Below, in pieces: positions 1-64,000 of a stretch of 64,000 bases of DNA. The notes under the pieces are model-generated. The model was given only the letters and a program-made list of their open reading frames with translations. It had not been told where the DNA came from and did no database searches. The DNA is from Acidobacteriota bacterium (lineage in GTDB: Bacteria; Acidobacteriota; Holophagae; Acanthopleuribacterales; Acanthopleuribacteraceae): contig JAGQSC010000009.1 of assembly GCA_020439745.1 (NCBI GenBank), positions 1-64,000 of the forward strand, read 5' to 3'. Both the position numbers and the translations under genes were made by a program. How positions within the stretch are numbered: position 1 is the first letter of the stretch; every line of letters starts with the position of its first letter.

Positions 1-47
1 GCTGGGCTTTGAGTCCCTTCGTGTCTTCGCGGCTTCGCGTGAGAACT
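1..47. repeat. Copy 1 of the CTTCGTGTCTTCGCG repeat
   Basis: The first 30 bases are nearly identical to 376-405, with one C/T change. Both begin GCTGGGCTTTGAGTCCC and continue TCGTGTCTTCGCG. This copy then adds GGCTTCGCGTGAGAA, whose complement reappears in inverted form at 146-170. Such TTCGCG-rich words are typical of dispersed non-coding repeats; their function is not known to me. Confidence 0.65.
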
Positions 48-145
48 TCTTCTTCTCTGACGTTCTTTGACAATACACGCCCTTAGAAGGCCCTCCTATT
101 TGTGCCAGTTCGTGATATTCCTGGGTCGATCACGGTAGAAAAAAA

Positions 146-170
146 TCTCACGCGAAGGCGCGAAGCCGCA
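146..170. repeat. Inverted partial copy of the TTCGCG repeat
   Basis: CTCACGCGAAGGCGCGAAGCCGC is the near reverse complement of the end of copy 1 (about 28-43). A transcript of 1-170 could pair the two arms across about 100 nt. Confidence 0.55.
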
Positions 171-300
171 AAAAAGATGACGACATGGGGTGAATAGGTT
201 TTGGCGCTCAAGATACTGTATTTAAATAAGATAATGGTGTGCTTGTTCTATAGAATCAGTAGTCATGAGATCATCGAAACTGATATTGAGAGGAGAACCA

Positions 301-340
301 CGAATGGACACGAATCCACACGAATCAACGTGAATCCTGC
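301..340. repeat. Four tandem degenerate 10-bp units, CGAATNNACA type
   Basis: The units CGAATGGACA, CGAATCCACA, CGAATCAACG and TGAATCCTGC follow one another with a 10-bp period, preceded by GAACCA. Read on the other strand this is an ATTCGTGTCCATTCGTGG-type sequence, a kind of dispersed repeat met in many large bacterial genomes (recollection, not searched). Confidence 0.65.
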
Positions 341-375
341 GAGTGACAGGATGCCCAATATGCGGAGCAGATTTG

Positions 376-410
376 GCTGGGCTTTGAGTCCCCTCGTGTC
401 TTCGCGTGAA
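376..410. repeat. Copy 2 of the CTTCGTGTCTTCGCG repeat
   Basis: Direct repeat of positions 1-30 with a single mismatch, diverging after TTCGCG. It ends 4 bp before the stop codon of the sulfatase-like gene, so it sits in that gene's 3' untranslated region. Confidence 0.65.
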
Positions 411-414
411 ATTT

Positions 415-2328
415 TTACTGTTTCAAGAGTGGGTCGTTTTCGATGGTTTGGCGCAAGTTTGGTGATGCCAACTGCAAGGCGCGGTCCAGCCAAATGGACA
501 GGTCTGCCTCGTGTCGGATCGCGGCTATTTGGGCACGTCGATAGCAGGCGATGGCGTAGAACGGATCGGTTTCCGGTACCTGTTGCAACATACCCGCCGC
601 GTCATTAAGACGTCCTTGATCCATCAATACCATGCCCAGATCCAGGTGCCGATCAAAACCACTTGGATCCCACTGCCATGCCATTTCCAGAGCCTCAGCC
701 TTCTGTGCCTGGTCCCCTAAGCGTTCAGCCATGTCGGCCCAGCGTGTCGCGGCCTGCGCGGTTTTCTGCGACGAAGCCAGTTGTTGTGCCACGATCAACG
801 CCTGATCGGATTGGCCTGTAGCGTCATAAGCTCGTTCCAAGGCCAGTAGCGCCACCTCTCGCGACCTAAATCCTTGTAAGAGTTCAATGGCCTGGGTCCA
901 GCGAGAAAAGCGCGCACAATGGAGTCCATAATACAAACGGAGATCGTTTGAGTCGGGCAAAAGTGCTGCTGCTTGGTGGAAACGCTCATCAGCGAGCGTT
1001 TCGTGTCCCAACATAGACGTACACACGGCCATTCGCATCAAAACCGAAGGGTTGCCTGGGTCCTGTTCGGCGAGCGACTCGAATTCAGAAAGTGCTTCAG
1101 CGTAGTGGTGATTGGCAAACAGATGTGATGCGCGATCCAACTGCCCGATGAGAGGTACCTGATCATACGGATCAGGTCGATCCTCCAACCCAATCGGAGA
1201 TATTGCATCGTTTGCTGTGTAGCCCAGACTGGCAAGCGTTTCGATGTCTGCTAAGGTGAGTTCGGACTGCACTCTGGCTGGCTCGAACGGGATGTTTTCA
1301 AGCTTTGACCGCAGAGGGTGTCCGTTGGGAGCCGAGTTTGGAGCTTCGTCGCGGCCCATTACCAGGCGGAACGATTTGCCCCGAACCATCTTTTCCTGTT
1401 GGCTGATGGCGGCCATCAGGGGTGCCCAACCAAACTGTAGATAGGGCTGCATAGATTCTGCAATCACAATATCTTCGGTGTACTTGGCGCCATCGAACGA
1501 TCCCTTACTCAGGTCGCGGATCATGTCTGCCACCCGACGAATACTTACGGGTCTTTCGTAACGGGATCCGGGCTCCCAAGACGTCCAGACAAGCAAGGGT
1601 ACATGAAGCGTGGCATTGCCGAGAAGGATACCGTGACCCTGCTCTCCAAGGTCGCCCAAGCCCTCCCCGTGATCGCCCACCACGATGATGGCATGAGGGC
1701 TGTCGCCCCAATGTTGTTTACAAGCTTTGATCAGTCTACTTACGTGATGATCGACGAAAGCAATTTCACTGTCGTAGGCCAGATCGCGATTGAAGTCGGG
1801 GTGCTGGAGATGAGGTGCATGGGGGTCATAAAAATGGCACCACAGAAAGTCACTGTTTGCCAGATGTTCCAGGGCTAGATCTACGGTGGCATTGGCCGGC
1901 CGCTCCGACCCCTCGGGTTGTAAATAGGCGGCAAATCCGCGACTGAGACCAAATTGGGAGGCCAGGGGATACCCCGAAACCACCGCAACTGCCCTACCCT
2001 CCAGTTGTTCTTGGATCATGGGTACCGCAGCATTCAGAACCCGTCCGTTTTCGCGTATGCCGTGCTCGTAGGGATACAATCCCGTCAACATGGACGTATG
2101 TGATGCGAGAGTCGTGGGCACGGGCGCAAAGGCGTTTAGGTAAACCGACGCACCCGTGGCCAATTCATCAAGTTCAGGCGTTTGTGAGACCTCTGCCCCA
2201 CTAAATCCGAAACGATCCTGACGAACAGTGTCCAGTGAGATTAAGAGAATCTTCGTGGGTTCCTGTGGGCGATTGGTCGAACTACACCCCACAATCCACA
2301 AACAGCATAGGAAAACGAGCCACTTCAT
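415..2328 (-). CDS. Sulfatase-like alkaline-phosphatase-superfamily lipoprotein with TPR repeats
   Basis: 637 residues. The N-terminus MKWLVFLCCLWIVGCSS is a lipoprotein signal peptide with a lipobox Cys, so the protein should be membrane-anchored and face the periplasm or outside. A sulfatase-type hydrolase domain follows, with metal-binding ISLDTVRQDRFG near the start and GDHGEGLGD..GHG later. The nucleophile region reads TLASHTSMLTG: the Cys/Ser of the CxPSR sulfatase motif is Thr and the Arg is His, so it is probably not a formylglycine sulfatase but another phospho- or sulfo-transferase. About 250 C-terminal residues form TPR-like helices. The open frame extends further upstream, but the signal peptide fixes ATG 2328. 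No Shine-Dalgarno is visible; a TATGAT hexamer ends 6 nt before the ATG. It diverges from lysA. Substrate unknown. Confidence 0.85.
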   Translation of the reverse strand: MKWLVFLCCLWIVGCSSTNRPQEPTKILLISLDTVRQDRFGFSGAEVSQTPELDELATGASVYLNAFAPVPTTLASHTSMLTGLYPYEHGIRENGRVLNAAVPMIQEQLEGRAVAVVSGYPLASQFGLSRGFAAYLQPEGSERPANATVDLALEHLANSDFLWCHFYDPHAPHLQHPDFNRDLAYDSEIAFVDHHVSRLIKACKQHWGDSPHAIIVVGDHGEGLGDLGEQGHGILLGNATLHVPLLVWTSWEPGSRYERPVSIRRVADMIRDLSKGSFDGAKYTEDIVIAESMQPYLQFGWAPLMAAISQQEKMVRGKSFRLVMGRDEAPNSAPNGHPLRSKLENIPFEPARVQSELTLADIETLASLGYTANDAISPIGLEDRPDPYDQVPLIGQLDRASHLFANHHYAEALSEFESLAEQDPGNPSVLMRMAVCTSMLGHETLADERFHQAAALLPDSNDLRLYYGLHCARFSRWTQAIELLQGFRSREVALLALERAYDATGQSDQALIVAQQLASSQKTAQAATRWADMAERLGDQAQKAEALEMAWQWDPSGFDRHLDLGMVLMDQGRLNDAAGMLQQVPETDPFYAIACYRRAQIAAIRHEADLSIWLDRALQLASPNLRQTIENDPLLKQ

Positions 2329-2334
2329 GGCGGC

Positions 2335-2340
2335 ATCATA
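2335..2340 (-). promoter_or_regulatory. -10-like hexamer placing a leaderless start at the sulfatase gene
   Basis: TATGAT on the minus strand ends exactly 6 nt before ATG 2328, and no Shine-Dalgarno lies between. That spacing puts the transcription start at or next to the A of the ATG. No convincing -35 was found. Confidence 0.4.
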
Positions 2341-2461
2341 GCTCAACCGCTCGACAGCGGGATTCGATTTCCTTAAGATGCTCAAAACAGATACACAGGA
2401 GTTGGTTATGTTGCTCTCAATCATGGTCTTAGCCTTCATGTTTGGCGGTGAGTCGGTCACC

Positions 2462-3757
2462 ATGGATAAACCCGATCCTTACCACGATGCCACCGGTCGT
2501 TTCAGCCATGACCAACTCGTCTCGCTTGTGCGTGAGCATGGCAGCCCGCTTTATGTATACGACGGCGACTTAATCAACAAAAAATACGACCTTTTTTACG
2601 GAGCTTACAAGAAACACTTCGATGATGTACAAGTTCTGTATGCCGTCAAGGCCAATACCAACATGGCCATCATGTCACTACTGAAACAGCGAGGTGCAGG
2701 TGCCGAATGTATTTCAGGTGGTGAGATTACCACCGCGCTGAAACTGGGTTATGAAGGCAAGCAGATACTGTTCACATCATCGGCCAAAACAACTGCAGAA
2801 TTGGAGTTGGCGATCAGCCAAGGGGTGGTGATTAACCTTGATTCCATGGAGGATCTGGCGCATGCAGGTGAAGTGGCCGCACGCCTACAAAAGAAGGCCC
2901 ATATTTCTTTTCGCATCAATCCAGACGTAGATCCCCACACTCACAAGCATATTGCTACCGGTCATAAATTCTCTAAGTTCGGTATTCTCCTGGAAGATGA
3001 CCAGATCATGCACGCCTACAAACTGGCCCATGAACATCCATGGCTGGAAGTGTGGGGCCTGCACAGTCATATTGGCTCACAGATCACCGACTGGACGCCG
3101 TTCCAGCAAAACGCGCGCGTACTGGTGCATTTTATTGCGCGCTTGAAAGACGAGTTGGGGATTCAGTTGAAATTTATCGATCTGGGTGGCGGATTGGGTA
3201 TCCCCTATCACGATGGACAAAAAACGGCCTCACCTGAGGATGTAGCGCAAAATGTGGCTGAAGTCTTGAGACCGGCGTTCGAAAAGCTGGGTTATATGCC
3301 GTCAATTTGGTTGGAGCCGGGCCGGTTCTTGGTTGGCGATTCAGGCATACTCTTGGCCACTGTTATTTCGGTAAAGGACACCCCATACACTGATTTCATC
3401 AATGTGGATACGGGATTCAATCACCTGGTTCGTCCGATTTTGTACGAGGCATATCACCGGATAAGGGTTCTGAATCGCAAGGACGACATCCGTTTGTTTG
3501 ATGTCGCTGGGAATATTTGTGAAACGGGCGACATTCTGGGACACAACCGGCTCCTTCCCACACCCAAGGCCGGCGACATGATTGCCATCCTCGATGCGGG
3601 GGCTTATGGCTACACCATGGCCAGCATGTACAACAGTTTTGCACTGCCTGCGGAGATTTTGGTACGAGGCGACCAAGCCACACTGATCCGCGAACGAAAG
3701 ACCTTGGATGATTTATTGGAAGGTCAGATCATTCCTGCCGATCTGGCACCTCAATAA
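2462..3757 (+). CDS. lysA: Diaminopimelate decarboxylase
   Basis: 431 residues, the usual size. It decarboxylates meso-diaminopimelate to L-lysine with PLP in the cytoplasm, the last step of lysine synthesis. Visible motifs are YAVKANTN with the PLP lysine, GLHSHIGSQI, the glycine loop DLGGGLGIPY, EPGRF, GNICETGDILG with the active-site Cys, and DAGAYGYTMASMYNS. Start choice: ATG 2462 has GGTGAG 9 nt upstream and gives the N-terminus expected of the family. ATG 2408 in the same frame has a stronger AGGAG, but would add 18 mostly hydrophobic residues odd for a cytoplasmic enzyme. The 3' end overlaps the convergent CRTAC1 gene by 29 bp. Confidence 0.93.
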   Translation: MDKPDPYHDATGRFSHDQLVSLVREHGSPLYVYDGDLINKKYDLFYGAYKKHFDDVQVLYAVKANTNMAIMSLLKQRGAGAECISGGEITTALKLGYEGKQILFTSSAKTTAELELAISQGVVINLDSMEDLAHAGEVAARLQKKAHISFRINPDVDPHTHKHIATGHKFSKFGILLEDDQIMHAYKLAHEHPWLEVWGLHSHIGSQITDWTPFQQNARVLVHFIARLKDELGIQLKFIDLGGGLGIPYHDGQKTASPEDVAQNVAEVLRPAFEKLGYMPSIWLEPGRFLVGDSGILLATVISVKDTPYTDFINVDTGFNHLVRPILYEAYHRIRVLNRKDDIRLFDVAGNICETGDILGHNRLLPTPKAGDMIAILDAGAYGYTMASMYNSFALPAEILVRGDQATLIRERKTLDDLLEGQIIPADLAPQ

Positions 3758-5489
3758 CCGCATCACGGGTGACTCGATAGGTACCCGGATGTAGATTGCC
3801 CAAATCCATAGCAAGCCCATCGGCCCAACGGATGGAACCATGGGCAGTCTTGGCTTGGCCCAAGCCAAATATCAATTCACTGGAATGCTGCGACAAGTAC
3901 GAGACGTCACCTCCAAACCACTGGATCTGTGTATGGACCGTGGTCACGCAAACACGGGCACCAAACCTCAAATAGTCCGACGCCTCAAGAACCAAGTTCA
4001 AGGATGCTCCCACCTGTGAACGATTTTCGATGAGTGTAATGCCTGCCCCGTTCTCGCTGATGACTAGGTCTATGTCTCCGTCTCGGTCCCAATCACAAAG
4101 GGCCATGCCGCGTGCCGATCTATCTTCGTTCAAGGGTGTACCCGGTGCCACATTGACCATACGACCGTCACGGTTCCAAAACACGAATCCGGGTTCGGCC
4201 CTTAAATGGCTTGGATCTTCGGAGCGTTCCAGGGTACTGCCATTGACCACCACTAAATCTGGAAACCCATCCAGATCCAGGTCGCCAAAACCACACCCCC
4301 ACCCCACCATTGGGACAGAAAGTTCCCCCAAAAGCATGACGCGGGTGCGGTCGCGGTATTCAAGAACCGAACTCTCATCATTGAACAGTGACAAGTAATA
4401 GGCGTTTTCTTGAGCTACCCAGTGGGTCAAAAACAAATCTGGTAATCGATGGCCACGATCAAATCCGACAGCACGGCCTACTGAAAGACCCATGGAGCCC
4501 CTGGGATCAGCCGTCCCAGTTTCCGTGGACACATCCAAAAAGGCTAGGCGCCCTTCCACAGCCGATGTGTTCAGGAATAGACGGTTGGTGGATACGTCAT
4601 TGTTCACATACAGATCCAGCCAGCCATCGCCGTTCAGATCCACCAGAGTGGTGGCAAGGCTCCTTCCGTCTGGATTGTCCAATCCGTATAGCGCGGCAGC
4701 TTCCACAAAGGTTCCATCCCCTTGATTGACGAAAAGACTATTGGGAGCGGGGTCATAGCTGCTGGGATTCAGCGTGAAAGGGACCTCGTATGCCAACGTG
4801 ACGGTGGGCTTTCGAATCCCACCCAAATCCTCGAAATTTACGTAGTTGCATACATAGAGATCCAGATCACCGTCGCGGTCTATGTCGCCCCAGGCTACAC
4901 CCATGGACCAGCGTTTGTCCCCTACACCCGCTGTTTCAGTGACATCCGTGAACTGTCCCTGACCATCGTTACGATAAAGTTTGTTGGGTCCATAGTTGGT
5001 GACATACAAGTCCTGGTCGCCATCATTGTCGTAGTCTGCGAACGATGCACCCATGCCCATGTGGCCTATGTTTTCAGCGCCACAAATCAGTCTCATCCAC
5101 TCGCCGGATTCAAATGTCCAGAGTGCGCTGCTGCAGTTTATGTCGCATGTGTGTTGTTGGGTACAGGCGCTCACGGCGTAGAGTTCCCAGTCACCGTCCA
5201 TATCCACATCGCCCCAAGCCACACCTGATCCCATATCTTCGGGCAGGATTCGGGTACGCGCGGCACGGTTCTGACGGAACTGATTGAGAGGGGTGCTTTT
5301 ACTTAATACAAGCTTGATGGGACTGGCTGTCAGTTGTGCCACTTCGTCGCTTTGTATGCGTTTTGATTGGGCGACCAAATTCGGGTCGCGGGCCCTATTA
5401 ACTGCCCAAAACGTAGCCGCCAAGGCTGCCACCAAGATCGTAGAAAAGAACGAAGCCGCCATGATGCGACGTTGTCTGCGACCCATCAC
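3729..5489 (-). CDS. CRTAC1-family FG-GAP/ASPIC-UnbV repeat protein, membrane-anchored
   Basis: 586 residues. Residues 10-30 form one hydrophobic N-terminal segment after MMGRRQRR, giving a membrane anchor or uncleaved signal. The body carries at least six FG-GAP/VCBS repeats with calcium-type loops such as DVDMDGD, DYDNDGD, DIDRDGD, DLNGDG, DLDLDG and DWDRDGD, a seven-bladed-propeller signature. The last about 80 residues match the ASPIC/UnbV domain (LRFGARV, IQWFGG, LGQAK, IRWADG, PGTYRV). The enzymatic role of this family is not established. Its ATG overlaps the stop of the upstream pentahaem cytochrome by 4 bp (ATGA), so the two are translationally coupled and probably act together outside the cytoplasm. 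The 3' end overlaps lysA. Confidence 0.88.
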   Translation of the reverse strand: MMGRRQRRIMAASFFSTILVAALAATFWAVNRARDPNLVAQSKRIQSDEVAQLTASPIKLVLSKSTPLNQFRQNRAARTRILPEDMGSGVAWGDVDMDGDWELYAVSACTQQHTCDINCSSALWTFESGEWMRLICGAENIGHMGMGASFADYDNDGDQDLYVTNYGPNKLYRNDGQGQFTDVTETAGVGDKRWSMGVAWGDIDRDGDLDLYVCNYVNFEDLGGIRKPTVTLAYEVPFTLNPSSYDPAPNSLFVNQGDGTFVEAAALYGLDNPDGRSLATTLVDLNGDGWLDLYVNNDVSTNRLFLNTSAVEGRLAFLDVSTETGTADPRGSMGLSVGRAVGFDRGHRLPDLFLTHWVAQENAYYLSLFNDESSVLEYRDRTRVMLLGELSVPMVGWGCGFGDLDLDGFPDLVVVNGSTLERSEDPSHLRAEPGFVFWNRDGRMVNVAPGTPLNEDRSARGMALCDWDRDGDIDLVISENGAGITLIENRSQVGASLNLVLEASDYLRFGARVCVTTVHTQIQWFGGDVSYLSQHSSELIFGLGQAKTAHGSIRWADGLAMDLGNLHPGTYRVTRDAVIEVPDRQE

Positions 5490-7543
5490 AAAGGTGCGCC
5501 AAGTTTCCGTATGGGTATGATGGCCTCCGCCGAATTCTGAGTCACGACGGGTTGGACCACACCGAAGTCTTCTTCAAGTCCTGGTAATACTAGATCAAGG
5601 AACTCCTGTCGGTAGCGTCGGAAATTCAAATCCACATGAACAGAAATGTTACCCTCGCCAGGCGCCAATAATGCATAAGTTTGGCGATCGGTATGGCCCG
5701 GATAGATCACGCGCTGGCCGGAACCGCCGGCTTTCCGCCACAATTGGTGTTCACGAAGAGGCTCGCCGTGTTCGTCCAGAGGGACGCCCTCCAAAACTAG
5801 TGTGCCTTGGTTACGGGGATTACCGGCTTGATGAATCACGCCTAGCGTATCTGTTATAGCGCGTGTTTCAGGATCTACAGCTCCCCATTCTCCAATTAAG
5901 GCACCGCTACCGGCATCGAAAGCTTGCACGTGGAGCCACGTTCGCACAAAGTCCAAGGGACCTGTCGTCAGATTATGGCCAGCCTTTCGGTTGGAGACGA
6001 CCACAGTAAATGAAACTGGGGTTTTGGGGTCTGCTGACTCTGGTGTCAATATTTCCAGTCCCACGACTGGTCCCTCTGGCCAACGATGCGCGATTTCTGG
6101 AATCACCGTTTCTCCGCGCATCCATGCATGGGTTAGCGACACCTGTTGTTCAAAGTGAGGAAGTTTCAAAAGCATGGGCATGAAGCTGTTGGTAGCAATG
6201 AATCCGTGGTGACGATGAGAATTGTCAGCGCCGCGACTGGGATCGGTTATTTCGCCGCGGGCAGGATCCTTGGAATCGGCGACCAAGCGCATATGGCAGT
6301 CTGTGCAGTTGAGATCTGTGTCGGGTTCTTCTCTGTGCCAGTGACTTTGTTGCCACTCGTCGAATTGGTTTTGACCTGGCGACATACCGAAGCGGTTCAA
6401 TTCTTCAGGGATAAACTGTTTGTGACAGCTACCGCACGCTTCTGGGGTTTTGGCGATGGTTCGATCGTAGTCGGCCAAGTGTTTCCGGGGGAACACGCGA
6501 ATCAGAAATTCAGAAACGTTTCTGCGCCAACCTGACTCCATTTCCCAGAGATATGGGGTGGGCGCGACAAGTACATAGTCTCCGTTACCTCTGCGGTCGA
6601 CTTGTTCCAAGCTGTGGCATGTCACGCACGAAATGCCCTCCTTAAAACCGGGTGCCGACAGATCCTTGGACTCGGCACTCTTCATTCCAGCGAACAGCGA
6701 AATGGGGTCATGGCACCCCGCGCAGTACCTTGTTTCAGCTGGATTACGGTCGGACGCAAATCGAGATTGTACAGCCTGAAATGGAGGATTCATGGCGGCA
6801 AACCGATGCGCGCTTGGCTCCCACTCGGCGAGGATTTGTGTATGGCAGCCGGTCGTGCCGCAACTATCGGAACGTGCCAAAACCTGGGGTTGGATCAGGA
6901 GTCCATCGTTAGTTCGCGCATAGCTTGGCGCAAAGGGTCCAGCCTCTTTGCCGTATCCATCGACGTGTTCATAGTCTTCGGGTACTGGCCTGCGAACATC
7001 GTGTGTCCCGAACACGCCGGTGGCCAGCCAGCAGATTGCGAAAAAGATGGCCAGTGTGCCTGCACTTTTTGCGAGCAACCCAAGTTGCGCGTTTCGCAAG
7101 AGACGATCGCGTGAGATCCATCGTCTTCGGACCGCAAATGTCAGGTGGCATGCAATGAGCGGAACCATAGCCAAGCCGGCGATCAGGTGAATGAATGACA
7201 TGCTCGACGAGATTCTGACGGCCATCAAGCCCTGCAGGGTGACCCAGAACCCGGTAAAAAGTGCAAGGAACAAGAGAGCCGCGGATATGAAACCTATCAG
7301 CGAAGTGGCGTTCAACTTTTGGTCCCACCAGGTTTTCATGTGAGCTACGAGGTAGATGAGCCAGGGTGCCACCATCATCAGTCCGAGCGCGGTGTGCGCG
7401 AGTGTGAGAACCTGAGCGAATTGGTCGTACGGCAAGGCATAGGCCCACATGCCGCTGAATCCTTCTAAAAGGCATGCAATCACCGATATCCGAGCGAGCG
7501 GCGCGGTCCACCCGCGCAAGACACGAGTCTGAGTTGGATTCAT
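5486..7543 (-). CDS. Membrane cytochrome: b-type-like helical domain fused to a periplasmic pentahaem c domain
   Basis: 685 residues. Five transmembrane helices lie within the first 180 residues. His50 and His68 on one helix and His119 and His133 on another could ligate two b haems. The exported part has five haem c motifs: an unusual CX4CH (CGTTGCH, 228-234), then CAGCH (274), CVTCH (306), CGSCH (370) and CTDCH (413), followed by about 270 residues without haem motifs, predicted beta-rich. It probably moves electrons between the quinone pool and a periplasmic or surface partner. ATG 7543 has GGAG 8 nt upstream; the GTG at 7552 is too close to it. The next gene is the coupled CRTAC1 protein. 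The exact electron acceptor or substrate cannot be told. Confidence 0.85.
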   Translation of the reverse strand: MNPTQTRVLRGWTAPLARISVIACLLEGFSGMWAYALPYDQFAQVLTLAHTALGLMMVAPWLIYLVAHMKTWWDQKLNATSLIGFISAALLFLALFTGFWVTLQGLMAVRISSSMSFIHLIAGLAMVPLIACHLTFAVRRRWISRDRLLRNAQLGLLAKSAGTLAIFFAICWLATGVFGTHDVRRPVPEDYEHVDGYGKEAGPFAPSYARTNDGLLIQPQVLARSDSCGTTGCHTQILAEWEPSAHRFAAMNPPFQAVQSRFASDRNPAETRYCAGCHDPISLFAGMKSAESKDLSAPGFKEGISCVTCHSLEQVDRRGNGDYVLVAPTPYLWEMESGWRRNVSEFLIRVFPRKHLADYDRTIAKTPEACGSCHKQFIPEELNRFGMSPGQNQFDEWQQSHWHREEPDTDLNCTDCHMRLVADSKDPARGEITDPSRGADNSHRHHGFIATNSFMPMLLKLPHFEQQVSLTHAWMRGETVIPEIAHRWPEGPVVGLEILTPESADPKTPVSFTVVVSNRKAGHNLTTGPLDFVRTWLHVQAFDAGSGALIGEWGAVDPETRAITDTLGVIHQAGNPRNQGTLVLEGVPLDEHGEPLREHQLWRKAGGSGQRVIYPGHTDRQTYALLAPGEGNISVHVDLNFRRYRQEFLDLVLPGLEEDFGVVQPVVTQNSAEAIIPIRKLGAPL

Positions 7544-7631
7544 GTAGTTCACTCCGCTGGGAGGCAGTTTATCACGATTAAATGACCGTCTAACCTTATA
7601 TTGCGACGCAGAGTAATCCGTCAGGTTGCGT

Positions 7632-8798
7632 CTAATGCGTCAAGATCTCCCAAACCGTGATGCAGTTCTTGCCCTTGCTCTTGGATTGGTACATCGCCAA
7701 ATCGGCGTAATTGAGGAGATCATCCACATTGCGCGCGTTGGTGGGGTACGAGGCCAGCCCTATACTGACCGTCAGGTTGATGCGCGCGTCCGATCCCTTA
7801 TTGAAATCGGTGACTTCGATCTTGAACCTCAGCTGTTCCGCCAACTTCGAAGCCATTTGGTTATTCAGACCCACCGCAGCCAACACGAACTCGTCACCAC
7901 CGTATCGGGCTGCACAATGGTGAGTGCCCGCATATTCCTGTACCACAGACGCCACTTCCATCAGCACACGACTGCCTACGAGGTGACCATAGTGGTCGTT
8001 GACGTACTTGAAATTGTCTACGTCCATGAACAAGACGGTGACGGGTTTCTTACCGTTGGCACGCTCACACGCTTTGGCCAAGTACTTGCGCAGATATCGG
8101 GAATTGAACAGCGATGTGAGATCATCGCGAATGGAAAGTTCACGCACCTTCTCAAACAGGAACGCGTTCTCCAGGGCAATCGCCGTGGCGCGTCCGAACA
8201 TAGCGAACAAATTCACGTGGTGCCCAAAGAAATTTAGATGTGACGTGGGCATGAAACTGATGAACACCCCTATTTGTCGCCTACCCGAAACCAGGGGAAT
8301 AACGGCCAGACTTCCCTCCTGAGGTCCGTAGAAAAACGGAATCACATTGGGTTCCAATTCATCGCGCGTAAGAATGCTACCGCGGAACAGCTCGTGCTCT
8401 ATGGCGTGTTCAAGATCCGAAGGCAAATTGCGGGTCCGTTTGTGCACATATTTCGTGTTGTCCTTGCTCCACAAATAGACGGCCGAACTGGGACTGGTCA
8501 AAACTTCGCCTGACACATCCAGTAACACATCCAGCGTTTGATGCGTGTTTCTTACCGGAAACAACTGACGCATGAGTTCCTGATACGCTATGAGCTCCTG
8601 AAGATAGTCTTGAAGTTGATCTTGACCGGTAATCGAACGTTTCAAGTCGCGTGCAAGTTCAGATACTTTGTGACGTAGATGAACGATATCCGCTTTTAGA
8701 TCCTCATTACCGCGGTAATGGAAGGCAAGACTCTCTTCCAGTGCGGAATTGGTATCACCCAGTTTTACCAGGTCTTGGTAATCATTAAGATCGGTCAT
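7632..8798 (-). CDS. GAF-GGDEF diguanylate cyclase
   Basis: 388 residues. A coiled-coil-prone N-terminus (about 1-75) precedes a GAF-type sensor domain (about 75-215) and a GGDEF domain (about 220-385) with the intact signature RYGGDEF, so it should make cyclic di-GMP from two GTP. The tetrapeptide five residues before GGDEF is GTHH rather than RxxD, so the product-inhibition I-site is missing. No membrane segment is visible, so it is probably cytosolic. It starts 7 bp after the dnaE stop with no clear ribosome-binding site, suggesting it is read from the dnaE transcript. Confidence 0.9.
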   Translation of the reverse strand: MTDLNDYQDLVKLGDTNSALEESLAFHYRGNEDLKADIVHLRHKVSELARDLKRSITGQDQLQDYLQELIAYQELMRQLFPVRNTHQTLDVLLDVSGEVLTSPSSAVYLWSKDNTKYVHKRTRNLPSDLEHAIEHELFRGSILTRDELEPNVIPFFYGPQEGSLAVIPLVSGRRQIGVFISFMPTSHLNFFGHHVNLFAMFGRATAIALENAFLFEKVRELSIRDDLTSLFNSRYLRKYLAKACERANGKKPVTVLFMDVDNFKYVNDHYGHLVGSRVLMEVASVVQEYAGTHHCAARYGGDEFVLAAVGLNNQMASKLAEQLRFKIEVTDFNKGSDARINLTVSIGLASYPTNARNVDDLLNYADLAMYQSKSKGKNCITVWEILTH

Positions 8799-8805
8799 GT
8801 TGGGG

Positions 8806-11800
8806 TTAGTAGCGGAAAACAGTTTTGAATTGGGGGTATTTTTGCGTGAATTCGGTCAATGCCAAGCCGGGATCAATCGTGAGGTTTTCTGGTTTGATCA
8901 CAGTTTTGAACCTGTTTTGCACATTGATTTCCAAATATACCTGACACTCACCCCGATTGACTAGAAAATGCTCATAGAGACGCTTTAATTGATCGTTTTC
9001 CACTTCATGCGACCGGATTTGTATGACACAAGAACGAATTCGGGGCAGTTCCCAACTGCTCAAGTCGTGAATTTCTTGGACGATGACATTTTGTCGATCG
9101 TTGCGCATTTCCACTCGGCCCTTCACAACGATGGCCTGTTCCTCTCGCAAAAGGTGTCGATGCTCCTGGTAGGTCTTGGGAAACAATACCAGGTCCGCAA
9201 GGCCTTTTAGGTCCTCCAGCGTGAGGAACGCCATCACGTCACCTTTGCTGGTGGTGATTTGCCGAATGCCTTGTATTTGGCCACCGAGGATGATCTCGGA
9301 ACCCGAAGGCACATCTTGTACAGACTGAGTGTCGCAGGTCGTGTGTCTGCGGAACAAATCCTTGTACTCGTCCAACGGGTGGCCTGACAGGTAAAAGCCA
9401 ATTGCTTCTTTTTCAAAGCCCAGTCGTTCCGTGCGTTCCCATTCCGAATCCCCAATTTTCACACCACAGAGATCCAGGGGCGCATCACCAAACAGGCTGT
9501 CCTGCCCTGCAATTGCTTCTTTTTGCATGTGGTGTCCCCACTCCACCATGGGTTCAACCGCTTCAAACAACGCACAGCGTGTTTTTCCCGTGAAATCAAA
9601 CGCGCCTGCCTTGATCAGCTGTTCCACGACCTTCTTGTTTACACGTTTCAGATCCACGCGCTCGAAAAAGCTCTGGAAGTCGTCGAAAGGGGCTTCAGAA
9701 CGAGCCTCCTCAATAGCTTCAATCGCAGCTTCACCGACGCCTTTGATGGCGCCCAAGGCAAAGCGGATGGCCTCACCCTCCACAGAGAATTCCGGCTTGG
9801 ACTTTCTGATATCTGGCGGCAACATCTGAATATTCATTTGTCGGCACTTATCGATATAGTTCACAACTTTGTCCGTATTGTCTTTATCCAGAGTCAACAA
9901 AGCGGCCATGAACTGGACCGGATAATTGGCCTTTAGAAAAGCCGTTTGATAGGCGACCAACGCGTATGCTGCGGAATGTGATTTGTTGAATCCGTACTTG
10001 GCAAATTCAGCCATCTTATCGAAGAGCTGACCACATTTATCAAGGTCAAAGCCCCGGGCTGCGGCGCCCTCAAGGAACTCTGCCTTTTTTTGAACCATGA
10101 CTTCTTCTTTTTTCTTGCCCATGGCCCGACGCAGCAGATCCGCGTCTCCCAACGAAAAACCACCGACCAGCTGAGCGATCTTCATCACCTGTTCCTGGTA
10201 GAGAATCACACCGTAGGTTTCCTCAAGGAAGGACTCCAGTTCCGGCAGTTCGTAGTCGATATGAGCCCCGTGTGCGCCGTTGATAAACTGATCCACCATG
10301 CCGGAACCCAAAGGGCCTGGTCGATAGAGGGCATTGAGGGCGATGAAATCCTCAAATCGTTTGGGACCCAGACGAACCAACAAGTTCTTCATGCCGTCAG
10401 ATTCAAACTGGAACACGCCGTCGGTCTCACCCTTGCGAAATAATTCGTAGGTTTTTGGATCATCAAAATCGGTGATGTCGTCCAAATTGAGGTTGAGACC
10501 CGTGGTTTGGGCCACGAATTCCAGCGTTTTGGAAATCACAGTCAGGGTCTTGAGCCCCAAAAAGTCCATCTTGAGCAGGCCGATCTGTTCGGCCTCATCC
10601 TTGGCATATTGAACACAAACCGTGCCCTTGCGATTGTCCTTATAGACTGGGGCGTAGTTGGTAACCGCGCTGGGCGCGATAATGACGCCCGCCGCGTGCA
10701 CGCCCGCATTTCGACTGATGCCTTCCAACTTGATGGATAAATCAATCAGTTCGCGGTTGCGCGAGTCACTCTCGTACAGCTCACGGAAATCAGGAGACTG
10801 ATCCAACGCCTTGGGTATGGTCATTTTCAAGTCTTCGGGGATCAACTTGGCAATGCGATTGGTGTCCGAGGGCGAAAAGTCCATGGTGCGACCCACATCC
10901 TTAAGCACCATTCTGGATTTCATGCACCCGTAAGTGATGATCTGGCAGACGTTTTCACGACCGTACTTGTCCGTGACATAATCAATCACTTCGCCGCGGC
11001 GATCTTGGCAAAAGTCGATATCTACGTCCGGCATGGTGACGCGTTCTTTATTTAAAAAACGCTCAAAAAGCAAGTCGTACTGCAGCGGATCGATATCCGT
11101 AATCTTCAACGCATAGGCCACCAACGACCCTGCGGCCGAACCCCGCCCAGGCCCCACGGGAATGCGATGTTCCAATGCGTGCTTAATGAAATCCCATATG
11201 ATCAGGAAGTAACCGGGAAAACCCATTTCAATGATCACCTGGATCTCTTCTTCCAGACGGGCCTCATATTCCTCGAGGGTTTTGCGCAACATGCCTTTAT
11301 CGCGCATGGCAACTAATGTTTTACGCCGTTCGGCATAGCCTTCGCGCACCACTTCAGCAAAATAACTGTCGATGGTGTAACCAGGCGGTACGTCGAACAA
11401 CGGCAATTTGTAGTCCTGGGCAAGGTCCAGATTGACCATCTCAGCAATCTTCAGCGTGTTCTCCAACGCCCCTTCATAACCGCGAAAAACATCGTACATT
11501 TCATCGCCGGTTTTGAAGTAGAACTGTCCTCCGGGCGGGAAACGCCAACGCCTCGGGTCCATGCGCCTTGCGTTGGATTGAATGCACAACAAGACATCGT
11601 GGGCTTCCCAATCCTCGTAATCGGTATAGTGCGAATCGTTGGTAGCCACCAAACCCACACCTAGCTTCTTGGCGATATGCGCAATCGGCGGAATGACATC
11701 CAATTCCAGTTGTTGCTGGTGATTCTGTATCTCGAGAAAGAATCGTTCAGGGCCAAATGTATCGCGAAGGAATCGCGCCGCTTCCAAGGCGCCATCTTCG

Positions 11801-12270
11801 TCGTTTACGATCAGATTCTGGGCCACCTCGCCACCCAGACAGGCGGTCGTGCATATCAGACCTTCACGGTACTGCTGCAACAACTCGCGATCCACGCGCG
11901 GCTTGTAGTAAAAACCCTCTGTAAATCCCTTGGAAACCAGATGCGACAAATTGCGATATCCCGTTTCGTTTTCCGCCAACAGGACCAGGTGAAAATTGTG
12001 CTTTTTTCCAGACTTCTCGTTGGATGCAACTCGGGCCTTTTCGTGCCGAGAACCGGAAGCCACGTAAACTTCGCAGCCCAAGATGGGTTTCACACCCGCC
12101 TTTTTACATTCGTTATATTGGCGCACGGCTCCAAACATGTTGCCATGATCGGTGATGGCGAGTGCTGGCATGTTCGAGGCTTTGGCCTTAGCCACCAAAT
12201 CATGGATCCGACTGAAACCGTCCAAAAGCGAATACTCTGAATGTGTGTGCAAGTGCACAAACGGCTTCAT
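8806..12270 (-). CDS. dnaE: DNA polymerase III alpha subunit
   Basis: 1154 residues, normal for DnaE1. The N-terminal PHP domain begins HLHTHSEYSLLDG; the polymerase active site PDVDIDFCQDRRGEV and the GPGRGSAAGSLVAY fingers motif are intact. The tail contains the helix-hairpin-helix and OB-fold regions (ILGGQIQGIRQITTSKG). It is the catalytic subunit of the replicative polymerase. GGGGAG lies 4 nt before the ATG, and a TATACT hexamer (12292-12297, minus strand) is a possible -10. The downstream gene is a diguanylate cyclase. Confidence 0.97.
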   Translation of the reverse strand: MKPFVHLHTHSEYSLLDGFSRIHDLVAKAKASNMPALAITDHGNMFGAVRQYNECKKAGVKPILGCEVYVASGSRHEKARVASNEKSGKKHNFHLVLLAENETGYRNLSHLVSKGFTEGFYYKPRVDRELLQQYREGLICTTACLGGEVAQNLIVNDEDGALEAARFLRDTFGPERFFLEIQNHQQQLELDVIPPIAHIAKKLGVGLVATNDSHYTDYEDWEAHDVLLCIQSNARRMDPRRWRFPPGGQFYFKTGDEMYDVFRGYEGALENTLKIAEMVNLDLAQDYKLPLFDVPPGYTIDSYFAEVVREGYAERRKTLVAMRDKGMLRKTLEEYEARLEEEIQVIIEMGFPGYFLIIWDFIKHALEHRIPVGPGRGSAAGSLVAYALKITDIDPLQYDLLFERFLNKERVTMPDVDIDFCQDRRGEVIDYVTDKYGRENVCQIITYGCMKSRMVLKDVGRTMDFSPSDTNRIAKLIPEDLKMTIPKALDQSPDFRELYESDSRNRELIDLSIKLEGISRNAGVHAAGVIIAPSAVTNYAPVYKDNRKGTVCVQYAKDEAEQIGLLKMDFLGLKTLTVISKTLEFVAQTTGLNLNLDDITDFDDPKTYELFRKGETDGVFQFESDGMKNLLVRLGPKRFEDFIALNALYRPGPLGSGMVDQFINGAHGAHIDYELPELESFLEETYGVILYQEQVMKIAQLVGGFSLGDADLLRRAMGKKKEEVMVQKKAEFLEGAAARGFDLDKCGQLFDKMAEFAKYGFNKSHSAAYALVAYQTAFLKANYPVQFMAALLTLDKDNTDKVVNYIDKCRQMNIQMLPPDIRKSKPEFSVEGEAIRFALGAIKGVGEAAIEAIEEARSEAPFDDFQSFFERVDLKRVNKKVVEQLIKAGAFDFTGKTRCALFEAVEPMVEWGHHMQKEAIAGQDSLFGDAPLDLCGVKIGDSEWERTERLGFEKEAIGFYLSGHPLDEYKDLFRRHTTCDTQSVQDVPSGSEIILGGQIQGIRQITTSKGDVMAFLTLEDLKGLADLVLFPKTYQEHRHLLREEQAIVVKGRVEMRNDRQNVIVQEIHDLSSWELPRIRSCVIQIRSHEVENDQLKRLYEHFLVNRGECQVYLEINVQNRFKTVIKPENLTIDPGLALTEFTQKYPQFKTVFRY

Positions 12271-12380
12271 GCGGCTCCCCTGCCATGTCTTAGTATATTG
12301 CCCAAATTAACACAATATATGGGTGTCTACAAGATGATGTGCGCTATATATGCAATGCGAAGATGCGTGAATATGGTGCT

Positions 12381-13277
12381 TCAGTCAGGAAGTCTCAGCT
12401 TCAACGCTTCCAACTTTTCAACCTTGTTGCGCCAATCCTTCTCAACGGACACATACAGTTCCAAGACAACTTTTTTTTCCAAAAGGTCTCGAAGGGATCG
12501 TTGAGCAGCCTGCCTGATCTTCTTGATCATGGAACCGCCAGCGCCTAACAAGATACTGCGCTGACTGGGCCGTTCGACCCAAATGCGGGCCGCCACAAAC
12601 TGGGTTGACTCAGCGTCATCCCACTCAAAGGCATCGATGGAAACGGCAACGGCATGCGGAATTTCTTGCTTGGTGAAGTGCAAAATCTTTTCCCGGATGA
12701 ATTCCTGGGCCATGAAGATCAGGGGCTGGTCGGTGAGGTCATCTTCGGAGTACAGAAACTCAGATTCGGGAAGATAAGGAATAGCCGTTTCAATGAGATG
12801 ATCAACGTTTTCTCCCGATTTCGCACTCATGGGCACAATGGCCAGTGGCGAAAAACGCTGTTCCAGGCTTTCAAGCAAGGGAATCATCTTGTGTTTGTTT
12901 ACCAAGTCGATCTTGTTTAAGGCAATGATTGACCGTAGTCCGGCATCAACGATGATTTGATGGGCGAATTCATCGCCCTTGCCCGAAACCACACTGGCGT
13001 CAATGAAATGAAAAACAAGGTCTGCGTCATTGAGGCTGCGCCTGACTGTGCGCATCATCTCACGGTTCATTTGGTGACTTGGCTTGTGAATGCCTGGGAG
13101 ATCAAGAAACCCGATTTGAGCGTCGCTTTGGTGGTAGACACCCAGTATTCGGGTCCGTGTGGTTTGCGCTTTGTCTGAAACAATCGCGATCTTCTCGCCC
13201 AGTGCCCGATTAATGAACGTTGACTTGCCCGCATTCGGCCGTCCAGCCAACGCGATAATGCCACTACGACGCGTCAT
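12381..13277 (-). CDS. era: GTPase Era
   Basis: 298 residues, the standard length. GTPase motifs are GRPNAGKS (G1), DLPGIHKP (G3) and NKID (G4), followed by the C-terminal KH RNA-binding domain around VVLELYVSVEKDWRNK. Era binds 16S rRNA and assists 30S maturation. The frame is open further upstream, but ATG 13277 has a full AGGAGG 5 nt before it and matches the family start. It is the last gene of the run M20-GHMP-rarA-hotdog-era, 34 bp after the thioesterase. Confidence 0.96.
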   Translation of the reverse strand: MTRRSGIIALAGRPNAGKSTFINRALGEKIAIVSDKAQTTRTRILGVYHQSDAQIGFLDLPGIHKPSHQMNREMMRTVRRSLNDADLVFHFIDASVVSGKGDEFAHQIIVDAGLRSIIALNKIDLVNKHKMIPLLESLEQRFSPLAIVPMSAKSGENVDHLIETAIPYLPESEFLYSEDDLTDQPLIFMAQEFIREKILHFTKQEIPHAVAVSIDAFEWDDAESTQFVAARIWVERPSQRSILLGAGGSMIKKIRQAAQRSLRDLLEKKVVLELYVSVEKDWRNKVEKLEALKLRLPD

Positions 13278-13311
13278 GATGCCTCCTGGCGGCATCTTAG
13301 CAGAGGACCCA

Positions 13312-13773
13312 TCAGCCGCACAGATAGGTGCCTGTGCCGACGGCGATGGTCTCTTGCGCATCATTCCACATGGACATTCGTGTTACGGCCACTTTGTTCC
13401 CTATTCTCAGCAGTTCGGCCTTGGCGGTGAAGCTGCCCCCCCTACCTGGTAGCAGATAGTCCACTCGCATATCAATTGTCCCGATTCGCGAGAGAATGGC
13501 CATTCTCTCCGCTGTGGGCATGTCGCGGGTGCGTTTCAAAGTGCCGACGGCAGCCATACAACCTCCAGCCACATCGAGCGCGGTAGCCACGACGCCACCG
13601 TGTAGGATGCCGTGGACGGCATTGCCGATCAGTTGCGGTTGCATGGGTATTTCAAATCGAACGTGGTCTTCATCGTCCCAATGTGCCGTCATTTGTAGGT
13701 GTTGGTTGAAAGGGATCTGGCTGAAAAACCAGACCAGACCTTCTCTCTCTTCAGATGTCAATCGCTCACTCAT
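13312..13773 (-). CDS. PaaI-like hotdog-fold thioesterase
   Basis: 153 residues. The segment VHGILHGGVVATALDVAGG is the hotdog-fold active-site helix of the PaaI/YbdB acyl-CoA thioesterase group (HGG motif with a downstream Asp). It should hydrolyse an acyl-CoA thioester; the acyl group cannot be inferred. Its ATG overlaps the rarA stop by 4 bp, so it is translated from the rarA operon message. Confidence 0.85.
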   Translation of the reverse strand: MSERLTSEEREGLVWFFSQIPFNQHLQMTAHWDDEDHVRFEIPMQPQLIGNAVHGILHGGVVATALDVAGGCMAAVGTLKRTRDMPTAERMAILSRIGTIDMRVDYLLPGRGGSFTAKAELLRIGNKVAVTRMSMWNDAQETIAVGTGTYLCG

Positions 13774-15080
13774 GTCTTTTCACTCCATCTGAATTGACGG
13801 CGAAACGCCAGGTCACCGCAAGCGACCCAATGATTCACCGCGTTCCGCACTTCATGGATTGGGAATCCGATTTCCTGAGCCAAGCTGTGGGTATCGAGCT
13901 CCATCCAGTCCTTAAGATCTCTACAATACGATCGAACCGCCTCCAAACAAGCCTCCGAGCCGTCCTCCGGTTCCACCAACCGCGTACCCACAAGTTTCTC
14001 AGGAAGGTATGTGCGCGGTCCTTCGGGGGTTGGGCCACTTGCCATCCATGAGGGTATTGGGTCCACAGGACGGTCGGCTAATACCGATTCTGCGCGACTC
14101 ATGGCGTGGATGGCTTGCTGCGACTTAGGTGCACGAGCCACGTAGATCGTGGCCTGGCTTAATGGTATTCGGCATTCCGGCATGCCCAACACTTCGACGG
14201 CACGGAGTGCCGCGGTTGCCAACAAAAATGCCTGAGGGTCCTTATTCCCTACATCTTCTGAAGCAGTCACCAACAACCGGCGCGCCACAAACCGAGGGTC
14301 TTCGCCTGACGCCAGGAATCGAGCCAAGTAATAGATGGCGGCATCGGCATCCGAGCCGCGCAGCGATTTCTGATAAGCGCTGGCCAGATCATAATGCTGG
14401 TTACCTGCGCGGTCACCGGCCAACGAAGCATGAGAAAGACATAGCTGGACCCCTTCCGCATCCACGGGTCCTTCGCCCATGAGTGCAGCCGCTTCGAGTG
14501 TGCCGATGGCCAACCGCACATCACCGGAGGCGCGTCTCGCAATCAGCGTCAAGGCTTCTGGCAAAACATTCAATTGCTCGCGCTGCGCAATGTCCGATAC
14601 CGCTGTCATGATGTCGGCCTCGGACAGGGCCATCAATTCAATGAGTTGAACACGCGAACGCAAGGCCCGATTCAATGCGTAATAGGGGTTCTCTGTGGTG
14701 GAACCGGCCAATACAAATACGCCCTCTTCCGTAAAAGGCAAGAGTACATCTTGCTGTGTTCGATTCAGGCGGTGGATTTCATCGATGTGGACCATGGTGC
14801 GTTTCTGAAACATAGCCAGATCGGCAGCCGCACGTTCGGCTAGCTCGCGAATATCCTTAACGGAAGCCGAGGTTGCGTTTAGTGTATGTGATGACATGTG
14901 GCAAGACCGCGCCAGGATTCGGCCCATGGTGGTTTTGCCACAACCGGGTGGCCCATAAAAGACAAGGTTGGGTACGTTTCCTCGGCTCAAAAAACCCTGT
15001 AATAACCGAATCGCTTGTTTTTGACCCACCATTTCGTCGAGCGATTTGGGTCGATATCGTTCGGCAAGCGGTCTGGTCAT
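13770..15080 (-). CDS. rarA: Replication-associated recombination protein A (AAA+ ATPase)
   Basis: 436 residues. It begins [18 protein letters not shown], the RarA/MgsA/WRNIP1 signature, with Walker [10 protein letters not shown] and Walker [10 protein letters not shown], sensor residues in [19 protein letters not shown], and a C-terminal tetramerisation region (YLPEKLVG). RarA acts at stalled replication forks with SSB. It overlaps its neighbours on both sides by 4 bp. Confidence 0.95.
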
Positions 15081-16021
15081 GCTTCGGCTTCCACGCCGCG
15101 CATGTCTGCGTGCACCTGGAGCAAAGAAAGGCCCAATTCTGCCGCAAGTGCTCTGGTGTTTTCGAGATCGACCACATCAAACAGGTACATGCAGCCTCCC
15201 CCCCCTGCGCCACACATCTTGCCGATGAGTTCAGGATGGCAACGGCCTAAGAAGGTCTGGAACACAGACGGCACGATTCCTGGCGCCAGATCTGCCCGTA
15301 ATTGAGCCTCGCGTTTAAGACAGGTGCGGAAACCCGCGAGGTCATTTTGAACGATGTGGTCGGCCATGGCACACGCGTTATTGGCCAACTCCTGAAGTAA
15401 ATGACGGAGTTGAGGATCGCCATCACAGAAGGATTTAATGATTTGCCAATTGTTGATGCCGCTGTGATGTTGAATCGATGTGTATAAAAGGTAAAGCGGT
15501 CCCGCCAAAAACTGGGGAATGGCGATTTGCTGAGAAGCGGGTCGACCTGCATCAAAAGTGATCAGATTGAGCCCTCCGTGGATGGCGGCCACGGCATCTT
15601 GCGTACCTGCAGGCTTTTGCAGGATGCGGTGTTCCAATACGGTGACCGTGTCCAAAAGCGAAGCGGCATGTACCTTTTTGCCATGTTTGAGCTCGCTCAG
15701 GGCCGCACATAAGGCCACCAACAGGGTAGAACTACCCCCTAGGCCTGAAGCCCTTGGAACCTGTGTATCGACATGGACCTCTAGCGGGGGTGCCGAGAAG
15801 TATTGTAGCGATTCACGAAACAGCAATTCGGAGTGTGCGTCAACTCGCAAGCCTTCCATGATCAGTTGACTGGGTCCCTGTTTGATTGGGTTTAGCCTCA
15901 CGGATGCCCTCAAGTCGATCGCCAGATTCACGGTGGTCGCATCTGGGATCGTGTAGCACAAAGGTGCAATGTCCAAAGTGCCTCCGGCAAGATCAATTCG
16001 AGCAGGTGCCGCAAATCTCAT
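15077..16021 (-). CDS. GHMP-family kinase, substrate unassigned (HddA-like)
   Basis: 314 residues. The N-terminus [15 protein letters not shown] and the phosphate-binding loop [15 protein letters not shown] are GHMP kinase motifs 1 and 2, and [13 protein letters not shown] is motif 3. The pattern is closest to sugar kinases of the heptose-7-phosphate/L-fucose type rather than galactokinase or mevalonate kinase. With lpxC and rfaE1 elsewhere in the window, a sugar-nucleotide or LPS role is possible but unproven. It overlaps the M20 gene stop and the rarA start by 4 bp each. Confidence 0.82.
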
Positions 16022-17184
16022 TCAGAATTTCCAAACTGCTCAATGAGGCTCACCCAAAGGTCAATACCCGTTTGAATCACGGATTCAGGTGGATTGAACC
16101 GATCAGTATGAATGGATGCGCACGGCGTCTGTTCACACGTTCCGAGAAAGAAGTAGACCGCGGGTACCACTTCTGCGAAAAAGCCAAAATCTTCGGCCAC
16201 CATGGTGGATTCGGCATGCTGAATCCGGGGTAATGCAGACATCACGCGATCGGTCCATTGCGGATCATTGAAGGTGACCGGAGTGAGTGGGTCATTCCGA
16301 AATGTGTAGGTGGCTCCATGACTCTGGCAAATGCCTGCAATGACGCGTTCTAACTTTTGTGGCAATGCCTCACCCAACTCCCGATCCAGGGTTCGAATGG
16401 TGCCAGTCAATTGGGCTGTCCCTGGAATGATATTGAACCGATTCCCGGCAGAAAAAGTGCCAAACGTGACTACAGCAGGTATATGGGGTGGCACTTCGCG
16501 GGAAACGATGCTCTGTGCGGCGGTAACGACATGAGCGGCCGTAACGAGCGCATCGATCCCCAATTGCGGTCGGGCGCCATGGGTCTGTTCACCGTGAATT
16601 TCCACGAAAAAACGGTCGGCACGAGCCATGAGACCGCCGGGAGCGGTGGCAACCACACTCTTAGGCAGACCCGGTTCCAAGTGCAAGCCAAACATCACAT
16701 CGGGTCTAGGCTCCTGCAATGCCCCCTCTTGAACCATCAACGATGCGCCCCCAATTTCTCCGGGAGGAGCGCCCTCCTCGGCGGGCTGAAACATAAGTAC
16801 GATGGTGCCTGGAACTTCGCGCCGTGCCAGTTCACATGCCAGACCAAACAGAATGGCTGTATGGATGTCGTGGCCACAGGCATGCATGACCCCTGTGCGA
16901 TCGGATTGAAACGACAAGCCGGTATTTTCTTGAATCGGTAAAGCATCCATATCGGCTCTAAACGCCAGCACCCTTCCGGGCCTGCCTTGATCCACGACGA
17001 GCTTGATGCCCGTTTTGGCCAGGGGTTGAGGCTCCCCTATCCCCAATGCCCTTAGTTGATCCATCAAGTAAGCTTGGGTTTGGGTTTCCCGATTGGACAG
17101 TTCGGGGTTGCGGTGTAAATGGCGTCTCACCTCAACCGCCTGTTGAAAGGGATCCGACAAAAGCAACCATATCAGCACCAGCAT
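16018..17184 (-). CDS. M20D-family amidohydrolase (hippurate / N-acyl-amino-acid hydrolase type)
   Basis: 388 residues. Metal-site motifs include [11 protein letters not shown] and [15 protein letters not shown], with a dimerisation domain about 180-290 ([19 protein letters not shown]). Members cleave N-acyl or N-aroyl amino acids. The first 10 residues ([10 protein letters not shown]) are hydrophobic but short and uncharged, so export is uncertain. ATG 17184 has GAGGTG 6 nt upstream. It is the first gene of the run leading to era. Confidence 0.9.
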
Positions 17185-17530
17185 GCATCACACCTCAATC
17201 AAATGTAGGGAACATATCACAACCCTTTGTTTGAGGTGTGCGGCAGGCGAATGCCCTCAAGACACCCATCGCGTACCAAGACCTTTCTTGCAAGTCTGTC
17301 GGCGTGCCGACCAAATCAGTTTTGCACTGATATCAACGCAATTTAAGGAACATCAATGACGTCTGTCGCGGTCCGAGTGCGGTGATCTAAATCAAGACTT
17401 AACAAGATAGAGAAACCATATATCTTGAAACGGTTCCAGGTGCTCGGCTCGAGTGATAATGCCTGAACCCACAGCCAAAAAGATTCAAACTTGGGGTTGG
17501 GTACCACGTATTTAATGATTGAGGGCATTT
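17185..17530. other. 346-bp divergent intergenic region with hairpins and an FNR-like site
   Basis: No gene was seen. Between the leftward M20 gene and the rightward small membrane protein lie two short adjacent hairpins (GTCGG-CGTG-CCGAC at 17298-17311; ATCAG-N7-CTGAT at 17315-17331) and a GTGATCTAAATCAA palindrome at 17382-17395. It probably holds the promoters of both flanking genes. Confidence 0.5.
17382..17395. promoter_or_regulatory. FNR/CRP-type palindrome
   Basis: GTGATCTAAATCAA matches TTGAT-N4-ATCAA at 9 of 10 specified bases and contains the perfect inner palindrome TGAT-N4-ATCA. It lies 135 bp before the small membrane protein gene and about 200 bp before the M20 gene. Assignment to a CRP/FNR-superfamily regulator is inferred. 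Confidence 0.4.
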
Positions 17531-17932
17531 ATGTTGGGTAGCATCATTGCAGCGATCGATGCCAAACCGGTTCCGGGCGGCGAGAAGGCAGAGCACTACC
17601 GAAGCACCAGAACGCAGCGGTCTGGAGCTACGGCGCCTACCAGGCCTCATGATTGGGTGATGCCCGATCCGCAAACGCGCGCACTGGAAGGTGAACTGCA
17701 CTGGCGCACGTGGCACTTGTTCGTGAAATACCTTTGCATCTGGATTGCTTTTTGGATCCTATCGGCTATGGCTGTAGCCGGCGCAGCGTCTCTATGGGCA
17801 AACAAGAATATGCCGCCCCTGTTCTCTTTGACGGCAGTGACATTACTGACTTCAGTGGCTACTTGGGTCGTGTACCGGCGGAATCAGGTTAAGTTTGGTC
17901 GCAATCACGGCATGCTTGACGATTGGTATTAG
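17531..17932 (+). CDS. Small membrane protein of unknown function
   Basis: 133 residues, family not recognised. A polar, Arg/Pro-rich N-terminal half is followed by two hydrophobic segments (about 66-86, starting YLCIWIAFWILS, and about 91-111, LFSLTAVTLLTSVATWVVY), then a short basic tail. ATG 17531 has GAGGG 5 nt upstream, which supports a real gene; an in-frame TTG at 17519 is less likely. It stands alone before the outer-membrane protein gene. Confidence 0.6.
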   Translation: MLGSIIAAIDAKPVPGGEKAEHYRSTRTQRSGATAPTRPHDWVMPDPQTRALEGELHWRTWHLFVKYLCIWIAFWILSAMAVAGAASLWANKNMPPLFSLTAVTLLTSVATWVVYRRNQVKFGRNHGMLDDWY

Positions 17933-18106
17933 GCAGTGGACCATCAGCTGGCTGGTTGACAGGTCGTTCAAGCGATATAAGCGTGGCCTCAATTGTCGAT
18001 TTTGACCCTGCAGGTTGATCCTCCCACGAATTAGTTGATGCTGGCGGGTTGAGTCGGTCATCGAATGGTGAAAGAATGGGGCAAACACCCAATCACGGAG
18101 GACGCC

Positions 18107-18868
18107 ATGTTGCGCACTGTTATGTTGATGGTCCTTTTATTTCCTATGTGCGAGGCAGGTGACGGTTTGCCTTTCCGCAAGGATTTGGCGGGCGACCGCG
18201 CATTGCCGCTTCCCTTTGGCATCAGTATCGACTACTACACCATGGATCAGCCTTATCGTGTCGACTCGCTGGGGTTGTCACTGCCCAATTTCCAGGTGGA
18301 CCCTTCATTAATTGGTGTTGAAAACGAGATTCAATACCTGGATATCAAATTTGATGTATGGATTTTGCCCTTCTTGAATGCGTTCGCCATTGTGGGTCAA
18401 CTGGATGGGGAAACGGACGTGGATTTTGCGCCGCTTCAGCTACCCCTGCCGCTCGGCAAAGTACAGGTAGACTATGATGGTTTCACCTATGGCGCAGGCT
18501 TGGTTTTTGCCATTGGGGGCGACCAGTGGTTTGGATCGCTGACAACCACGTTCACCGACAGTAACCTGAGTGGTGATTTTGATTCATCCGTTTCTGCATT
18601 TACAGCGCAACCTAAGCTGGGATGGTCCTTCGAATTTGTGGATGTTTGGGCAGGCGCCATGTACCTTTCCGCGGACGAAGAGCATAAGGGAACCATCGAC
18701 ATTCAACCACTGGGGCCTGTCGGATTTGAGGTATCGCTTTCTGAGGATCAATCATGGAATGGCAACGCCGGCTTACAGTTCAAGTTCTCTCCTAGTTGGC
18801 AACTCATCGTAGAGGCTGGCTTTGGTGATCGCGATACGCTACTGGCAAACATCGGTTACCGTTTCTAG
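18107..18868 (+). CDS. Outer-membrane beta-barrel protein of unknown function
   Basis: 253 residues. The signal peptide MLRTVMLMVLLFPMCEAG is followed by alternating hydrophobic/polar strands and ends in IGYRF, a C-terminal aromatic expected for insertion by the BAM machinery. Repeated pairs such as WFGSLTTTF, WSFEFVDVWAGAMYL and WQLIVEAGFGDRDTLL fit an 8-12-stranded barrel. ATG 18107 has GGAGGAC just upstream; the longer frame from 18065 would hide the signal peptide. The next gene starts 12 bp later. Confidence 0.8.
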   Translation: MLRTVMLMVLLFPMCEAGDGLPFRKDLAGDRALPLPFGISIDYYTMDQPYRVDSLGLSLPNFQVDPSLIGVENEIQYLDIKFDVWILPFLNAFAIVGQLDGETDVDFAPLQLPLPLGKVQVDYDGFTYGAGLVFAIGGDQWFGSLTTTFTDSNLSGDFDSSVSAFTAQPKLGWSFEFVDVWAGAMYLSADEEHKGTIDIQPLGPVGFEVSLSEDQSWNGNAGLQFKFSPSWQLIVEAGFGDRDTLLANIGYRF

Positions 18869-18880
18869 GGCGGAACTTTC

Positions 18881-19816
18881 ATGATTTTGGGGTTGATATT
18901 AACCACATGGTGGTATGTCGCTCCTTGTTACGAAACAGATCCCTACTCTTTTCGTGATCAAAACATAAGCGATAGTCGAGAGGTGTTGAATCGCGAGGTG
19001 AACAGAGCACTCGACGACATTGCACGTAACTGGTCCGGAAAACGCGATCATTACCGCGTCGCTGCGGCTGTTTATTGGAAGTTGGGCGGTATCTATTGGG
19101 TTGACAAGCTGGAACGATGGGCGATGAATTCCCCTGAAGTGGAGAAACTACCCACGACTCGGTATCGCAGTATCTACCGCGGTATGCCATTCTGGGTCAC
19201 ACGTGCCGCGTTTGTCTTTGGTGTCGGTGATTCCATCAAAATCAATGGCACACTTATCGGCACAGACAAAATCGGCCATTTTTTTTCCCAAGGACGTAAG
19301 TTCTTTAAGCGGTACTTGCGCTATGGGTCTGAAACACGTGCCGCCAAGCGATCTGCTGCCACCGAACGGGGAATTTTCGGTAGAGCGACAACCGGTAGCT
19401 ATTCAAACGCGGACTTGGTCGCCAATTATGAAGGCTACCGTTTCTATCGGTCCTTATTGGAAGACGATATTGTCCCGGGTAAACAGGCCATTTTGCGCTG
19501 GGAAGGTGATCGTTTGGTCATGCAACGGGCCTTTGATTGGGCAGACCACGTCAATGCCTTTTGGGACGAGGCCTTAAATCCCAACGCGTACGACCGCCCT
19601 CTGAAATGGCGCATGCGAGCGCGTCTCAAGGCCATGTGCGAAGACCAAGACAAGGATATTTGCAGTCTGTTTGACAATCCCGACTACCGAGTTTTGTTTG
19701 CTAAGTACCAACACATCGGTCTGGTGGATACTTCAGATATGTTGGTGCCGAATATTTGTGGGCACAGTGAGCAGCATCATTTGGAGAGCACTGCTGGTAG
19801 AATCTCCAGTAATTGA
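18881..19816 (+). CDS. Exported protein of unknown function, partner of the outer-membrane barrel
   Basis: 311 residues, not recognised with certainty. The start MILGLILTTWWYVAPC could be a short signal or anchor. A central stretch GTDKIGHFFSQGRKFFKRYL is distinctive: a DKIxHF motif, somewhat like YfiM/DUF2279 lipoproteins, on a charged amphipathic helix. The rest is rich in Arg, Asp and aromatics. It begins 12 bp after the barrel gene with GGCGGA upstream, so the two form an operon. Confidence 0.7.
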   Translation: MILGLILTTWWYVAPCYETDPYSFRDQNISDSREVLNREVNRALDDIARNWSGKRDHYRVAAAVYWKLGGIYWVDKLERWAMNSPEVEKLPTTRYRSIYRGMPFWVTRAAFVFGVGDSIKINGTLIGTDKIGHFFSQGRKFFKRYLRYGSETRAAKRSAATERGIFGRATTGSYSNADLVANYEGYRFYRSLLEDDIVPGKQAILRWEGDRLVMQRAFDWADHVNAFWDEALNPNAYDRPLKWRMRARLKAMCEDQDKDICSLFDNPDYRVLFAKYQHIGLVDTSDMLVPNICGHSEQHHLESTAGRISSN

Positions 19817-19835
19817 TTGGATGTAAGGGGCAAGT

Positions 19836-20546
19836 ATGATCAACAGTTCATTTTTCAAGATAGCTATAGCGGGATTGATAGGCACAACGTCTTTTGGGGG
19901 CGTTTCGTTTTTCGTCAATGATATTCCCGGCTTTGACACGGCCAGGGGTTCCACGGTTCTGGCGGGAACGGAAGATTTTGAGTCCAGTACGTTGGGCCCC
20001 AACATGATCGCGACGTTGCCGGATCCATTGGCGCCTGGAGTCGCTAATACACCTTTTCCCACGGGCACGAATCCAGCGACCGGCATGACGGTCCAAACCA
20101 ATTCATTGGGTGGTGCGCCCGCATCGCCCATGCCCGGTGGATTCCTAGCCACCGCATCGGTAGGTCTATTAGGTACACCAACGGATCAAGTGAGTACGAG
20201 TACGCCTCTTGATGCCAGTTTCGACATGATTTTTGCGCTGCCTCAAACCCGAGCTGTTCGCTTCATACCGCTTGTGTTCGACGACGCTTCAAGTGGTAAC
20301 CCTGGCACAGCAACCATCAGAGTTTATGACTCATCCAACGTGTTACTTGGCACCCTCACAGACGTGGCCGTAGCGGGTTTCATGAACCCTACCACGGTGA
20401 TTGGCGTCGTTGCCACGGGCGGAGATGATATTGGCAGGATCAATATCTTCGCAACGACGGCTATCGACAACTATTCAGGTGCAGACGATATCTTTGTATA
20501 CACGGGAAATGTGCCGGTTGAGCTGCTAAGTTTTGAGATCGAGTAG
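19836..20546 (+). CDS. Secreted low-complexity protein ending in a PVELLSFEIE motif
   Basis: 236 residues. A hydrophobic N-terminus (MINSSFFKIAIAGLIGTTSF) precedes a Gly/Thr/Ala/Pro-rich, Cys-free, beta-predicted domain with TATIRVYDSSNVLLGTL, resembling secreted lectin-like or anchor-type domains. It ends VPVELLSFEIE, similar to the PVEL-SF motif that introduces C-terminal sorting regions in other phyla, but here the stop follows at once. AAGGGG precedes the ATG. It lies 20 bp after the previous gene and is probably in the same operon. Confidence 0.65.
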   Translation: MINSSFFKIAIAGLIGTTSFGGVSFFVNDIPGFDTARGSTVLAGTEDFESSTLGPNMIATLPDPLAPGVANTPFPTGTNPATGMTVQTNSLGGAPASPMPGGFLATASVGLLGTPTDQVSTSTPLDASFDMIFALPQTRAVRFIPLVFDDASSGNPGTATIRVYDSSNVLLGTLTDVAVAGFMNPTTVIGVVATGGDDIGRINIFATTAIDNYSGADDIFVYTGNVPVELLSFEIE

Positions 20547-20570
20547 GAACAAGCGTTCCAGGAACTCCCA

Positions 20571-22673
20571 CTAAGGGGTTGGTGTTGCGCTATCCAGACC
20601 ACGACGTTTGAGCAGAGGTGTGATGGAAGGTTCCTTGCCACGGAACGACTGATAGAGTTTCATGGGCTCTACAGTTCCTCCACTACTGAGGATGTGTTTG
20701 CGGAAACTCTGTGCGGTGGCGGAATCGAATAATCCCTTTTCTCGGAACACTTCGAAGGTGTCTGCGTCGAGGATTTCTGCCCAGATGTAGCTATAGTAGC
20801 CAGCTGCGTAGCCACCGGAAAAGATATGACCGAAATAGGTGCTTCTGTAGCGAGGGATAATCTCGTCAATCAATCCCAGTTCGTCCATCGTCTTTTTTTC
20901 GAAGGCCAATGTGTCTTGTTCCGTAAGGTCCGATAACGTGTGCCATTTCATGTCTAGGTAAGAAGCAGCAAGATATTCCACCGTGGCAAATCCCTGATTA
21001 AACGTGCCCGCCCTTTTCATGCGATCAATAAGTTGGTCGGGCATGGGTTCCCCGGTTTCATAGTGTCGTGCAACCATTTTGAGTACTTCTCTTTCGCCTA
21101 GCCAATTCTCCATGACTTGAGAGGGGTATTCCACAAAGTCTCGGTCGACGGATGTGCCTGAGAGCGAATTGTAGTGACAGTCAGACAGCAATCCGTGGAT
21201 CGCATGGCCGAACTCATGAAACAGAGTGGCAGCCTGATCAAACGTCAACAAGGTGGGTTTTCCGCCCGCGGGAGCCGGGAAGTTGAAGCAATTCACGACG
21301 ATCGGTTTTACGTCACCCTGTGCCTTGGACTGCTTGCGAAACGAATTCATCCAGGCTCCCGCACGTTTACTGGGCCGAACGTAGTAGTCGGCATAGTAGA
21401 TGCCGACGAGGTCGCCATTTTTTTCACGGACTTCATAAGCCGTAACATCTTTGTGATAAACCGGAATCTTCTCATTCTTGGTGAATGTGACTCCAAAAAG
21501 CCGGTTCATGACTGTGCACGCTGCTTCAAAGGTGCTGGCAACCGAGAAGTAAGGTCGTGTCAGCTCTTCATCGAAGTCGAAAGCTTCTTTGCGTATCTTC
21601 TCCGCGTAGTACCACCAATCCCACGCTTTCAGTTGAAAGGGTGTTTCAGATTGGTTGATCATTTCTTGCATCATCTTTGCTTCGGATTTGGCCTTTTCAA
21701 TAGCGGCGGGCCACACTTGATCAAGCAATCCGTAAACACCTTCCGGAGTCTTGGCCATGTTCTGGTCTAGCACAAAGTGTGCATGTGTTGGATAGCCGAG
21801 GAGCTGCGCGCGCTTTGCGCGTAGGGACGCTATTTTTGCAACAACACCCTTGTTGTCATTTTCATTGTTTCGGTTACCCACGCTTGCGTAGGCATGGAAC
21901 ATCTGTTCGCGTAAGCTGCGATTATCTGCGAATTGCATAAAGGGCGTGAACGAAGGTCGATGCGTCGTGAACACCCATTTCCCTGTGTGTCCTCGTTCTG
22001 TGGCTGTTTCGGCCGCAGCTGCGACCACGCCTTCCGGCAAGCCCGCCAAGTCTTCTGCGCGCTCAATGACCAACTCCCATTGGTTCGTGTCATTGAGCTG
22101 ATTGTTCTGAAAGGCTATTTGCAAGAGTGCGAGTTCTTCGTTCAGTTTACGCAGTTGAGATTTTGCGTCCTCCGCCAAGTTGGCACCGCCCCGCACAAAT
22201 CCCTGGTAGGTATTTTCCAACAACCGCATTTGTTCGGTGTTGAGGCTCATGCTGTTCCTTGCGTTGTACACATCCTTGACGCGTTTGAACAGAGTCTCAT
22301 TAAGGGCCAAATCGTCACTGAGTTTGGTTAACTCTGGGGTGATTTCTGTCGCAATCTGGTTGAGTTCTGGACTGGTCAGCGAGGATCTCAGATTGAAAAA
22401 CACATTGCTGACTCGTTGCAGATCTGCGCCCGCAAACTCCAACGCTTCAATCGTATTCGCAAATGTAGCCGGGTCAGGGTTTGCTGCAATAGCATCCACT
22501 TCTTTGCGATTCGCCTCAATACCCGCTCTGAATGCTGGCAAAAAATGTTCCGATCTGATGTCCGAAAATGGTGGAACACCAAATGGAGTGTGGTAAGCCT
22601 GCATGAGTGGATTGACATCTGAGCCCATTACGAGTCCACTCCAAATAAATACCGCGTGCAACAACTGTGTCAT
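20571..22673 (-). CDS. M3-family metallopeptidase (peptidyl-dipeptidase / oligopeptidase A type)
   Basis: 700 residues, typical of Dcp/PrlC. The zinc motif ATLFHEFGHAIHGLLSDC carries HEXXH and its second-shell context. The N-terminus MTQLLHAVFIWSGLVMGS looks like a signal peptide, so the enzyme may be periplasmic and degrade small peptides. ATG 22673 has AGGAGG 5 nt upstream. It is convergent with the PVELLSFEIE-protein gene, 24 bp away. Confidence 0.93.
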   Translation of the reverse strand: MTQLLHAVFIWSGLVMGSDVNPLMQAYHTPFGVPPFSDIRSEHFLPAFRAGIEANRKEVDAIAANPDPATFANTIEALEFAGADLQRVSNVFFNLRSSLTSPELNQIATEITPELTKLSDDLALNETLFKRVKDVYNARNSMSLNTEQMRLLENTYQGFVRGGANLAEDAKSQLRKLNEELALLQIAFQNNQLNDTNQWELVIERAEDLAGLPEGVVAAAAETATERGHTGKWVFTTHRPSFTPFMQFADNRSLREQMFHAYASVGNRNNENDNKGVVAKIASLRAKRAQLLGYPTHAHFVLDQNMAKTPEGVYGLLDQVWPAAIEKAKSEAKMMQEMINQSETPFQLKAWDWWYYAEKIRKEAFDFDEELTRPYFSVASTFEAACTVMNRLFGVTFTKNEKIPVYHKDVTAYEVREKNGDLVGIYYADYYVRPSKRAGAWMNSFRKQSKAQGDVKPIVVNCFNFPAPAGGKPTLLTFDQAATLFHEFGHAIHGLLSDCHYNSLSGTSVDRDFVEYPSQVMENWLGEREVLKMVARHYETGEPMPDQLIDRMKRAGTFNQGFATVEYLAASYLDMKWHTLSDLTEQDTLAFEKKTMDELGLIDEIIPRYRSTYFGHIFSGGYAAGYYSYIWAEILDADTFEVFREKGLFDSATAQSFRKHILSSGGTVEPMKLYQSFRGKEPSITPLLKRRGLDSATPTP

Positions 22674-22842
22674 CTCGCCCTCCTGGTTCGTCGGGCTCAC
22701 ACACCCGTCCCATAGCTTCAATATCCACCAGCTTACGTTCTCAGGTTGCGAAATGTTTGGACGCGTTTCAAGCAGGTTACAACTCTATCTGGTAAAATGC
22801 TTCACATCACTACCTGAATGACCAAGAAAGTTGGAGGAAAAC

Positions 22843-23910
22843 ATGCGGATATTGGCTTTTTGCATCACTTTATTTATCAGTTCGGCCATCGTTGCCCAAA
22901 GCTCATTAGAGGAAGCTGACGGCTTGGGCGACACGAATTCACCAACGGATTCGGTACCTGATCCAGTTGCACGGCAACGGGTTATGGAGATCCTCGGTGC
23001 AGGGGGCGGCGTATTGCTGATACCTGAATCGACGAACGACCGCGTCATGGCCTTTGATCCCACGACAGGGGATTTAATTGATCCTGATTTTATTCCTGCT
23101 GATCCAACCAACCTCTCCACACCCATCCAAGCTCTGGCGCATCCCACCAATGGCAATATTCTGGTCTCAGATCAAATTGACGACGTGGTACAGGAATACG
23201 ATGTATTGGGTAACTACGTGGGTGTGTTTGCCCCTGCGGGTGGTGCCAACACGGCAATTCTGGACAACATTCGCGGCATTGGATATGGACCGAGTAATAC
23301 GATCTTGGTGACGGTCGGCGGCGGTGCCAACGACGATTCAGTGGCTCAATTTGACAGTGCCGGGAACTATGTTGGCAACTTCGTCGCCAATGGGTCGGGT
23401 GGATTGGATTCACCTTTTGATGTAATCAGTCGTGCCGGCGACTACCTTGTGGGCGGCATCACAAGCGACGCGATTCATCAATATTCAACCGCTGGCGCAT
23501 ATTTGTCAGATCTGACGCCGATTAACACGTTTCCCGAGCAGCTCTACGAAACAGCGTCAGGCAATATTCTGGTCGCCAATTTCAGTGGTACAGAGGAAGG
23601 TGTGGTGGAGTACACATCGACTGGTTCCCAGGTTGGTATTTACGATCCGGCTTCTCTAGGGGGATACCGAGGTGTTTATGAGTTACCCAACGGCAACATC
23701 CTCACCACCAACGGAAGCGGTGTCCATGAGATTGATCGGTCAGGAAACCTGGTTGAGACCAAGATCAGTGGCGTGAGTGCGCGGTTTATCTCGCCGTTTG
23801 GCGTTGTCATTGGGGGCACCGTTCCCACCATGAGCGAGAAGATGATGATTTTGTTCCTTGCCGGACTGCTCATATCCGCGCTCTTCGTAGCCAAAAAACG
23901 ATCCAACTAG
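22843..23910 (+). CDS. Secreted NHL-like beta-propeller with an IPTL-CTERM-like sorting tail
   Basis: 355 residues. The signal peptide MRILAFCITLFISSAIVAQ is followed by propeller-type repeats with the pattern NGNILVSD, YDVLGNYVG, FDSAGNYVG, SGNILVAN, NGNILTTN (about 60-310). The last 29 residues are tripartite: VPTMSEK, a hydrophobic helix (MMILFLAGLLISALFVA) and basic KKRSN. That layout is an IPTL-CTERM variant, a signal thought to be cut and sorted by an exosortase-like protease. GGAGG lies 5 nt before ATG 22843; an in-frame TTG at 22831 overlaps it. No ligand is inferable. Confidence 0.8.
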   Translation: MRILAFCITLFISSAIVAQSSLEEADGLGDTNSPTDSVPDPVARQRVMEILGAGGGVLLIPESTNDRVMAFDPTTGDLIDPDFIPADPTNLSTPIQALAHPTNGNILVSDQIDDVVQEYDVLGNYVGVFAPAGGANTAILDNIRGIGYGPSNTILVTVGGGANDDSVAQFDSAGNYVGNFVANGSGGLDSPFDVISRAGDYLVGGITSDAIHQYSTAGAYLSDLTPINTFPEQLYETASGNILVANFSGTEEGVVEYTSTGSQVGIYDPASLGGYRGVYELPNGNILTTNGSGVHEIDRSGNLVETKISGVSARFISPFGVVIGGTVPTMSEKMMILFLAGLLISALFVAKKRSN

Positions 23911-23918
23911 TATGGACA

Positions 23919-23939
23919 AGGGGAGTCATGGGCTCCCCT
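23919..23939 (+). terminator. Hairpin after the IPTL-tailed propeller gene
   Basis: AGGGGAG and CTCCCCT pair perfectly over 7 bp around a 7-nt loop, 8 nt after the stop codon. No T-run follows, so it may be a Rho-dependent end or an mRNA-stabilising hairpin rather than an intrinsic terminator. Confidence 0.45.
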
Positions 23940-24054
23940 ACTCCCTCCTATGGATGAGCATCCTGAGGCCCCGCCACAGTGCTTCTAGGATAGGCCAGAT
24001 GAATGCTCGTAGAGGTTTTTGTGCAGACGTGCCTCCATGGATGCCCGTTGAAGA

Positions 24055-24070
24055 TGTGAACTAGATCACA
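24055..24070. promoter_or_regulatory. Perfect CRP-type palindrome before a secreted-protein gene
   Basis: TGTGAACTAGATCACA has the exact TGTGA-N6-TCACA layout of CRP sites. Its centre is 85 bp before ATG 24148. A weak -10-like TATTTG at 24095-24100 would put the site roughly 44 bp before the transcription start, near an activator position (inference). Confidence 0.6.
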
Positions 24071-24147
24071 ATACGGAATATGTGTGGCCCCTCGTATTTG
24101 CCAACATCGCGAGAGTCGATGTCAGTCAAAAATTGAGAGGTACACAC

Positions 24148-24984
24148 ATGAAACGCATCGTTCTTCTTTTCCTCATTTCCTTCACCCTATTCGCCCAAAT
24201 GGAAGAGCGAATGAATCCCGCAAGTCAACTCACATGGCAACCTGCCCAGGTACAACACACTGCGGGACTCGATCGCTCACTGGTTTTCTACCGTTTTGGG
24301 CCAGATTTAGTGGCGTCCTTTATGATGCATGTAGACGCGCAGCAGAATCTGGTGATGGAGAATATCGTCACGCTTGATTATCAAGGCGGTGTGGTATTCG
24401 AAACACGCCGTTTGCTGGCACCGCCCAGTTATACCGTGGACTTGGAGTCAGGTCAGATTGGTGGCCCTTGGCATCAAGCGACCTTTCAGTTCACCATGCT
24501 CAACCCGGGAAATACCTATTTGGAGCCCGTTAACGCTCGAGAGTTTGGCTTGTTTCCGCTGAACGTCGTGACGATCACCCCGGCGGACATGATTCCCGCC
24601 GTAAAAGGCCCTCAATTCGTCCACGACCCCCTGCAAGCCTACGACAGCCAAGGCCAGCCCTTCAGCCTCATGAGCGGCGTTTCCCTGCCCGTGAGTGGCA
24701 ATGCCAATATGATGATTTTGAAACTGGAATCCGAAGTCATTGAGGACTCCGACTGGACCACTGGAATTCGGACTGAACTTACGTCACAAGACCCCTATAG
24801 CCTGTATCCCTCATTGTGGGCAATGTGTCACACCCAAGGGGCCACGCAAAGCGGTTTGTCATGGTTCTCAGACACGAGCATTAATCAGGTGTTTATCCCT
24901 CAATACGATTCGGCCGCGATCACGGTAACCGGCGGCGGCCATGCCATTCTGCGCTGCGTACGCGTCTATTTCATCGCCTACTAG
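24148..24984 (+). CDS. Secreted protein of unknown function
   Basis: 278 residues. The signal peptide MKRIVLLFLISFTLFAQ is clear. The mature part is beta-predicted with no recognised domain. It has only two Cys, both near the C-terminus (MCHTQG, LRCVRV), which may form a disulfide. ATG 24148 has GAGAGG 7 nt upstream; an in-frame ATG at 24082 lacks one. It is expressed alone, behind a perfect CRP-type palindrome and before a bidirectional hairpin terminator. Confidence 0.7.
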   Translation: MKRIVLLFLISFTLFAQMEERMNPASQLTWQPAQVQHTAGLDRSLVFYRFGPDLVASFMMHVDAQQNLVMENIVTLDYQGGVVFETRRLLAPPSYTVDLESGQIGGPWHQATFQFTMLNPGNTYLEPVNAREFGLFPLNVVTITPADMIPAVKGPQFVHDPLQAYDSQGQPFSLMSGVSLPVSGNANMMILKLESEVIEDSDWTTGIRTELTSQDPYSLYPSLWAMCHTQGATQSGLSWFSDTSINQVFIPQYDSAAITVTGGGHAILRCVRVYFIAY

Positions 24985-25007
24985 ACCATACCTCGCAAAA
25001 CAAAAAA

Positions 25008-25033
25008 GGCTTGCAGCCAAGAGGTTGCAAGCC
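25008..25033. terminator. Bidirectional intrinsic terminator (tRNA-Thr / secreted-protein gene)
   Basis: GGCTTGCA and TGCAAGCC form a perfect 8-bp stem around a 10-nt loop. On the minus strand it is followed by TTTTTTGTTTTG, a good intrinsic terminator 11 nt after tRNA-Thr. On the plus strand ATTGTTTG follows, so it may also end the upstream secreted-protein transcript. Confidence 0.75.
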
Positions 25034-25044
25034 ATTGTTTGTTC

Positions 25045-25120
25045 TGGTGCCCCCAGCCCGAATCGAACAGGCGACCCACGGTTTACAAGACCGTTGCTCT
25101 TCCAACTGAGCTATGAGGGC
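25045..25120 (-). tRNA. tRNA-Thr (anticodon TGT)
   Basis: A 76-nt cloverleaf with encoded CCA. The acceptor stem GCCCTCA/TGGGGGC pairs with one G-T. The D arm is AGCTCAGTTGGAAGAGC, the anticodon loop is CTTGTAA closed by ACGGT/ACCGT, and the T loop contains TTCGATT. Anticodon UGU reads ACA and related Thr codons. It has its own promoter and terminator. Confidence 0.95.
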
Positions 25121-25130
25121 ACGAAGCCGG

Positions 25131-25159
25131 ATTATAGATGAAAGCGATGGTTCGCTCAA
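25131..25159 (-). promoter_or_regulatory. Promoter of tRNA-Thr
   Basis: On the minus strand TTGAGC (25154-25159) is followed after exactly 17 bp by a perfect TATAAT (25131-25136). The -10 ends 10 nt before the tRNA 5' end, a standard housekeeping sigma layout. Confidence 0.75.
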
Positions 25160-25192
25160 GGGTGAAGGCGCAAGCCTCCACCCTTTTGCTGA

Positions 25193-27739
25193 TTACATAG
25201 GGTTGATGCAATCGATGAAGGTGAGAATGGTCATATCCGGCCACATGGGATACTCCAGCGTATCGCACACGTTTCCGTTCTCGCATGAACTGCCATAGAA
25301 GACACGAATGTTGTCGATGTACCAGCCCACGTCACCTACGGATGCATCACAACCAAAACGCCAGCGGAGCAGTAGGTTCTCGCCACCGAAGTCGAATAAG
25401 TCGACCTGAACCGTGGCCCATGCTCCATTGTCGCCATGCCACGCCATACGACCGCCCAACGGGTTGGCACTTGAATTCAAGGGTCCCACGTAAGCGCCCT
25501 GAATGAATCGAGCGGCATTGGCAGGAACGGATCCGCCATTGGTATCTAGAATATCAAACCAGGTGGAGCCACCGTCGGTAGAGTACTCTAGGACACCGCC
25601 ATCCCAATTGCTTTCCGTATTATGACGATGATCGAACTCGAGCACGGTCGGCGCACCTGGTGTAATAGCAATAGCTGCTGCCGTCGCCACATGTTGGTCT
25701 TTGACGAGCCCTTCGTCGGATACAAACCAAGAATTGGTCGGTGAGACACCGTCCATGACGATACTGAAGGGGTTGACCGACGTATTGCTGGGACCAGCTC
25801 CGGTTACCCAATTGGCAGGTCCGGATTCCATATCGTCTTCGAATTGTGTCGCGTCGGGTCCACTGGCCAATCCAGCCACTTCATTGGTGTTGGTGTCTTC
25901 GTTGCCGAAAAAAGGACCGCTGCCATTACCCGTGTTATCTTCTGCGCGCACGATGTAGAAGTATTGAATGCCGTACATGGCTGTGGCATCACTGTAGTTA
26001 GTAAAAGGTGTGCTGGCAAGATAGTTTGCTCCCGACGGCATAAAGCCAGAGGTTTCCGATCGGTAGACGTTATATTCTACCGAAGCACCGCCGCAAGCTG
26101 CGGTCGAGGCGTCCCATGAAAGGTTGATGGCGCACGTCATAGTCTGTGCGTTAACAGCCATCAGGTTCGCAGGTGAACTTGGGGGCAACGTGCAGTCTCC
26201 TGTCGCCAATGCCTCCGAACAATTGCTGTCGGCAGATTCGCAGCCGCTACCTGTATCGAGAGTTGTGATCTTATAGCTGTAGGTCGATCCGCCTGAAACG
26301 GTCGTGTCGCTGTAGCTCGTGGTCGCGTGATTACTTACCAGAAGCGTCCAATTGGTGGGTGTACATGGACCTAGTGCCCGATAGATATTGTATTCGTTGG
26401 TACCTTCGACTACACCAACCCAACTGAGATCAATCTGATTATCGCCATTGGGTGTCGCAGAAAGACCAGTCGGGGCGTTCGGGGGTTGACAGGTCGCACA
26501 GTTGGGCAGATTTGCACCCAAAGCTGTGATCACCGCTTGAATGGGTACACCGCGGTTGGGATCGTCAGTGCCTGGGTTGCCCGAGGTACAAAACGCGGAA
26601 CCACGACAATGGTGCAACGCAACAATGCGATGATCCGAATAACCGATAACCGGCGAACCCGAAGAGCCGCCTTGGGTGTCAGCCCAGTAACCGATGTCAC
26701 CGGGACCGCCTGAACAGGGTGCTTCATTGATACTAACGACGGATGCAAATCCGCCCGGTTCACCGGGGTAACTTGATTCCATGGCAAGTCGTTTGCCCCA
26801 ACCGGCGGGATGTTGAGCGATATAAATGCGCTCATTGAGCACCGCCCCGGATTCGCGTAGCTGAAAATAGCCATAGGTGGCAGGCAAATTGGTACCTGTA
26901 CCTGTGGAGGTATCAGGAAGCACAAGAGCGAAATCCAAAGGAGCATCTACTTGAACCAGCGTACCGCCTGACGCCTCAATGGTTCCTGGGCAAGCCAAGG
27001 CCGACGCACAGTTCGTGGCACAGTCGGCACCTTCGGCCATGAATTCAAAATCGATGTTGTTGAGTTGACTCTGAGAGCCAATACAGTGTTCGTTCGTCAT
27101 CACATGACCGTCACATCCAATCAGCCAACCAGTGCAATGGGCGTTGCCATTCAAAGTCAAGCGAGCAACTGCCCGCGCTTTGTCGTATGCCATGGGTTCT
27201 GAAACTTGATAGCATTTCACTTCCCGTGTGTCATCGGTGGTACAAATTGAGCGATGCATACCGGCTGGCTCGGGCAAATTCATTTCTTCGCCCAGACCCA
27301 TATTCCAGAATTCCTGAATTTCGTAGTCGTTGTAGCCCCGGCCATAAAAATCAATGTCAAAGCCGTAGCCTTCTTCACCCGAAGTTGAATAAAACTCAAC
27401 CACCGCCATGTCTCCCTTGACATGGGTGGCGAAGAAGCCGTCGGGTGTGTTGCCAAGGTTATGTCGGCCTAGGCCTTCATAGACTCGGTGTTGATCACCA
27501 TCCATAGACCTAACAATGACAAAATCGCCGGGCGCCAGATCAAATCGCTTGAAGTGAATGGCGATATAGGTGGCCTGGGGATAGTAAACATACTCCTTCA
27601 TCACCGCGACAGGTTGTGCCGATGCTTCAAACTGATAAGGGTGAGCCGTGGACAATGCGTGGGGTACATACTCACCAATCGTCACCTTCTGCGCCATCAG
27701 CGGCAAGGCACAACAAACCATACTCAACAAAACTCTCAT
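25193..27739 (-). CDS. Secreted trypsin-like serine protease with fibronectin III domains
   Basis: 848 residues. The signal peptide is MRVLLSMVCCALPLMAQ. An N-terminal beta domain (about 18-165) precedes a chymotrypsin-fold protease with triad context GHVMTNEHCIG (His), DAPLDFALV (Asp) and GGSSGSPVIG (Ser). Two fibronectin type III domains follow (APTGLSATP..., PANLMAVNA...), then a C-terminal jelly-roll/MAM-like domain (VLEFDHRHNTESNWDGGVLEYS). Many Cys suggest disulfides. ATG 27739 has GGAGG 7-8 nt upstream; the TTG 6 nt earlier is unlikely. It probably degrades extracellular protein. A CRP-like palindrome lies 39 bp upstream. Confidence 0.9.
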   Translation of the reverse strand: MRVLLSMVCCALPLMAQKVTIGEYVPHALSTAHPYQFEASAQPVAVMKEYVYYPQATYIAIHFKRFDLAPGDFVIVRSMDGDQHRVYEGLGRHNLGNTPDGFFATHVKGDMAVVEFYSTSGEEGYGFDIDFYGRGYNDYEIQEFWNMGLGEEMNLPEPAGMHRSICTTDDTREVKCYQVSEPMAYDKARAVARLTLNGNAHCTGWLIGCDGHVMTNEHCIGSQSQLNNIDFEFMAEGADCATNCASALACPGTIEASGGTLVQVDAPLDFALVLPDTSTGTGTNLPATYGYFQLRESGAVLNERIYIAQHPAGWGKRLAMESSYPGEPGGFASVVSINEAPCSGGPGDIGYWADTQGGSSGSPVIGYSDHRIVALHHCRGSAFCTSGNPGTDDPNRGVPIQAVITALGANLPNCATCQPPNAPTGLSATPNGDNQIDLSWVGVVEGTNEYNIYRALGPCTPTNWTLLVSNHATTSYSDTTVSGGSTYSYKITTLDTGSGCESADSNCSEALATGDCTLPPSSPANLMAVNAQTMTCAINLSWDASTAACGGASVEYNVYRSETSGFMPSGANYLASTPFTNYSDATAMYGIQYFYIVRAEDNTGNGSGPFFGNEDTNTNEVAGLASGPDATQFEDDMESGPANWVTGAGPSNTSVNPFSIVMDGVSPTNSWFVSDEGLVKDQHVATAAAIAITPGAPTVLEFDHRHNTESNWDGGVLEYSTDGGSTWFDILDTNGGSVPANAARFIQGAYVGPLNSSANPLGGRMAWHGDNGAWATVQVDLFDFGGENLLLRWRFGCDASVGDVGWYIDNIRVFYGSSCENGNVCDTLEYPMWPDMTILTFIDCINPM

Positions 27740-27777
27740 GAACAATCCTCCAACAGAAACACTCGCTCCATCTTAGG

Positions 27778-27793
27778 AGTGATGAAGATCACA
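27778..27793. promoter_or_regulatory. CRP-type palindrome before the secreted protease
   Basis: AGTGATGAAGATCACA matches TGTGA-N6-TCACA at 9 of 10 bases. A TAAGAT hexamer (27770-27775, minus strand) next to it could be a -10. In that case the site would cover the promoter and suggest repression; if another promoter is used it could activate. Confidence 0.5.
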
Positions 27794-27849
27794 GACAAGA
27801 AGAAATGCGGAATTGTTTGTTATTCAACAAGTTTCAATACGGCACCGGG

Positions 27850-30201
27850 CTATTGGATGCCATGTGCACGGCACAACTCTTGAAACTCAGACCCACCCCA
27901 CTCCATTTTCAAGAGCCGGTGCGCCGTGGAACGGGCCTTGTTCAGGTCACCTAGCCTTAAAAGAAAGGTCGTGTAGTAACCCATTACATCCTGATCTTCT
28001 TCTGTTGATACAAAAGCGTCTAAGTATGAGACGGCTTCATTGTAGTTGGCGATACAGTTGTGATCATTGATCTTGCACCAATCAATCAGGATTTCCGCAA
28101 AGTGCTTCGCGTTTTGAGGTGAAGGGTCTGCCCAATTGGCTTTTCTCGCCCGTGTTAAGGCGTCATCCAACAAAGCCGCTGCATCCTCATTCCTATTGAG
28201 GCTCAGCCACACTTCTGCTAGATTGCGCATCCCTTCCAGAACATACGGGTGATTTGCATCCCTGGTCTTTTGACTCACCTCCAAGTCTCGACGAAAAAGT
28301 GGTTCCGCCAAGTCATATTTGCCCTGCAATTTGTAATTCATGGCCAGATTAAACTGACTGGACGCCACTTTTGGATGATCGACGCCCCAAACCTTGGTTT
28401 TGATCGCAAGCGCCCTTTCATACATCGGTTCAGCATCATCATAACGACCCTGACTGGAATACACGATGGCCAGGTTGTTCAGGGTTTGAGCCAACTCGAA
28501 ATGGTCCTCGCCGAGAATCTCTTGTTTGACCTCCAGCGACTGCTTATACAGTTGCTCGGATTCATCCAGCCGTCCTTCCAAACGCCTAACCGCCGCTAGA
28601 TTATGCAGGGCTTTGGCATAAGGAATGCTCCTTTGACCTACAAGGTCTCGGGTTAATTGCGTTCCCAACTCGAACAAGAGGCCCGCACTTTTGTGTCGAC
28701 CAGTTCGATAGTAAATGGTTCCCAGAATATTGACCATGCTCTTTTCAACCATGGATGCCCTGGTCGGGAGGACTTTTGCCAATTGGGAAAGGGCCTCGTC
28801 TCTTTCGTGATCCACTGAAAGATTAGGCTGTTTGAGGCTGGGGATTCTCATACATAGCGCTGTCCAAGTCATCGCTTCGGCCTCCGCAAATTGGCCTTGT
28901 GACTCAAGTGACTCCGCCAAACCCACCATGGCCTCAATAATCTCCGATGGTTCCGCATGAGCGGACTTTCTCAGCTCAAGCGATTCTTCGAAATGGACCT
29001 GTGCGTCGTGATACAGACCCAAATTGTGTTTCACTCGTCCGATGGTGTACAAGAAACGCGCAGCAATTAAGGGCTGATTGGTCAGTTCGGTGGACACCCT
29101 GTCCGTACCCGCTTGAAGCAACTGCAAGGCAGTCACGGACTCCCCTTTCGAAATCCTCGGATCGGATACTTCGAATAGACCCACCATAAAGTCGGATACT
29201 TGCCGAGCTGCCTCGGCTTCTCGATTGGCACGCGCCGCTTCAGCATTGGCTCGTTGCGCCTCCTGCGAAATACGAAATGCTTGAAACGTCATGATACTCA
29301 GCAGTGTGATCATGACGACGAAGCCCGTGACCATCATCTGTTTCTTGAGGCGACGCTTGGGCGCGTTCTGTATCCACAGGAGCTCTCGCAGGACTTCTGA
29401 GGCCGAAGGACGCGCCGCCGGTTCGAGGGCTTTCATGCGCTCAATTAGTCGCTTGATATCGCTTGGCACATCTTCAATGGGTCGCGTCTGCGCCTTGCTG
29501 GCTTGAAGTAATCTGATGTTAGGCGCGAGTCCTGGCTCCATGGCCGGCTGACCCGTAAACAGTTCCTGCATAACCAAGCCTAATGAATAGATATCGCTCA
29601 GGGAGGTTGCAGGTTCGCTGCGCGCCTGTTCCGGGCTCAAGTATCCCAATGTGCCGATAATTGAACTTGCCTGCGTCTCAAACTGGTCCGTGGATGAGGC
29701 CTCAATGCGGCCGAAGTCCGCTTCACCAGAGGTATAGGCAAGCCCAAAGTCCAGAACTTTCACCTGGCCTTGTTTGTTGACCATCACGTTGGCGGGTTTG
29801 AAATCGCGGTGGACAACACCTTTCGCATGGGCCGCCTTCAGCGCATCTCCCAATTGGATGGCTATGGCAAGTGCTTTGTCATGGCCCGGCTGTCCATGTT
29901 CAATGACCTCTTTGAGTGTTTGACCCTCGATGAACTCCAGGACCAGGAAATCACCAAGCCCTGTTTCTAAATAATCATGGATGGCGCAAATGTGAGCATG
30001 ATCCAACTGAGATAGCATGCGTGCTTCGCGGAGGAACCTGGACTTCATGTCGGGATCTCTATTCAGCCTCCCGTGGATGGACTTGACCGCCACCTTGCGT
30101 TCCAGTTTTTCATCGAAACCGGCATAGACCATGCCCATTCCCCCTTGACCCAGGGGCTCAAGCAACAAGATGTTGCCAACATGCTCGCCGGCGTGTGTCA
30201 A
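27850..30201 (-). CDS. Transmembrane Ser/Thr protein kinase with C-terminal TPR repeats
   Basis: 783 residues. The kinase domain (about 8-270) has the glycine loop LGQGGMGMVY, catalytic Lys in VAVK, HRDFKPANVM and DFGLAY, and GTLGYLSPEQ in the activation segment, so it should be active. One membrane helix (about 285-310, VTGFVVMITLLSIMTF) leads to a long TPR array (KALHNLAAVRRLEGRLDESEQLY and similar), which should lie outside the membrane. The only start available in frame is TTG 30201: an in-frame stop lies 6 nt upstream and the next Met is inside the glycine loop. It follows the 65-residue gene closely and faces away from the TPR regulator gene. Confidence 0.9.
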   Translation of the reverse strand: MTHAGEHVGNILLLEPLGQGGMGMVYAGFDEKLERKVAVKSIHGRLNRDPDMKSRFLREARMLSQLDHAHICAIHDYLETGLGDFLVLEFIEGQTLKEVIEHGQPGHDKALAIAIQLGDALKAAHAKGVVHRDFKPANVMVNKQGQVKVLDFGLAYTSGEADFGRIEASSTDQFETQASSIIGTLGYLSPEQARSEPATSLSDIYSLGLVMQELFTGQPAMEPGLAPNIRLLQASKAQTRPIEDVPSDIKRLIERMKALEPAARPSASEVLRELLWIQNAPKRRLKKQMMVTGFVVMITLLSIMTFQAFRISQEAQRANAEAARANREAEAARQVSDFMVGLFEVSDPRISKGESVTALQLLQAGTDRVSTELTNQPLIAARFLYTIGRVKHNLGLYHDAQVHFEESLELRKSAHAEPSEIIEAMVGLAESLESQGQFAEAEAMTWTALCMRIPSLKQPNLSVDHERDEALSQLAKVLPTRASMVEKSMVNILGTIYYRTGRHKSAGLLFELGTQLTRDLVGQRSIPYAKALHNLAAVRRLEGRLDESEQLYKQSLEVKQEILGEDHFELAQTLNNLAIVYSSQGRYDDAEPMYERALAIKTKVWGVDHPKVASSQFNLAMNYKLQGKYDLAEPLFRRDLEVSQKTRDANHPYVLEGMRNLAEVWLSLNRNEDAAALLDDALTRARKANWADPSPQNAKHFAEILIDWCKINDHNCIANYNEAVSYLDAFVSTEEDQDVMGYYTTFLLRLGDLNKARSTAHRLLKMEWGGSEFQELCRAHGIQ

Positions 30202-30207
30202 CGGCGT

Positions 30208-30405
30208 TTACATACTCATTTCTTCGTCAGAATCGACATGAGCTTCAATAATATTGGCGATGGTCAGAGCATCAGAAATCGCCTTACGCATGGTGTTGAC
30301 GTCAGCGTCCTTACCAGCTGACACCAGGCCCGAATAAATCTGACAAGCGCCCCTGAACAAAGTGGCTTCACTTGGTTGCAAAGAAAAAAACTGTGTCTGT
30401 CCCAT
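30208..30405 (-). CDS. 65-residue protein of unknown function coupled to the kinase gene
   Basis: The frame MGQTQFFSLQPSEATLFRGA... is predicted mostly helical with an acidic tail (DSDEEMSM). GGAGG lies 7 nt before ATG 30405, good evidence it is translated. Its stop is 6 nt before the TTG start of the kinase, so the two are co-translated. A regulator or substrate of the kinase is a reasonable guess, not shown by any domain. Confidence 0.65.
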   Translation of the reverse strand: MGQTQFFSLQPSEATLFRGACQIYSGLVSAGKDADVNTMRKAISDALTIANIIEAHVDSDEEMSM

Positions 30406-30487
30406 TTTCGGCCTCCCTTTCACTGACTGCATAGATTATCACGAAGCGCATTCACACAACGCCTGGAGCCTGAACACCCATTCGCGA

Positions 30488-30493
30488 TAAGAT
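30488..30493 (+). promoter_or_regulatory. -10-like hexamer for a leaderless start of the TPR regulator
   Basis: TAAGAT ends exactly 6 nt before ATG 30500 and no Shine-Dalgarno is present. The same layout is seen at the sulfatase, sigma-54 activator and ftcD genes. Confidence 0.4.
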
Positions 30494-30499
30494 TTAGAC

Positions 30500-32653
30500 A
30501 TGTCCACGCGTCCATTTTCCTCATGCCGATTCAATACGGCAACGTTGGAGTTGGTAGGTCCCAAAGGCCAAATGTCGTTGCGACCGCAATTGGGTGCCCT
30601 GTTGTCGCTTTTTCTGGATCGACCCATGCAAGTCCTGAGCAAGGAGTCGATCATCACGGCGGTTTGGGAAGATTCCGTGGTTAGCGATGATGCGGTGTTC
30701 CGTGCCATACGTGACTTGAGGCATGCCTTGGCAGAATGCGGTTGCGACCGCGAAATGATCAAGACGATTCCCAAGAAGGGCTACCAATGGACAGAACTCG
30801 AAGCAACGACGGCGGAGTTCACGGGCGATTTGGTAATCACCCGTCCAAGCCTCCAGAAAACCCGGGATCCCAAAAGAATTTCGTTCAAACTGCTTTGGAT
30901 ATTGGCCTTGACGCCCATTGCCGCGTGGAGCATTTGGACGCTGATTGCTTCTCGCAATCAAGCACATGTCACACAACACACCAGGTTGGCCGTGTTGCCG
31001 GTTATGAACCTGGTGGAAAATGACGAATATTCCTGGATCAGGGCCGGACTTACGGACGCTATTTGCACCTCTCTTGCTGAGGACGAAAAACTTGAAACAC
31101 TACCGCTGGAAACCGTTTTGAATGCCACGTCTCCAAGCGACGCCCCACACCAATCAGTCGTGCATCTCACCCAACACACAGGCGTTGACTACACCGTCTC
31201 CACCCAAATTGAATTTCGCGAAGATGTTTGGCGCTTGGGATATGTCATCTTCAAGGGCGATCAACCTTTCAAATCTGGACAATGTTTGGGAGACTCGCCC
31301 ATGGCAGCGGCCAGGGAGTTGGTTAAAAAGACCCAAAGTGCCATTGGCAGGCCATATCTATCCGTCGCGGAGAGTCTCTCGCCTGACCCGTACCTCAACG
31401 AGACCTATGCCAAGGGACTGGAGAAGTTGGATGCCGAGGGTCCTGCCGCCGCACTGCCCTTTTTTGAAATATGCGTGTCGCAGGACCCGAATTTCTTGTG
31501 GGCCAGACTCAAGCTGGCGACTTGCTTGTTCTTAAGTGGCGACCCCGACCGTGCCATGGATCATCTTCAGTCGACCATAAAGGCAGCGGAAATAGGTGGG
31601 CGCGATTTGGTGCAGGCAGCCGCTTTACTCGAACGCGCCGAGCGCTATGCCGATCTTGAAGAGAACGACTCCTTCAAGCGCGACTTGGCCAGAGCAAGAG
31701 AAATCTACACTGCGATAGAACATCCTTATGGTCTTATTCAGTGTGATTTTCTCCATGCGCATACCTTCGTAAACACAAGCCGAAGTGAAGAGGCACTCCC
31801 CATATACGATCAATTGATGGATCGTGCAAGATCCCTCCGTGACCATGCATTGGAGGCAAAAATCTACAATAACATTGGCCTAATCCACTTTGAAAACAAT
31901 CGCTACGAGCCCTCTCGTGGATTCTATCTCAAGGCACTTGACCTCGCACAGAATCTTGGTTCACGCACTTTGGAAGCGACCATCCTGGGCAACATAAGTC
32001 TGCTTGAGATGGAAGAAGGTAACTATGAATCTGCTATCAAACGTTTTGAGCAGTTGAGGCAGATATATGCGGCGTCAGGTAACCGGGCAGATGAAGGCTG
32101 GATCCGCTTGGCACTTGCGTTCGCACATTACTATGGAGGCAGTTATGGCAAGGCCCTCGACGCTTCCAAACAAGCACAGACCTTGTTAGAGGCCACAGGG
32201 AATATCCGTTTGTTGGTGTTTGCTATTGCCGCGCAAGGATACCTGGAACTTTTTTATGATCAAGGAGAAATTGCCAGAGCAACGATTGACCATGCAAGAA
32301 GCTACCATTATCAAGATCGTGACGACGATGCTTATTGGTTTCTGGAAACGGTTACGGCATGGTGTGAGTTAGATGAAGGACACCTCACTCGAGCCCAGGA
32401 ACGCATGCAGGCATTTCCATCTGAGTACTTGTCTGATGACCAATTGTCGTTGATGGTTTCGGCGTTGGTGGCTTATCACTTGGGCGCGTTTCATCAGGCT
32501 GCCAAACTCATCAGCCAAGCCCGAGAAAGGCAGCCGCATGCCTGGCAGCCAGGTCAACAATTATGGTTGGAAGCGATGACTAAGGCTTCTGAGATGAATG
32601 CTCCGGTACCCTTACCGTCCTTAATTCCTGACGCCAATAAGCCCAACCGATAA
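30500..32653 (+). CDS. ToxR/CadC-like membrane regulator: winged helix, one TM helix, TPR domain
   Basis: 717 residues. Residues 1-105 form an OmpR-type winged-helix DNA-binding domain (LSKESIITAVWEDSVVSDDAVFRAI... ending KTIPKKGYQWTE). A transmembrane helix at about 128-148 (LLWILALTPIAAWSIWTLIA) follows, then a domain like that of adenylate-cyclase/TPR regulators, and TPR repeats to the end. It should bind DNA from the inner membrane and sense through the exported TPR part. It is divergent from the kinase pair with under 100 bp between them. The 3' end overlaps the EI24 gene by 74 bp. Confidence 0.88.
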   Translation: MSTRPFSSCRFNTATLELVGPKGQMSLRPQLGALLSLFLDRPMQVLSKESIITAVWEDSVVSDDAVFRAIRDLRHALAECGCDREMIKTIPKKGYQWTELEATTAEFTGDLVITRPSLQKTRDPKRISFKLLWILALTPIAAWSIWTLIASRNQAHVTQHTRLAVLPVMNLVENDEYSWIRAGLTDAICTSLAEDEKLETLPLETVLNATSPSDAPHQSVVHLTQHTGVDYTVSTQIEFREDVWRLGYVIFKGDQPFKSGQCLGDSPMAAARELVKKTQSAIGRPYLSVAESLSPDPYLNETYAKGLEKLDAEGPAAALPFFEICVSQDPNFLWARLKLATCLFLSGDPDRAMDHLQSTIKAAEIGGRDLVQAAALLERAERYADLEENDSFKRDLARAREIYTAIEHPYGLIQCDFLHAHTFVNTSRSEEALPIYDQLMDRARSLRDHALEAKIYNNIGLIHFENNRYEPSRGFYLKALDLAQNLGSRTLEATILGNISLLEMEEGNYESAIKRFEQLRQIYAASGNRADEGWIRLALAFAHYYGGSYGKALDASKQAQTLLEATGNIRLLVFAIAAQGYLELFYDQGEIARATIDHARSYHYQDRDDDAYWFLETVTAWCELDEGHLTRAQERMQAFPSEYLSDDQLSLMVSALVAYHLGAFHQAAKLISQARERQPHAWQPGQQLWLEAMTKASEMNAPVPLPSLIPDANKPNR

Positions 32654-33335
32654 CCAGACGGACCAAAAGCCAAGGCGCTAGAAACCACCCCAAAAAAGGG
32701 ATGAAAGCGACCAAGCCAATGACCCAACCGAGTCCGAATGCCGTGATCTTTTGTCCAGACATTCGGTTTGAAAGCGATTGGCCAGGTTCCAACAAAACCG
32801 TTTCATACGCTGCAATCACACTTCGACCCGTCAATAGTGAAGCGCCCACAAAGACCAGCACGGGTCCAACGATAGGTATGAACCCCATAGGTAGTAGCAA
32901 GACAGACAGCGCCACATCTTGAACGGCCACCCAAAGGGACCCCATCTGATTGGCAACAAAGTGACGCCAGGTGAATTCACGGGCGGCTCTCTCTTGAAAA
33001 CTTGCAACGACGCGTTCCACCAGGTTCTCGTACCACATACCCATCAGCGCTAGACTCACGTTTAAGGCAACCATGAGCAGTACTGCGGCCAAAACCAATC
33101 TCAAAATCCAGCGAACAACCAATCCTGTGGCGCTCAGCCACTGGATACCGTGTTCAAAGAGCCACGACAGCAGTGGATCCAGTAGGTACCTCTCAAGTGC
33201 CACTTGCATCACCACCGAAACCACAATGACGATCGCCATGTTGAAGGCTAAAGCCCGATAAACGGCGAGTCTTAGTCCAGGTATTTGCTGTTGGGCCTTC
33301 TTTCCTTTTCCGATGGCGCGAAAAGCATGAAACAA
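32580..33335 (-). CDS. EI24-domain (CysZ-like) inner-membrane protein
   Basis: 251 residues with about four or five membrane helices and the EI24/CysZ pattern: MGFIPIVGPVLVFVGASLLTG and GLVAFIPFLGWFLAPWLLV. CysZ transports sulfate, but EI24 proteins are wider and no cys genes are near. The best start is TTG 33335 with GGTGA 5 nt upstream, because no ATG exists until inside the first helix. The last 74 bp lie antisense to the end of the TPR regulator gene. Confidence 0.82.
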   Translation of the reverse strand: MFHAFRAIGKGKKAQQQIPGLRLAVYRALAFNMAIVIVVSVVMQVALERYLLDPLLSWLFEHGIQWLSATGLVVRWILRLVLAAVLLMVALNVSLALMGMWYENLVERVVASFQERAAREFTWRHFVANQMGSLWVAVQDVALSVLLLPMGFIPIVGPVLVFVGASLLTGRSVIAAYETVLLEPGQSLSNRMSGQKITAFGLGWVIGLVAFIPFLGWFLAPWLLVRLVIGWAYWRQELRTVRVPEHSSQKP

Positions 33336-33392
33336 ACATTCACCCCCATGGTTCCCAGGCTAGAATATATACGTAATCTAAGGAGTCTCGAC

Positions 33393-34991
33393 ATGGAATA
33401 CGGGTACCGAACTCATGATGTAACCAATCAACCACCACCGATTGGAAACGTCAATCTGTTCCTTTCTGACCCGTTAATGGTTGATCTATTGCGGCATAGC
33501 GAAGCCTCGTGGTGTCTGAAGAAAGCTGAATCATTCGGCGCGGTGATGGGGGCTGAAGAAACTGCAAAGCACGTGCAATTAGCCGATTTGAACCGACCGG
33601 AGCTTCAAAGTCACGACCGGTATGGACATCGTATTGACGAGGTGCTGTTCCATCCCTCATGGCACCATCTCATGTCCCTGGGTGTCGCCCATGGGTTGCA
33701 TAATGGCGCCTGGACGTTTGAAGGGTGCGGCGCTCACCAAGCCAGAGCGACGCTTTTTTACCTTTTCAACCAAGCCGAAAATGGTGCAGCTTGCCCCCTA
33801 TCCATGACCCATGCATCGTTCCCCACTTTAAGGCATAGCCCCTCGCTTTTGGAGCAATGGGTCAGTGGTCTAAAGAGCAATGAATACGACGGTCGTTTTA
33901 TAGATGCCACGAAGAAGCGGGGTCTTCTGGTGGGTATGGCAATGACAGAAAAACAGGGCGGTTCCGACGTTCGGAGAAATACAACCAAGGCCAAAAAGCA
34001 CGGCGAAGCCTATCTGTTAACCGGACACAAATGGTTCTGTTCAGCACCCATGTGTGATGGGTTTCTGACCCTAGCCTATATTGGTGACGACCTGACCTGT
34101 TTCCTGGTGCCCCGCTGGACGCCCGGAGGTGACCGCAATCGCATTCATATACAGCGCCTCAAGGATAAATTGGGGAATCGATCGAATGCCTCATCTGAAA
34201 TTGAGTATCACCAGGCATGGGCCCAGATAGTTGGCGACCCTGGACGAGGTATTTCTACGATCCTGGAAATGGTGGCTCACACGCGCCTTGATTGTGTGCT
34301 TGGATCTGTGGGGATTATGCGGGCGGCTCTGAATGCGGCCATCCATCATTGCAAACACCGCCAGGCTTTTGGAAGACGCCTCATCGAACAACCTGTCATG
34401 CGCCAGGTGCTGGCAGATTTGATACTTGAATGGCGGGCCGCACTTGTTTTTGCCTGGGAACTCGCGGTTCTGTACGACAAGGATACCGAAAAAGAGATGA
34501 GCCGTCTCCTCACCGCGGTTGCGAAATTTTGGATATGCAAAAGAACGCCGATGTTCGTCGCTGAAGCCTTGGAGTGTGTGGGTGGTAGTGGGTATGTTGC
34601 AGAGTTCGAGACAGCGAGACTCTTTCGCGAATCGCCCCTAAATGCCATATGGGAAGGAAGTGGAAATGTGATCGCCATCGACATCCAACGCACATTAACC
34701 AAATTCCCGCATCTGATCGATCGCCTCATCGATGATCTGAATCAGTGGGGTAAGGCGCCGGAACAAATTGGCACACTACGCGCTCACTATGATGGACTTG
34801 CGGAAGATCCCATCCTACTGCGCCATTTCAGCCAGAACCTGGCTGTTCTCATTCAGGCTATGCTCCTAGACAGGCGAGGCGACGTGGCGGCCGATGATTT
34901 CTTGTCAAATCGCGTGGTTCATCAGCCCGGTCTATTTGGGGCAGGCCAGCTCAAATCAACAGACATGCTGCTCCAGACATCTTTTGGGTGA
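33393..34991 (+). CDS. AidB-like acyl-CoA dehydrogenase
   Basis: 532 residues. The N-terminus THDVTNQPPPIGNVNLF is characteristic of the AidB branch, with FAD/substrate motifs MAMTEKQGGSDVR, TGHKWFCSAPMCDG, HCKHRQAFGRRL and AIWEGSGNV. AidB binds FAD and DNA in E. coli and is linked to alkylation stress; other members are acyl-CoA dehydrogenases. ATG 33393 has AAGGAG 7 nt upstream and gives the family start; longer in-frame starts overlap the EI24 gene. selU starts 5 bp later. Confidence 0.88.
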   Translation: MEYGYRTHDVTNQPPPIGNVNLFLSDPLMVDLLRHSEASWCLKKAESFGAVMGAEETAKHVQLADLNRPELQSHDRYGHRIDEVLFHPSWHHLMSLGVAHGLHNGAWTFEGCGAHQARATLFYLFNQAENGAACPLSMTHASFPTLRHSPSLLEQWVSGLKSNEYDGRFIDATKKRGLLVGMAMTEKQGGSDVRRNTTKAKKHGEAYLLTGHKWFCSAPMCDGFLTLAYIGDDLTCFLVPRWTPGGDRNRIHIQRLKDKLGNRSNASSEIEYHQAWAQIVGDPGRGISTILEMVAHTRLDCVLGSVGIMRAALNAAIHHCKHRQAFGRRLIEQPVMRQVLADLILEWRAALVFAWELAVLYDKDTEKEMSRLLTAVAKFWICKRTPMFVAEALECVGGSGYVAEFETARLFRESPLNAIWEGSGNVIAIDIQRTLTKFPHLIDRLIDDLNQWGKAPEQIGTLRAHYDGLAEDPILLRHFSQNLAVLIQAMLLDRRGDVAADDFLSNRVVHQPGLFGAGQLKSTDMLLQTSFG

Positions 34992-34996
34992 TTCAC

Positions 34997-36046
34997 ATGT
35001 CATTAACGTATCAGGCACCGATTGCGGCAGATGAAGTGATCAGAATTCTCAGGGAGGCACCGGAGTCAGTATGCTTTTTGGATGTGAGATCACAAAAGGA
35101 GTGGCGGAAGGCTGCCATTCCCGGCTTCTTGAATGCGCCCATATTAGATGACGACCAACGTCACAAAGTAGGGCTTACCTTTAAACAGGCAGGCCAACGT
35201 GCAGCCATCGACCTGGGTCACAGCTTAGTTGCGCGCGATGCTTGTGTGGCTCGATGGCGTGATATGGCCAAAGAAAAGCCGATCTATGTAACCTGCTGGC
35301 GAGGCGGACTGCGGTCCAAAATTGCACTAGAGTGGCTGCGAGAGGCTGGATTGATCGCTTATCGGGTTGCTGGAGGGTACAAGTCGATGCGTCACGTGTT
35401 GCTTGATCGAATCGCTCGCCCCCCGTCTATGGTCGTTATTGCTGGACTCACTGGCTCCGGAAAAACAGACCTCATAAGGAGACTGGCTCACGGTATTGAT
35501 CTAGAGGGATTGGCATGCCACAGAGGAAGTTCATTTGGGGCTCTTGGCGACCAGCCGTCTCAGGCAACGTTCGAGAACCAATTGGCGCTGTCGTTGTTGT
35601 CTGGCGCCCACTTTTTTGTTGAAGATGAGAGTGCCCATATCGGCAAGATACAGGTACCTGCGTCTATCATCAGACTAATCCGAGATACTTCCGTCATTTG
35701 GCTGGTGACACCGCTCAATCGAAGACTTCAACGTGTCTTTACTGAGTATGTGATGGAACCGTGTCAAAATAAATCGCGCAATGAAGTTCACATGGAAATA
35801 CAAACAGCATTGACTCGCATCAAGAACCAATTGGGCGGGAAACGGTACGCAGATTTGGCGGCCTTGGTCAAATCCTCCTTCAGCAACGGAATCGATTGGT
35901 TGGATCATAGGGAGTGGATTGAACTGTTATTAATCGAATACTATGATCCAATGTACCGACACGCCTTTCATTCGCGCCGTCGCAAAGTGATTTTCCAAGG
36001 GGATATTGACGCATGTCAGTTATGGATTCAGCACCAATTCGCCTGA
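34997..36046 (+). CDS. selU: tRNA 2-selenouridine synthase
   Basis: 349 residues. The rhodanese domain carries active-site CWRGGLRS, followed by a P-loop domain GLTGSGKTDL. This two-domain build is SelU/MnmH, which replaces sulfur of 2-thiouridine at tRNA wobble position 34 with selenium from selenophosphate. ATG 34997 with GGTGA 5 nt before it is preferred over GTG 34988. The 3' end overlaps selD, which makes the selenophosphate, by 34 bp. Confidence 0.93.
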   Translation: MSLTYQAPIAADEVIRILREAPESVCFLDVRSQKEWRKAAIPGFLNAPILDDDQRHKVGLTFKQAGQRAAIDLGHSLVARDACVARWRDMAKEKPIYVTCWRGGLRSKIALEWLREAGLIAYRVAGGYKSMRHVLLDRIARPPSMVVIAGLTGSGKTDLIRRLAHGIDLEGLACHRGSSFGALGDQPSQATFENQLALSLLSGAHFFVEDESAHIGKIQVPASIIRLIRDTSVIWLVTPLNRRLQRVFTEYVMEPCQNKSRNEVHMEIQTALTRIKNQLGGKRYADLAALVKSSFSNGIDWLDHREWIELLLIEYYDPMYRHAFHSRRRKVIFQGDIDACQLWIQHQFA

Positions 36047-37074
36047 CTCAGATGGTGAAGAAAGGCGGATGTGCGGCAAAACTCCCTGCAGCGACATTAC
36101 GACAAACGCTGAAGGATCTTCGGTTAAATCGTCCAAGCCAACTTCTGGTAGGCAGCCAGTCACTGGATGATGCCGCCGTTTGGGATTTGGGCAACGGCAC
36201 ATGGCTGGTGCAAACACTTGATTTCTTCACACCGATTGTTGACGATCCCTTTGATTTCGGAGCAATCGCAGCAGCCAACGCACTGAGCGACATTTATGCC
36301 ATGGGCGCGACCCCCATCACCGCGATGACGATACTGGGCTTTCCCGCGGCACAATTGGATATGGCTTTGTTGAAACCTTTAATGGACGGCGCTTTAGATC
36401 GGATTCACGCCAGCGGTGCTTGTCTAGCGGGTGGTCACTCCATTGAAAATGATGCATTGATTCTGGGGTTCTCGGTCACCGGTATTGTTCCAGAACATCG
36501 CGCCTGGCTGAATTCCGGGGCACGACCTGGCGATCACTTGATCCTCACAAAACCATTGGGAACAGGCACCCTTGCATCTGCACTGAAACTCAATCAAGCC
36601 CAGGAACATTGGGTCCAAGGTGCCATTCAGTCCATGAAAACACTCAATGATTTGGGGCCACTCCCCGACGTCAAAGTCAATGCCAGCACCGATATCACCG
36701 GTTTTTCGCTGGCTGGACATGCCATGCAAATGGCACAAGCCAGCGAGGTCTCCTTTCACATTGACGCGCATCGATTACCCGTCCTTCAAGGGGCCATGTC
36801 TTGCCTGGAAGACAAGATACTGAATCGTGCCCATCACACGAACCTGGCCTATGTTCAAGACGCCACAAACGCAAACGAGACGCCAGAACCTCTGAAATGG
36901 CTCCTGACGGATCCTCAAACATCAGGAGGATTGTTGCTGAGTGTTCCTGGTGCTCAGTCAACAAAATTGATGTCTTTACTTGCCACTGGGTTTTCAGAGG
37001 CTCGTGTGATCGGCGAAGTGAAGGACAAAGAATCACTGTCCGTAAGGTTCTACGATGGCAAAACGCAAGTCTAA
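36013..37074 (+). CDS. selD: Selenide, water dikinase (selenophosphate synthetase), Cys form
   Basis: 353 residues. The N-terminal active site is GGCAAK with an ordinary Cys codon, not selenocysteine. The AIRS-like ATP-binding pattern DDAAVWDLGNG and the GGHSIEN motif are present, and TDPQTSGGLL is typical. It makes selenophosphate from selenide and ATP. AAGGGG lies 10 nt before ATG 36013, inside selU; the 3' end overlaps the SUI1 gene by 20 bp. No selA/selB is in the window, so the visible use of selenium is tRNA selenouridine. Confidence 0.95.
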   Translation: MSVMDSAPIRLTQMVKKGGCAAKLPAATLRQTLKDLRLNRPSQLLVGSQSLDDAAVWDLGNGTWLVQTLDFFTPIVDDPFDFGAIAAANALSDIYAMGATPITAMTILGFPAAQLDMALLKPLMDGALDRIHASGACLAGGHSIENDALILGFSVTGIVPEHRAWLNSGARPGDHLILTKPLGTGTLASALKLNQAQEHWVQGAIQSMKTLNDLGPLPDVKVNASTDITGFSLAGHAMQMAQASEVSFHIDAHRLPVLQGAMSCLEDKILNRAHHTNLAYVQDATNANETPEPLKWLLTDPQTSGGLLLSVPGAQSTKLMSLLATGFSEARVIGEVKDKESLSVRFYDGKTQV

Positions 37075-37423
37075 GCCACAGAAGTTGGATGTGAGCAACC
37101 TGGAAACGCTGGCTCACAATCCATTTTCTGTGCTGCTTGGTGCCCAAAGGAGCGAGTCTGAAGCCGAAGTCGCGAAAGAACCACAGACAGAACATGAACA
37201 CCCAAGGGCTATTTCATTGTATGTTCGGGCGGAACGCAGAAAACACGGCAAGTGGGTGACCTGTATCCGACATTATCAATCGGACCCAAAGCCGTTTTTG
37301 GCCGCAATGCGCAAAGCAATGGCATGTGGTGGCGGGATTGAGGGAGACGTGATCCTGCTCCAGGGGGATTGCGTAGATCGCATCAAAATGTGGCTGTCCA
37401 AGCAAGGATTTCGCGTTCGGTAA
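37055..37423 (+). CDS. SUI1/eIF1-family (YciH-like) translation factor
   Basis: 122 residues. The C-terminal about 70 residues have the SUI1 fold pattern VRAERRKHGKWVTCI...CGGGIEGDVILLQGD...RIKMWLSKQGF. Bacterial members resemble eIF1 and may influence start-site selection. The N-terminal 45 residues are charged and probably disordered. It overlaps selD by 20 bp and ends 3 bp before the convergent kinase gene. Confidence 0.85.
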   Translation: MAKRKSKPQKLDVSNLETLAHNPFSVLLGAQRSESEAEVAKEPQTEHEHPRAISLYVRAERRKHGKWVTCIRHYQSDPKPFLAAMRKAMACGGGIEGDVILLQGDCVDRIKMWLSKQGFRVR

Positions 37424-37426
37424 TGC

Positions 37427-40400
37427 TCAGAGTGATTGCAAGGTCCTTAACCGCTTATTGGCATCTCGCTTGGATTCAGTATCGTTTGCCTGATCAGCCA
37501 GTTTGAGTATCTCAGTCCAAACGGTCCTTTCACTGGTAGGGTCTTGCAGCTGTTCGTAAACGCGTGCGGATCTTTTCAACAGGGATATCGTCTCTCGAAA
37601 TAAACTCTGAGATTGAAAAATGGCTGCCATTTTCCGCAGGGTAACCGCTTGTCGGGAAAGATCGTCCGATTCGATCCATAGCTCCAGAGCAGCCGTAAGT
37701 TGAGCAAGTCCCTGCTCTAGTTCATCTTGCGAAACCAGTGTGTCGGCCAGGAGTTCACGCGTGACCGCCTGTTTTCTCGCGGCCCCACATTGTTGATAAC
37801 TCTCAATAGCATCGCGATAACGCTCGATGGTTTGGTCCATTTGACCCGATGATCTGAGTAATCCGGCTTCCTGGTATTGAACATCGCCAAACTTCTCCTG
37901 CCATTGAGCCGATTGATCTCCTCCAATCTGAAGGAGTTCCTGAATGGTATGACGCGCCAGTGCATAAAGCCCCATATCAAAATAAAGGGGCGCTAATTCT
38001 CTCAGGACATATGTAACGAGTTGATTATTGTCGATTTCCCTGGATAGTCTCAGACACTGTTCCCATTCCAGACGGGCCCGTTGCACGTCACCTTGATTCA
38101 GGGCGGCCCGACCCCAAACCAAGCTAGCAACAGCTTGTTCTTTCGGTCGCCACCCGGATCGGTATGTTTCAAGTCCCTTAACGAGCACGGCCGATTCATC
38201 TAGGCGGCCCTCATCAAACGCGACAATGCTACGCAGCAATGCCAGATCAGCCCGATCTCTGGACCGTTCAAAGACGCAGTCGTCGACCAGCGACAGGTCG
38301 GGATTTCTATCGCCCACAAATGCCAATCTTTGACGCCGAAGTTCCAGCTGGCAAGCTCTGGCTGCTAATCCGGCTTTTGAAAATGCGCTAATTGCGGCCG
38401 TCAGGTGGCCCCATTCACCCTCCTGTTTGTCGTCCGCCTCGTCGAAGTTTGCCAAGATCTGTTCTGCCTCTCCGACCAGGTTCCATGCCCCTTCTCCTGC
38501 AGCACGTTTCGCCAGATCCCCAGCCATCTTCTTTGAGGAGGTGTCGTTGACGTTGATCATCGTGCGAAGCAAAGCCCAGCGCGACTGCAGTGCTGACTCT
38601 GTCTGTTTCAGATCGTCCCAAATTGCCACTGCTTCCTGAAGATAGGCAAGGCTCCCTTCGAAATCCCCGCGATCTGCCAAAAGAACGCCCAGATTGTGTC
38701 TCGTTCGGGCCTCGCCATGGCGGTCACCCACTGACACATATCCCCGCAGACCTCGTTCAAATAACGACTTGGCGTCGGTTTGCTCACCAGACAGGCCTTC
38801 AGCCTCAGCCACACGGGCATCGGCAATGAGCAGTTCACGAGTGGGTGTCTCTACCGGTCTCGGTTGCGAGGCTGGTTTTGGTTTCATGTCGCCGAGAATG
38901 GTCAGGGCGTCGGCGTGGGGCGCGTTCGGCGCATCGCGGAACAAGAGTTGGTATGACTGCAAGAGGGATTGAAACTCATCCAAGTCACGATAAAGCTTTT
39001 CCTTTTCAGAGCGTGTGCGTGTGGATGCCAGTGCTTGGTTCCAGGCTTTTTGGGCAGGGTCACGATGGCCTAGCGATGCCTCGGCCATAGACAACCATAA
39101 CCAACTTTCAGTGCTTGGTTCTATGTCGGTTGCCTGCCTGAGCTCTGATTGGGCATTGCTAAAGTCCATCGTCCAAAGAAGTTGCCTACCTTTGTCAATG
39201 TGCTTCAAGTACGACTCCGCAGGTGGCACCTCAATCGCCACTAAGGGGCGATTAAGCGAACCCGAAAATGCAGCCACAGCTTGTTCGATGGCCTGGGACG
39301 GCGATTCTTCGGAGCGCTCAAATGCGAAGCTGCGCCTCCCCTTCTGCCGATCAAATCCGTTCATGGTGAGAAGCACACGTTGGCCTTCTTCTTGAAGAAC
39401 GATAAACGCATTCAAGCACCAGTCCGCTTGCAATTGGTCGCACAATAGTCGTTGGAATTCGACGGAGGGATCATCACCAGGTTGAATACCGATCTCGACA
39501 ATGGCTCGATCGAGTTTTTCCCGAGGCAACACATGAACCCCTTCGATGGCCGAAAGGCGCTGCGTTAACTCTTGTTCTAGGTTTAGGTCCGGATCATCGT
39601 GAAAAGAACTCAAGACCAGTATGTCCAGTGGATCAAGGCCTACGGGGATCTTCGGTTTTGGGAGCCTCATGAAAACAACCGCAAAAACCAGAACAATTAG
39701 CACGCCAGCTGGCAGGAGCCACGGCCATCGAGATCGCTCCTGGTTTGGGTTTTCAAGGGCAGCGAGAAATGCTGATGCATCGGGATAGCGATCCCCTTGA
39801 TTCCTTCTCAGACATTTGAGAATGATCCTGTTGATGGGTTTTGGAATCGACTTCTCAAGCCGTCGGGGTGGCGTGGGATCCTGTACTAAGCGTGCCAATG
39901 CCGTTTGAATTAATGTTTCGCCAATGAACGGAACGCGACCCGTCAAGAGTTGATAGTAAATGCATCCAAGGGCATACACGTCTGTTGATCGGTCAAGGCC
40001 GCCACCCTCAACCTGTTCAGGTGCCATGAAAGCCGGGGTTCCGACAAAATGGTCCATCCCACCCACAGTCGTGAAGAAGTGCCCATCGTGCTGTATGGTT
40101 TTGGCTAAGCCAAAATCCGTAACTACCGGACGCAATTGATGTTCGTCTGATACCAACAGGACATTGTCAGACTTGAGATCCCCGTGAATCACGCCTGCTT
40201 GATGTGCCGCCGAAACGGCATCAGCGATTTGCCGCATCATGTCCTGTGCCTCATCCGCGCTCAAGCGTCCCTTTTCATCTACGTAATCGTTCAACGATTG
40301 GCCATTGAGCAATTCCATAGTCAGAAAGGTCACCTCTCCGCCGAACCAGGTTAATCCTGGATTAGGTGGAACGACGTGAAAACCCACGTCAAAAATACGG

Positions 40401-40660
40401 CACACGTTGGGGTGTGTCACGCGGCGGGCTAGTTGAATTTCGCGCTTGAAACGCTCCACGTATTTGGGATTGTGTGCGGATTCGATGCGAATGGTTTTCA
40501 ACGCAATGTGTTCGTTGAGTTCAACATCCACCGCTTCATAGACCACACCCATGGCGCCGTGGTTGATGTACCGCACGATGCGATATCGTTCAGCTACCAT
40601 GTCGCCTTCCTTGAACAAAGCAAGGCGTTGTTGGATCTGTTCCTTTTCTCCGGATTCCAT
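37427..40660 (-). CDS. Large Ser/Thr protein kinase with one TM helix and TPR array (HGD catalytic loop)
   Basis: 1077 residues. The kinase domain (about 25-305) has a loop INHGAMGVVYEA, Lys in IALK, catalytic loop VIHGDLKSDNVLL, DFGLAK and GTPAFMAPEQ. The HRD arginine is Gly, so it is a non-RD kinase, but the catalytic Asp is kept. A membrane helix at about 320-340 (WLLPAGVLIVLVFAVVF) leads to about 700 residues of which most are TPR-like. ATG 40660 with AGGA 5 nt upstream is chosen over an upstream in-frame start. No partner gene is adjacent on the same strand. Confidence 0.9.
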   Translation of the reverse strand: MESGEKEQIQQRLALFKEGDMVAERYRIVRYINHGAMGVVYEAVDVELNEHIALKTIRIESAHNPKYVERFKREIQLARRVTHPNVCRIFDVGFHVVPPNPGLTWFGGEVTFLTMELLNGQSLNDYVDEKGRLSADEAQDMMRQIADAVSAAHQAGVIHGDLKSDNVLLVSDEHQLRPVVTDFGLAKTIQHDGHFFTTVGGMDHFVGTPAFMAPEQVEGGGLDRSTDVYALGCIYYQLLTGRVPFIGETLIQTALARLVQDPTPPRRLEKSIPKPINRIILKCLRRNQGDRYPDASAFLAALENPNQERSRWPWLLPAGVLIVLVFAVVFMRLPKPKIPVGLDPLDILVLSSFHDDPDLNLEQELTQRLSAIEGVHVLPREKLDRAIVEIGIQPGDDPSVEFQRLLCDQLQADWCLNAFIVLQEEGQRVLLTMNGFDRQKGRRSFAFERSEESPSQAIEQAVAAFSGSLNRPLVAIEVPPAESYLKHIDKGRQLLWTMDFSNAQSELRQATDIEPSTESWLWLSMAEASLGHRDPAQKAWNQALASTRTRSEKEKLYRDLDEFQSLLQSYQLLFRDAPNAPHADALTILGDMKPKPASQPRPVETPTRELLIADARVAEAEGLSGEQTDAKSLFERGLRGYVSVGDRHGEARTRHNLGVLLADRGDFEGSLAYLQEAVAIWDDLKQTESALQSRWALLRTMINVNDTSSKKMAGDLAKRAAGEGAWNLVGEAEQILANFDEADDKQEGEWGHLTAAISAFSKAGLAARACQLELRRQRLAFVGDRNPDLSLVDDCVFERSRDRADLALLRSIVAFDEGRLDESAVLVKGLETYRSGWRPKEQAVASLVWGRAALNQGDVQRARLEWEQCLRLSREIDNNQLVTYVLRELAPLYFDMGLYALARHTIQELLQIGGDQSAQWQEKFGDVQYQEAGLLRSSGQMDQTIERYRDAIESYQQCGAARKQAVTRELLADTLVSQDELEQGLAQLTAALELWIESDDLSRQAVTLRKMAAIFQSQSLFRETISLLKRSARVYEQLQDPTSERTVWTEILKLADQANDTESKRDANKRLRTLQSL

Positions 40661-40738
40661 TAAGTTCCTAATCCCCGTGCGCACCGAAAGGATGATTCTA
40701 CTTGAACATATCGTTTCAAATACAAGTAATGCTGAGTT

Positions 40739-41485
40739 TCAATGCCCCTTGATGAGGCGATCAATCAGTCTTTTCGCATAAATGCCGACGCGTGGATCTG
40801 CCTTGAGTGTTTGCCAGTCGGTTGGCAACATGCTGCGCAGCAACGGCAACATGGCATGTCTTGGGGTCCTGGGGTGAATGATTAAAGCCCGAGCTATTTC
40901 TTTGATCCGGGTCCACTTGGCTGAACCCGCCAATGCACCCAGCGCTGTCGGGTGCGTCTTTGGATAACTGGCCACGTATAACGCGTCTTCATAAGTAAAG
41001 TAAGTATTGTTGAATACGATTCTGAGTACGCCCGGCTCATTAAGGGTGCGAAGCACTCGGATCAAGGGTCTGGGCGCACGTCTCGCCAGGGACACTTTCT
41101 CACCTAATGTCAATCGCGGCAAACGTTCCTCGATTACTTCCACGCCCTTGCTTTGCAATGCGGCAGAGATTCGCGGTTGACGAAGAACCGTGAGAATGTC
41201 ACCCCAGCGCAAAGTGTTCATCAATGCCAAGGCGATACTTGGTGGCGTATTGGGGTGCATCGTGAGCGCAAAGCAGACCCGATACCTCCGACGCAATTGG
41301 TGGTTGTTATAGATCTCCATAATTGCGTGCTGCGATACGGCTCGCGGACGTTTGAGAAACTGAACGACCCACTTAGGAGTGAAATATTTGTTTTCCATCA
41401 ATGCGGCCCAGTCCGGTGTGTCCCAATCTGCAATTCGCGCCAGGATCTCATCTTCATCCATGTTGCGAATGGCTTGATCTGACAT
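40739..41485 (-). CDS. Helical-repeat protein of unknown function
   Basis: 248 residues, soluble. It shows a repeated motif of the form HPxTPxxALxLL: MHPNTPPSIALALM, YPKTHPTALGAL and IHPRTPRHAMLPLL. This suggests a leucine-rich-repeat-variant or HEAT-like solenoid, probably a protein-binding scaffold. It starts 6 bp after the DUF4388 gene and is the last gene of that run. Confidence 0.7.
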   Translation of the reverse strand: MSDQAIRNMDEDEILARIADWDTPDWAALMENKYFTPKWVVQFLKRPRAVSQHAIMEIYNNHQLRRRYRVCFALTMHPNTPPSIALALMNTLRWGDILTVLRQPRISAALQSKGVEVIEERLPRLTLGEKVSLARRAPRPLIRVLRTLNEPGVLRIVFNNTYFTYEDALYVASYPKTHPTALGALAGSAKWTRIKEIARALIIHPRTPRHAMLPLLRSMLPTDWQTLKADPRVGIYAKRLIDRLIKGH

Positions 41486-41491
41486 GGGCGT

Positions 41492-42775
41492 TTATTCCAA
41501 GAGCTCGTCGATCGGCTCTTTCTCAGGTAGTGAAAACGAGCGGTTCATTACGAGGTCGGGACGTTCCGAAAAACCATCACTTGCAAATCCCACCAACGTG
41601 TACGTCAGTTCCTCGGGTCTTTGCCGGTAAGAGTACTTGTTGCCATTGGGATCCACCAAATCCTGGTCTTTGAGCAGGTTCCGATCCACAAGCACATCCA
41701 GAGTCACGGGGAGTTTACCCTGGTCCAAAAAATAAAGGTCAATAGCATCGGCTACGCGTAGCATTTTGTATCTTGAAGACGACTCAAAATACGTTTGAGA
41801 TGTTTCCACTTCCAGAAAGGCCGGAAAAAAGGAATTGATAGGGTTCCAGTGAGTGAGCGCACCAATCAAGGCAAAAACAACGACCACGATTACCGGAATC
41901 CAGGCCGGTAATTCCTTTTCTTCTTCCTGAAACTCAACTTCATGTTCGATGACCACGTCCATTGATTTGCGTACCAAATCAACTTCCATCAGATCGTAGA
42001 TGGCCCTGCATGTCTCAAATTCGTTGAGTCTGCTCTTATCGATGACCTTCTGCACGGAAATCGGACGCTCGATCAGCTTGAGTACAATCTCTTGCTCATG
42101 AGAGAGACTTGGTGATTCGGCGTCCATGGGTTCACTCTCATCGGCCATGACACCTTCAAGCAAATCATCGAAACTTCCCACGGGACCAGATTGAAAGCTG
42201 AGATCCTTGTCAATATTCAACTTAATGCGCTTACCCAGCTCAGTCCGCTCTACCGAAATATCAAACGAAGGAATGGCTCGTTCAATCATCGGCCACTCAT
42301 CAATCATGCGGATACCTTCCATCAGAAGGCTCTCTGCACTAATGGGACTGAAATTCTCCTGGTCGTAGTCGATATACCGCTCTTGCCGGAAATGATAGTC
42401 CCCGTCCACCCAACGGAACAAGCGGTAAATGATTTCGCTCACCTGCATTTGCAGGGACTCTTTTAGGTCTTCCTTCTTGATGAACCCTTTGGATATGAGG
42501 ACCTGGCCCAAGCGCTGCAAGGTCGAGTTCTGAATCACTAGTGCCTGTTCAAGTTCTGTTTGAGAAATGCGGTTGGTTTTCACCAACACATGTCCCAACC
42601 TATTCTCCAATTTCTGATTGTCGGTATCCGCGCCCACAACCATGCCGTTGATGAAGGAAATTGTGGCTACTTCCTTACCATTGCGAAGCGTGAGCACACC
42701 GGTCTTGCGTTGGATGCCAATCAGTTGAAAGATATCGGCCAACGAAAAATCGCGGAGGGTCCCCTCAAGTGCCAT
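41492..42775 (-). CDS. DUF4388 (PATAN) protein with a membrane helix and a GspG-like tail
   Basis: 427 residues. It starts with a DUF4388 domain (MALEGTLRDFSLADIFQLIGIQ...GVLTL), a module linked to signalling in gliding and large-genome bacteria. Next come a helical LGHVLVKTNRIS/LGQVLISKGFI repeat pair and a winged-helix-like stretch. One transmembrane helix (about 294-312, WIPVIVVVVFALIGAL) is followed by an exported tail whose DAIDLYFLDQGKLPVTLDVL...DPNGNKYSYRQ resembles the C-terminal part of type II pseudopilins. It overlaps the upstream TPR gene by 1 nt (TGATG). Confidence 0.8.
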   Translation of the reverse strand: MALEGTLRDFSLADIFQLIGIQRKTGVLTLRNGKEVATISFINGMVVGADTDNQKLENRLGHVLVKTNRISQTELEQALVIQNSTLQRLGQVLISKGFIKKEDLKESLQMQVSEIIYRLFRWVDGDYHFRQERYIDYDQENFSPISAESLLMEGIRMIDEWPMIERAIPSFDISVERTELGKRIKLNIDKDLSFQSGPVGSFDDLLEGVMADESEPMDAESPSLSHEQEIVLKLIERPISVQKVIDKSRLNEFETCRAIYDLMEVDLVRKSMDVVIEHEVEFQEEEKELPAWIPVIVVVVFALIGALTHWNPINSFFPAFLEVETSQTYFESSSRYKMLRVADAIDLYFLDQGKLPVTLDVLVDRNLLKDQDLVDPNGNKYSYRQRPEELTYTLVGFASDGFSERPDLVMNRSFSLPEKEPIDELLE

Positions 42776-44616
42776 CAGTCCTCCATCCAGAGACCGCGTA
42801 AGCCAAATAACAACCAGAAAAACGCAGTCGTCGCCCAGATAGAAGCTTGAATCACCAGGAAATCGTTCATGTTCGCCATAAAGGGATATTTGATGTCACT
42901 CAGCGAAGAAAAACAGAAGACAAGCATCAGAACCCAGAACCAAGCGACCAGTGCGCCCATCCAAGGATTACCGCGCATAATTGATTTTGCACCAGGAATC
43001 AACAACTGCAAACCGTTGGTGAATCTGCGTTTGAACTTGGAGTACCGTTGCACTTCATCATACTTTTTCATCTTTGCTTCTGATGGTAGATCATCTCTGC
43101 GCACATATAAGTTGACACATTGACTACACCAATTGTGGGCCGGCGACTCGGGAATGTAATAAATCATCCCACATTTCGAGCAGGACTTACCCAGCAGTCG
43201 AGGGTTTCGGCTACGCGCGTGTATGAGGGCAGCCAAGACAGCGATAATGAGTGCAACGATAATAGCAAGTGATACGGGGCGCATGAGCCAATTGGTGAGA
43301 TCACCCAGTCCCTGCCCCAAAAGACCCCGAGATATGGATTGAAGCGGGTCATAAGATATTTCTACCGGTGTCGCCTCTGAGTCTCCTCGCAAGTAGATCG
43401 CCTCAATGAGCTGTGGATCACGGCCTTTAGCGCGCCGTAGATAGCTTTCCGCATCTCGGTGCTCACCCAATTGACTCTTAGCAACACTCATATTGTATAA
43501 GACGACACCTGACCTCGGGAGCCGCCCGACCGCCGATTCGTATGCCGTAGCTGCTTTCTGAAGCTCGCGACTGGCAAGGTATATATTTCCCTTGTTTACA
43601 GTTGCCAATACGCCGTAGTCACTTTGGTCCGATACTTTATCGAGATAACTGAGCGCGTTGTCAGCATCGCCGGTTTCCAAATATGCGGAACCCAAGGCAA
43701 AATACACGACGTCCGACGTACGGCCTGTTGCCACTTCTTCTTCTAATTGGCTCAGCATAATTCGGGGGTCACCATTGAAGAATTGGGCCAGTTGAAGCTG
43801 CGTCTCCTCACTGGATCGGGCATTAATTAAGTTGTACGAAGCAAACAGGAAAAACACGGTCAACGCATATGCCAGCACAGCGAACATGGTGACACCGCGT
43901 TCTCTTGCAGTCATGAAGGGATATACGAATACCCAGAAAAACAAAGCGCTGAGAAACCAACTGAAACCCAATACCCAAGGTGCGGTCACTAGACCTACGA
44001 CCACACCCGTCTTGAGCAACGGATGCCAATCAAAATGATCAAAATGCTCTTTTGTCGTTGCGAAAATAGGTTTGGCATATTTGAGTACAAAAATGCCAAT
44101 CAAGGCAATGAGACCTAGTTTGAAGGCAAGCAGTAACCTTTCGAACAACCACACCAAGACGTCCATCACAAACAACGTGTTTCTGCTGTTAAAAGCGTAT
44201 TTGAGGCCTTTGAGGTTAAGCGTGATGTAGTAAAGGTAGTCCCCTTCAGACTCCTTTTTGATTCTGGCCAAACCTGAGTAGGCTGGCCAAAGATAAGGGT
44301 TAAGTTGCGCGCTGTTGAGGAACTCGACTCTGGCTTCATTGTAGTTACCGAGCTCTAACTCTCGATTTCCTTCTCGGAGGAACAGAATGGCGGCTTCTTC
44401 ATAAACGGTGCCGCGTGACCCTTTGGCAACATCACGTAATGACTCAAAGACGGTTTTCTGGGTCAACGAATCCTGGCTGGACTTGGCGGCTTTGTATTCC
44501 TGCCACAATCCGGCCACACGTTGTTCTACAGACATGTCTTCAGGAAGGCCCTCTGCCCATATAGGCATGCCAATTATAATCACCGCAAAAAAGGCGCTTC
44601 TGACTACGCCAAACAT
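42775..44616 (-). CDS. Polytopic membrane protein with TPRs and a zinc ribbon
   Basis: 613 residues, family not recognised. A signal-like start (MFGVVRSAFFAVIIIGMPIWAEG) leads to an exported TPR-like region, two or three membrane helices around 155-260, more TPRs (YFALGSAYLETGDADNALSYL), another helix, a zinc ribbon (CSKCGMIYY..HNWCSQC) and two final helices. It is 71 bp after one DUF4388 gene and overlaps the next, so the three probably form one assembly or signalling unit. Confidence 0.78.
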   Translation of the reverse strand: MFGVVRSAFFAVIIIGMPIWAEGLPEDMSVEQRVAGLWQEYKAAKSSQDSLTQKTVFESLRDVAKGSRGTVYEEAAILFLREGNRELELGNYNEARVEFLNSAQLNPYLWPAYSGLARIKKESEGDYLYYITLNLKGLKYAFNSRNTLFVMDVLVWLFERLLLAFKLGLIALIGIFVLKYAKPIFATTKEHFDHFDWHPLLKTGVVVGLVTAPWVLGFSWFLSALFFWVFVYPFMTARERGVTMFAVLAYALTVFFLFASYNLINARSSEETQLQLAQFFNGDPRIMLSQLEEEVATGRTSDVVYFALGSAYLETGDADNALSYLDKVSDQSDYGVLATVNKGNIYLASRELQKAATAYESAVGRLPRSGVVLYNMSVAKSQLGEHRDAESYLRRAKGRDPQLIEAIYLRGDSEATPVEISYDPLQSISRGLLGQGLGDLTNWLMRPVSLAIIVALIIAVLAALIHARSRNPRLLGKSCSKCGMIYYIPESPAHNWCSQCVNLYVRRDDLPSEAKMKKYDEVQRYSKFKRRFTNGLQLLIPGAKSIMRGNPWMGALVAWFWVLMLVFCFSSLSDIKYPFMANMNDFLVIQASIWATTAFFWLLFGLRGLWMED

Positions 44617-44687
44617 TGAAGATGCCCCAACCCAGTGTGATGCAACATACTAACATACCAGGTAATTGGGTTAAAGAGAAAGCGGGC

Positions 44688-45512
44688 TTAGGTAGGGTGC
44701 AACAGGGGTTTTACGAGTACCTTTTCGCCCATAGCGATCTCGAGTTGGTCCATGATTTCTCTGGGAATCAGAATGCGGTCGGCAGCCACGTTGGGCTTGG
44801 ACACGAAATTCACCTCACCGTAGTTCCCTTTCTGCGTCCGGATTTCCAAGGTATCGCAATCCGCGTAAACCATGGACTCGGTACTCCAGTCATTCACCAA
44901 CATTTCGGACAAGACGATGTCAGTGGCTTTTCCAAACAACTTCTTGTGCACGTCCACTTCCAACAGTTTGTAGATATCTACCCGTTTCAAGTGACCCCGT
45001 TGTTCCAAGTCGTAGATCACGTACAGAACTTCAAATGCGCCACGTCCGCTGTTCGCTACCACTTCTTTGATGTCGGCTTGTCCGTCGAGAAACTTCAAAA
45101 CCTGAAGTTCTTCCGGCGAGAAATCCTTGGCCAGGTGGGGAATACGGATGTCCACCAGTGGCAAATAAACAATGTTGTCGTGTTGTATGGACGTGCGGAT
45201 CTTGCCAATTGTGTCTTTTCGACGAGCTGCTTCCAAAACCAGATCGTGGATTGATCTGGTAAATGCACGGGGAGAGCTGTGAGGGCTCATCTGGAAAAAG
45301 AAACTACCCTCATGTTGTGCCAATAACACATATGCCGCTGCTTCACCGCCCATACCCTCTACTTCAGCGTTGATAATCTCGCCGTCGGTATAGTAAAGCT
45401 TGCCTTTGAGTGAATGGTTCTCTATGTGCAGAATGCCATTCGATCGATTGATATTCAGGAGCTGGACAATGTCTTGGATGTCGACACTATCGAGGCTTCC
45501 TTCTATTGCCAT
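44688..45512 (-). CDS. DUF4388 (PATAN) protein
   Basis: 274 residues, no membrane helix. It begins with a DUF4388 domain (MAIEGSLDSVDIQDIVQLLNINRSNGIL, about 1-110), followed by a winged-helix-like part (LKFLDGQADIKEVVANSGRG) and an alpha/beta tail. DUF4388 is found in signalling proteins; its ligand is unknown to me. Together with the following TPR and DUF4388-TM genes it forms a compact cluster downstream of lpxC. Confidence 0.82.
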   Translation of the reverse strand: MAIEGSLDSVDIQDIVQLLNINRSNGILHIENHSLKGKLYYTDGEIINAEVEGMGGEAAAYVLLAQHEGSFFFQMSPHSSPRAFTRSIHDLVLEAARRKDTIGKIRTSIQHDNIVYLPLVDIRIPHLAKDFSPEELQVLKFLDGQADIKEVVANSGRGAFEVLYVIYDLEQRGHLKRVDIYKLLEVDVHKKLFGKATDIVLSEMLVNDWSTESMVYADCDTLEIRTQKGNYGEVNFVSKPNVAADRILIPREIMDQLEIAMGEKVLVKPLLHPT

Positions 45513-45581
45513 GAAACACCCGGCCCTGGTTTTAGCCTAACCTATCCCAAGCGTTTAGAGGTTGTCAACTGCTATCCGCCG

Positions 45582-46490
45582 TCAAGAAGCCATTGCAGGC
45601 CGAGCCACACCAGTTACTTGACCTTCCGCGCCGACGGGATGCTCAACGATTTCATAAGCGTCCTGATTTTGAAGTAGATAGCGCATGAACATCGCATGTA
45701 TTTCGTGCCCCGCCTTATGGGCATGGAAAGCGCCCCGGATTCGGTGACCACACAAAGAGAAATCACCTACCAGGTCCAGGATCTTGTGACTGACAAATTC
45801 GTCAGCGCTGCGCAAACCTTCATTCAGCACACCGTCACTGTCCAGTACGATTGCGTTTTCGAGGCTACCGCCGCGAATGAGTCCCATTTTTTTCAATGCG
45901 TTCACGTCATTCAGGAATCCAAAAGTACGTGCGCGGGCTACATCCGAATCGTAGTTGGACGATGTCACGGTTACCGTCTTTTTTTGATGTCGAATCAATG
46001 GATGATCAAACTCAATCTCATAAGTGACCCGATAGGCTGCAGCTGGTTTGGCCACCACCCATTTGCCATCTTTCTCAAACCTGATCTCTTTCTTGATGAT
46101 CAGTTCTTTCCTGGCGACTGCCTGGCGTTTGATGCCAGCTTCCTCGATTAGATACAGAAACGGCGAAGCACTTCCATCCATAATCGGCACTTCAGCGCCG
46201 TTCAAATAAACGATGACATTGTCAATTCCTTTGGCATACAAAGCTGACAATAAGTGTTCTGTGGTCTGAACGACACATGACCCATTCTTGAGCACGGTTG
46301 CCAATTGGAGGTTCTTGAAATCGACATGGTCAATATGAGCGCGGACGGATTGGCCATTCAGGTCTGTTCGAACAAACGTAACACCGGTATTGGGAGACGC
46401 AGGAGCCAAACGCATTTCAATCAAGCGGCCAGAATGAAGACCGACACCTAATGCGCTCACTTCCTGTTTCAATGTCCACTGTACGCTCAT
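45582..46490 (-). CDS. lpxC: UDP-3-O-acyl-N-acetylglucosamine deacetylase
   Basis: 302 residues. Motifs are TTEHLLSALYAKGIDN (zinc His), DEFVSHKILDLVGDFSL (His, Asp) and HKAGHEIHAMF (catalytic His). LpxC performs the committed step of lipid A synthesis, so the cell has an LPS outer membrane. ATG 46490 has GGAGG 6 nt upstream; the longer open frame to 46553 is not needed. The 165 bp upstream hold a direct repeat and a CRP-type palindrome. Confidence 0.96.
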   Translation of the reverse strand: MSVQWTLKQEVSALGVGLHSGRLIEMRLAPASPNTGVTFVRTDLNGQSVRAHIDHVDFKNLQLATVLKNGSCVVQTTEHLLSALYAKGIDNVIVYLNGAEVPIMDGSASPFLYLIEEAGIKRQAVARKELIIKKEIRFEKDGKWVVAKPAAAYRVTYEIEFDHPLIRHQKKTVTVTSSNYDSDVARARTFGFLNDVNALKKMGLIRGGSLENAIVLDSDGVLNEGLRSADEFVSHKILDLVGDFSLCGHRIRGAFHAHKAGHEIHAMFMRYLLQNQDAYEIVEHPVGAEGQVTGVARPAMAS

Positions 46491-46561
46491 AGACGACCTC
46501 CGCGACCTTGAATGAGCAAGTATCAGGCCAACACCTGTTTCTCGTCTAAGCATCTGCTTTT

Positions 46562-46579
46562 ACGGCACTTAACGGCACT
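46562..46579. repeat. Direct repeat ACGGCACT x2 upstream of lpxC
   Basis: ACGGCACT occurs twice with a 2-bp spacer, giving a 10-bp period, one DNA turn. It lies 72-89 bp before lpxC. The spacing suits a direct-repeat operator; no regulator is assigned. Confidence 0.4.
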
Positions 46580-46637
46580 CATGATACCAAACAAGGCCCG
46601 CTGTGTCGCTTTTAATACACAGGCTCAGGAGGGTCTG

Positions 46638-46653
46638 TGTGATTTACGTCACA
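46638..46653. promoter_or_regulatory. Perfect CRP-type palindrome between rsgA and lpxC
   Basis: TGTGATTTACGTCACA matches TGTGA-N6-TCACA exactly. It starts 148 bp before the lpxC ATG and ends 3 bp from the rsgA stop. It could control lpxC from an upstream activator position. Confidence 0.55.
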
Positions 46654-46655
46654 CC

Positions 46656-47597
46656 TCAATAACGCGCCCGTTCGCGACTCTGCATATCGGCCACAATTGC
46701 TTTGTAGTTGTGATATCGGAAAGACGCCATATCTCCAGATCGAACTGCCTCTTTGACATGACAACCAGGTTCCTCTAAATGAAGGCACGAGGTGAACTTG
46801 CATTCACGTTGAAGATCGCGCATCTCCACATAGCCAAACCGCACCTCATCCGCGGCAATATGGGGTGGGAAAAAGTCTCGTAGGCCAGGAGAATCTGCCA
46901 AATAGCCACCACCCTTGATGGGTATCAATACGCTGTACGTGGTGGTATGGCGTCCCGTTCCACGGCGTTCGTTGACGGGTCCAGTGAGGAGGTTTGCCTT
47001 GGGTACAAGCCAATTGATCAATGAACTTTTCCCGACACCAGATGTGCCGGCAAACAGTGAAATCCCGTTTTCCAAGACCGCCTTAAGTCGCCCCATCCCA
47101 ATATCTCCTTTGGTTGAAGTTTCAATGATGGGATAACCAAGCTCCGCGTAGGTTTGAATCTGAGGGCATTGCAGCGCATCTGGATTCAAGTCAACCTTAT
47201 TGAATACAATGCATGCCGGAATCAAAAGCAACTCACAAGTGACCAGGAATCGGTCGAGCATGGCGAAATCCAAGCCCGGGCGCTCAATACCTTGGACGAT
47301 CAATGTCTGGGCAAGGTTGGCAGCCATAACTTTTTGTTGTTCCCGGGTATCGCCGATTGAACGAAGCAGCATGTTTGTACGCGGCTTTATCTCTAGAAGA
47401 TATCCGTCTACCCCATCCTTCAGTCCGCGTTGTAGGTCTATGGTGACCTGATCCCCAATAACGGGTAGCCGATAGGATGCGTCATCGTGTCTGCGGATTT
47501 GACCCTTAGGTTGACAACGCCAGGTACCACTTTCCGTAATGACGTCGTAAAAACGATTCATGGTCCTTGCCACGAGACCCGAAAGCGCTTGCGTCAA
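46656..47597 (-). CDS. rsgA: Ribosome small-subunit-dependent GTPase A
   Basis: 313 residues. An OB fold is followed by a circularly permuted GTPase with G4 FNKVDLN before G1 GTSGVGKSSL and G3 DSPGLRD, and a zinc finger CKFTSCLHLEEPGCHVK. RsgA checks 30S maturation, as does Era. The start is probably TTG 47597, because the sequence after it (ALSGLVARTMNRFYDV) supplies the first OB strand; its TTGA overlaps the previous stop. ATG 47561 would lose that strand. Confidence 0.93.
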   Translation of the reverse strand: MTQALSGLVARTMNRFYDVITESGTWRCQPKGQIRRHDDASYRLPVIGDQVTIDLQRGLKDGVDGYLLEIKPRTNMLLRSIGDTREQQKVMAANLAQTLIVQGIERPGLDFAMLDRFLVTCELLLIPACIVFNKVDLNPDALQCPQIQTYAELGYPIIETSTKGDIGMGRLKAVLENGISLFAGTSGVGKSSLINWLVPKANLLTGPVNERRGTGRHTTTYSVLIPIKGGGYLADSPGLRDFFPPHIAADEVRFGYVEMRDLQRECKFTSCLHLEEPGCHVKEAVRSGDMASFRYHNYKAIVADMQSRERARY

Positions 47598-48112
47598 AGT
47601 GCGTCTTTGAGGGCGGCACTAATGGATTGATCAAGTACCAGGGGGTAGTGATTGCGCGCGTAGTCTGTCAGAGCTCTATCTTGAGTGACACCAGAATTCA
47701 TCGCTTCTCCCAAGTGGCGGGTCACAGGCAATGGACGGGGGCCCCAGACTGGTTTTACGGATCCATTGCGATCCAAGACCAATATTCGAGGCAGACCCCT
47801 TTCCAGTGATTCCGCAAAAAGAGGGAAGAAATGCTCGTGGCAGAAAAAGCGGGTCACTGCGTTTTTAGCCGTGTGAAAAGTGGATCCTACAAAGGGAAGA
47901 CTCAACAGAGAGTCCAGAGAGTTGGTGCTGTAAACAATGGCATACCGACGGAGCGGTTGTTGGTTGAGTGTCTTAAGTGTTTTCTCCAACAGTGGAGGCT
48001 CTTGTACTGACTGAAGAAATGCGTTGCGATGTGCCAGCCATTCCTCGACGCACTCCCGCCACATTTGACCGCGTTGAAAGAGACGGTCGTCGAACTTGAA
48101 GTCTAACCGCAT
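47594..48112 (-). CDS. Thioredoxin-fold-like protein without CXXC
   Basis: 172 residues. It shows a thioredoxin-family-like arrangement (RYAIVYSTNSLDSLLSLPFV..., then PRILVLDRNGSVKPVWGPRP before the last helix) similar to uncharacterised Firmicute proteins of this fold, but no CXXC redox motif, so a redox role is doubtful. ATG 48112 is chosen; upstream TTG starts are possible and no good Shine-Dalgarno is seen. Its stop overlaps the rsgA start. Confidence 0.6.
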   Translation of the reverse strand: MRLDFKFDDRLFQRGQMWRECVEEWLAHRNAFLQSVQEPPLLEKTLKTLNQQPLRRYAIVYSTNSLDSLLSLPFVGSTFHTAKNAVTRFFCHEHFFPLFAESLERGLPRILVLDRNGSVKPVWGPRPLPVTRHLGEAMNSGVTQDRALTDYARNHYPLVLDQSISAALKDAL

Positions 48113-48178
48113 GGGGTATTTACATCGAATGCTTGCATTGTTGGTAGTCTCCCACAAACGACGCAATTATTACAACAA

Positions 48179-48904
48179 TCACCCGACATCACTTTGCGCT
48201 ATTTCAGATTTTTGCAACGCCTTCTCCGCAAGCACATCAGCCAGCGTCTTAGGCCTATTTCTGGGTCTAGGAGGCGCCACAATGCCTGCACTGACAATCA
48301 ACTTGATGGCTTCCTCCACGGAAATATCAAGAATCAGCAGTTCCTTGGGTTCCAGGTACAACAAGAACCCGGTTGTGGGATTCGGCGTTGAAGGCACGAA
48401 AACCGCCGCATATGCATGACCAAAAAGACCTTGCGTTCGACCTACATCATCACTGGTCACAAAGCCTAATACCCAACAGTCTTTCTTGGGGTACTCGAGC
48501 ATCACAACCGTTTTGAAGGCTCTAGCATTTTGCTGAAATGAAAAGGCCTCGATGATTTGTTTGGTGCCCCCGTATATACCGCGGACAACTGGAAGCCTCA
48601 ACATAATGGAGTCAACCGCCTGCAGTAGCTTCTTGCCAATGTAGAAATTGGCCAAAGCTCCGACCAAAACAATGAACATGAACACAAAGAGTATGGAGAC
48701 GATGGTCAAGAGCCAATCGAAGAGTATGGGACTTTCACCGGGAACAGCCCAACTTACCAGTTGATCGACAAACGGACGCGCCCAGCTTTCTATTTTCTTG
48801 AGCATGAGCGTCAGAATCCAATAGGAAACACCTATGGGAATGATAAAGATGACGCCGGTGAAAAACAGTTTCCTCAGACGTTTGGTTTTCTTCTCGTCGC
48901 TCAA
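48179..48904 (-). CDS. DUF502 membrane protein
   Basis: 241 residues. Two membrane helices (FFTGVIFIIPIGVSYWIL, and WLLTIVSILFVFMFIVLVGALANF) precede the typical DUF502 segment VRGIYGGTKQIIEAF and VFVPSTPNPTTGFLLYL. Function unknown. The start is TTG 48904 with GGAGG 6 nt upstream, its TTGA overlapping the pgsA stop; the frame open further upstream is antisense-like extension within pgsA. Confidence 0.88.
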   Translation of the reverse strand: MSDEKKTKRLRKLFFTGVIFIIPIGVSYWILTLMLKKIESWARPFVDQLVSWAVPGESPILFDWLLTIVSILFVFMFIVLVGALANFYIGKKLLQAVDSIMLRLPVVRGIYGGTKQIIEAFSFQQNARAFKTVVMLEYPKKDCWVLGFVTSDDVGRTQGLFGHAYAAVFVPSTPNPTTGFLLYLEPKELLILDISVEEAIKLIVSAGIVAPPRPRNRPKTLADVLAEKALQKSEIAQSDVG

Positions 48905-49467
48905 CGATTGCCTCCACGGTTTTGTTCGTCCATGATTTTTTGGCCTAATAGCTGCCAAAAGTCTCTTACGTAGAAAAATGCGGAGAGTAGCGAGAAGAAG
49001 ACGACGATCACAATCGTAACCATGCCTGCCGTACGGAATAGCCAATACTCATCAGCCACGAACAGGCACGACAGAGCGACAACCTGAAACACCATTTTCC
49101 ATTTACCCAACACCGACGCCGGTAACACTGTGTGCTCAGCCGCCAGAAACGCCCGCAGCCCGGTAATGGCCATCTCCCTACCTATGAGAAGGATCACGAT
49201 CCAAGCGGGCAACGTTTGACGTTCCAAGATCACCAGGAACGCAGTCAACACAAGCAACTTATCAGCAAGCGGATCGAGAAGCTTACCGAGCATGGTCACC
49301 TGATCGTTGCGCCTGGCCAAATATCCATCCAACAGATCCGTTAATGACGCGATCAGAAAGACACCCAACGACGGCCATGTCAACCAAGGATCACCCAAAT
49401 AATTGAACAGGACAATAAAAGGGATCAGGACAATGCGAAATAGGGTTAGTTTCGTCGGACTATTCAT
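48901..49467 (-). CDS. pgsA: CDP-diacylglycerol-glycerol-3-phosphate 3-phosphatidyltransferase
   Basis: 188 residues. The CDP-alcohol phosphatidyltransferase motif is intact: DLLDGYLARRNDQVTMLGKLLDPLADK (positions about 45-71, split here by its DG, AR, G, D and D residues). Several membrane helices. It makes phosphatidylglycerol phosphate for anionic phospholipids. It begins 38 bp after cutA and overlaps the DUF502 gene by 4 bp. Confidence 0.95.
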   Translation of the reverse strand: MNSPTKLTLFRIVLIPFIVLFNYLGDPWLTWPSLGVFLIASLTDLLDGYLARRNDQVTMLGKLLDPLADKLLVLTAFLVILERQTLPAWIVILLIGREMAITGLRAFLAAEHTVLPASVLGKWKMVFQVVALSCLFVADEYWLFRTAGMVTIVIVVFFSLLSAFFYVRDFWQLLGQKIMDEQNRGGNR

Positions 49468-49505
49468 AGATCGTTTTCTTGGTGACCAATTCCACCCATG
49501 CCTCT

Positions 49506-49841
49506 TCAGGTTTGATTTGAGGCGCCCCCGATGGAGCTGATAATCCAGTCCAGAACACTGGACCGGTACTGATCTACCTTGAACGATACAATTTCGGGAA
49601 CTTCGTAAGTGTGAAGTTGCACGATTACTTCGGATACGGCATCGAACATATCGTCGGACGTTTTGATAAGTAACAAGTTTTCCTCGTCATCAAAGACCTT
49701 GCCCTTGAATCTGTAAATCGACCTCATGGTAGGCAAAATATTGACGCAGGCCACCAATTCCTGTTGCATCAATTCCTCAGCGATGGTCAGAGCTTGCTGC
49801 TCTGAGCCGGTAGTGGTCATGATGACGATGGGACAAGTCAT
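49506..49841 (-). CDS. cutA: CutA-family divalent-cation tolerance protein
   Basis: 111 residues, the family length. The motifs LVACVNILPTMRSIYRF and LLIKTSDDMFDAV, and the HTYEVPEIVSF ending, are diagnostic. CutA trimers resemble PII folds and bind copper; their physiological role is unclear. ATG 49841 is chosen over the in-frame start 27 nt earlier because MTCPIVIMTTT matches the family start. Confidence 0.92.
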   Translation of the reverse strand: MTCPIVIMTTTGSEQQALTIAEELMQQELVACVNILPTMRSIYRFKGKVFDDEENLLLIKTSDDMFDAVSEVIVQLHTYEVPEIVSFKVDQYRSSVLDWIISSIGGASNQT

Positions 49842-49923
49842 GAATATGCCATCCTTACTGCGAAGCAAAGGGATTATAGGAATTGGTAAAATCCACTGTC
49901 AAGGAATGGGCCGCCAATAAGGC

Positions 49924-49951
49924 AAACAAAAAGGGCGAGCTCAGCTCGCCC
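49924..49951 (-). terminator. Intrinsic terminator of the LysM gene
   Basis: GGGCGAGC and GCTCGCCC form a perfect 8-bp stem with a 3-nt loop (49933-49951). On the minus strand it is followed by TTTTTGTTTG. It lies 26 nt after the LysM gene stop. Confidence 0.8.
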
Positions 49952-49976
49952 CGAGATTCAAATGGGAAGGATCGAC

Positions 49977-51152
49977 TCAATTCTGGTACAGAGTGACACG
50001 GTCGCCGACTTTGATCACATCAATCCCTTGAATGATTTTCATCACCGTCGTCTTTTCAGACGACTTCAGTGCAACACCCTGTCCCAAATAGATATCCGGC
50101 AAGGTTTCACCTTTGTCCGCGTGCTTGTTTGGGTTGGGACGATAAATGATGAACACGTCACCGGGTGCTACGTTATCCAAAATACCAACGTTCACGTTCA
50201 CAAGACTACCCTTGCCCATCGTGAGATTTTGGTCTTCTGCATAAACGATAAATCCATAGTCGTCTTTCATGAAGGGTGCCCAGCGATCAAAAGGTGGTAA
50301 TTGAGTGATCAATGGAATGGGTTCTTGTTCGTAAGGCACCAGAAAATCTGAAACCATCACGGCATCGCAGGAGTCTATGATCATGGCCGTTGCGCTGCGG
50401 TCTTGGACAGCGATTACACGAATCTTTGCGATTTGATCAATGGCAACACCCACCACGTCACCCGATTCAGGCTCACGCACCACCCCTTTTTCCCGGCGAA
50501 CACTCATTTCGTCCCCTGATTTGATGCCGTCTTCGGCGCCCTTATTCAGGTAGATCACGTCATCATTGGCATAGGTTAACTTGCCTTGAATCTCGCCACC
50601 CATCACAAACAGTGTAAATGGGAGTTCGTAGTCATCATCATCCACAGGAAAAATGTAGGTACTGCATTCCATGTCAGTGCGGTCGCCCGCGGGCAGAATA
50701 ACCAGTTCGGTTCCACTTCCAATCATCGACGTAGTCTGTGACCGGTCACTCACCTGTGCGTCTTCCCCGCCACCTTCAGCGAATTCCGTGAGTTCGGCCA
50801 GTTCGCCACCCTCCTGCCCGTCTTCACCCAGCGCATCAGCGATTGCTTGATCGGTCACCACGACACCGATGTCCAGAACAATGGGATCACCAGGATAGAT
50901 TAGGTCAGGGTCTTGAATATAAGTGTTGGCCTGATAGATCTGGGGCCAAAGGAACGGATTCTGAAAATATTGCTGTGCTATGCCCCAGAGCGTGTCGCCA
51001 TCAACCACAATATGAAATTGCACCCCTTCTGGTATTTGTTTCGGGTAATCATACGGCGACCAATGGTCAGCTATGGGCGTCTGCGCCGCTGCAGTGGACC
51101 ACAACATCAAGCACAGGCTTATTTTTACCAGGATCTTCCGGTTGCATTTCAT
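49977..51152 (-). CDS. Secreted LysM-domain protein
   Basis: 391 residues. A signal peptide (MKCNRKILVKISLCLMLWSTAAAQ) precedes a LysM domain (FHIVVDGDTLWGIAQQYFQNPFLWPQIYQAN..., about 46-96) with the long NPFLWPQIYQAN form found in acidobacterial and deltaproteobacterial proteins. An acidic linker and a beta-rich C-terminal half follow. It probably binds peptidoglycan in the periplasm. GGGAG lies 6 nt before the ATG, and a strong hairpin terminator follows. Confidence 0.88.
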   Translation of the reverse strand: MKCNRKILVKISLCLMLWSTAAAQTPIADHWSPYDYPKQIPEGVQFHIVVDGDTLWGIAQQYFQNPFLWPQIYQANTYIQDPDLIYPGDPIVLDIGVVVTDQAIADALGEDGQEGGELAELTEFAEGGGEDAQVSDRSQTTSMIGSGTELVILPAGDRTDMECSTYIFPVDDDDYELPFTLFVMGGEIQGKLTYANDDVIYLNKGAEDGIKSGDEMSVRREKGVVREPESGDVVGVAIDQIAKIRVIAVQDRSATAMIIDSCDAVMVSDFLVPYEQEPIPLITQLPPFDRWAPFMKDDYGFIVYAEDQNLTMGKGSLVNVNVGILDNVAPGDVFIIYRPNPNKHADKGETLPDIYLGQGVALKSSEKTTVMKIIQGIDVIKVGDRVTLYQN

Positions 51153-51387
51153 GGCGCGCTCCCACAGTAGAACTCAGTTCAGAATGGTATTATAAACCAA
51201 GATTAATGATATTATGGTTTGCTGTCAAGATCATTGCTTTTAATTTTAATCCATGACAGACATTGATAGTGATATTTCTCGGTGCTGATGCGAATTCGCA
51301 AGGGATTCCGCTTGTGGCAGCTACACAGCGGTGCTAAGTTAAACTTTGTCGCCGCACCAAGGGCCAAATCCGCTGCAGGATCCCCAA
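51153..51387. other. AT-rich divergent region between the LysM and Fis-like genes
   Basis: The part at 51180-51255 is much richer in A and T than its surroundings and contains the inverted repeat AAACCA-N15-TGGTTT. It probably holds the promoters of both genes. No other feature was seen. Confidence 0.4.
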
Positions 51388-51624
51388 ATGACTGCCCGCC
51401 CCATCAAAACCAAGCCTCAAAACCTGCACAGTCACCTGACATCGTTTGTGGATCTGCTCATCGATCATCAAATTGATTTGGGCTTTGCCAAGCGGGAACT
51501 CGAAACCTGCTACATTCGCCGAATTCTTGAAGACAACCAAGGCCATATTGGTAAGTCAGCGGCTTCCTTGGGCATGCACCGCAATACGCTGTCAAAGCGA
51601 ATCAAGGAACTCGAGATCCTTTAG
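51388..51624 (+). CDS. Small Fis-family helix-turn-helix protein
   Basis: 78 residues. The C-terminal half (AKRELETCYIRRILEDNQGHIGKSAASLGMHRNTLSKRIKEL, about 33-74) is the Fis/NtrC C-terminal helix-turn-helix, and the short N-terminal part resembles the dimerisation helices of Fis. It has no ATPase domain, so it is a stand-alone Fis-like DNA binder and not an NtrC fragment in this window. AGGA lies 7 nt before ATG 51388. It overlaps the convergent aroC gene by 4 bp. Confidence 0.8.
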   Translation: MTARPIKTKPQNLHSHLTSFVDLLIDHQIDLGFAKRELETCYIRRILEDNQGHIGKSAASLGMHRNTLSKRIKELEIL

Positions 51625-52703
51625 GCACGTGCGCTACGCTGACGCAGTAGATGATCAGCGAGCACCAAACACACCATTGATTCAGCTATCGGTGCAAATC
51701 GCGGCAACAAACAGGGGTCGTGTCTACCTTTTGTACGAATAGTGGCTGGTTCACCGGATGCAGAAACAGTCTGCTGGGCTTGCGGCAGACTGCTGGTGGG
51801 TTTCACCACAACGCGCATGGTAATCGGCATGCCAGATGTGATGCCTCCCAACATGCCTCCATGTCTGTTTGACACCGTTACCACATGTTGATCCCGCATT
51901 GCGAAAGGATCGTTGCATTGAGATCCGCGCAATTCTGCGGCTGCAGCACCGATCCCATATTCAAAGGACATCACAGCCGGAATCGACAAAAGCGCTTTGG
52001 CCAGGTCGGCTTTTAATTTATCAAAAACCGGTTCGCCCAAACCCGCAGGCACGCCAAAGGCCTCAATACGACATGCGCCGCCTATTGAATCACCTTCTTT
52101 GCGGACTTTATGGATCAAGTCCTCCATGCGGCCAGCAGCGTCCAAATCGGGACACCGTACAGGGCTCTGATCGACATCGGCCCAACTGAGGACCGACCCA
52201 TCGACTTCCTGAGCCACAATGTTTCCAACCTGGCAGGTGTATGCAATGACTGTGATCTTGCTCGCCTGAAGTAACTTCCGCGCGATGGCACCAGCTGCCA
52301 CACGGGCCACGGTCTCTCGAGCCGAGGCCCGTCCGCCTCCCTTTGGGTCACGAATCCCGTACTTAGCATGAAAAGTGAAATCGGCATGGCCGGGCCGAAA
52401 CAGGTGTTCAATATCGGAGTAGTCTCCGCTCCTTTGATCCAGGCTGGGAATAAGTAGCCCTATGGGCGTTCCGGTCGTTTTCCCCTCGAATACACCGGAG
52501 AGTATTTGAACCTGGTCCCCTTCTCGACGTTGCGTCGTGATGGAAGACTGCCCGGGCCGTCTCCGGTCCAGCTCGGGTTGGATGTCAGAAACCGATAACG
52601 GCAGTCCAGCAGGACATCCGTCCACAATGGCCACGTTGGCCGGTCCATGTGATTCGCCTGCAGTGGTTACCCTGAATATGTGACCGAACGTACTTCCCGA
52701 CAT
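51621..52703 (-). CDS. aroC: Chorismate synthase
   Basis: 360 residues. The start SGSTFGHIFRVTTAGESHGP and the motifs RPGQSSITTQRREGD, GGGRASARET and RHDPCLLPRFAPIAE are diagnostic. It converts EPSP to chorismate with reduced FMN, the last step of the shikimate pathway. ATG 52703 matches the family start. No Shine-Dalgarno precedes it; a TATACT hexamer ends 8 nt upstream. Confidence 0.96.
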   Translation of the reverse strand: MSGSTFGHIFRVTTAGESHGPANVAIVDGCPAGLPLSVSDIQPELDRRRPGQSSITTQRREGDQVQILSGVFEGKTTGTPIGLLIPSLDQRSGDYSDIEHLFRPGHADFTFHAKYGIRDPKGGGRASARETVARVAAGAIARKLLQASKITVIAYTCQVGNIVAQEVDGSVLSWADVDQSPVRCPDLDAAGRMEDLIHKVRKEGDSIGGACRIEAFGVPAGLGEPVFDKLKADLAKALLSIPAVMSFEYGIGAAAAELRGSQCNDPFAMRDQHVVTVSNRHGGMLGGITSGMPITMRVVVKPTSSLPQAQQTVSASGEPATIRTKGRHDPCLLPRFAPIAESMVCLVLADHLLRQRSARA

Positions 52704-52711
52704 GGCCAGAA

Positions 52712-52741
52712 AGTATACTAGAGCGTTGCCATTGGAGCCAA
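52712..52741 (-). promoter_or_regulatory. Probable aroC promoter giving a near-leaderless mRNA
   Basis: On the minus strand TTGGCT (52736-52741) and TATACT (52712-52717) are 18 bp apart. The -10 ends 8 nt before ATG 52703, leaving a leader of about 2 nt and no room for a ribosome-binding site. Confidence 0.5.
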
Positions 52742-52775
52742 ACAAAGCAGAGTCATGCCCCTTTATGGGCCAAAC

Positions 52776-52784
52776 TGATATAAT
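52776..52784 (+). promoter_or_regulatory. Extended -10 promoter of the Wzz-Wzy group
   Basis: TGATATAAT is an extended -10 (TGN-TATAAT), 63 bp before the Wzz-like ATG. Just upstream GCCC-N6-GGGC (52757-52770) forms a small palindrome where a -35 would lie, a possible operator. Confidence 0.5.
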
Positions 52785-52847
52785 GCGGCGCTTTGGTCAG
52801 CAAACGCCTGGCCATATGCTCGTTGTCGTATTACAGGAGCCCTTTCA

Positions 52848-53708
52848 ATGAACGACCAAGACGTTTCACTTGTCTCACTTTCCGACTTCCTTGTGGTTCT
52901 CATCAAGCGAAAGGGCGTATTCGTAACGGTGCTGACCCTGGTCATCGCACTTGCTGCAGCCCATGGGTTATGGGCCAAGAAAACCTATGAGCTCACAGGC
53001 ACCATTAATGTTGGCAAGTTCCAGGGTGAACTCCTTGAGGAAGGCGAGTTCGTCGCTCAGAAGTTAGAAGATTACAGCTTCATTGCGCGGGCGATACGCG
53101 CTGCGAATATCGACCTGGATGTCTCGGTAACTCGGCTCCAGAAACTGATTAAGTCCGAAGTCGTCAATGAGGTCAAAAAGACCCAGGATGTCGGGCTGGT
53201 CCAACTAAACATCAAATATAAGGACCGCGAAAAGTTGGTTTTGATTTACAAGGCCATCACCGATCAACTCATCCATGAACACAGTTTGCTGCTGAACGAT
53301 GCTCGAGCCATACTCAAAGGCAAAGAACAGGAATACCGAGAATTACAACAACAAATTCAGCAATCGATACAAGCAGACGAAGAAATGTCCAGAGAAAATG
53401 CCAGTCGTGGCAAAGGACCAACGGCACCCGAGCTTCTGCTGCTGGAACATACCATTAGTGAAAAGCGTGTGTTTCGAAGCATGCTTACCAAAGACATTCA
53501 CGATACGCTTGTAGAATCCGACGCTGTCACCGAGTCCTACAATACCAAGCTTGCCTCTGAACCCATGGTTCCCGATGCACACTTGAAACCCAAGTTGATG
53601 CTCAACCTCGTGATTGGCGCCGTATTGGGTCTGATCCTGGCGACACTGGCTGCAGTTTTTGTCAACACCATGCAAGAGGAAGTCCTTCCAAAACTGCGCG
53701 CATCATGA
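52848..53708 (+). CDS. Wzz-like polysaccharide chain-length protein
   Basis: 286 residues. Two membrane helices near the ends (about 22-40, VFVTVLTLVIALAAAHGLW, and about 250-272, LNLVIGAVLGLILATLAAVF) bracket a mostly helical, charged periplasmic domain with coiled-coil character (KEQEYRELQQQIQQSIQ). This is the Wzz/PCP build that controls polysaccharide chain length. AGGAG is 8 nt before the ATG. It overlaps the polymerase gene by 4 bp. Confidence 0.82.
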   Translation: MNDQDVSLVSLSDFLVVLIKRKGVFVTVLTLVIALAAAHGLWAKKTYELTGTINVGKFQGELLEEGEFVAQKLEDYSFIARAIRAANIDLDVSVTRLQKLIKSEVVNEVKKTQDVGLVQLNIKYKDREKLVLIYKAITDQLIHEHSLLLNDARAILKGKEQEYRELQQQIQQSIQADEEMSRENASRGKGPTAPELLLLEHTISEKRVFRSMLTKDIHDTLVESDAVTESYNTKLASEPMVPDAHLKPKLMLNLVIGAVLGLILATLAAVFVNTMQEEVLPKLRAS

Positions 53709-54970
53709 TTACTTTTTGCCTCTACAGCAGCGCCGTGGGTGCGTTGTTGTTCTCCAAGCGCACACTGGGCGATTACTTTTCGCCCTTGGCGGTCTATCTC
53801 TTCTTTTGGTGCTTTGCACTAGGGTCCTTCTATTTGAATTGGATCTCTTTTGACTTGCTGGGTAGCGAGGTCATTACGGCGATCGGCATAGCAACGGGCA
53901 TGTTCGTAGCTGGCGCACTGATTCCCGTGTTCTATGCTTGGAGCCGCCCCGCTGCTTTTCGTGATCCTCCGTCAATGCTGCATCATGTGGACCGGTCCCG
54001 CTTAGAAATGGCCATGCTATTCCTATTCGGATTAGGTGTTTTTGGATTCGCGGTACAGCTCGTTCACTTACAGATGGAAGTAGGCCTATCCGCGTTCATT
54101 ACGGCACCCCAACGCGTGCGCGACGTTCATTCAAACGTCAAGTACCTGGGATTCTTTGACATCCTGAATCTGGCCAACTTCGTCATGGGTACGGTTTACG
54201 TCACCTTGTTCAAACGACCCAAGTGGTGGGTGGTGGGCATGCTGGTCTTTGCGATCCTGACGACTTTCTTCTCCACGGACCGAACACGTTTTTTTTACAC
54301 TGTGATTTGGGCATTCTATGCAGTTGTTTATTCACGCAAGCAGGTACGGATCACGCGTCAAATCCTGTTGGGAGGCCTGTTGACGATGGGCGCGTTGATC
54401 GGGTTCTTTCTCTTGATTGCCAAGATATATGTAAAACAAGCCTTCGAAGACAACATGGAATACATCAAGATATCACAGGACTATGCGCTTGCCATTGATC
54501 CCTACATATACCTGACTGGAAGCTTTCCGGTATTTCAGGCGTTTCTCAATGATGAATTCGACCACACTTACGGCAAATACACCTTTGAACCCCTTGTGAA
54601 GGTCATCGAGGTGATTTATCCAGACTTGTCGCGTGCGGAAATAGTCGGCAAGTTTTATCGTGTGCCAGTGGAACTGAATGCCGGAACGTATCTTCAACCC
54701 TATGTGCTTGATTGGGGTATTTTCGGACTTTGGATCTGTCCGTTCCTGGTGGGACTCAGTGTGATGATGCTCTATTTGGCCATGCGCGCCCGAAAATCAC
54801 TCTTCCTCGTCTACACCACCGCCCTGTTTAGTTTCTGCACCACTATTTCCATCTTCGTCAATCACTTCTCCCAAACAGCTACGTGGTTTTTCGTCATCGT
54901 TGGCTATGTTGTCCACCGATTTTGTACCGACCCGTCACACCAAGCTACTTTGAGAAAAGGTGTGGGTTAA
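53705..54970 (+). CDS. Wzy-like oligosaccharide repeat-unit polymerase
   Basis: 421 residues with about ten to twelve membrane helices and a large central loop (EDNMEYIKISQDYAL...SFPVFQAFLNDEF...), the topology and loop character of O-antigen/capsule polymerases. It is placed directly after a Wzz-like gene with an ATGA overlap, which supports the assignment; sequence alone is weak because Wzy proteins diverge strongly. Confidence 0.75.
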   Translation: MITFCLYSSAVGALLFSKRTLGDYFSPLAVYLFFWCFALGSFYLNWISFDLLGSEVITAIGIATGMFVAGALIPVFYAWSRPAAFRDPPSMLHHVDRSRLEMAMLFLFGLGVFGFAVQLVHLQMEVGLSAFITAPQRVRDVHSNVKYLGFFDILNLANFVMGTVYVTLFKRPKWWVVGMLVFAILTTFFSTDRTRFFYTVIWAFYAVVYSRKQVRITRQILLGGLLTMGALIGFFLLIAKIYVKQAFEDNMEYIKISQDYALAIDPYIYLTGSFPVFQAFLNDEFDHTYGKYTFEPLVKVIEVIYPDLSRAEIVGKFYRVPVELNAGTYLQPYVLDWGIFGLWICPFLVGLSVMMLYLAMRARKSLFLVYTTALFSFCTTISIFVNHFSQTATWFFVIVGYVVHRFCTDPSHQATLRKGVG

Positions 54971-54979
54971 GCGCAAGGG

Positions 54980-55008
54980 TTGCAATGGCCAGGACACTTA
55001 TCGAGAAT
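54980..55008 (+). promoter_or_regulatory. Promoter for a leaderless start of the SGNH hydrolase
   Basis: TTGCAA (54980-54985), a 17-bp spacer and GAGAAT (55003-55008) lie so that the -10 ends exactly 6 nt before ATG 55015. The spacer-to-start sequence AATAGCACTATG is identical at the sigma-54 activator gene. Confidence 0.45.
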
Positions 55009-55014
55009 AGCACT

Positions 55015-55920
55015 ATGCTTCGAGTACTTAGTATCCTACTGGCGGGCACTCACCTGATGAGTGCTGGTACTGAGATTCGGGTGCTGGTGGTGGGGGACAG
55101 TTGGGCCGAATTCATGTGGAATAATCGTACTTTACGCAATGTGTTTGTCGCCCACGGTGTGACTGATGTCGTGGAGCAAGGCGCCGTCACTGCCATAAGC
55201 GGGTCCACGGCTGTTGAATGGGCCACGCCGAGTTACCTGCAGTTGATTACAGACGAATTGACGGCGTACCCGACCGTCGACACCGTTCTATTGTCCATGG
55301 GCGGCAACGATTTCCTGGCTGGTCAGCCCGGAGGCGGATGGTATGTAGGGATGCCTCCTAGTGAACTCGATCTCTTGCTGAACACCACGATCGATGCCAT
55401 TCAAACGGTGATTGACCATATCCTGAATCTTCGCCCCAGCGCCGAAATCATCTTGAATCTGTACGACTACACGAACTTCGTCGAATCGTTGACTGGTCCC
55501 CTCTTCATTCTTTGTAACGGTACTTGGCAGGATCTTGGACAACCTACACCCATACAGATTAACCAGGCTCAGATAGATATGGAACAGTTTTTGGTCGGAG
55601 CTCTAGTCGACGGAATTTCCGTATTTCACGTGAGCCACTATGGTGCCATGCAGTTCCACTTTGGGTACCCTTCCATGTCTATTCTTCCGGGCACGCTCCC
55701 ACCTCCTGGCGACTTGATGCTGCCGAGTCCGCCCCAAGCGATGTTCCTTGGCTACGATTGTTTCCACTTGAACCCTGAGGGCTATCAAGTCATGGGCGAG
55801 AACCTGTGGCAAGCCTATTTCGAGGCCCGTTATACCTGTGTGTCGGTGAACAGTCTTTTCACGAACTGGCCGGTGACGACGATGACTGAATTAGTGGATA
55901 CTTTGAACCTGTGCCCTTAA
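55015..55920 (+). CDS. Secreted SGNH/GDSL-family hydrolase
   Basis: 301 residues. The signal peptide MLRVLSILLAGTHLMSAG is followed by block I VVGDSW (catalytic Ser), block III SMGGNDFL (Asn) and block V DCFHLNPEGY (Asp, His), so the triad is intact. Such enzymes deacylate or deacetylate carbohydrates and lipids; beside Wzz and Wzy a polysaccharide deacylase role is plausible. ATG 54985 (AAGGG 5 nt upstream) is an alternative start adding ten residues. Confidence 0.85.
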   Translation: MLRVLSILLAGTHLMSAGTEIRVLVVGDSWAEFMWNNRTLRNVFVAHGVTDVVEQGAVTAISGSTAVEWATPSYLQLITDELTAYPTVDTVLLSMGGNDFLAGQPGGGWYVGMPPSELDLLLNTTIDAIQTVIDHILNLRPSAEIILNLYDYTNFVESLTGPLFILCNGTWQDLGQPTPIQINQAQIDMEQFLVGALVDGISVFHVSHYGAMQFHFGYPSMSILPGTLPPPGDLMLPSPPQAMFLGYDCFHLNPEGYQVMGENLWQAYFEARYTCVSVNSLFTNWPVTTMTELVDTLNLCP

Positions 55921-55992
55921 CCGCGGCCGGTTACAATGTGGCCCCTACTCGCGTATTGCCAAGCACCCAACCGTCCCCCCAAAAAAGCAGGT

Positions 55993-56068
55993 TGGTGGAG
56001 CCAAGCGGGATCGAACCGCTGACCTTCGCACTGCCAGTGCGACGCTCTCCCAGCTGAGCTATGGCCCC
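55993..56068 (-). tRNA. tRNA-Ala (anticodon GGC)
   Basis: A 76-nt cloverleaf with encoded CCA. The acceptor GGGGCCA/TGGCTCC pairs with one G-T, the D arm is AGCTCAGCTGGGAGAGC, the anticodon loop CTGGCAG is closed by TCGCA/TGCGA, and the T loop contains TTCGATC. The GGC anticodon reads GCC/GCU. Confidence 0.95.
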
Positions 56069-56084
56069 ATGCACAACAGCCCAA

Positions 56085-56113
56085 ACCTTACTTGATTTTC
56101 GCGGACCAAGCAA
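56085..56113 (-). promoter_or_regulatory. Promoter of tRNA-Ala
   Basis: On the minus strand TTGCTT (56108-56113) and TAAGGT (56085-56090) are separated by 17 bp and lie just upstream of the tRNA. The -35 sits inside the loop of the inverted repeat 56094-56122. Confidence 0.5.
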
Positions 56114-56122
56114 GCGAAAATC
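56094..56122. repeat. Perfect 9-bp inverted repeat between gpsA and tRNA-Ala
   Basis: GATTTTCGC and GCGAAAATC surround an 11-bp loop. It lies 20 bp after the gpsA stop and covers the tRNA-Ala promoter. No T-run follows on the gpsA strand, so it may be an operator or processing hairpin rather than an intrinsic terminator. Confidence 0.6.
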
Positions 56123-56142
56123 CACAGGACTGGCAGCTAGGG

Positions 56143-57138
56143 CTAAACCTCGGACTTCAACGATCGCGTCATTAATTGCGCCAGCCCTTGCCTGGGTGTC
56201 AGTCCTTCATACAGGATGCCATGCACGACTTCGGTGATGGGTAATTCCACGCCTTCGCGAGCGCTGAGTTGCCGCGCGGCTTTGGTTGTTTTTACGCCTT
56301 CAGCTACCATGCCCAGTTCTTTCAGGATTTGAGGCAAAGCAAGGCCTTCAGCTAGCCGAATACCCACCGTCAGGTTACGACTCTGAGATCCGGTACAGGT
56401 AAGAATCAAGTCCCCCATGCCGGCCAATCCGGCAAAGGTTTCCCGTTTACCGCCCATCTTCTCCCCCAATCGGCTAATTTCCGCAAGACCCCGCGTGATC
56501 AGTCCAGCCATGGTATTGGAGCCAAATTCCATGCCCTGAGCAATACCCGCTGCAATAGCGATCACATTTTTCATGGCTCCCGCCAGCTCCACGCCCACAA
56601 TATCAGGGTTGGAATAAAGCCGAAATCTCGGCGTGGCTAATTGTTCTCTCAATTCGAGAAGACGATCTCCCTCAGGTCCAGTCAGCACCACGGTCGTTGG
56701 CTTGTGAACAGCAACTTCGCGGGCAAAACTGGGTCCGCTGAGTGCAAATGTGCGCGATTCCCACGATGCACCTAACACATCACATACAATCTGTGATGGG
56801 AAAAGTAGACTGTCCACCTCGATGCCTTTGGACAGCAAAATCAGGTCATGGTCGAGAAAAAGACGGCCGAATTGATTGAGAAAGTCACGATACGCCGGCA
56901 AGGGAATGGCCAGACCCAGCACGCGATGACGTCGCACCACGGAAGCAAGGTCAGATGTCACGTGCAAGTTGGCAGGCAAAGGGATTTCACGCAAGTAACG
57001 GGCTGGAAACCGAGTCTCGGTCATCACACGTGCATCATCAGCGTTCCGCACCCAAAGATCCACGCGCTCGAAGGCCGAAGCCCACATCACAGCCAACGCC
57101 GTACCCCAGGATCCACCTCCGAGGATGCCGATCTCCAT
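56143..57138 (-). CDS. gpsA: Glycerol-3-phosphate dehydrogenase [NAD(P)+]
   Basis: 331 residues. The Rossmann start IGILGGGSWGTALA, the motif LSGPSFAREVA, catalytic Lys in GAMKNVIAIAAGIAQG and GLAGMGDLILTCTGSQSRN are characteristic. It makes sn-glycerol-3-phosphate for phospholipids. ATG 57138 has GGAGG 4 nt upstream; the frame is open for another 100 codons, but these run antisense through the sigma-54 activator start. Confidence 0.96.
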   Translation of the reverse strand: MEIGILGGGSWGTALAVMWASAFERVDLWVRNADDARVMTETRFPARYLREIPLPANLHVTSDLASVVRRHRVLGLAIPLPAYRDFLNQFGRLFLDHDLILLSKGIEVDSLLFPSQIVCDVLGASWESRTFALSGPSFAREVAVHKPTTVVLTGPEGDRLLELREQLATPRFRLYSNPDIVGVELAGAMKNVIAIAAGIAQGMEFGSNTMAGLITRGLAEISRLGEKMGGKRETFAGLAGMGDLILTCTGSQSRNLTVGIRLAEGLALPQILKELGMVAEGVKTTKAARQLSAREGVELPITEVVHGILYEGLTPRQGLAQLMTRSLKSEV

Positions 57139-57171
57139 GATGCCTCCATTCCCAAAATTGCTCGAAAGCCA

Positions 57172-57177
57172 GATAAT
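57172..57177 (+). promoter_or_regulatory. -10-like hexamer for a leaderless start of the sigma-54 activator
   Basis: GATAAT ends 6 nt before ATG 57184, with TTCCCA (57149-57154) 17 bp upstream as a partial -35. No Shine-Dalgarno is present. Confidence 0.45.
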
Positions 57178-57183
57178 AGCACT

Positions 57184-58122
57184 ATGGACGCTCAGGTTTT
57201 CAGTAAGCATGTGGCTCTTCAAAAAGCGGTGGAGTCCGCCCTTGTTTCCCTGCGACACCATGGTCTGTTGGTCATTTCTGGGCCCACGGGTTCTGGCAAA
57301 ACTTTTCTTGCGCATCAGCTCCACGCCAAAGTGCACGGCCCAAACTCGCCGCTGATAAGCCAACACGGTGCTGGTTTGGATGAACATCGGTTTGAAAGTC
57401 AGGTTTTCGGCCATGTGAAGGGCGCATTTACAGGCGCAACACAAGCCTATCCTGGTTTAGTCGGTATGGCAGAACGTGGAACCCTGTGCATCGAGGAGCT
57501 GGAGGCGACACCACTCGAGCAACAAGCCAAATTGCTGCGTTTACTGCAAGAGAAAACCTATCGGCGAGTGGGCGACCTTAATGAACGGGTCTTCTCGGGC
57601 ACATTCATCCTGACCACTCGGGAAGGTTTGACGGACCTATTAAAGGGTGGCCGAATTCGTGAGGACCTTTATTACAGAATTCAACACAGCACACTGACCC
57701 TCTGGCCCTTGCGCGATCGCACGCTCGATCATGGGTGGTTGTTCGACGCATTGAAGCGCGAAGTCTTGGTGCAGCTCAATATCCCGCACGCTGATTTCAA
57801 GCAGCCCGATGTCGATGCGGTGCTCAAGACGTCACTACCAGGCAATCTACACAGTTTGAGGAGCCTGATTATGCAGGCGGTGGTCAAGGGATGTCCCCTT
57901 TCCGAAGTACCCAAACAGAATTCAAAAGAGCTGGGCATGGAACCATTACCGGATTGCGGCAGTCTGAAAGAAGACCTGGCCCAATGCGAACGCCATCTTA
58001 TTCAAAGAGCACTCAGGAGAAATCCGTTCTCCCGCGACCAGCTAGCAAAGGCTCTAGGCATTTCCCGGCGTTCCCTGATGTATAAGCTCAAGGAGCATCA
58101 ACTTTCCGAGCGAGATCGTTAG
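57184..58122 (+). CDS. Sigma-54-dependent activator (PspF-like build, no receiver domain)
   Basis: 312 residues. The AAA+ domain starts almost at once: Walker A GPTGSGKT (33-40), the sigma-54-contact loop GAFTGA (80-85), Walker B GTLCIEELE (99-107) where the usual first Asp is Glu, and IREDLYYRI with the arginine finger. A Fis-type helix-turn-helix ends the protein (RDQLAKALGISRRSLMYKL). With no sensory domain it should be controlled by another protein, as PspF is by PspA. rpoN is not in this window. It diverges from gpsA and overlaps the convergent TonB-like gene by 4 bp. Confidence 0.88.
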   Translation: MDAQVFSKHVALQKAVESALVSLRHHGLLVISGPTGSGKTFLAHQLHAKVHGPNSPLISQHGAGLDEHRFESQVFGHVKGAFTGATQAYPGLVGMAERGTLCIEELEATPLEQQAKLLRLLQEKTYRRVGDLNERVFSGTFILTTREGLTDLLKGGRIREDLYYRIQHSTLTLWPLRDRTLDHGWLFDALKREVLVQLNIPHADFKQPDVDAVLKTSLPGNLHSLRSLIMQAVVKGCPLSEVPKQNSKELGMEPLPDCGSLKEDLAQCERHLIQRALRRNPFSRDQLAKALGISRRSLMYKLKEHQLSERDR

Positions 58123-59072
58123 CGAGGCGGCCGCACGTTGTAATAGAACGCAAATTTGATGGGAATCCATTCTTCCTGAATGTGTTTGGGTAAGGGCGGG
58201 GCCTGGTAAACATTGCGTACCGCATTGTAGGAAGACATATCCAGAGGTTCATAATCGCTGTTTTGAATCACGGTCGTTTGCTCGATCATCCCATTTTGGT
58301 GGAGTTCGAAGTAAACGACCACGACCCCACTGGCTTCCAATCGCGCGATTTCAGGAATGCGCCAATTACTGCGTACGAGCTCAATGAGCTGTTTGAGGTA
58401 GGGACCCAAATCGTGACCCGCGGTATCCACGCTGAAACCCATATGTGGCGAACGCTTGCCTGACTGGTTATCATATCGACCTTCGGCTGCCGAAGCCGAT
58501 GAAGTGGATTCCCGAGCAATACGAGCTTGCGCCGCTTGCTGAGAATGCGCGACCTCTTCTGCAGAAGGTGGGCGGTAAGGCTTGGGGCCGTTCTCTAACT
58601 GGAAAATAGGATCGTCGGCAATGGGCTGCGGTTCGTCATCATGCTTTTGTGGCATTTCTTCGCGCTGCGGTGCAGGAGGAGAACCTTGACTAACCGGTGA
58701 GTCAACCGCTTTGGGATTCTGATTGACAAGTTCATAAGTGTCTCCTTTGGAGAATGGATCTTCGTTGTCGGGATCCAATTCCATCGGTTCCGATTCGGCC
58801 CTTCGATCTGCGTCAGATAAGTATTTCGGATTATCTTGTTGCGCCACGTTTTGTGCTTCGTCCAAGAAGCGAAAACTCAAATCACGCTGCCGTTGCTCGC
58901 GCATTGCCTGCATTTCAAGTAACTCTTCAGGACTCAGGGAAAACTGCATCCATCCGCTCTTTTGGATCATCAAGAACAACAACAGCAAAAGAGCCGCAGC
59001 AATGACGCCTGCTTGCCACAACTTGAAACGGGGCTCCTCAACGTCGCGTAGGAAAGGGTGTGTCGTACTCAT
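58119..59072 (-). CDS. TonB-like periplasm-spanning protein
   Basis: 317 residues. A short cytoplasmic part, one membrane helix (about 20-37, AGVIAAALLLLLFLMI) and a long Pro/Glu/Gln-rich linker are followed by a C-terminal TonB-like domain (YLKQLIELVRSNWRIPEIARLEASGVVVVYFELHQNG...). TonB proteins pass the energy of ExbBD to outer-membrane receptors; TolA-like or other roles are possible, since no exbBD is adjacent. ATG 59072 is the start consistent with membrane topology. A TATGCT hexamer ends 8 nt before it. Confidence 0.82.
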   Translation of the reverse strand: MSTTHPFLRDVEEPRFKLWQAGVIAAALLLLLFLMIQKSGWMQFSLSPEELLEMQAMREQRQRDLSFRFLDEAQNVAQQDNPKYLSDADRRAESEPMELDPDNEDPFSKGDTYELVNQNPKAVDSPVSQGSPPAPQREEMPQKHDDEPQPIADDPIFQLENGPKPYRPPSAEEVAHSQQAAQARIARESTSSASAAEGRYDNQSGKRSPHMGFSVDTAGHDLGPYLKQLIELVRSNWRIPEIARLEASGVVVVYFELHQNGMIEQTTVIQNSDYEPLDMSSYNAVRNVYQAPPLPKHIQEEWIPIKFAFYYNVRPPR

Positions 59073-59131
59073 CACGCAAGAGCATATCCCATTTGCATGG
59101 CTACGGCACAATGGCTGGGTGAGTTTCAATG

Positions 59132-59137
59132 TAAGAT
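59132..59137 (+). promoter_or_regulatory. -10-like hexamer for a leaderless start of ftcD
   Basis: TAAGAT ends 6 nt before ATG 59144. A GGAG occurs between them but only 2 nt from the ATG, too close to act as a ribosome-binding site. No clear -35. Confidence 0.4.
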
Positions 59138-59143
59138 GGAGAT

Positions 59144-60130
59144 ATGGACCTTGTTGAATGCGTGCCCAATGTCTCGGAGGGCCAAAACCACAGCTTGATT
59201 CGCGGGATGGCACAGAGCGTGATGAAGGCAACCGGCGTGCGGCTTTTGAACCTCGATCCCGGATACAGTGCCAACCGCACGGTTCTGACCTTTGTCGGCA
59301 AAGGACAAGCTGTGGTCGCAGCCATTATGAATCTGATGGCATGGTCACTCGATCACTTGGATATGCGGTGCCACAAAGGAGTCCATCCCCGAATGGGTGC
59401 CGTGGATGTGATTCCGCTCATCGCATTGGGTGACACCGATCCAGCCTACGTCCAACAACTGGCCCTCAATTTGGCGGACCAAATTGGCAGTCGATTCGGT
59501 CAAGCTGTCTACACTTATGGACAAATTGCCCAAACGCCCCAACGCACGAACTTGGGTCCGCTGAGAAAAGGCCAATATGAAGGACTGAAGGACCGACTGG
59601 GGCTTGACTGCTGGCGCCCTGATTTTGGGCCCTTCGCATTTGACCCAAGATTTGGCGCAACCGCAGTGGGGGTGCGCAAACTTATGGTGGCTTACAACGT
59701 CAATCTGGAAACCGACAATGTCAGGGTTGCTCGAACCATTGCCGCACGGATTCGCAGTTCGGGTCGCGGAACCCGACGTCTTGAAGGGCTCCAGTCCATC
59801 GGATGGCGAATACCCGAATTTGGCTGTGCCCAAGTGAGCAACAACATCCTCGACCTATCCAAGACCACAATGGAAGACGTCTTTTCGGCGGTCCAACGAG
59901 AAGCAGATACATTTGGTATCGCTCTTGCTGGATCCGAGCTGGTGGGCATGATGCCGCAGTCTGCGCTCAGCCTGCATCACCACGCTGATATTGAGTCAGT
60001 CGTCGATCGCTTGGGTCTCAATCGCATCAAGCGTTTTGACCCAAGAACACATATTCTTGAGTGGGCATTGGCGCAAAAGGGCGACGGTCGCATACCGCCA
60101 TACGACCTCCCCATTCCTGCGTATGAATAG
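59144..60130 (+). CDS. ftcD: Glutamate formimidoyltransferase
   Basis: 328 residues, the monofunctional transferase length without the cyclodeaminase domain. Diagnostic motifs are VECVPNVSEGQN, HKGVHPRMGAVDVIPLI and GPFAFDPRFGATAVGVRKLMVAYNVNL (read in parts). It moves the formimino group of N-formimino-glutamate to tetrahydrofolate in histidine breakdown. No hut genes are near, so the rest of that pathway must lie elsewhere or the gene has another use in folate metabolism. Confidence 0.92.
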   Translation: MDLVECVPNVSEGQNHSLIRGMAQSVMKATGVRLLNLDPGYSANRTVLTFVGKGQAVVAAIMNLMAWSLDHLDMRCHKGVHPRMGAVDVIPLIALGDTDPAYVQQLALNLADQIGSRFGQAVYTYGQIAQTPQRTNLGPLRKGQYEGLKDRLGLDCWRPDFGPFAFDPRFGATAVGVRKLMVAYNVNLETDNVRVARTIAARIRSSGRGTRRLEGLQSIGWRIPEFGCAQVSNNILDLSKTTMEDVFSAVQREADTFGIALAGSELVGMMPQSALSLHHHADIESVVDRLGLNRIKRFDPRTHILEWALAQKGDGRIPPYDLPIPAYE

Positions 60131-60145
60131 TGACAAGGAAAATTC

Positions 60146-62908
60146 ATGTTCACACATTCAAATCGAGCAAACTGGGTAAGGGTCGTTTTTGGCGCAATTA
60201 CTGTACTTGTCCTGGCCCTGAACTGGGTCAGTTTCGAAATGCTCTGGACATCACCCAACGACGAAAACTGGTTCACCACCAATCGTCATCCGGTCGCTAT
60301 TCAAACGCGGTTTCCAGCCAAGCCCATTAAAGGTTCCATAGACAACAAGGGCCCAGAACCAGGCGATTTGATCGTTTCCATCGCCGATCATGCTGTGAAT
60401 AAGGTTCAAGACGTGGACGAAATCCTGAAGTCCATTGATGCCTTCGAACCTTTCGATCTGGCAGTTTTGAAGCCAAACAGGGGTTATACAACGGTTTACA
60501 AAGTTTCCAGACAGATGTTGCCAAAGGACTGGGTGCGAGCCCTGCCGCCCAGTGTCATCGTGATCGATGTGGCGCCTGGAGGCGCGTCGGAACGGGCTGG
60601 CATGCAAAAAGGTGATTTGATCATTCGTATCGATGGACGAGGCTTCAACGATGCCTTGGAAGCAGACCGCATTATGCGGGGTCAACGAGCCGGCGAGCAA
60701 GTGCGCTACGACATCTTGCGGGCCAATCACCTAATGTCACTGAACGTTACGATGGCCAAATTTGGCATCCCTCTACACTTGGTCATCGTTCGCATGGTTG
60801 GATTGGTATTCATTGCCTTCGGAGCATTCTTGTGGCTTGCACGACCTGGTATTAAAGCAGCCCGAATTAACGGACTCGCATTCTGCCTTTTGGGCGGTGC
60901 ATTGGGTATGGAGGCAAGTGACAAAGCGTTCGGACTTTGGGGTACTCCAGCCTGGATGGCCACAACCAAATGGTTTGCTCTGACCGTCGGTATTGCCGTT
61001 TTGATCCATGGGCGTTACTACTTCCCTCGCGAGATGCCCAGTATGCTGCACAGGTCGTGGACGCGATACGTCCCCTACTTCTTTGCGGTGACGCTAACGC
61101 TGTTTGGATTGCGATTTGGCAATGCTCTTTTTTTTCCGGTCGTTGTCATTATGGCGGGATATCAATGGGCTGTTCATCGAGCATTTGCCAATCGCAGCGA
61201 GACCCCATTGGCTGAAACCAAGCTCATCAATATAGCCACCACCATCGCCGTAGGAACCGTAGGTTTGACGTCTTTCACGCCCGCCTTGCAGAATTCATGG
61301 GGACTGGTTTCTATTTTGTTTCTGATTCTACCTTTCTCCTACTACTACACGATGGGGAGGTTTGGTCTTTTAGATCTTAGCTTTAGAATTCGCAAGTCCA
61401 TTCTGTACTCCGGCGCATCGTCGCTCTGGTTCATTGTCCTGATCGCTCTTTTCACAGGGATCCTGCAAGTGATGTCAAACATGGACATGAACCTACCCAA
61501 CATTCACGTTTCAACGAGATCCATCGAAATCATGGAGACACCTTTGGATGCCTCCCGTGCGTTACGCACCGAGAAAAAGATACTCATGCTGGGGGCCGTA
61601 ACATTAGCTCTAATCTTGTGGGGATTGGGTCGGCGAGGCCAACGAGGTCTGGACCGATTTTTCCATCGCGCTCAGTATGACTATGGTCGTGCCACCACGG
61701 ATCTGGCCGAAAGTTTGGGTCGAAAACTCAGTGTGCAAGAACTATCCCAGACCGTGGTGGAAAAGCTATGCGGATTCATGCAGTTGCAGCAGGCCGCCAT
61801 GTTCATCTACACAGATGAACGCGGATTGGGTCCCCAATTCGCGGCAGGTATTGATGAACACCGATTTTCAGAACTGGTTGTCAAGTCCGGTGTGAAGCTG
61901 GCCAAGGCATTAGAACCCTTTTACGGAGAGGTGGTCATTGACTACTTGCCCAACGAGGAAAAACGGGCACTGCGCGACATGGATATGACCTGTGCAGTGC
62001 CCATTCGATCCAAACAGCGCATGCTCGCTGTTCTGCTGATCGGAGAAAAGCGCTCGGAGGCGTCCATCGAGCAAGAAGACCTCAGGTTCCTCAGTTCAAC
62101 GTCAAAGCAAATTGCTGTATGTCTGGAAAATGCGTTTCTCCACGAACAACTGGCGGATCAAGAACGGTGGCGACATGAGCTGGAGATCGCGAGACAGATT
62201 CAGTTGTCGTCGCTGCCTCAAGAGACACCAAACCTGCCCGGACTCGACATAAGTGCCGTCTCTGAACCCGCACTTGAAGTGGGCGGTGATTTTTACGATT
62301 ATCTGCCCCGTTCAGAGCGGTTAATGGTGATCGTGGGCGATGTGAGTGGGAAAGGGACCTCTGCAGCCTTGCACATGAGTCGGCTCCAAGGTGTGTTACG
62401 GTCATTGGACGGCCCAGATGTGGGTCCCAAGGAACTGTTGACACGAGCCAACCCGATCCTGTGTGACAACCTAGGTCTACAGTCCTTTGTGACGGCACTA
62501 GCCGTTGAATTTGATCCACAACGTCAGACATGTAAAATGGCTCGAGCCGGTCATCTTCCGCTGTTTCAGTATCGCTGTGATACTGATGATGTCGTTTTCC
62601 ACGCCCCGAGTGGCATGGCCCTCGCCCTCACGAAAAACGGTCAGTTCGAACGCGTCACCGAAGAGATCGAGTTGACCTACCAAAAAGGCGACGTCTTTCT
62701 GTTGGCATCAGATGGCATCACCGAGTCATTCAATGCCACGGGTGCGGTTTACGGGGAGAAGCGATTAGGTACCGTTTTGCGATCGTTTGCTGAATTGCGG
62801 CCCGTTGAAATACAGCAGCGCATTATGGTTGATGTCTCCGAATTCAGTGCCGGATACACCATCCAAAACGACGACAAAACAGCCGTAGTCGTGAAGGCTA
62901 CCCATTGA
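60146..62908 (+). CDS. Membrane PDZ-GAF-SpoIIE (RsbU-type) Ser/Thr phosphatase
   Basis: 920 residues. After an N-terminal membrane helix there is an exported PDZ region with two PDZ-like GDLIVSIADHAVN / GDLIIRIDGRGFN units (about 65-205), then six to eight membrane helices (about 210-500), a cytoplasmic GAF domain (about 520-665) and a PP2C-like SpoIIE domain (about 690-920). The phosphatase acids are in EVGGDFYDY, GDVSGKGTSAALHM and LLASDGITESF. Such proteins usually dephosphorylate anti-anti-sigma factors; no STAS or anti-sigma gene is adjacent. AAGGA lies 6 nt before the ATG. The 3' end overlaps rfaE1 by 11 bp. Confidence 0.9.
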   Translation: MFTHSNRANWVRVVFGAITVLVLALNWVSFEMLWTSPNDENWFTTNRHPVAIQTRFPAKPIKGSIDNKGPEPGDLIVSIADHAVNKVQDVDEILKSIDAFEPFDLAVLKPNRGYTTVYKVSRQMLPKDWVRALPPSVIVIDVAPGGASERAGMQKGDLIIRIDGRGFNDALEADRIMRGQRAGEQVRYDILRANHLMSLNVTMAKFGIPLHLVIVRMVGLVFIAFGAFLWLARPGIKAARINGLAFCLLGGALGMEASDKAFGLWGTPAWMATTKWFALTVGIAVLIHGRYYFPREMPSMLHRSWTRYVPYFFAVTLTLFGLRFGNALFFPVVVIMAGYQWAVHRAFANRSETPLAETKLINIATTIAVGTVGLTSFTPALQNSWGLVSILFLILPFSYYYTMGRFGLLDLSFRIRKSILYSGASSLWFIVLIALFTGILQVMSNMDMNLPNIHVSTRSIEIMETPLDASRALRTEKKILMLGAVTLALILWGLGRRGQRGLDRFFHRAQYDYGRATTDLAESLGRKLSVQELSQTVVEKLCGFMQLQQAAMFIYTDERGLGPQFAAGIDEHRFSELVVKSGVKLAKALEPFYGEVVIDYLPNEEKRALRDMDMTCAVPIRSKQRMLAVLLIGEKRSEASIEQEDLRFLSSTSKQIAVCLENAFLHEQLADQERWRHELEIARQIQLSSLPQETPNLPGLDISAVSEPALEVGGDFYDYLPRSERLMVIVGDVSGKGTSAALHMSRLQGVLRSLDGPDVGPKELLTRANPILCDNLGLQSFVTALAVEFDPQRQTCKMARAGHLPLFQYRCDTDDVVFHAPSGMALALTKNGQFERVTEEIELTYQKGDVFLLASDGITESFNATGAVYGEKRLGTVLRSFAELRPVEIQQRIMVDVSEFSAGYTIQNDDKTAVVVKATH

Positions 62909-63884
62909 ACTGGGCGCGTATTGCCTGAACCAGCTCAGACTGGTCGGTGCTGGCAGTTCCAAGTTTACCAACCACGATACCTGCTGCCATGTTTGCCAGA
63001 ATGGCGGCTTCGTATCCCGTTGCGCCTGCTTGCCTGGCACAGGCAAATGTGGCAATCACGGTATCCCCCGCTCCACTCACGTCGTAAACCTCTCGCGCCT
63101 GAGTGGGAATGTCCAGGCGCACGCCTGGACCATCAAACAGCGTCATGCCGTTTTCGCCTCTGGTAATCAAGAGTAATTTGGGTGCCTGGTTTTCGAAGAT
63201 TTTAGCGGCCGCCCTGTTCACGGCATCTTCGTCATCAAAGGTGATACCCGACATGCGTTCGGCCTCACCTTGGTTGGGTGTCATGGCGGTGAACCCATAA
63301 TAGTGATTGAAATTGCGGTCTTTGGGATCGATCAAAACTTCATGATCCGTGGATGATTGCCTCAGTACCCCCAACAAATCGGCGTCAATCACGCCCTTTC
63401 CATAATCAGAGACCACGAGTAGATCCACCTCTTGAAGGAAAGGCTCTATGCGTTGGAGCAAAGACTCACGATCCCTCTGTGTTAAGGTGGCAACACCTTC
63501 TCGATCGACACGGCACACCTGTTGATGATGAGCGATAATGCGCGTCTTTTGAATAGAGATGAAGTCCTCACCGGACACCACAAATTTCGAATCAGCGCCC
63601 TGCGCCTTAATCAACTGGGTCAGGGATCGGCCCACTTCATCGGATCCGACCAGTCCAATAGGAACCGCTGTCCCACCCATTGCAGTGATGTTGGCAACAA
63701 CATTTGCCGCGCCACCTAAATGCACCGTCTCATGAGTAACCTGTACTACGGGAACAGGGGCCTCCGGAGATATTCTGCTCACTTTGCCCCAAATGAAACG
63801 ATCAAGCATCAAGTCGCCAATCACGCCGATCTTTGAGTCGCCAAATCGGCTGACGATGGTTTCGAGTTTGCCGGGGTCAATCAT
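62898..63884 (-). CDS. rfaE1: D-glycero-beta-D-manno-heptose-7-phosphate kinase (HldE N-terminal domain type)
   Basis: 328 residues. A PfkB-fold kinase with GDLMLDRFIWG, the heptose kinase motif RISPEAPVPVV, HLGGAANVVANI and DVSGAGDTVIATF. It phosphorylates heptose-7-phosphate at C1 for LPS inner-core heptose. The nucleotidyl-transferase half of HldE is missing, so it is a split form. ATG 63884 with AAGGGC 6 nt upstream is preferred over the start at 63929. It overlaps the end of the Trm112-like gene by 8 bp. Confidence 0.93.
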   Translation of the reverse strand: MIDPGKLETIVSRFGDSKIGVIGDLMLDRFIWGKVSRISPEAPVPVVQVTHETVHLGGAANVVANITAMGGTAVPIGLVGSDEVGRSLTQLIKAQGADSKFVVSGEDFISIQKTRIIAHHQQVCRVDREGVATLTQRDRESLLQRIEPFLQEVDLLVVSDYGKGVIDADLLGVLRQSSTDHEVLIDPKDRNFNHYYGFTAMTPNQGEAERMSGITFDDEDAVNRAAAKIFENQAPKLLLITRGENGMTLFDGPGVRLDIPTQAREVYDVSGAGDTVIATFACARQAGATGYEAAILANMAAGIVVGKLGTASTDQSELVQAIRAQFNG

Positions 63885-64000
63885 CACGACGCCCTTGTTG
63901 GTCTCGTCTTGCACCGATTTGCGCATCATCGGGAGTCAAACGAGGTATTCCGTCAGTACGTGGAAACCATGCACCACAGTTTGAGCAAGTCAGTTCGAAT
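63877..64000 (-). CDS. 3' end of a Trm112/UPF0434-like zinc-ribbon gene (partial)
   Basis: Forty C-terminal residues are visible before the stop at 63877-63879; the start is beyond the window. They read FELTCSNCGAWFPRTDGIP then RLTPDDAQ and a charged tail. The C-x2-C knuckle followed by DGIPRL is typical of Trm112-like small proteins that stabilise methyltransferases or stand near LPS genes. The overlap with rfaE1 indicates one operon. Confidence 0.65.
   Translation of the reverse strand, partial: FELTCSNCGAWFPRTDGIPRLTPDDAQIGARRDQQGRRDD

Follow-up and report, generated by a model that had tools for sequence, protein, structure and literature searches.

Proteins of the CRTAC1/ASPIC-UnbV family can reach dozens of copies in some Acidobacteriota genomes, and to our knowledge their biochemical role has not been described. 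The locus considered here lies in a window of 64,000 nucleotides (the whole stretch of DNA that was analysed) from contig JAGQSC010000009.1 of the Acidobacteriota bacterium assembly GCA_020439745.1, where the gene of one such protein overlaps that of a multihaem membrane cytochrome. It raises the question of whether both products form a conserved redox unit, and of what such a unit might do. The unit is built from known parts in a new combination, and is apparently undescribed; no description of a cytochrome-ASPIC pair was found in the literature searched.

Architecture of the overlapping genes

Both genes are encoded on the reverse strand of the window, to which all coordinates below refer; lysA, a sulfatase-TPR gene, a GGDEF gene and dnaE are the neighbors of the pair in the window. 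The open reading frame of the membrane pentahaem cytochrome (5486–7552, 688 codons) starts with GTG at 7552, and that of the CRTAC1-type FG-GAP/ASPIC-UnbV protein (hereafter, the partner) covers 3729–5489 (586 codons). A preliminary description assigned the pair to 3729–7543, where 7543 is an in-frame ATG three codons inside the cytochrome gene. The 4-bp overlap that it reported is present in the junction sequence GTGATG, where the GTG start of the partner overlaps the TGA stop of the cytochrome (GTGA, 5486–5489); the alternative ATG start overlaps the same stop by 1 bp (TGATG). A start codon allowing a 4- or 1-bp overlap occurs in 25 of 32 pairs of the subfamily to which we will refer as A (a second one being B).

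The cytochrome is a fusion of a five-helix membrane domain, a five-haem-c domain and an Ig-like domain. Its AlphaFold2 model, computed from 85 sequences (pLDDT 84.5, pTM 0.84; a 15-sequence model with a haem-domain pLDDT of 59 was discarded), places five long membrane helices before the haem domain. The membrane domain (7010–7501) carries H53 and H71 on helix 2, and H122 and H136 on helix 4, all of them conserved in 99–100% of 91 related proteins, as would be expected of the di-haem-b domain suggested for this protein; judged from this conservation, the four residues are the putative ligands of two b haems. Four histidines on membrane helices are likewise found in di-haem cytochromes b of the b561/Ni_hydr_CYTB/DUF4405 type. 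The domain of the window protein itself stays below the Pfam cut-offs (PF01292, E = 0.17), and that of one relative (L043) matches DUF4405 with 28.3 bits (cut-off 26.7).

The first haem c motif is a CX4CH (CGTTGCH, 6842–6862; C231-GTTG-C236-H237), and is followed by CXXCH motifs at residues 277 (CAGCH, 6710–6724), 309 (CVTCH, 6614–6628), 373 (CGSCH, 6422–6436, with an invariant Lys378 after it) and 416 (CTDCH, 6293–6307). All five are essentially invariant among the 91 related cytochromes, which span about ten phylum-level groups, and C231, C236 and H237 are strictly so; the loss of these motifs in homologues, which would have spoken against the initial proposal, is not observed. Rather than an oddity of this genome, the CX4CH first motif is a defining trait of the subfamily. 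The Pfam models Cytochrome_C554 (4e-8) and Cytochrome_C7 (3e-7) match the protein, and cytochrome c assembly genes are present in the genome. Candidate distal ligands are H249, H358, H449 and H526 (invariant in the 91 proteins), together with H446 and H602 (97%), and these six would be enough for five bis-His haems. One of them, H526, belongs to an invariant KxGHN/D...TGPL segment of the Ig-like β-sandwich domain (5504–6073).

The partner consists of a putative N-terminal membrane anchor (5397–5462), a seven-blade FG-GAP propeller (3990–5282; FG-GAP repeats, 3e-37) and an ASPIC/UnbV domain (3786–3965, residues 509–568; PF07593, UnbV_ASPIC 38 bits, cut-off 23.4). Calcium-loop motifs at residues 94, 152, 202, 284, 403 and 466 occupy six of the seven blades, that of blade 5 (342) being degenerate, in agreement with the calcium-type propeller initially recognized. 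The anchor, called by a hydrophobicity heuristic (run length plus Arg cluster), is a 22-residue run devoid of charged or polar-amide residues and preceded by an Arg cluster; median run lengths are 22 and 20 in subfamilies A and B, respectively, whereas the 12 unpaired ASPICs that this genome encodes have runs of 9–17, which argues for membrane anchoring of the partner ASPICs and not of the unpaired ones. The idea of an exported redox complex needs correction here: with its long, uncleaved-looking anchor the partner is probably not freely exported, and the inner membrane is the likely location of both proteins.

Pairing and co-inheritance

An ASPIC gene lies directly downstream of the cytochrome gene at 82 of 85 testable loci from about ten phylum-level groups (80 loci plus L082 and L092, first assigned to an extra upstream ASPIC), so that the pairing is not a peculiarity of this genome, which would have spoken against the preliminary description. 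Homologues were gathered by an alignment-based scan of genome contigs, whose pattern bias affects the count of unpaired cytochromes; among these, L141 and the deep-branching L055 have no ASPIC neighbor, and the cytochrome may thus work alone in some cases. The two genes form a probable electron-transfer module that is widespread in environmental bacteria, most of which have been recovered as metagenomes; a cultivable carrier is the Opitutaceae bacterium EW11 (L108).

Phylogeny leads to the same picture. All 31 subfamily A partners form one clade (support 1.0) with zero outsiders, and all A and B partners form a clade as well (support 1.0), whose sole two extra leaves proved to be B-type pairs; the partner ASPICs are one clade apart from the unpaired ones. 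Distances between cytochromes track those between their partners (Mantel r of 0.83 for A and 0.88 for B), with none of 999 permutations as high. As about 90 homologues show both the motifs and the gene order, the association goes well beyond chance: the pairing is genuine and old, and the two-gene unit is well supported.

The partners also bear a private residue signature, rare or absent in unpaired ASPICs, with 12 of its 15 residues on one propeller face. The conserved face includes R78, D85, R276, S300, D328, R330, H356, W357, S418 and T419, six of which (R276, S300, D328, R330, H356, W357) fall within 4419–4664; the signature could also belong to a site that has nothing to do with the cytochrome. 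Neither conserved Cys residues nor a haem motif were found in the partner ASPICs, and a tryptophylquinone-like (quinone-cofactor) propeller was discarded, as conservation does not extend to the Cys residues of the window protein. With one ASPIC subfamily linked through its clade, gene order and signature to a multihaem protein of quinone-linked appearance, the function of the family becomes testable, and there is a concrete lead on the role of bacterial CRTAC1-like proteins, with residues to mutate already named and one partner to co-purify. Beyond the pair, the neighborhoods (clustered after masking out-of-frame reading frames over both genes) are diverse and give no pointer to an electron donor or acceptor; TPR proteins are the sole recurrent third component.

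Relation to described proteins

The haem and Ig-like part of the cytochrome (model residues 223–679) aligns with residues 36–435 of the Thermochromatium tepidum cytochrome c552 (5ZE8) over 341 residues (Z 22.3, rmsd 3.3, 19% identity). This is the sole PDB match by sequence profile, and the other structure-search matches cover the Ig-like domain only. Cytochrome c552 belongs to the PHC family, together with ExtKL, Gsu2801 and the sPHC/lPHC proteins of cable bacteria, all with an Ig-like domain after the five c haems, as in the window protein. PHC proteins possess signal peptides and are periplasmic, and no clear function has been assigned to the low-potential c552 (PMC11976967). The cytochrome described here differs from them in its fusion to a five-helix membrane domain, in the CX4CH of its first motif and in the ASPIC gene downstream; the five hydrophobic helices ahead of the haem domain make it a membrane-fused variant rather than a plain member of the family. 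By description, it can also be likened to CbcL of Geobacter sulfurreducens, an inner-membrane b- and c-type cytochrome and quinol dehydrogenase; our protein has four conserved membrane His and five c haem motifs, its b haems being putative. CbcL carries nine c haems, its b domain lies C-terminally, and we know of no ASPIC partner for it.

The partner shares with human CRTAC1 (9ETN; profile match, E = 6e-30) and with bacterial ASPIC/UnbV proteins the propeller of calcium-binding FG-GAP repeats and the ASPIC/UnbV domain. Secretion through a cleavable signal peptide is usual in this family, without strictly defining it; the partners differ from CRTAC1 and the other ASPICs in their own clade, their apparently retained anchor and their signature. 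In the accessible part of one report, an FG-GAP “CRTAC1 family” gene adjoins hydrazine-synthase-like haem proteins, some with c554 domains; its neighbors there are HZS alpha and beta-gamma homologues, and that part describes no membrane pentahaem protein (PMC12758564). Assignment of our pair to such a cluster was rejected because HZS homologues are absent nearby.

Proposed electron flow and possible roles of the ASPIC partner

The reading that we favor, and consider somewhat probable, is that of one inner-membrane redox complex linking the quinone pool and the periplasm, with the anchored ASPIC propeller docked on it. Its first subunit would have the N-terminus of the five-helix domain inside, and b haems held by the pairs His53/His122 and His71/His136; a pentahaem-c/Ig-like domain of the c552 (PHC) type would form its periplasmic part, and the two b haems and five c haems would relay electrons to or from the quinone pool. 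The second subunit would be tethered in the same membrane by its anchor, its conserved face either docking on the haem domain or serving as receptor for a periplasmic redox partner or substrate. We slightly prefer the direction from quinol to the periplasm.

Electrons could conversely run from the c haems to the b haems and into the quinone pool, the ASPIC face binding and oxidizing, or presenting, a periplasmic substrate, and the pair acting as a periplasmic dehydrogenase. The clustering of pair-specific Arg, Asp, His, Trp, Ser and Thr residues on one face is consistent with this. All 11 pair-bearing Acidobacteriota genomes examined carry NrfD-type, cytochrome b and haem-copper oxidase genes; the haem-copper oxidase and other quinol-oxidizing chains could use extra quinol, and on account of these genes the pair was also rejected as a replacement of complex III. 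However, no cofactor is known for the partner, which also lacks a haem motif and conserved Cys residues, and neighborhood clustering revealed no substrate genes co-occurring with the pair, so that we regard this direction as possible but rather unlikely. The associated proposal that paired ASPICs bind the substrate, or are the catalytic subunits, in a novel class of periplasmic oxidoreductases linked to quinone, with the Arg/Asp/His/Trp face as active or binding site, seems to us slightly less probable still; if true, it would be the first enzymatic role for the CRTAC1/ASPIC fold.

The partner might otherwise help to assemble, anchor or stabilize the haem protein, without entering directly into electron flow or substrate binding. 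Strict pairing and tight gene overlap would suit an obligate structural partner, as would the recurrence of TPR proteins, which are typical scaffolds; yet the strongly conserved polar face exceeds the usual needs of a scaffold, and the L055 and L141 cytochromes have no ASPIC gene beside them. We regard this explanation as improbable. We hold it a little more doubtful that the pentahaem domain is itself catalytic, reducing nitrite, hydroxylamine, NO or peroxide at one five-coordinate haem to which the ASPIC protein shapes access: weak similarity to NrfB/NrfA/c554 models and the invariant Lys378 agree with it, whereas the six well-conserved distal His candidates would be enough for five bis-His haems, and the best fold match is the low-potential c552, with no clear role assigned (PMC11976967). 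Finally, a chance or merely regulatory neighborhood is very improbable, and as an account of the general pattern the conservation data already refute it. ASPIC families are large (this genome has 14 such genes, and matches reach 46 among the genomes), but the other 12 ASPIC genes here all lie away from multihaem genes, whereas the paired ones keep their position, private clade and tracking distances across phyla.

Anatomy of the gene pair

The pair is formed by a cytochrome gene (5486-7552, minus strand; 688 residues from GTG) and, downstream of it, an ASPIC gene (3729-5489, minus strand; 586 residues) encoding a CRTAC1-type FG-GAP/ASPIC-UnbV protein. The preliminary description started the cytochrome at 7543, where an in-frame ATG does exist, but the GTG at 7552 lies three codons earlier. 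The two genes overlap by GTGA, or by one base from the second start codon. Neighbouring genes comprise lysA, which is on the opposite strand, a sulfatase-TPR gene, one GGDEF gene and dnaE (assigned from its translation); none of them is recognisably related in function to the pair, which thus looks like a self-contained two-gene unit. The sulfatase-TPR gene (415-2463, minus strand) fuses a sulfatase-superfamily domain to TPR repeats, and its longest open frame overlaps that of the divergent lysA by 86 bp.

The cytochrome contains five haem-c motifs (CX4CH at residues 231-237; CXXCH at 277, 309, 373 and 416) and matches the Pfam families Cytochrome_C554 and Cytochrome_C7. An AlphaFold2 model with 85 homologues as input (mean pLDDT 84.5, pTM 0.84) predicts that five long helices (residues 18-181) are followed by the haem region and then a beta-sandwich; since positive residues come after helices 2 and 4, the N-terminus would lie inside and the haem domain would be periplasmic. 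Foldseek and VIA-align agree on the pentahaem cytochrome c552 of Thermochromatium tepidum (5ZE8) as the top structural match (E 5.6e-10, Z 22.3, rmsd 3.3 over 341 residues, 19% identity), the next rows being far lower (Z 9.9) and covering the Ig-like domain only; 5ZE8 is also the sole PDB match of the sequence profile. Structural likeness of this c552 to ExtKL, Gsu2801 and the pentahaem cytochromes of cable bacteria has been reported, and a PHC family proposed (PMC11976967). An alignment of 91 proteins shows next to no variation in all five haem motifs, the CX4CH spacing among them (no residue below 98.9%). On helices 2 and 4, the putative ligands of two b haems (His53, His71, His122 and His136) are conserved at 98.9-100%; His249, His358, His449 and His526 are invariant, and His446 and His602 reach 97%.

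Recurrence and co-inheritance

Long, strong cytochrome homologues (E 1e-98 or better) occur in 14 other genomes among the 297 Acidobacteriota drawn (phylum inferred from named matches), and within the genus of the window a sister species possesses one with 60% identity, the same five motifs and an adjoining ASPIC gene. A pattern-based scan of named genomes yielded 349 relatives, the best 80 of which are labelled Acidobacteriota, Planctomycetota, Verrucomicrobiota, Lentisphaeria, Gemmatimonadota, Bacteroidota, Marinimicrobia, Krumholzibacteriia, Deltaproteobacteria or Chromatiales; single labels call for caution, as most are metagenome bins. Two subfamilies can be distinguished: A, to which the window protein belongs (48-60% identity), and B (about 32-39%).

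At 85 loci the sequence continues downstream for 700 bases or more. In 80 of these, as first scored, the next same-strand gene encodes an ASPIC protein; L082 and L092 also have a downstream ASPIC, the first count having credited an additional upstream ASPIC gene. A downstream ASPIC gene is missing at L055, L141 and L139, the last sequence spanning just 1.1 kb. A 4- or 1-base overlap is possible from some start codon in 25 of 32 subfamily A pairs, and a 4-base overlap is found in 11 of 51 subfamily B pairs. The only feature common to the neighbourhoods beyond the pair is a TPR protein, which stands by itself at 12 loci (separate downstream genes at L120:10941-11834 and L128:10825-11688) and elsewhere fused to the ASPIC C-terminus (partners in L045, L048 and L052). 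Additional ASPIC genes outside the A clade occur immediately upstream of the cytochrome or in its vicinity at the subfamily A loci L082, L083, L088, L092, L096 and L114. L055 (G121:C7) and L141 are family cytochromes without a nearby ASPIC; L055, which branches deepest in the tree, could reveal how the cytochrome works on its own.

In a 176-sequence ASPIC tree, all 31 subfamily A partners form one clade (support 1.0) with no outsider, and A and B partners form a joint clade (support 1.0) with two apparent outsiders only, both mislabelled B pairs (L126, with a split cytochrome frame, and L186, which duplicates the L043 locus). The paired ASPICs stand apart from other ASPIC proteins. Cytochrome and partner pairwise distances are strongly correlated (Mantel r 0.829 in A and 0.877 in B, to which shared ancestry alone adds; none of 999 permutations came near), and both proteins are co-inherited without partner swapping.

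Partner signature and probable membrane anchor

Residues that are near-invariant in the partners, but seldom seen in a set of 80 other ASPICs, include these fifteen: R78, D85, P237, N241, R276, S300, D328, R330, H356, W357, A359, Q360, S418, T419 and L429. Counted in the FG-GAP register from the Ca loop's first Asp, the segments 8-16 residues before it and 14-19 after it correspond to the start of strand A and the end of strand B, which meet on one propeller face, opposite the Ca loops. They harbor 12 of the 15 signature residues vs. 24% of propeller residues (binomial 1e-5, descriptive only, because the segments were chosen after the residues had been seen). The presence of three arginines, two acids, one His and one Trp on one face suggests a docking or ligand site.

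Partner N-termini show an Arg cluster and an uncharged run (median 22 residues in A, 20 in B), as in membrane anchors; in the 12 unpaired ASPICs of the window's genome this stretch is 9-17 residues long, resembling signal peptides, and none of their genes has a multihaem gene less than about 6 kb away. Judging from these simple hydrophobicity counts, the inner membrane probably retains both subunits, rather than exported as initially suggested.

Proposed function and related modules

The simplest reading, which we consider reasonably probable, is an inner-membrane complex in which electrons would pass from the quinone pool through two b haems and five c haems to a periplasmic partner, the ASPIC propeller docking by its conserved face; quinol oxidation is favored. 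The complex would thereby act like CbcL, an inner-membrane cytochrome combining b- and c-type haems where electrons exit the quinone pool (PMC6148476), a likeness of function and not of demonstrated descent. Electron flow the other way, the propeller then serving as substrate site, is unlikely, and a purely structural ASPIC protein still more so. A catalytic pentahaem domain, which overlaps with the other readings, is the least probable, since the candidate distal histidines are enough for five predicted bis-His haems, favoring electron transfer over catalysis. Replacement of complex III is ruled out: all 11 pair-bearing Acidobacteriota genomes examined keep NrfD-type, cytochrome b and haem-copper oxidase genes, and the module is thus an extra branch.

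All domains of the pair were already known; no description of their combination was found in the open papers searched. The only joint mention found of CRTAC1-type genes and multihaem proteins concerns hydrazine-synthase-like clusters (PMC12758564), whose genes are absent beside the pair. The pair at L083 lies in a metagenome bin labelled Candidatus Scalindua (anammox group), of interest given those reported clusters.

A parallel module lies on the same contig as the window (G000:C51:204761-209412; L057:6761-11412), where the gene of a longer pentahaem cytochrome (934 residues, five ordinary CXXCH motifs, TPR tail) overlaps by 4 bp a further ASPIC gene whose product looks anchored. Cytochromes of this type adjoin ASPIC genes in a sister species and many Acidobacteriota, and their partners form a separate group in the ASPIC tree; the membrane pentahaem-ASPIC association therefore probably predates the A/B split. 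Elsewhere in the window's genome (G000:C6:225-233 kb; L167), three consecutive same-strand ASPIC genes with signal-peptide-like N-termini are spaced by about 3.5 kb, and two genomes of the same phylum (G050 and G024) show very large ASPIC expansions, with 46 and 39 matches, respectively.
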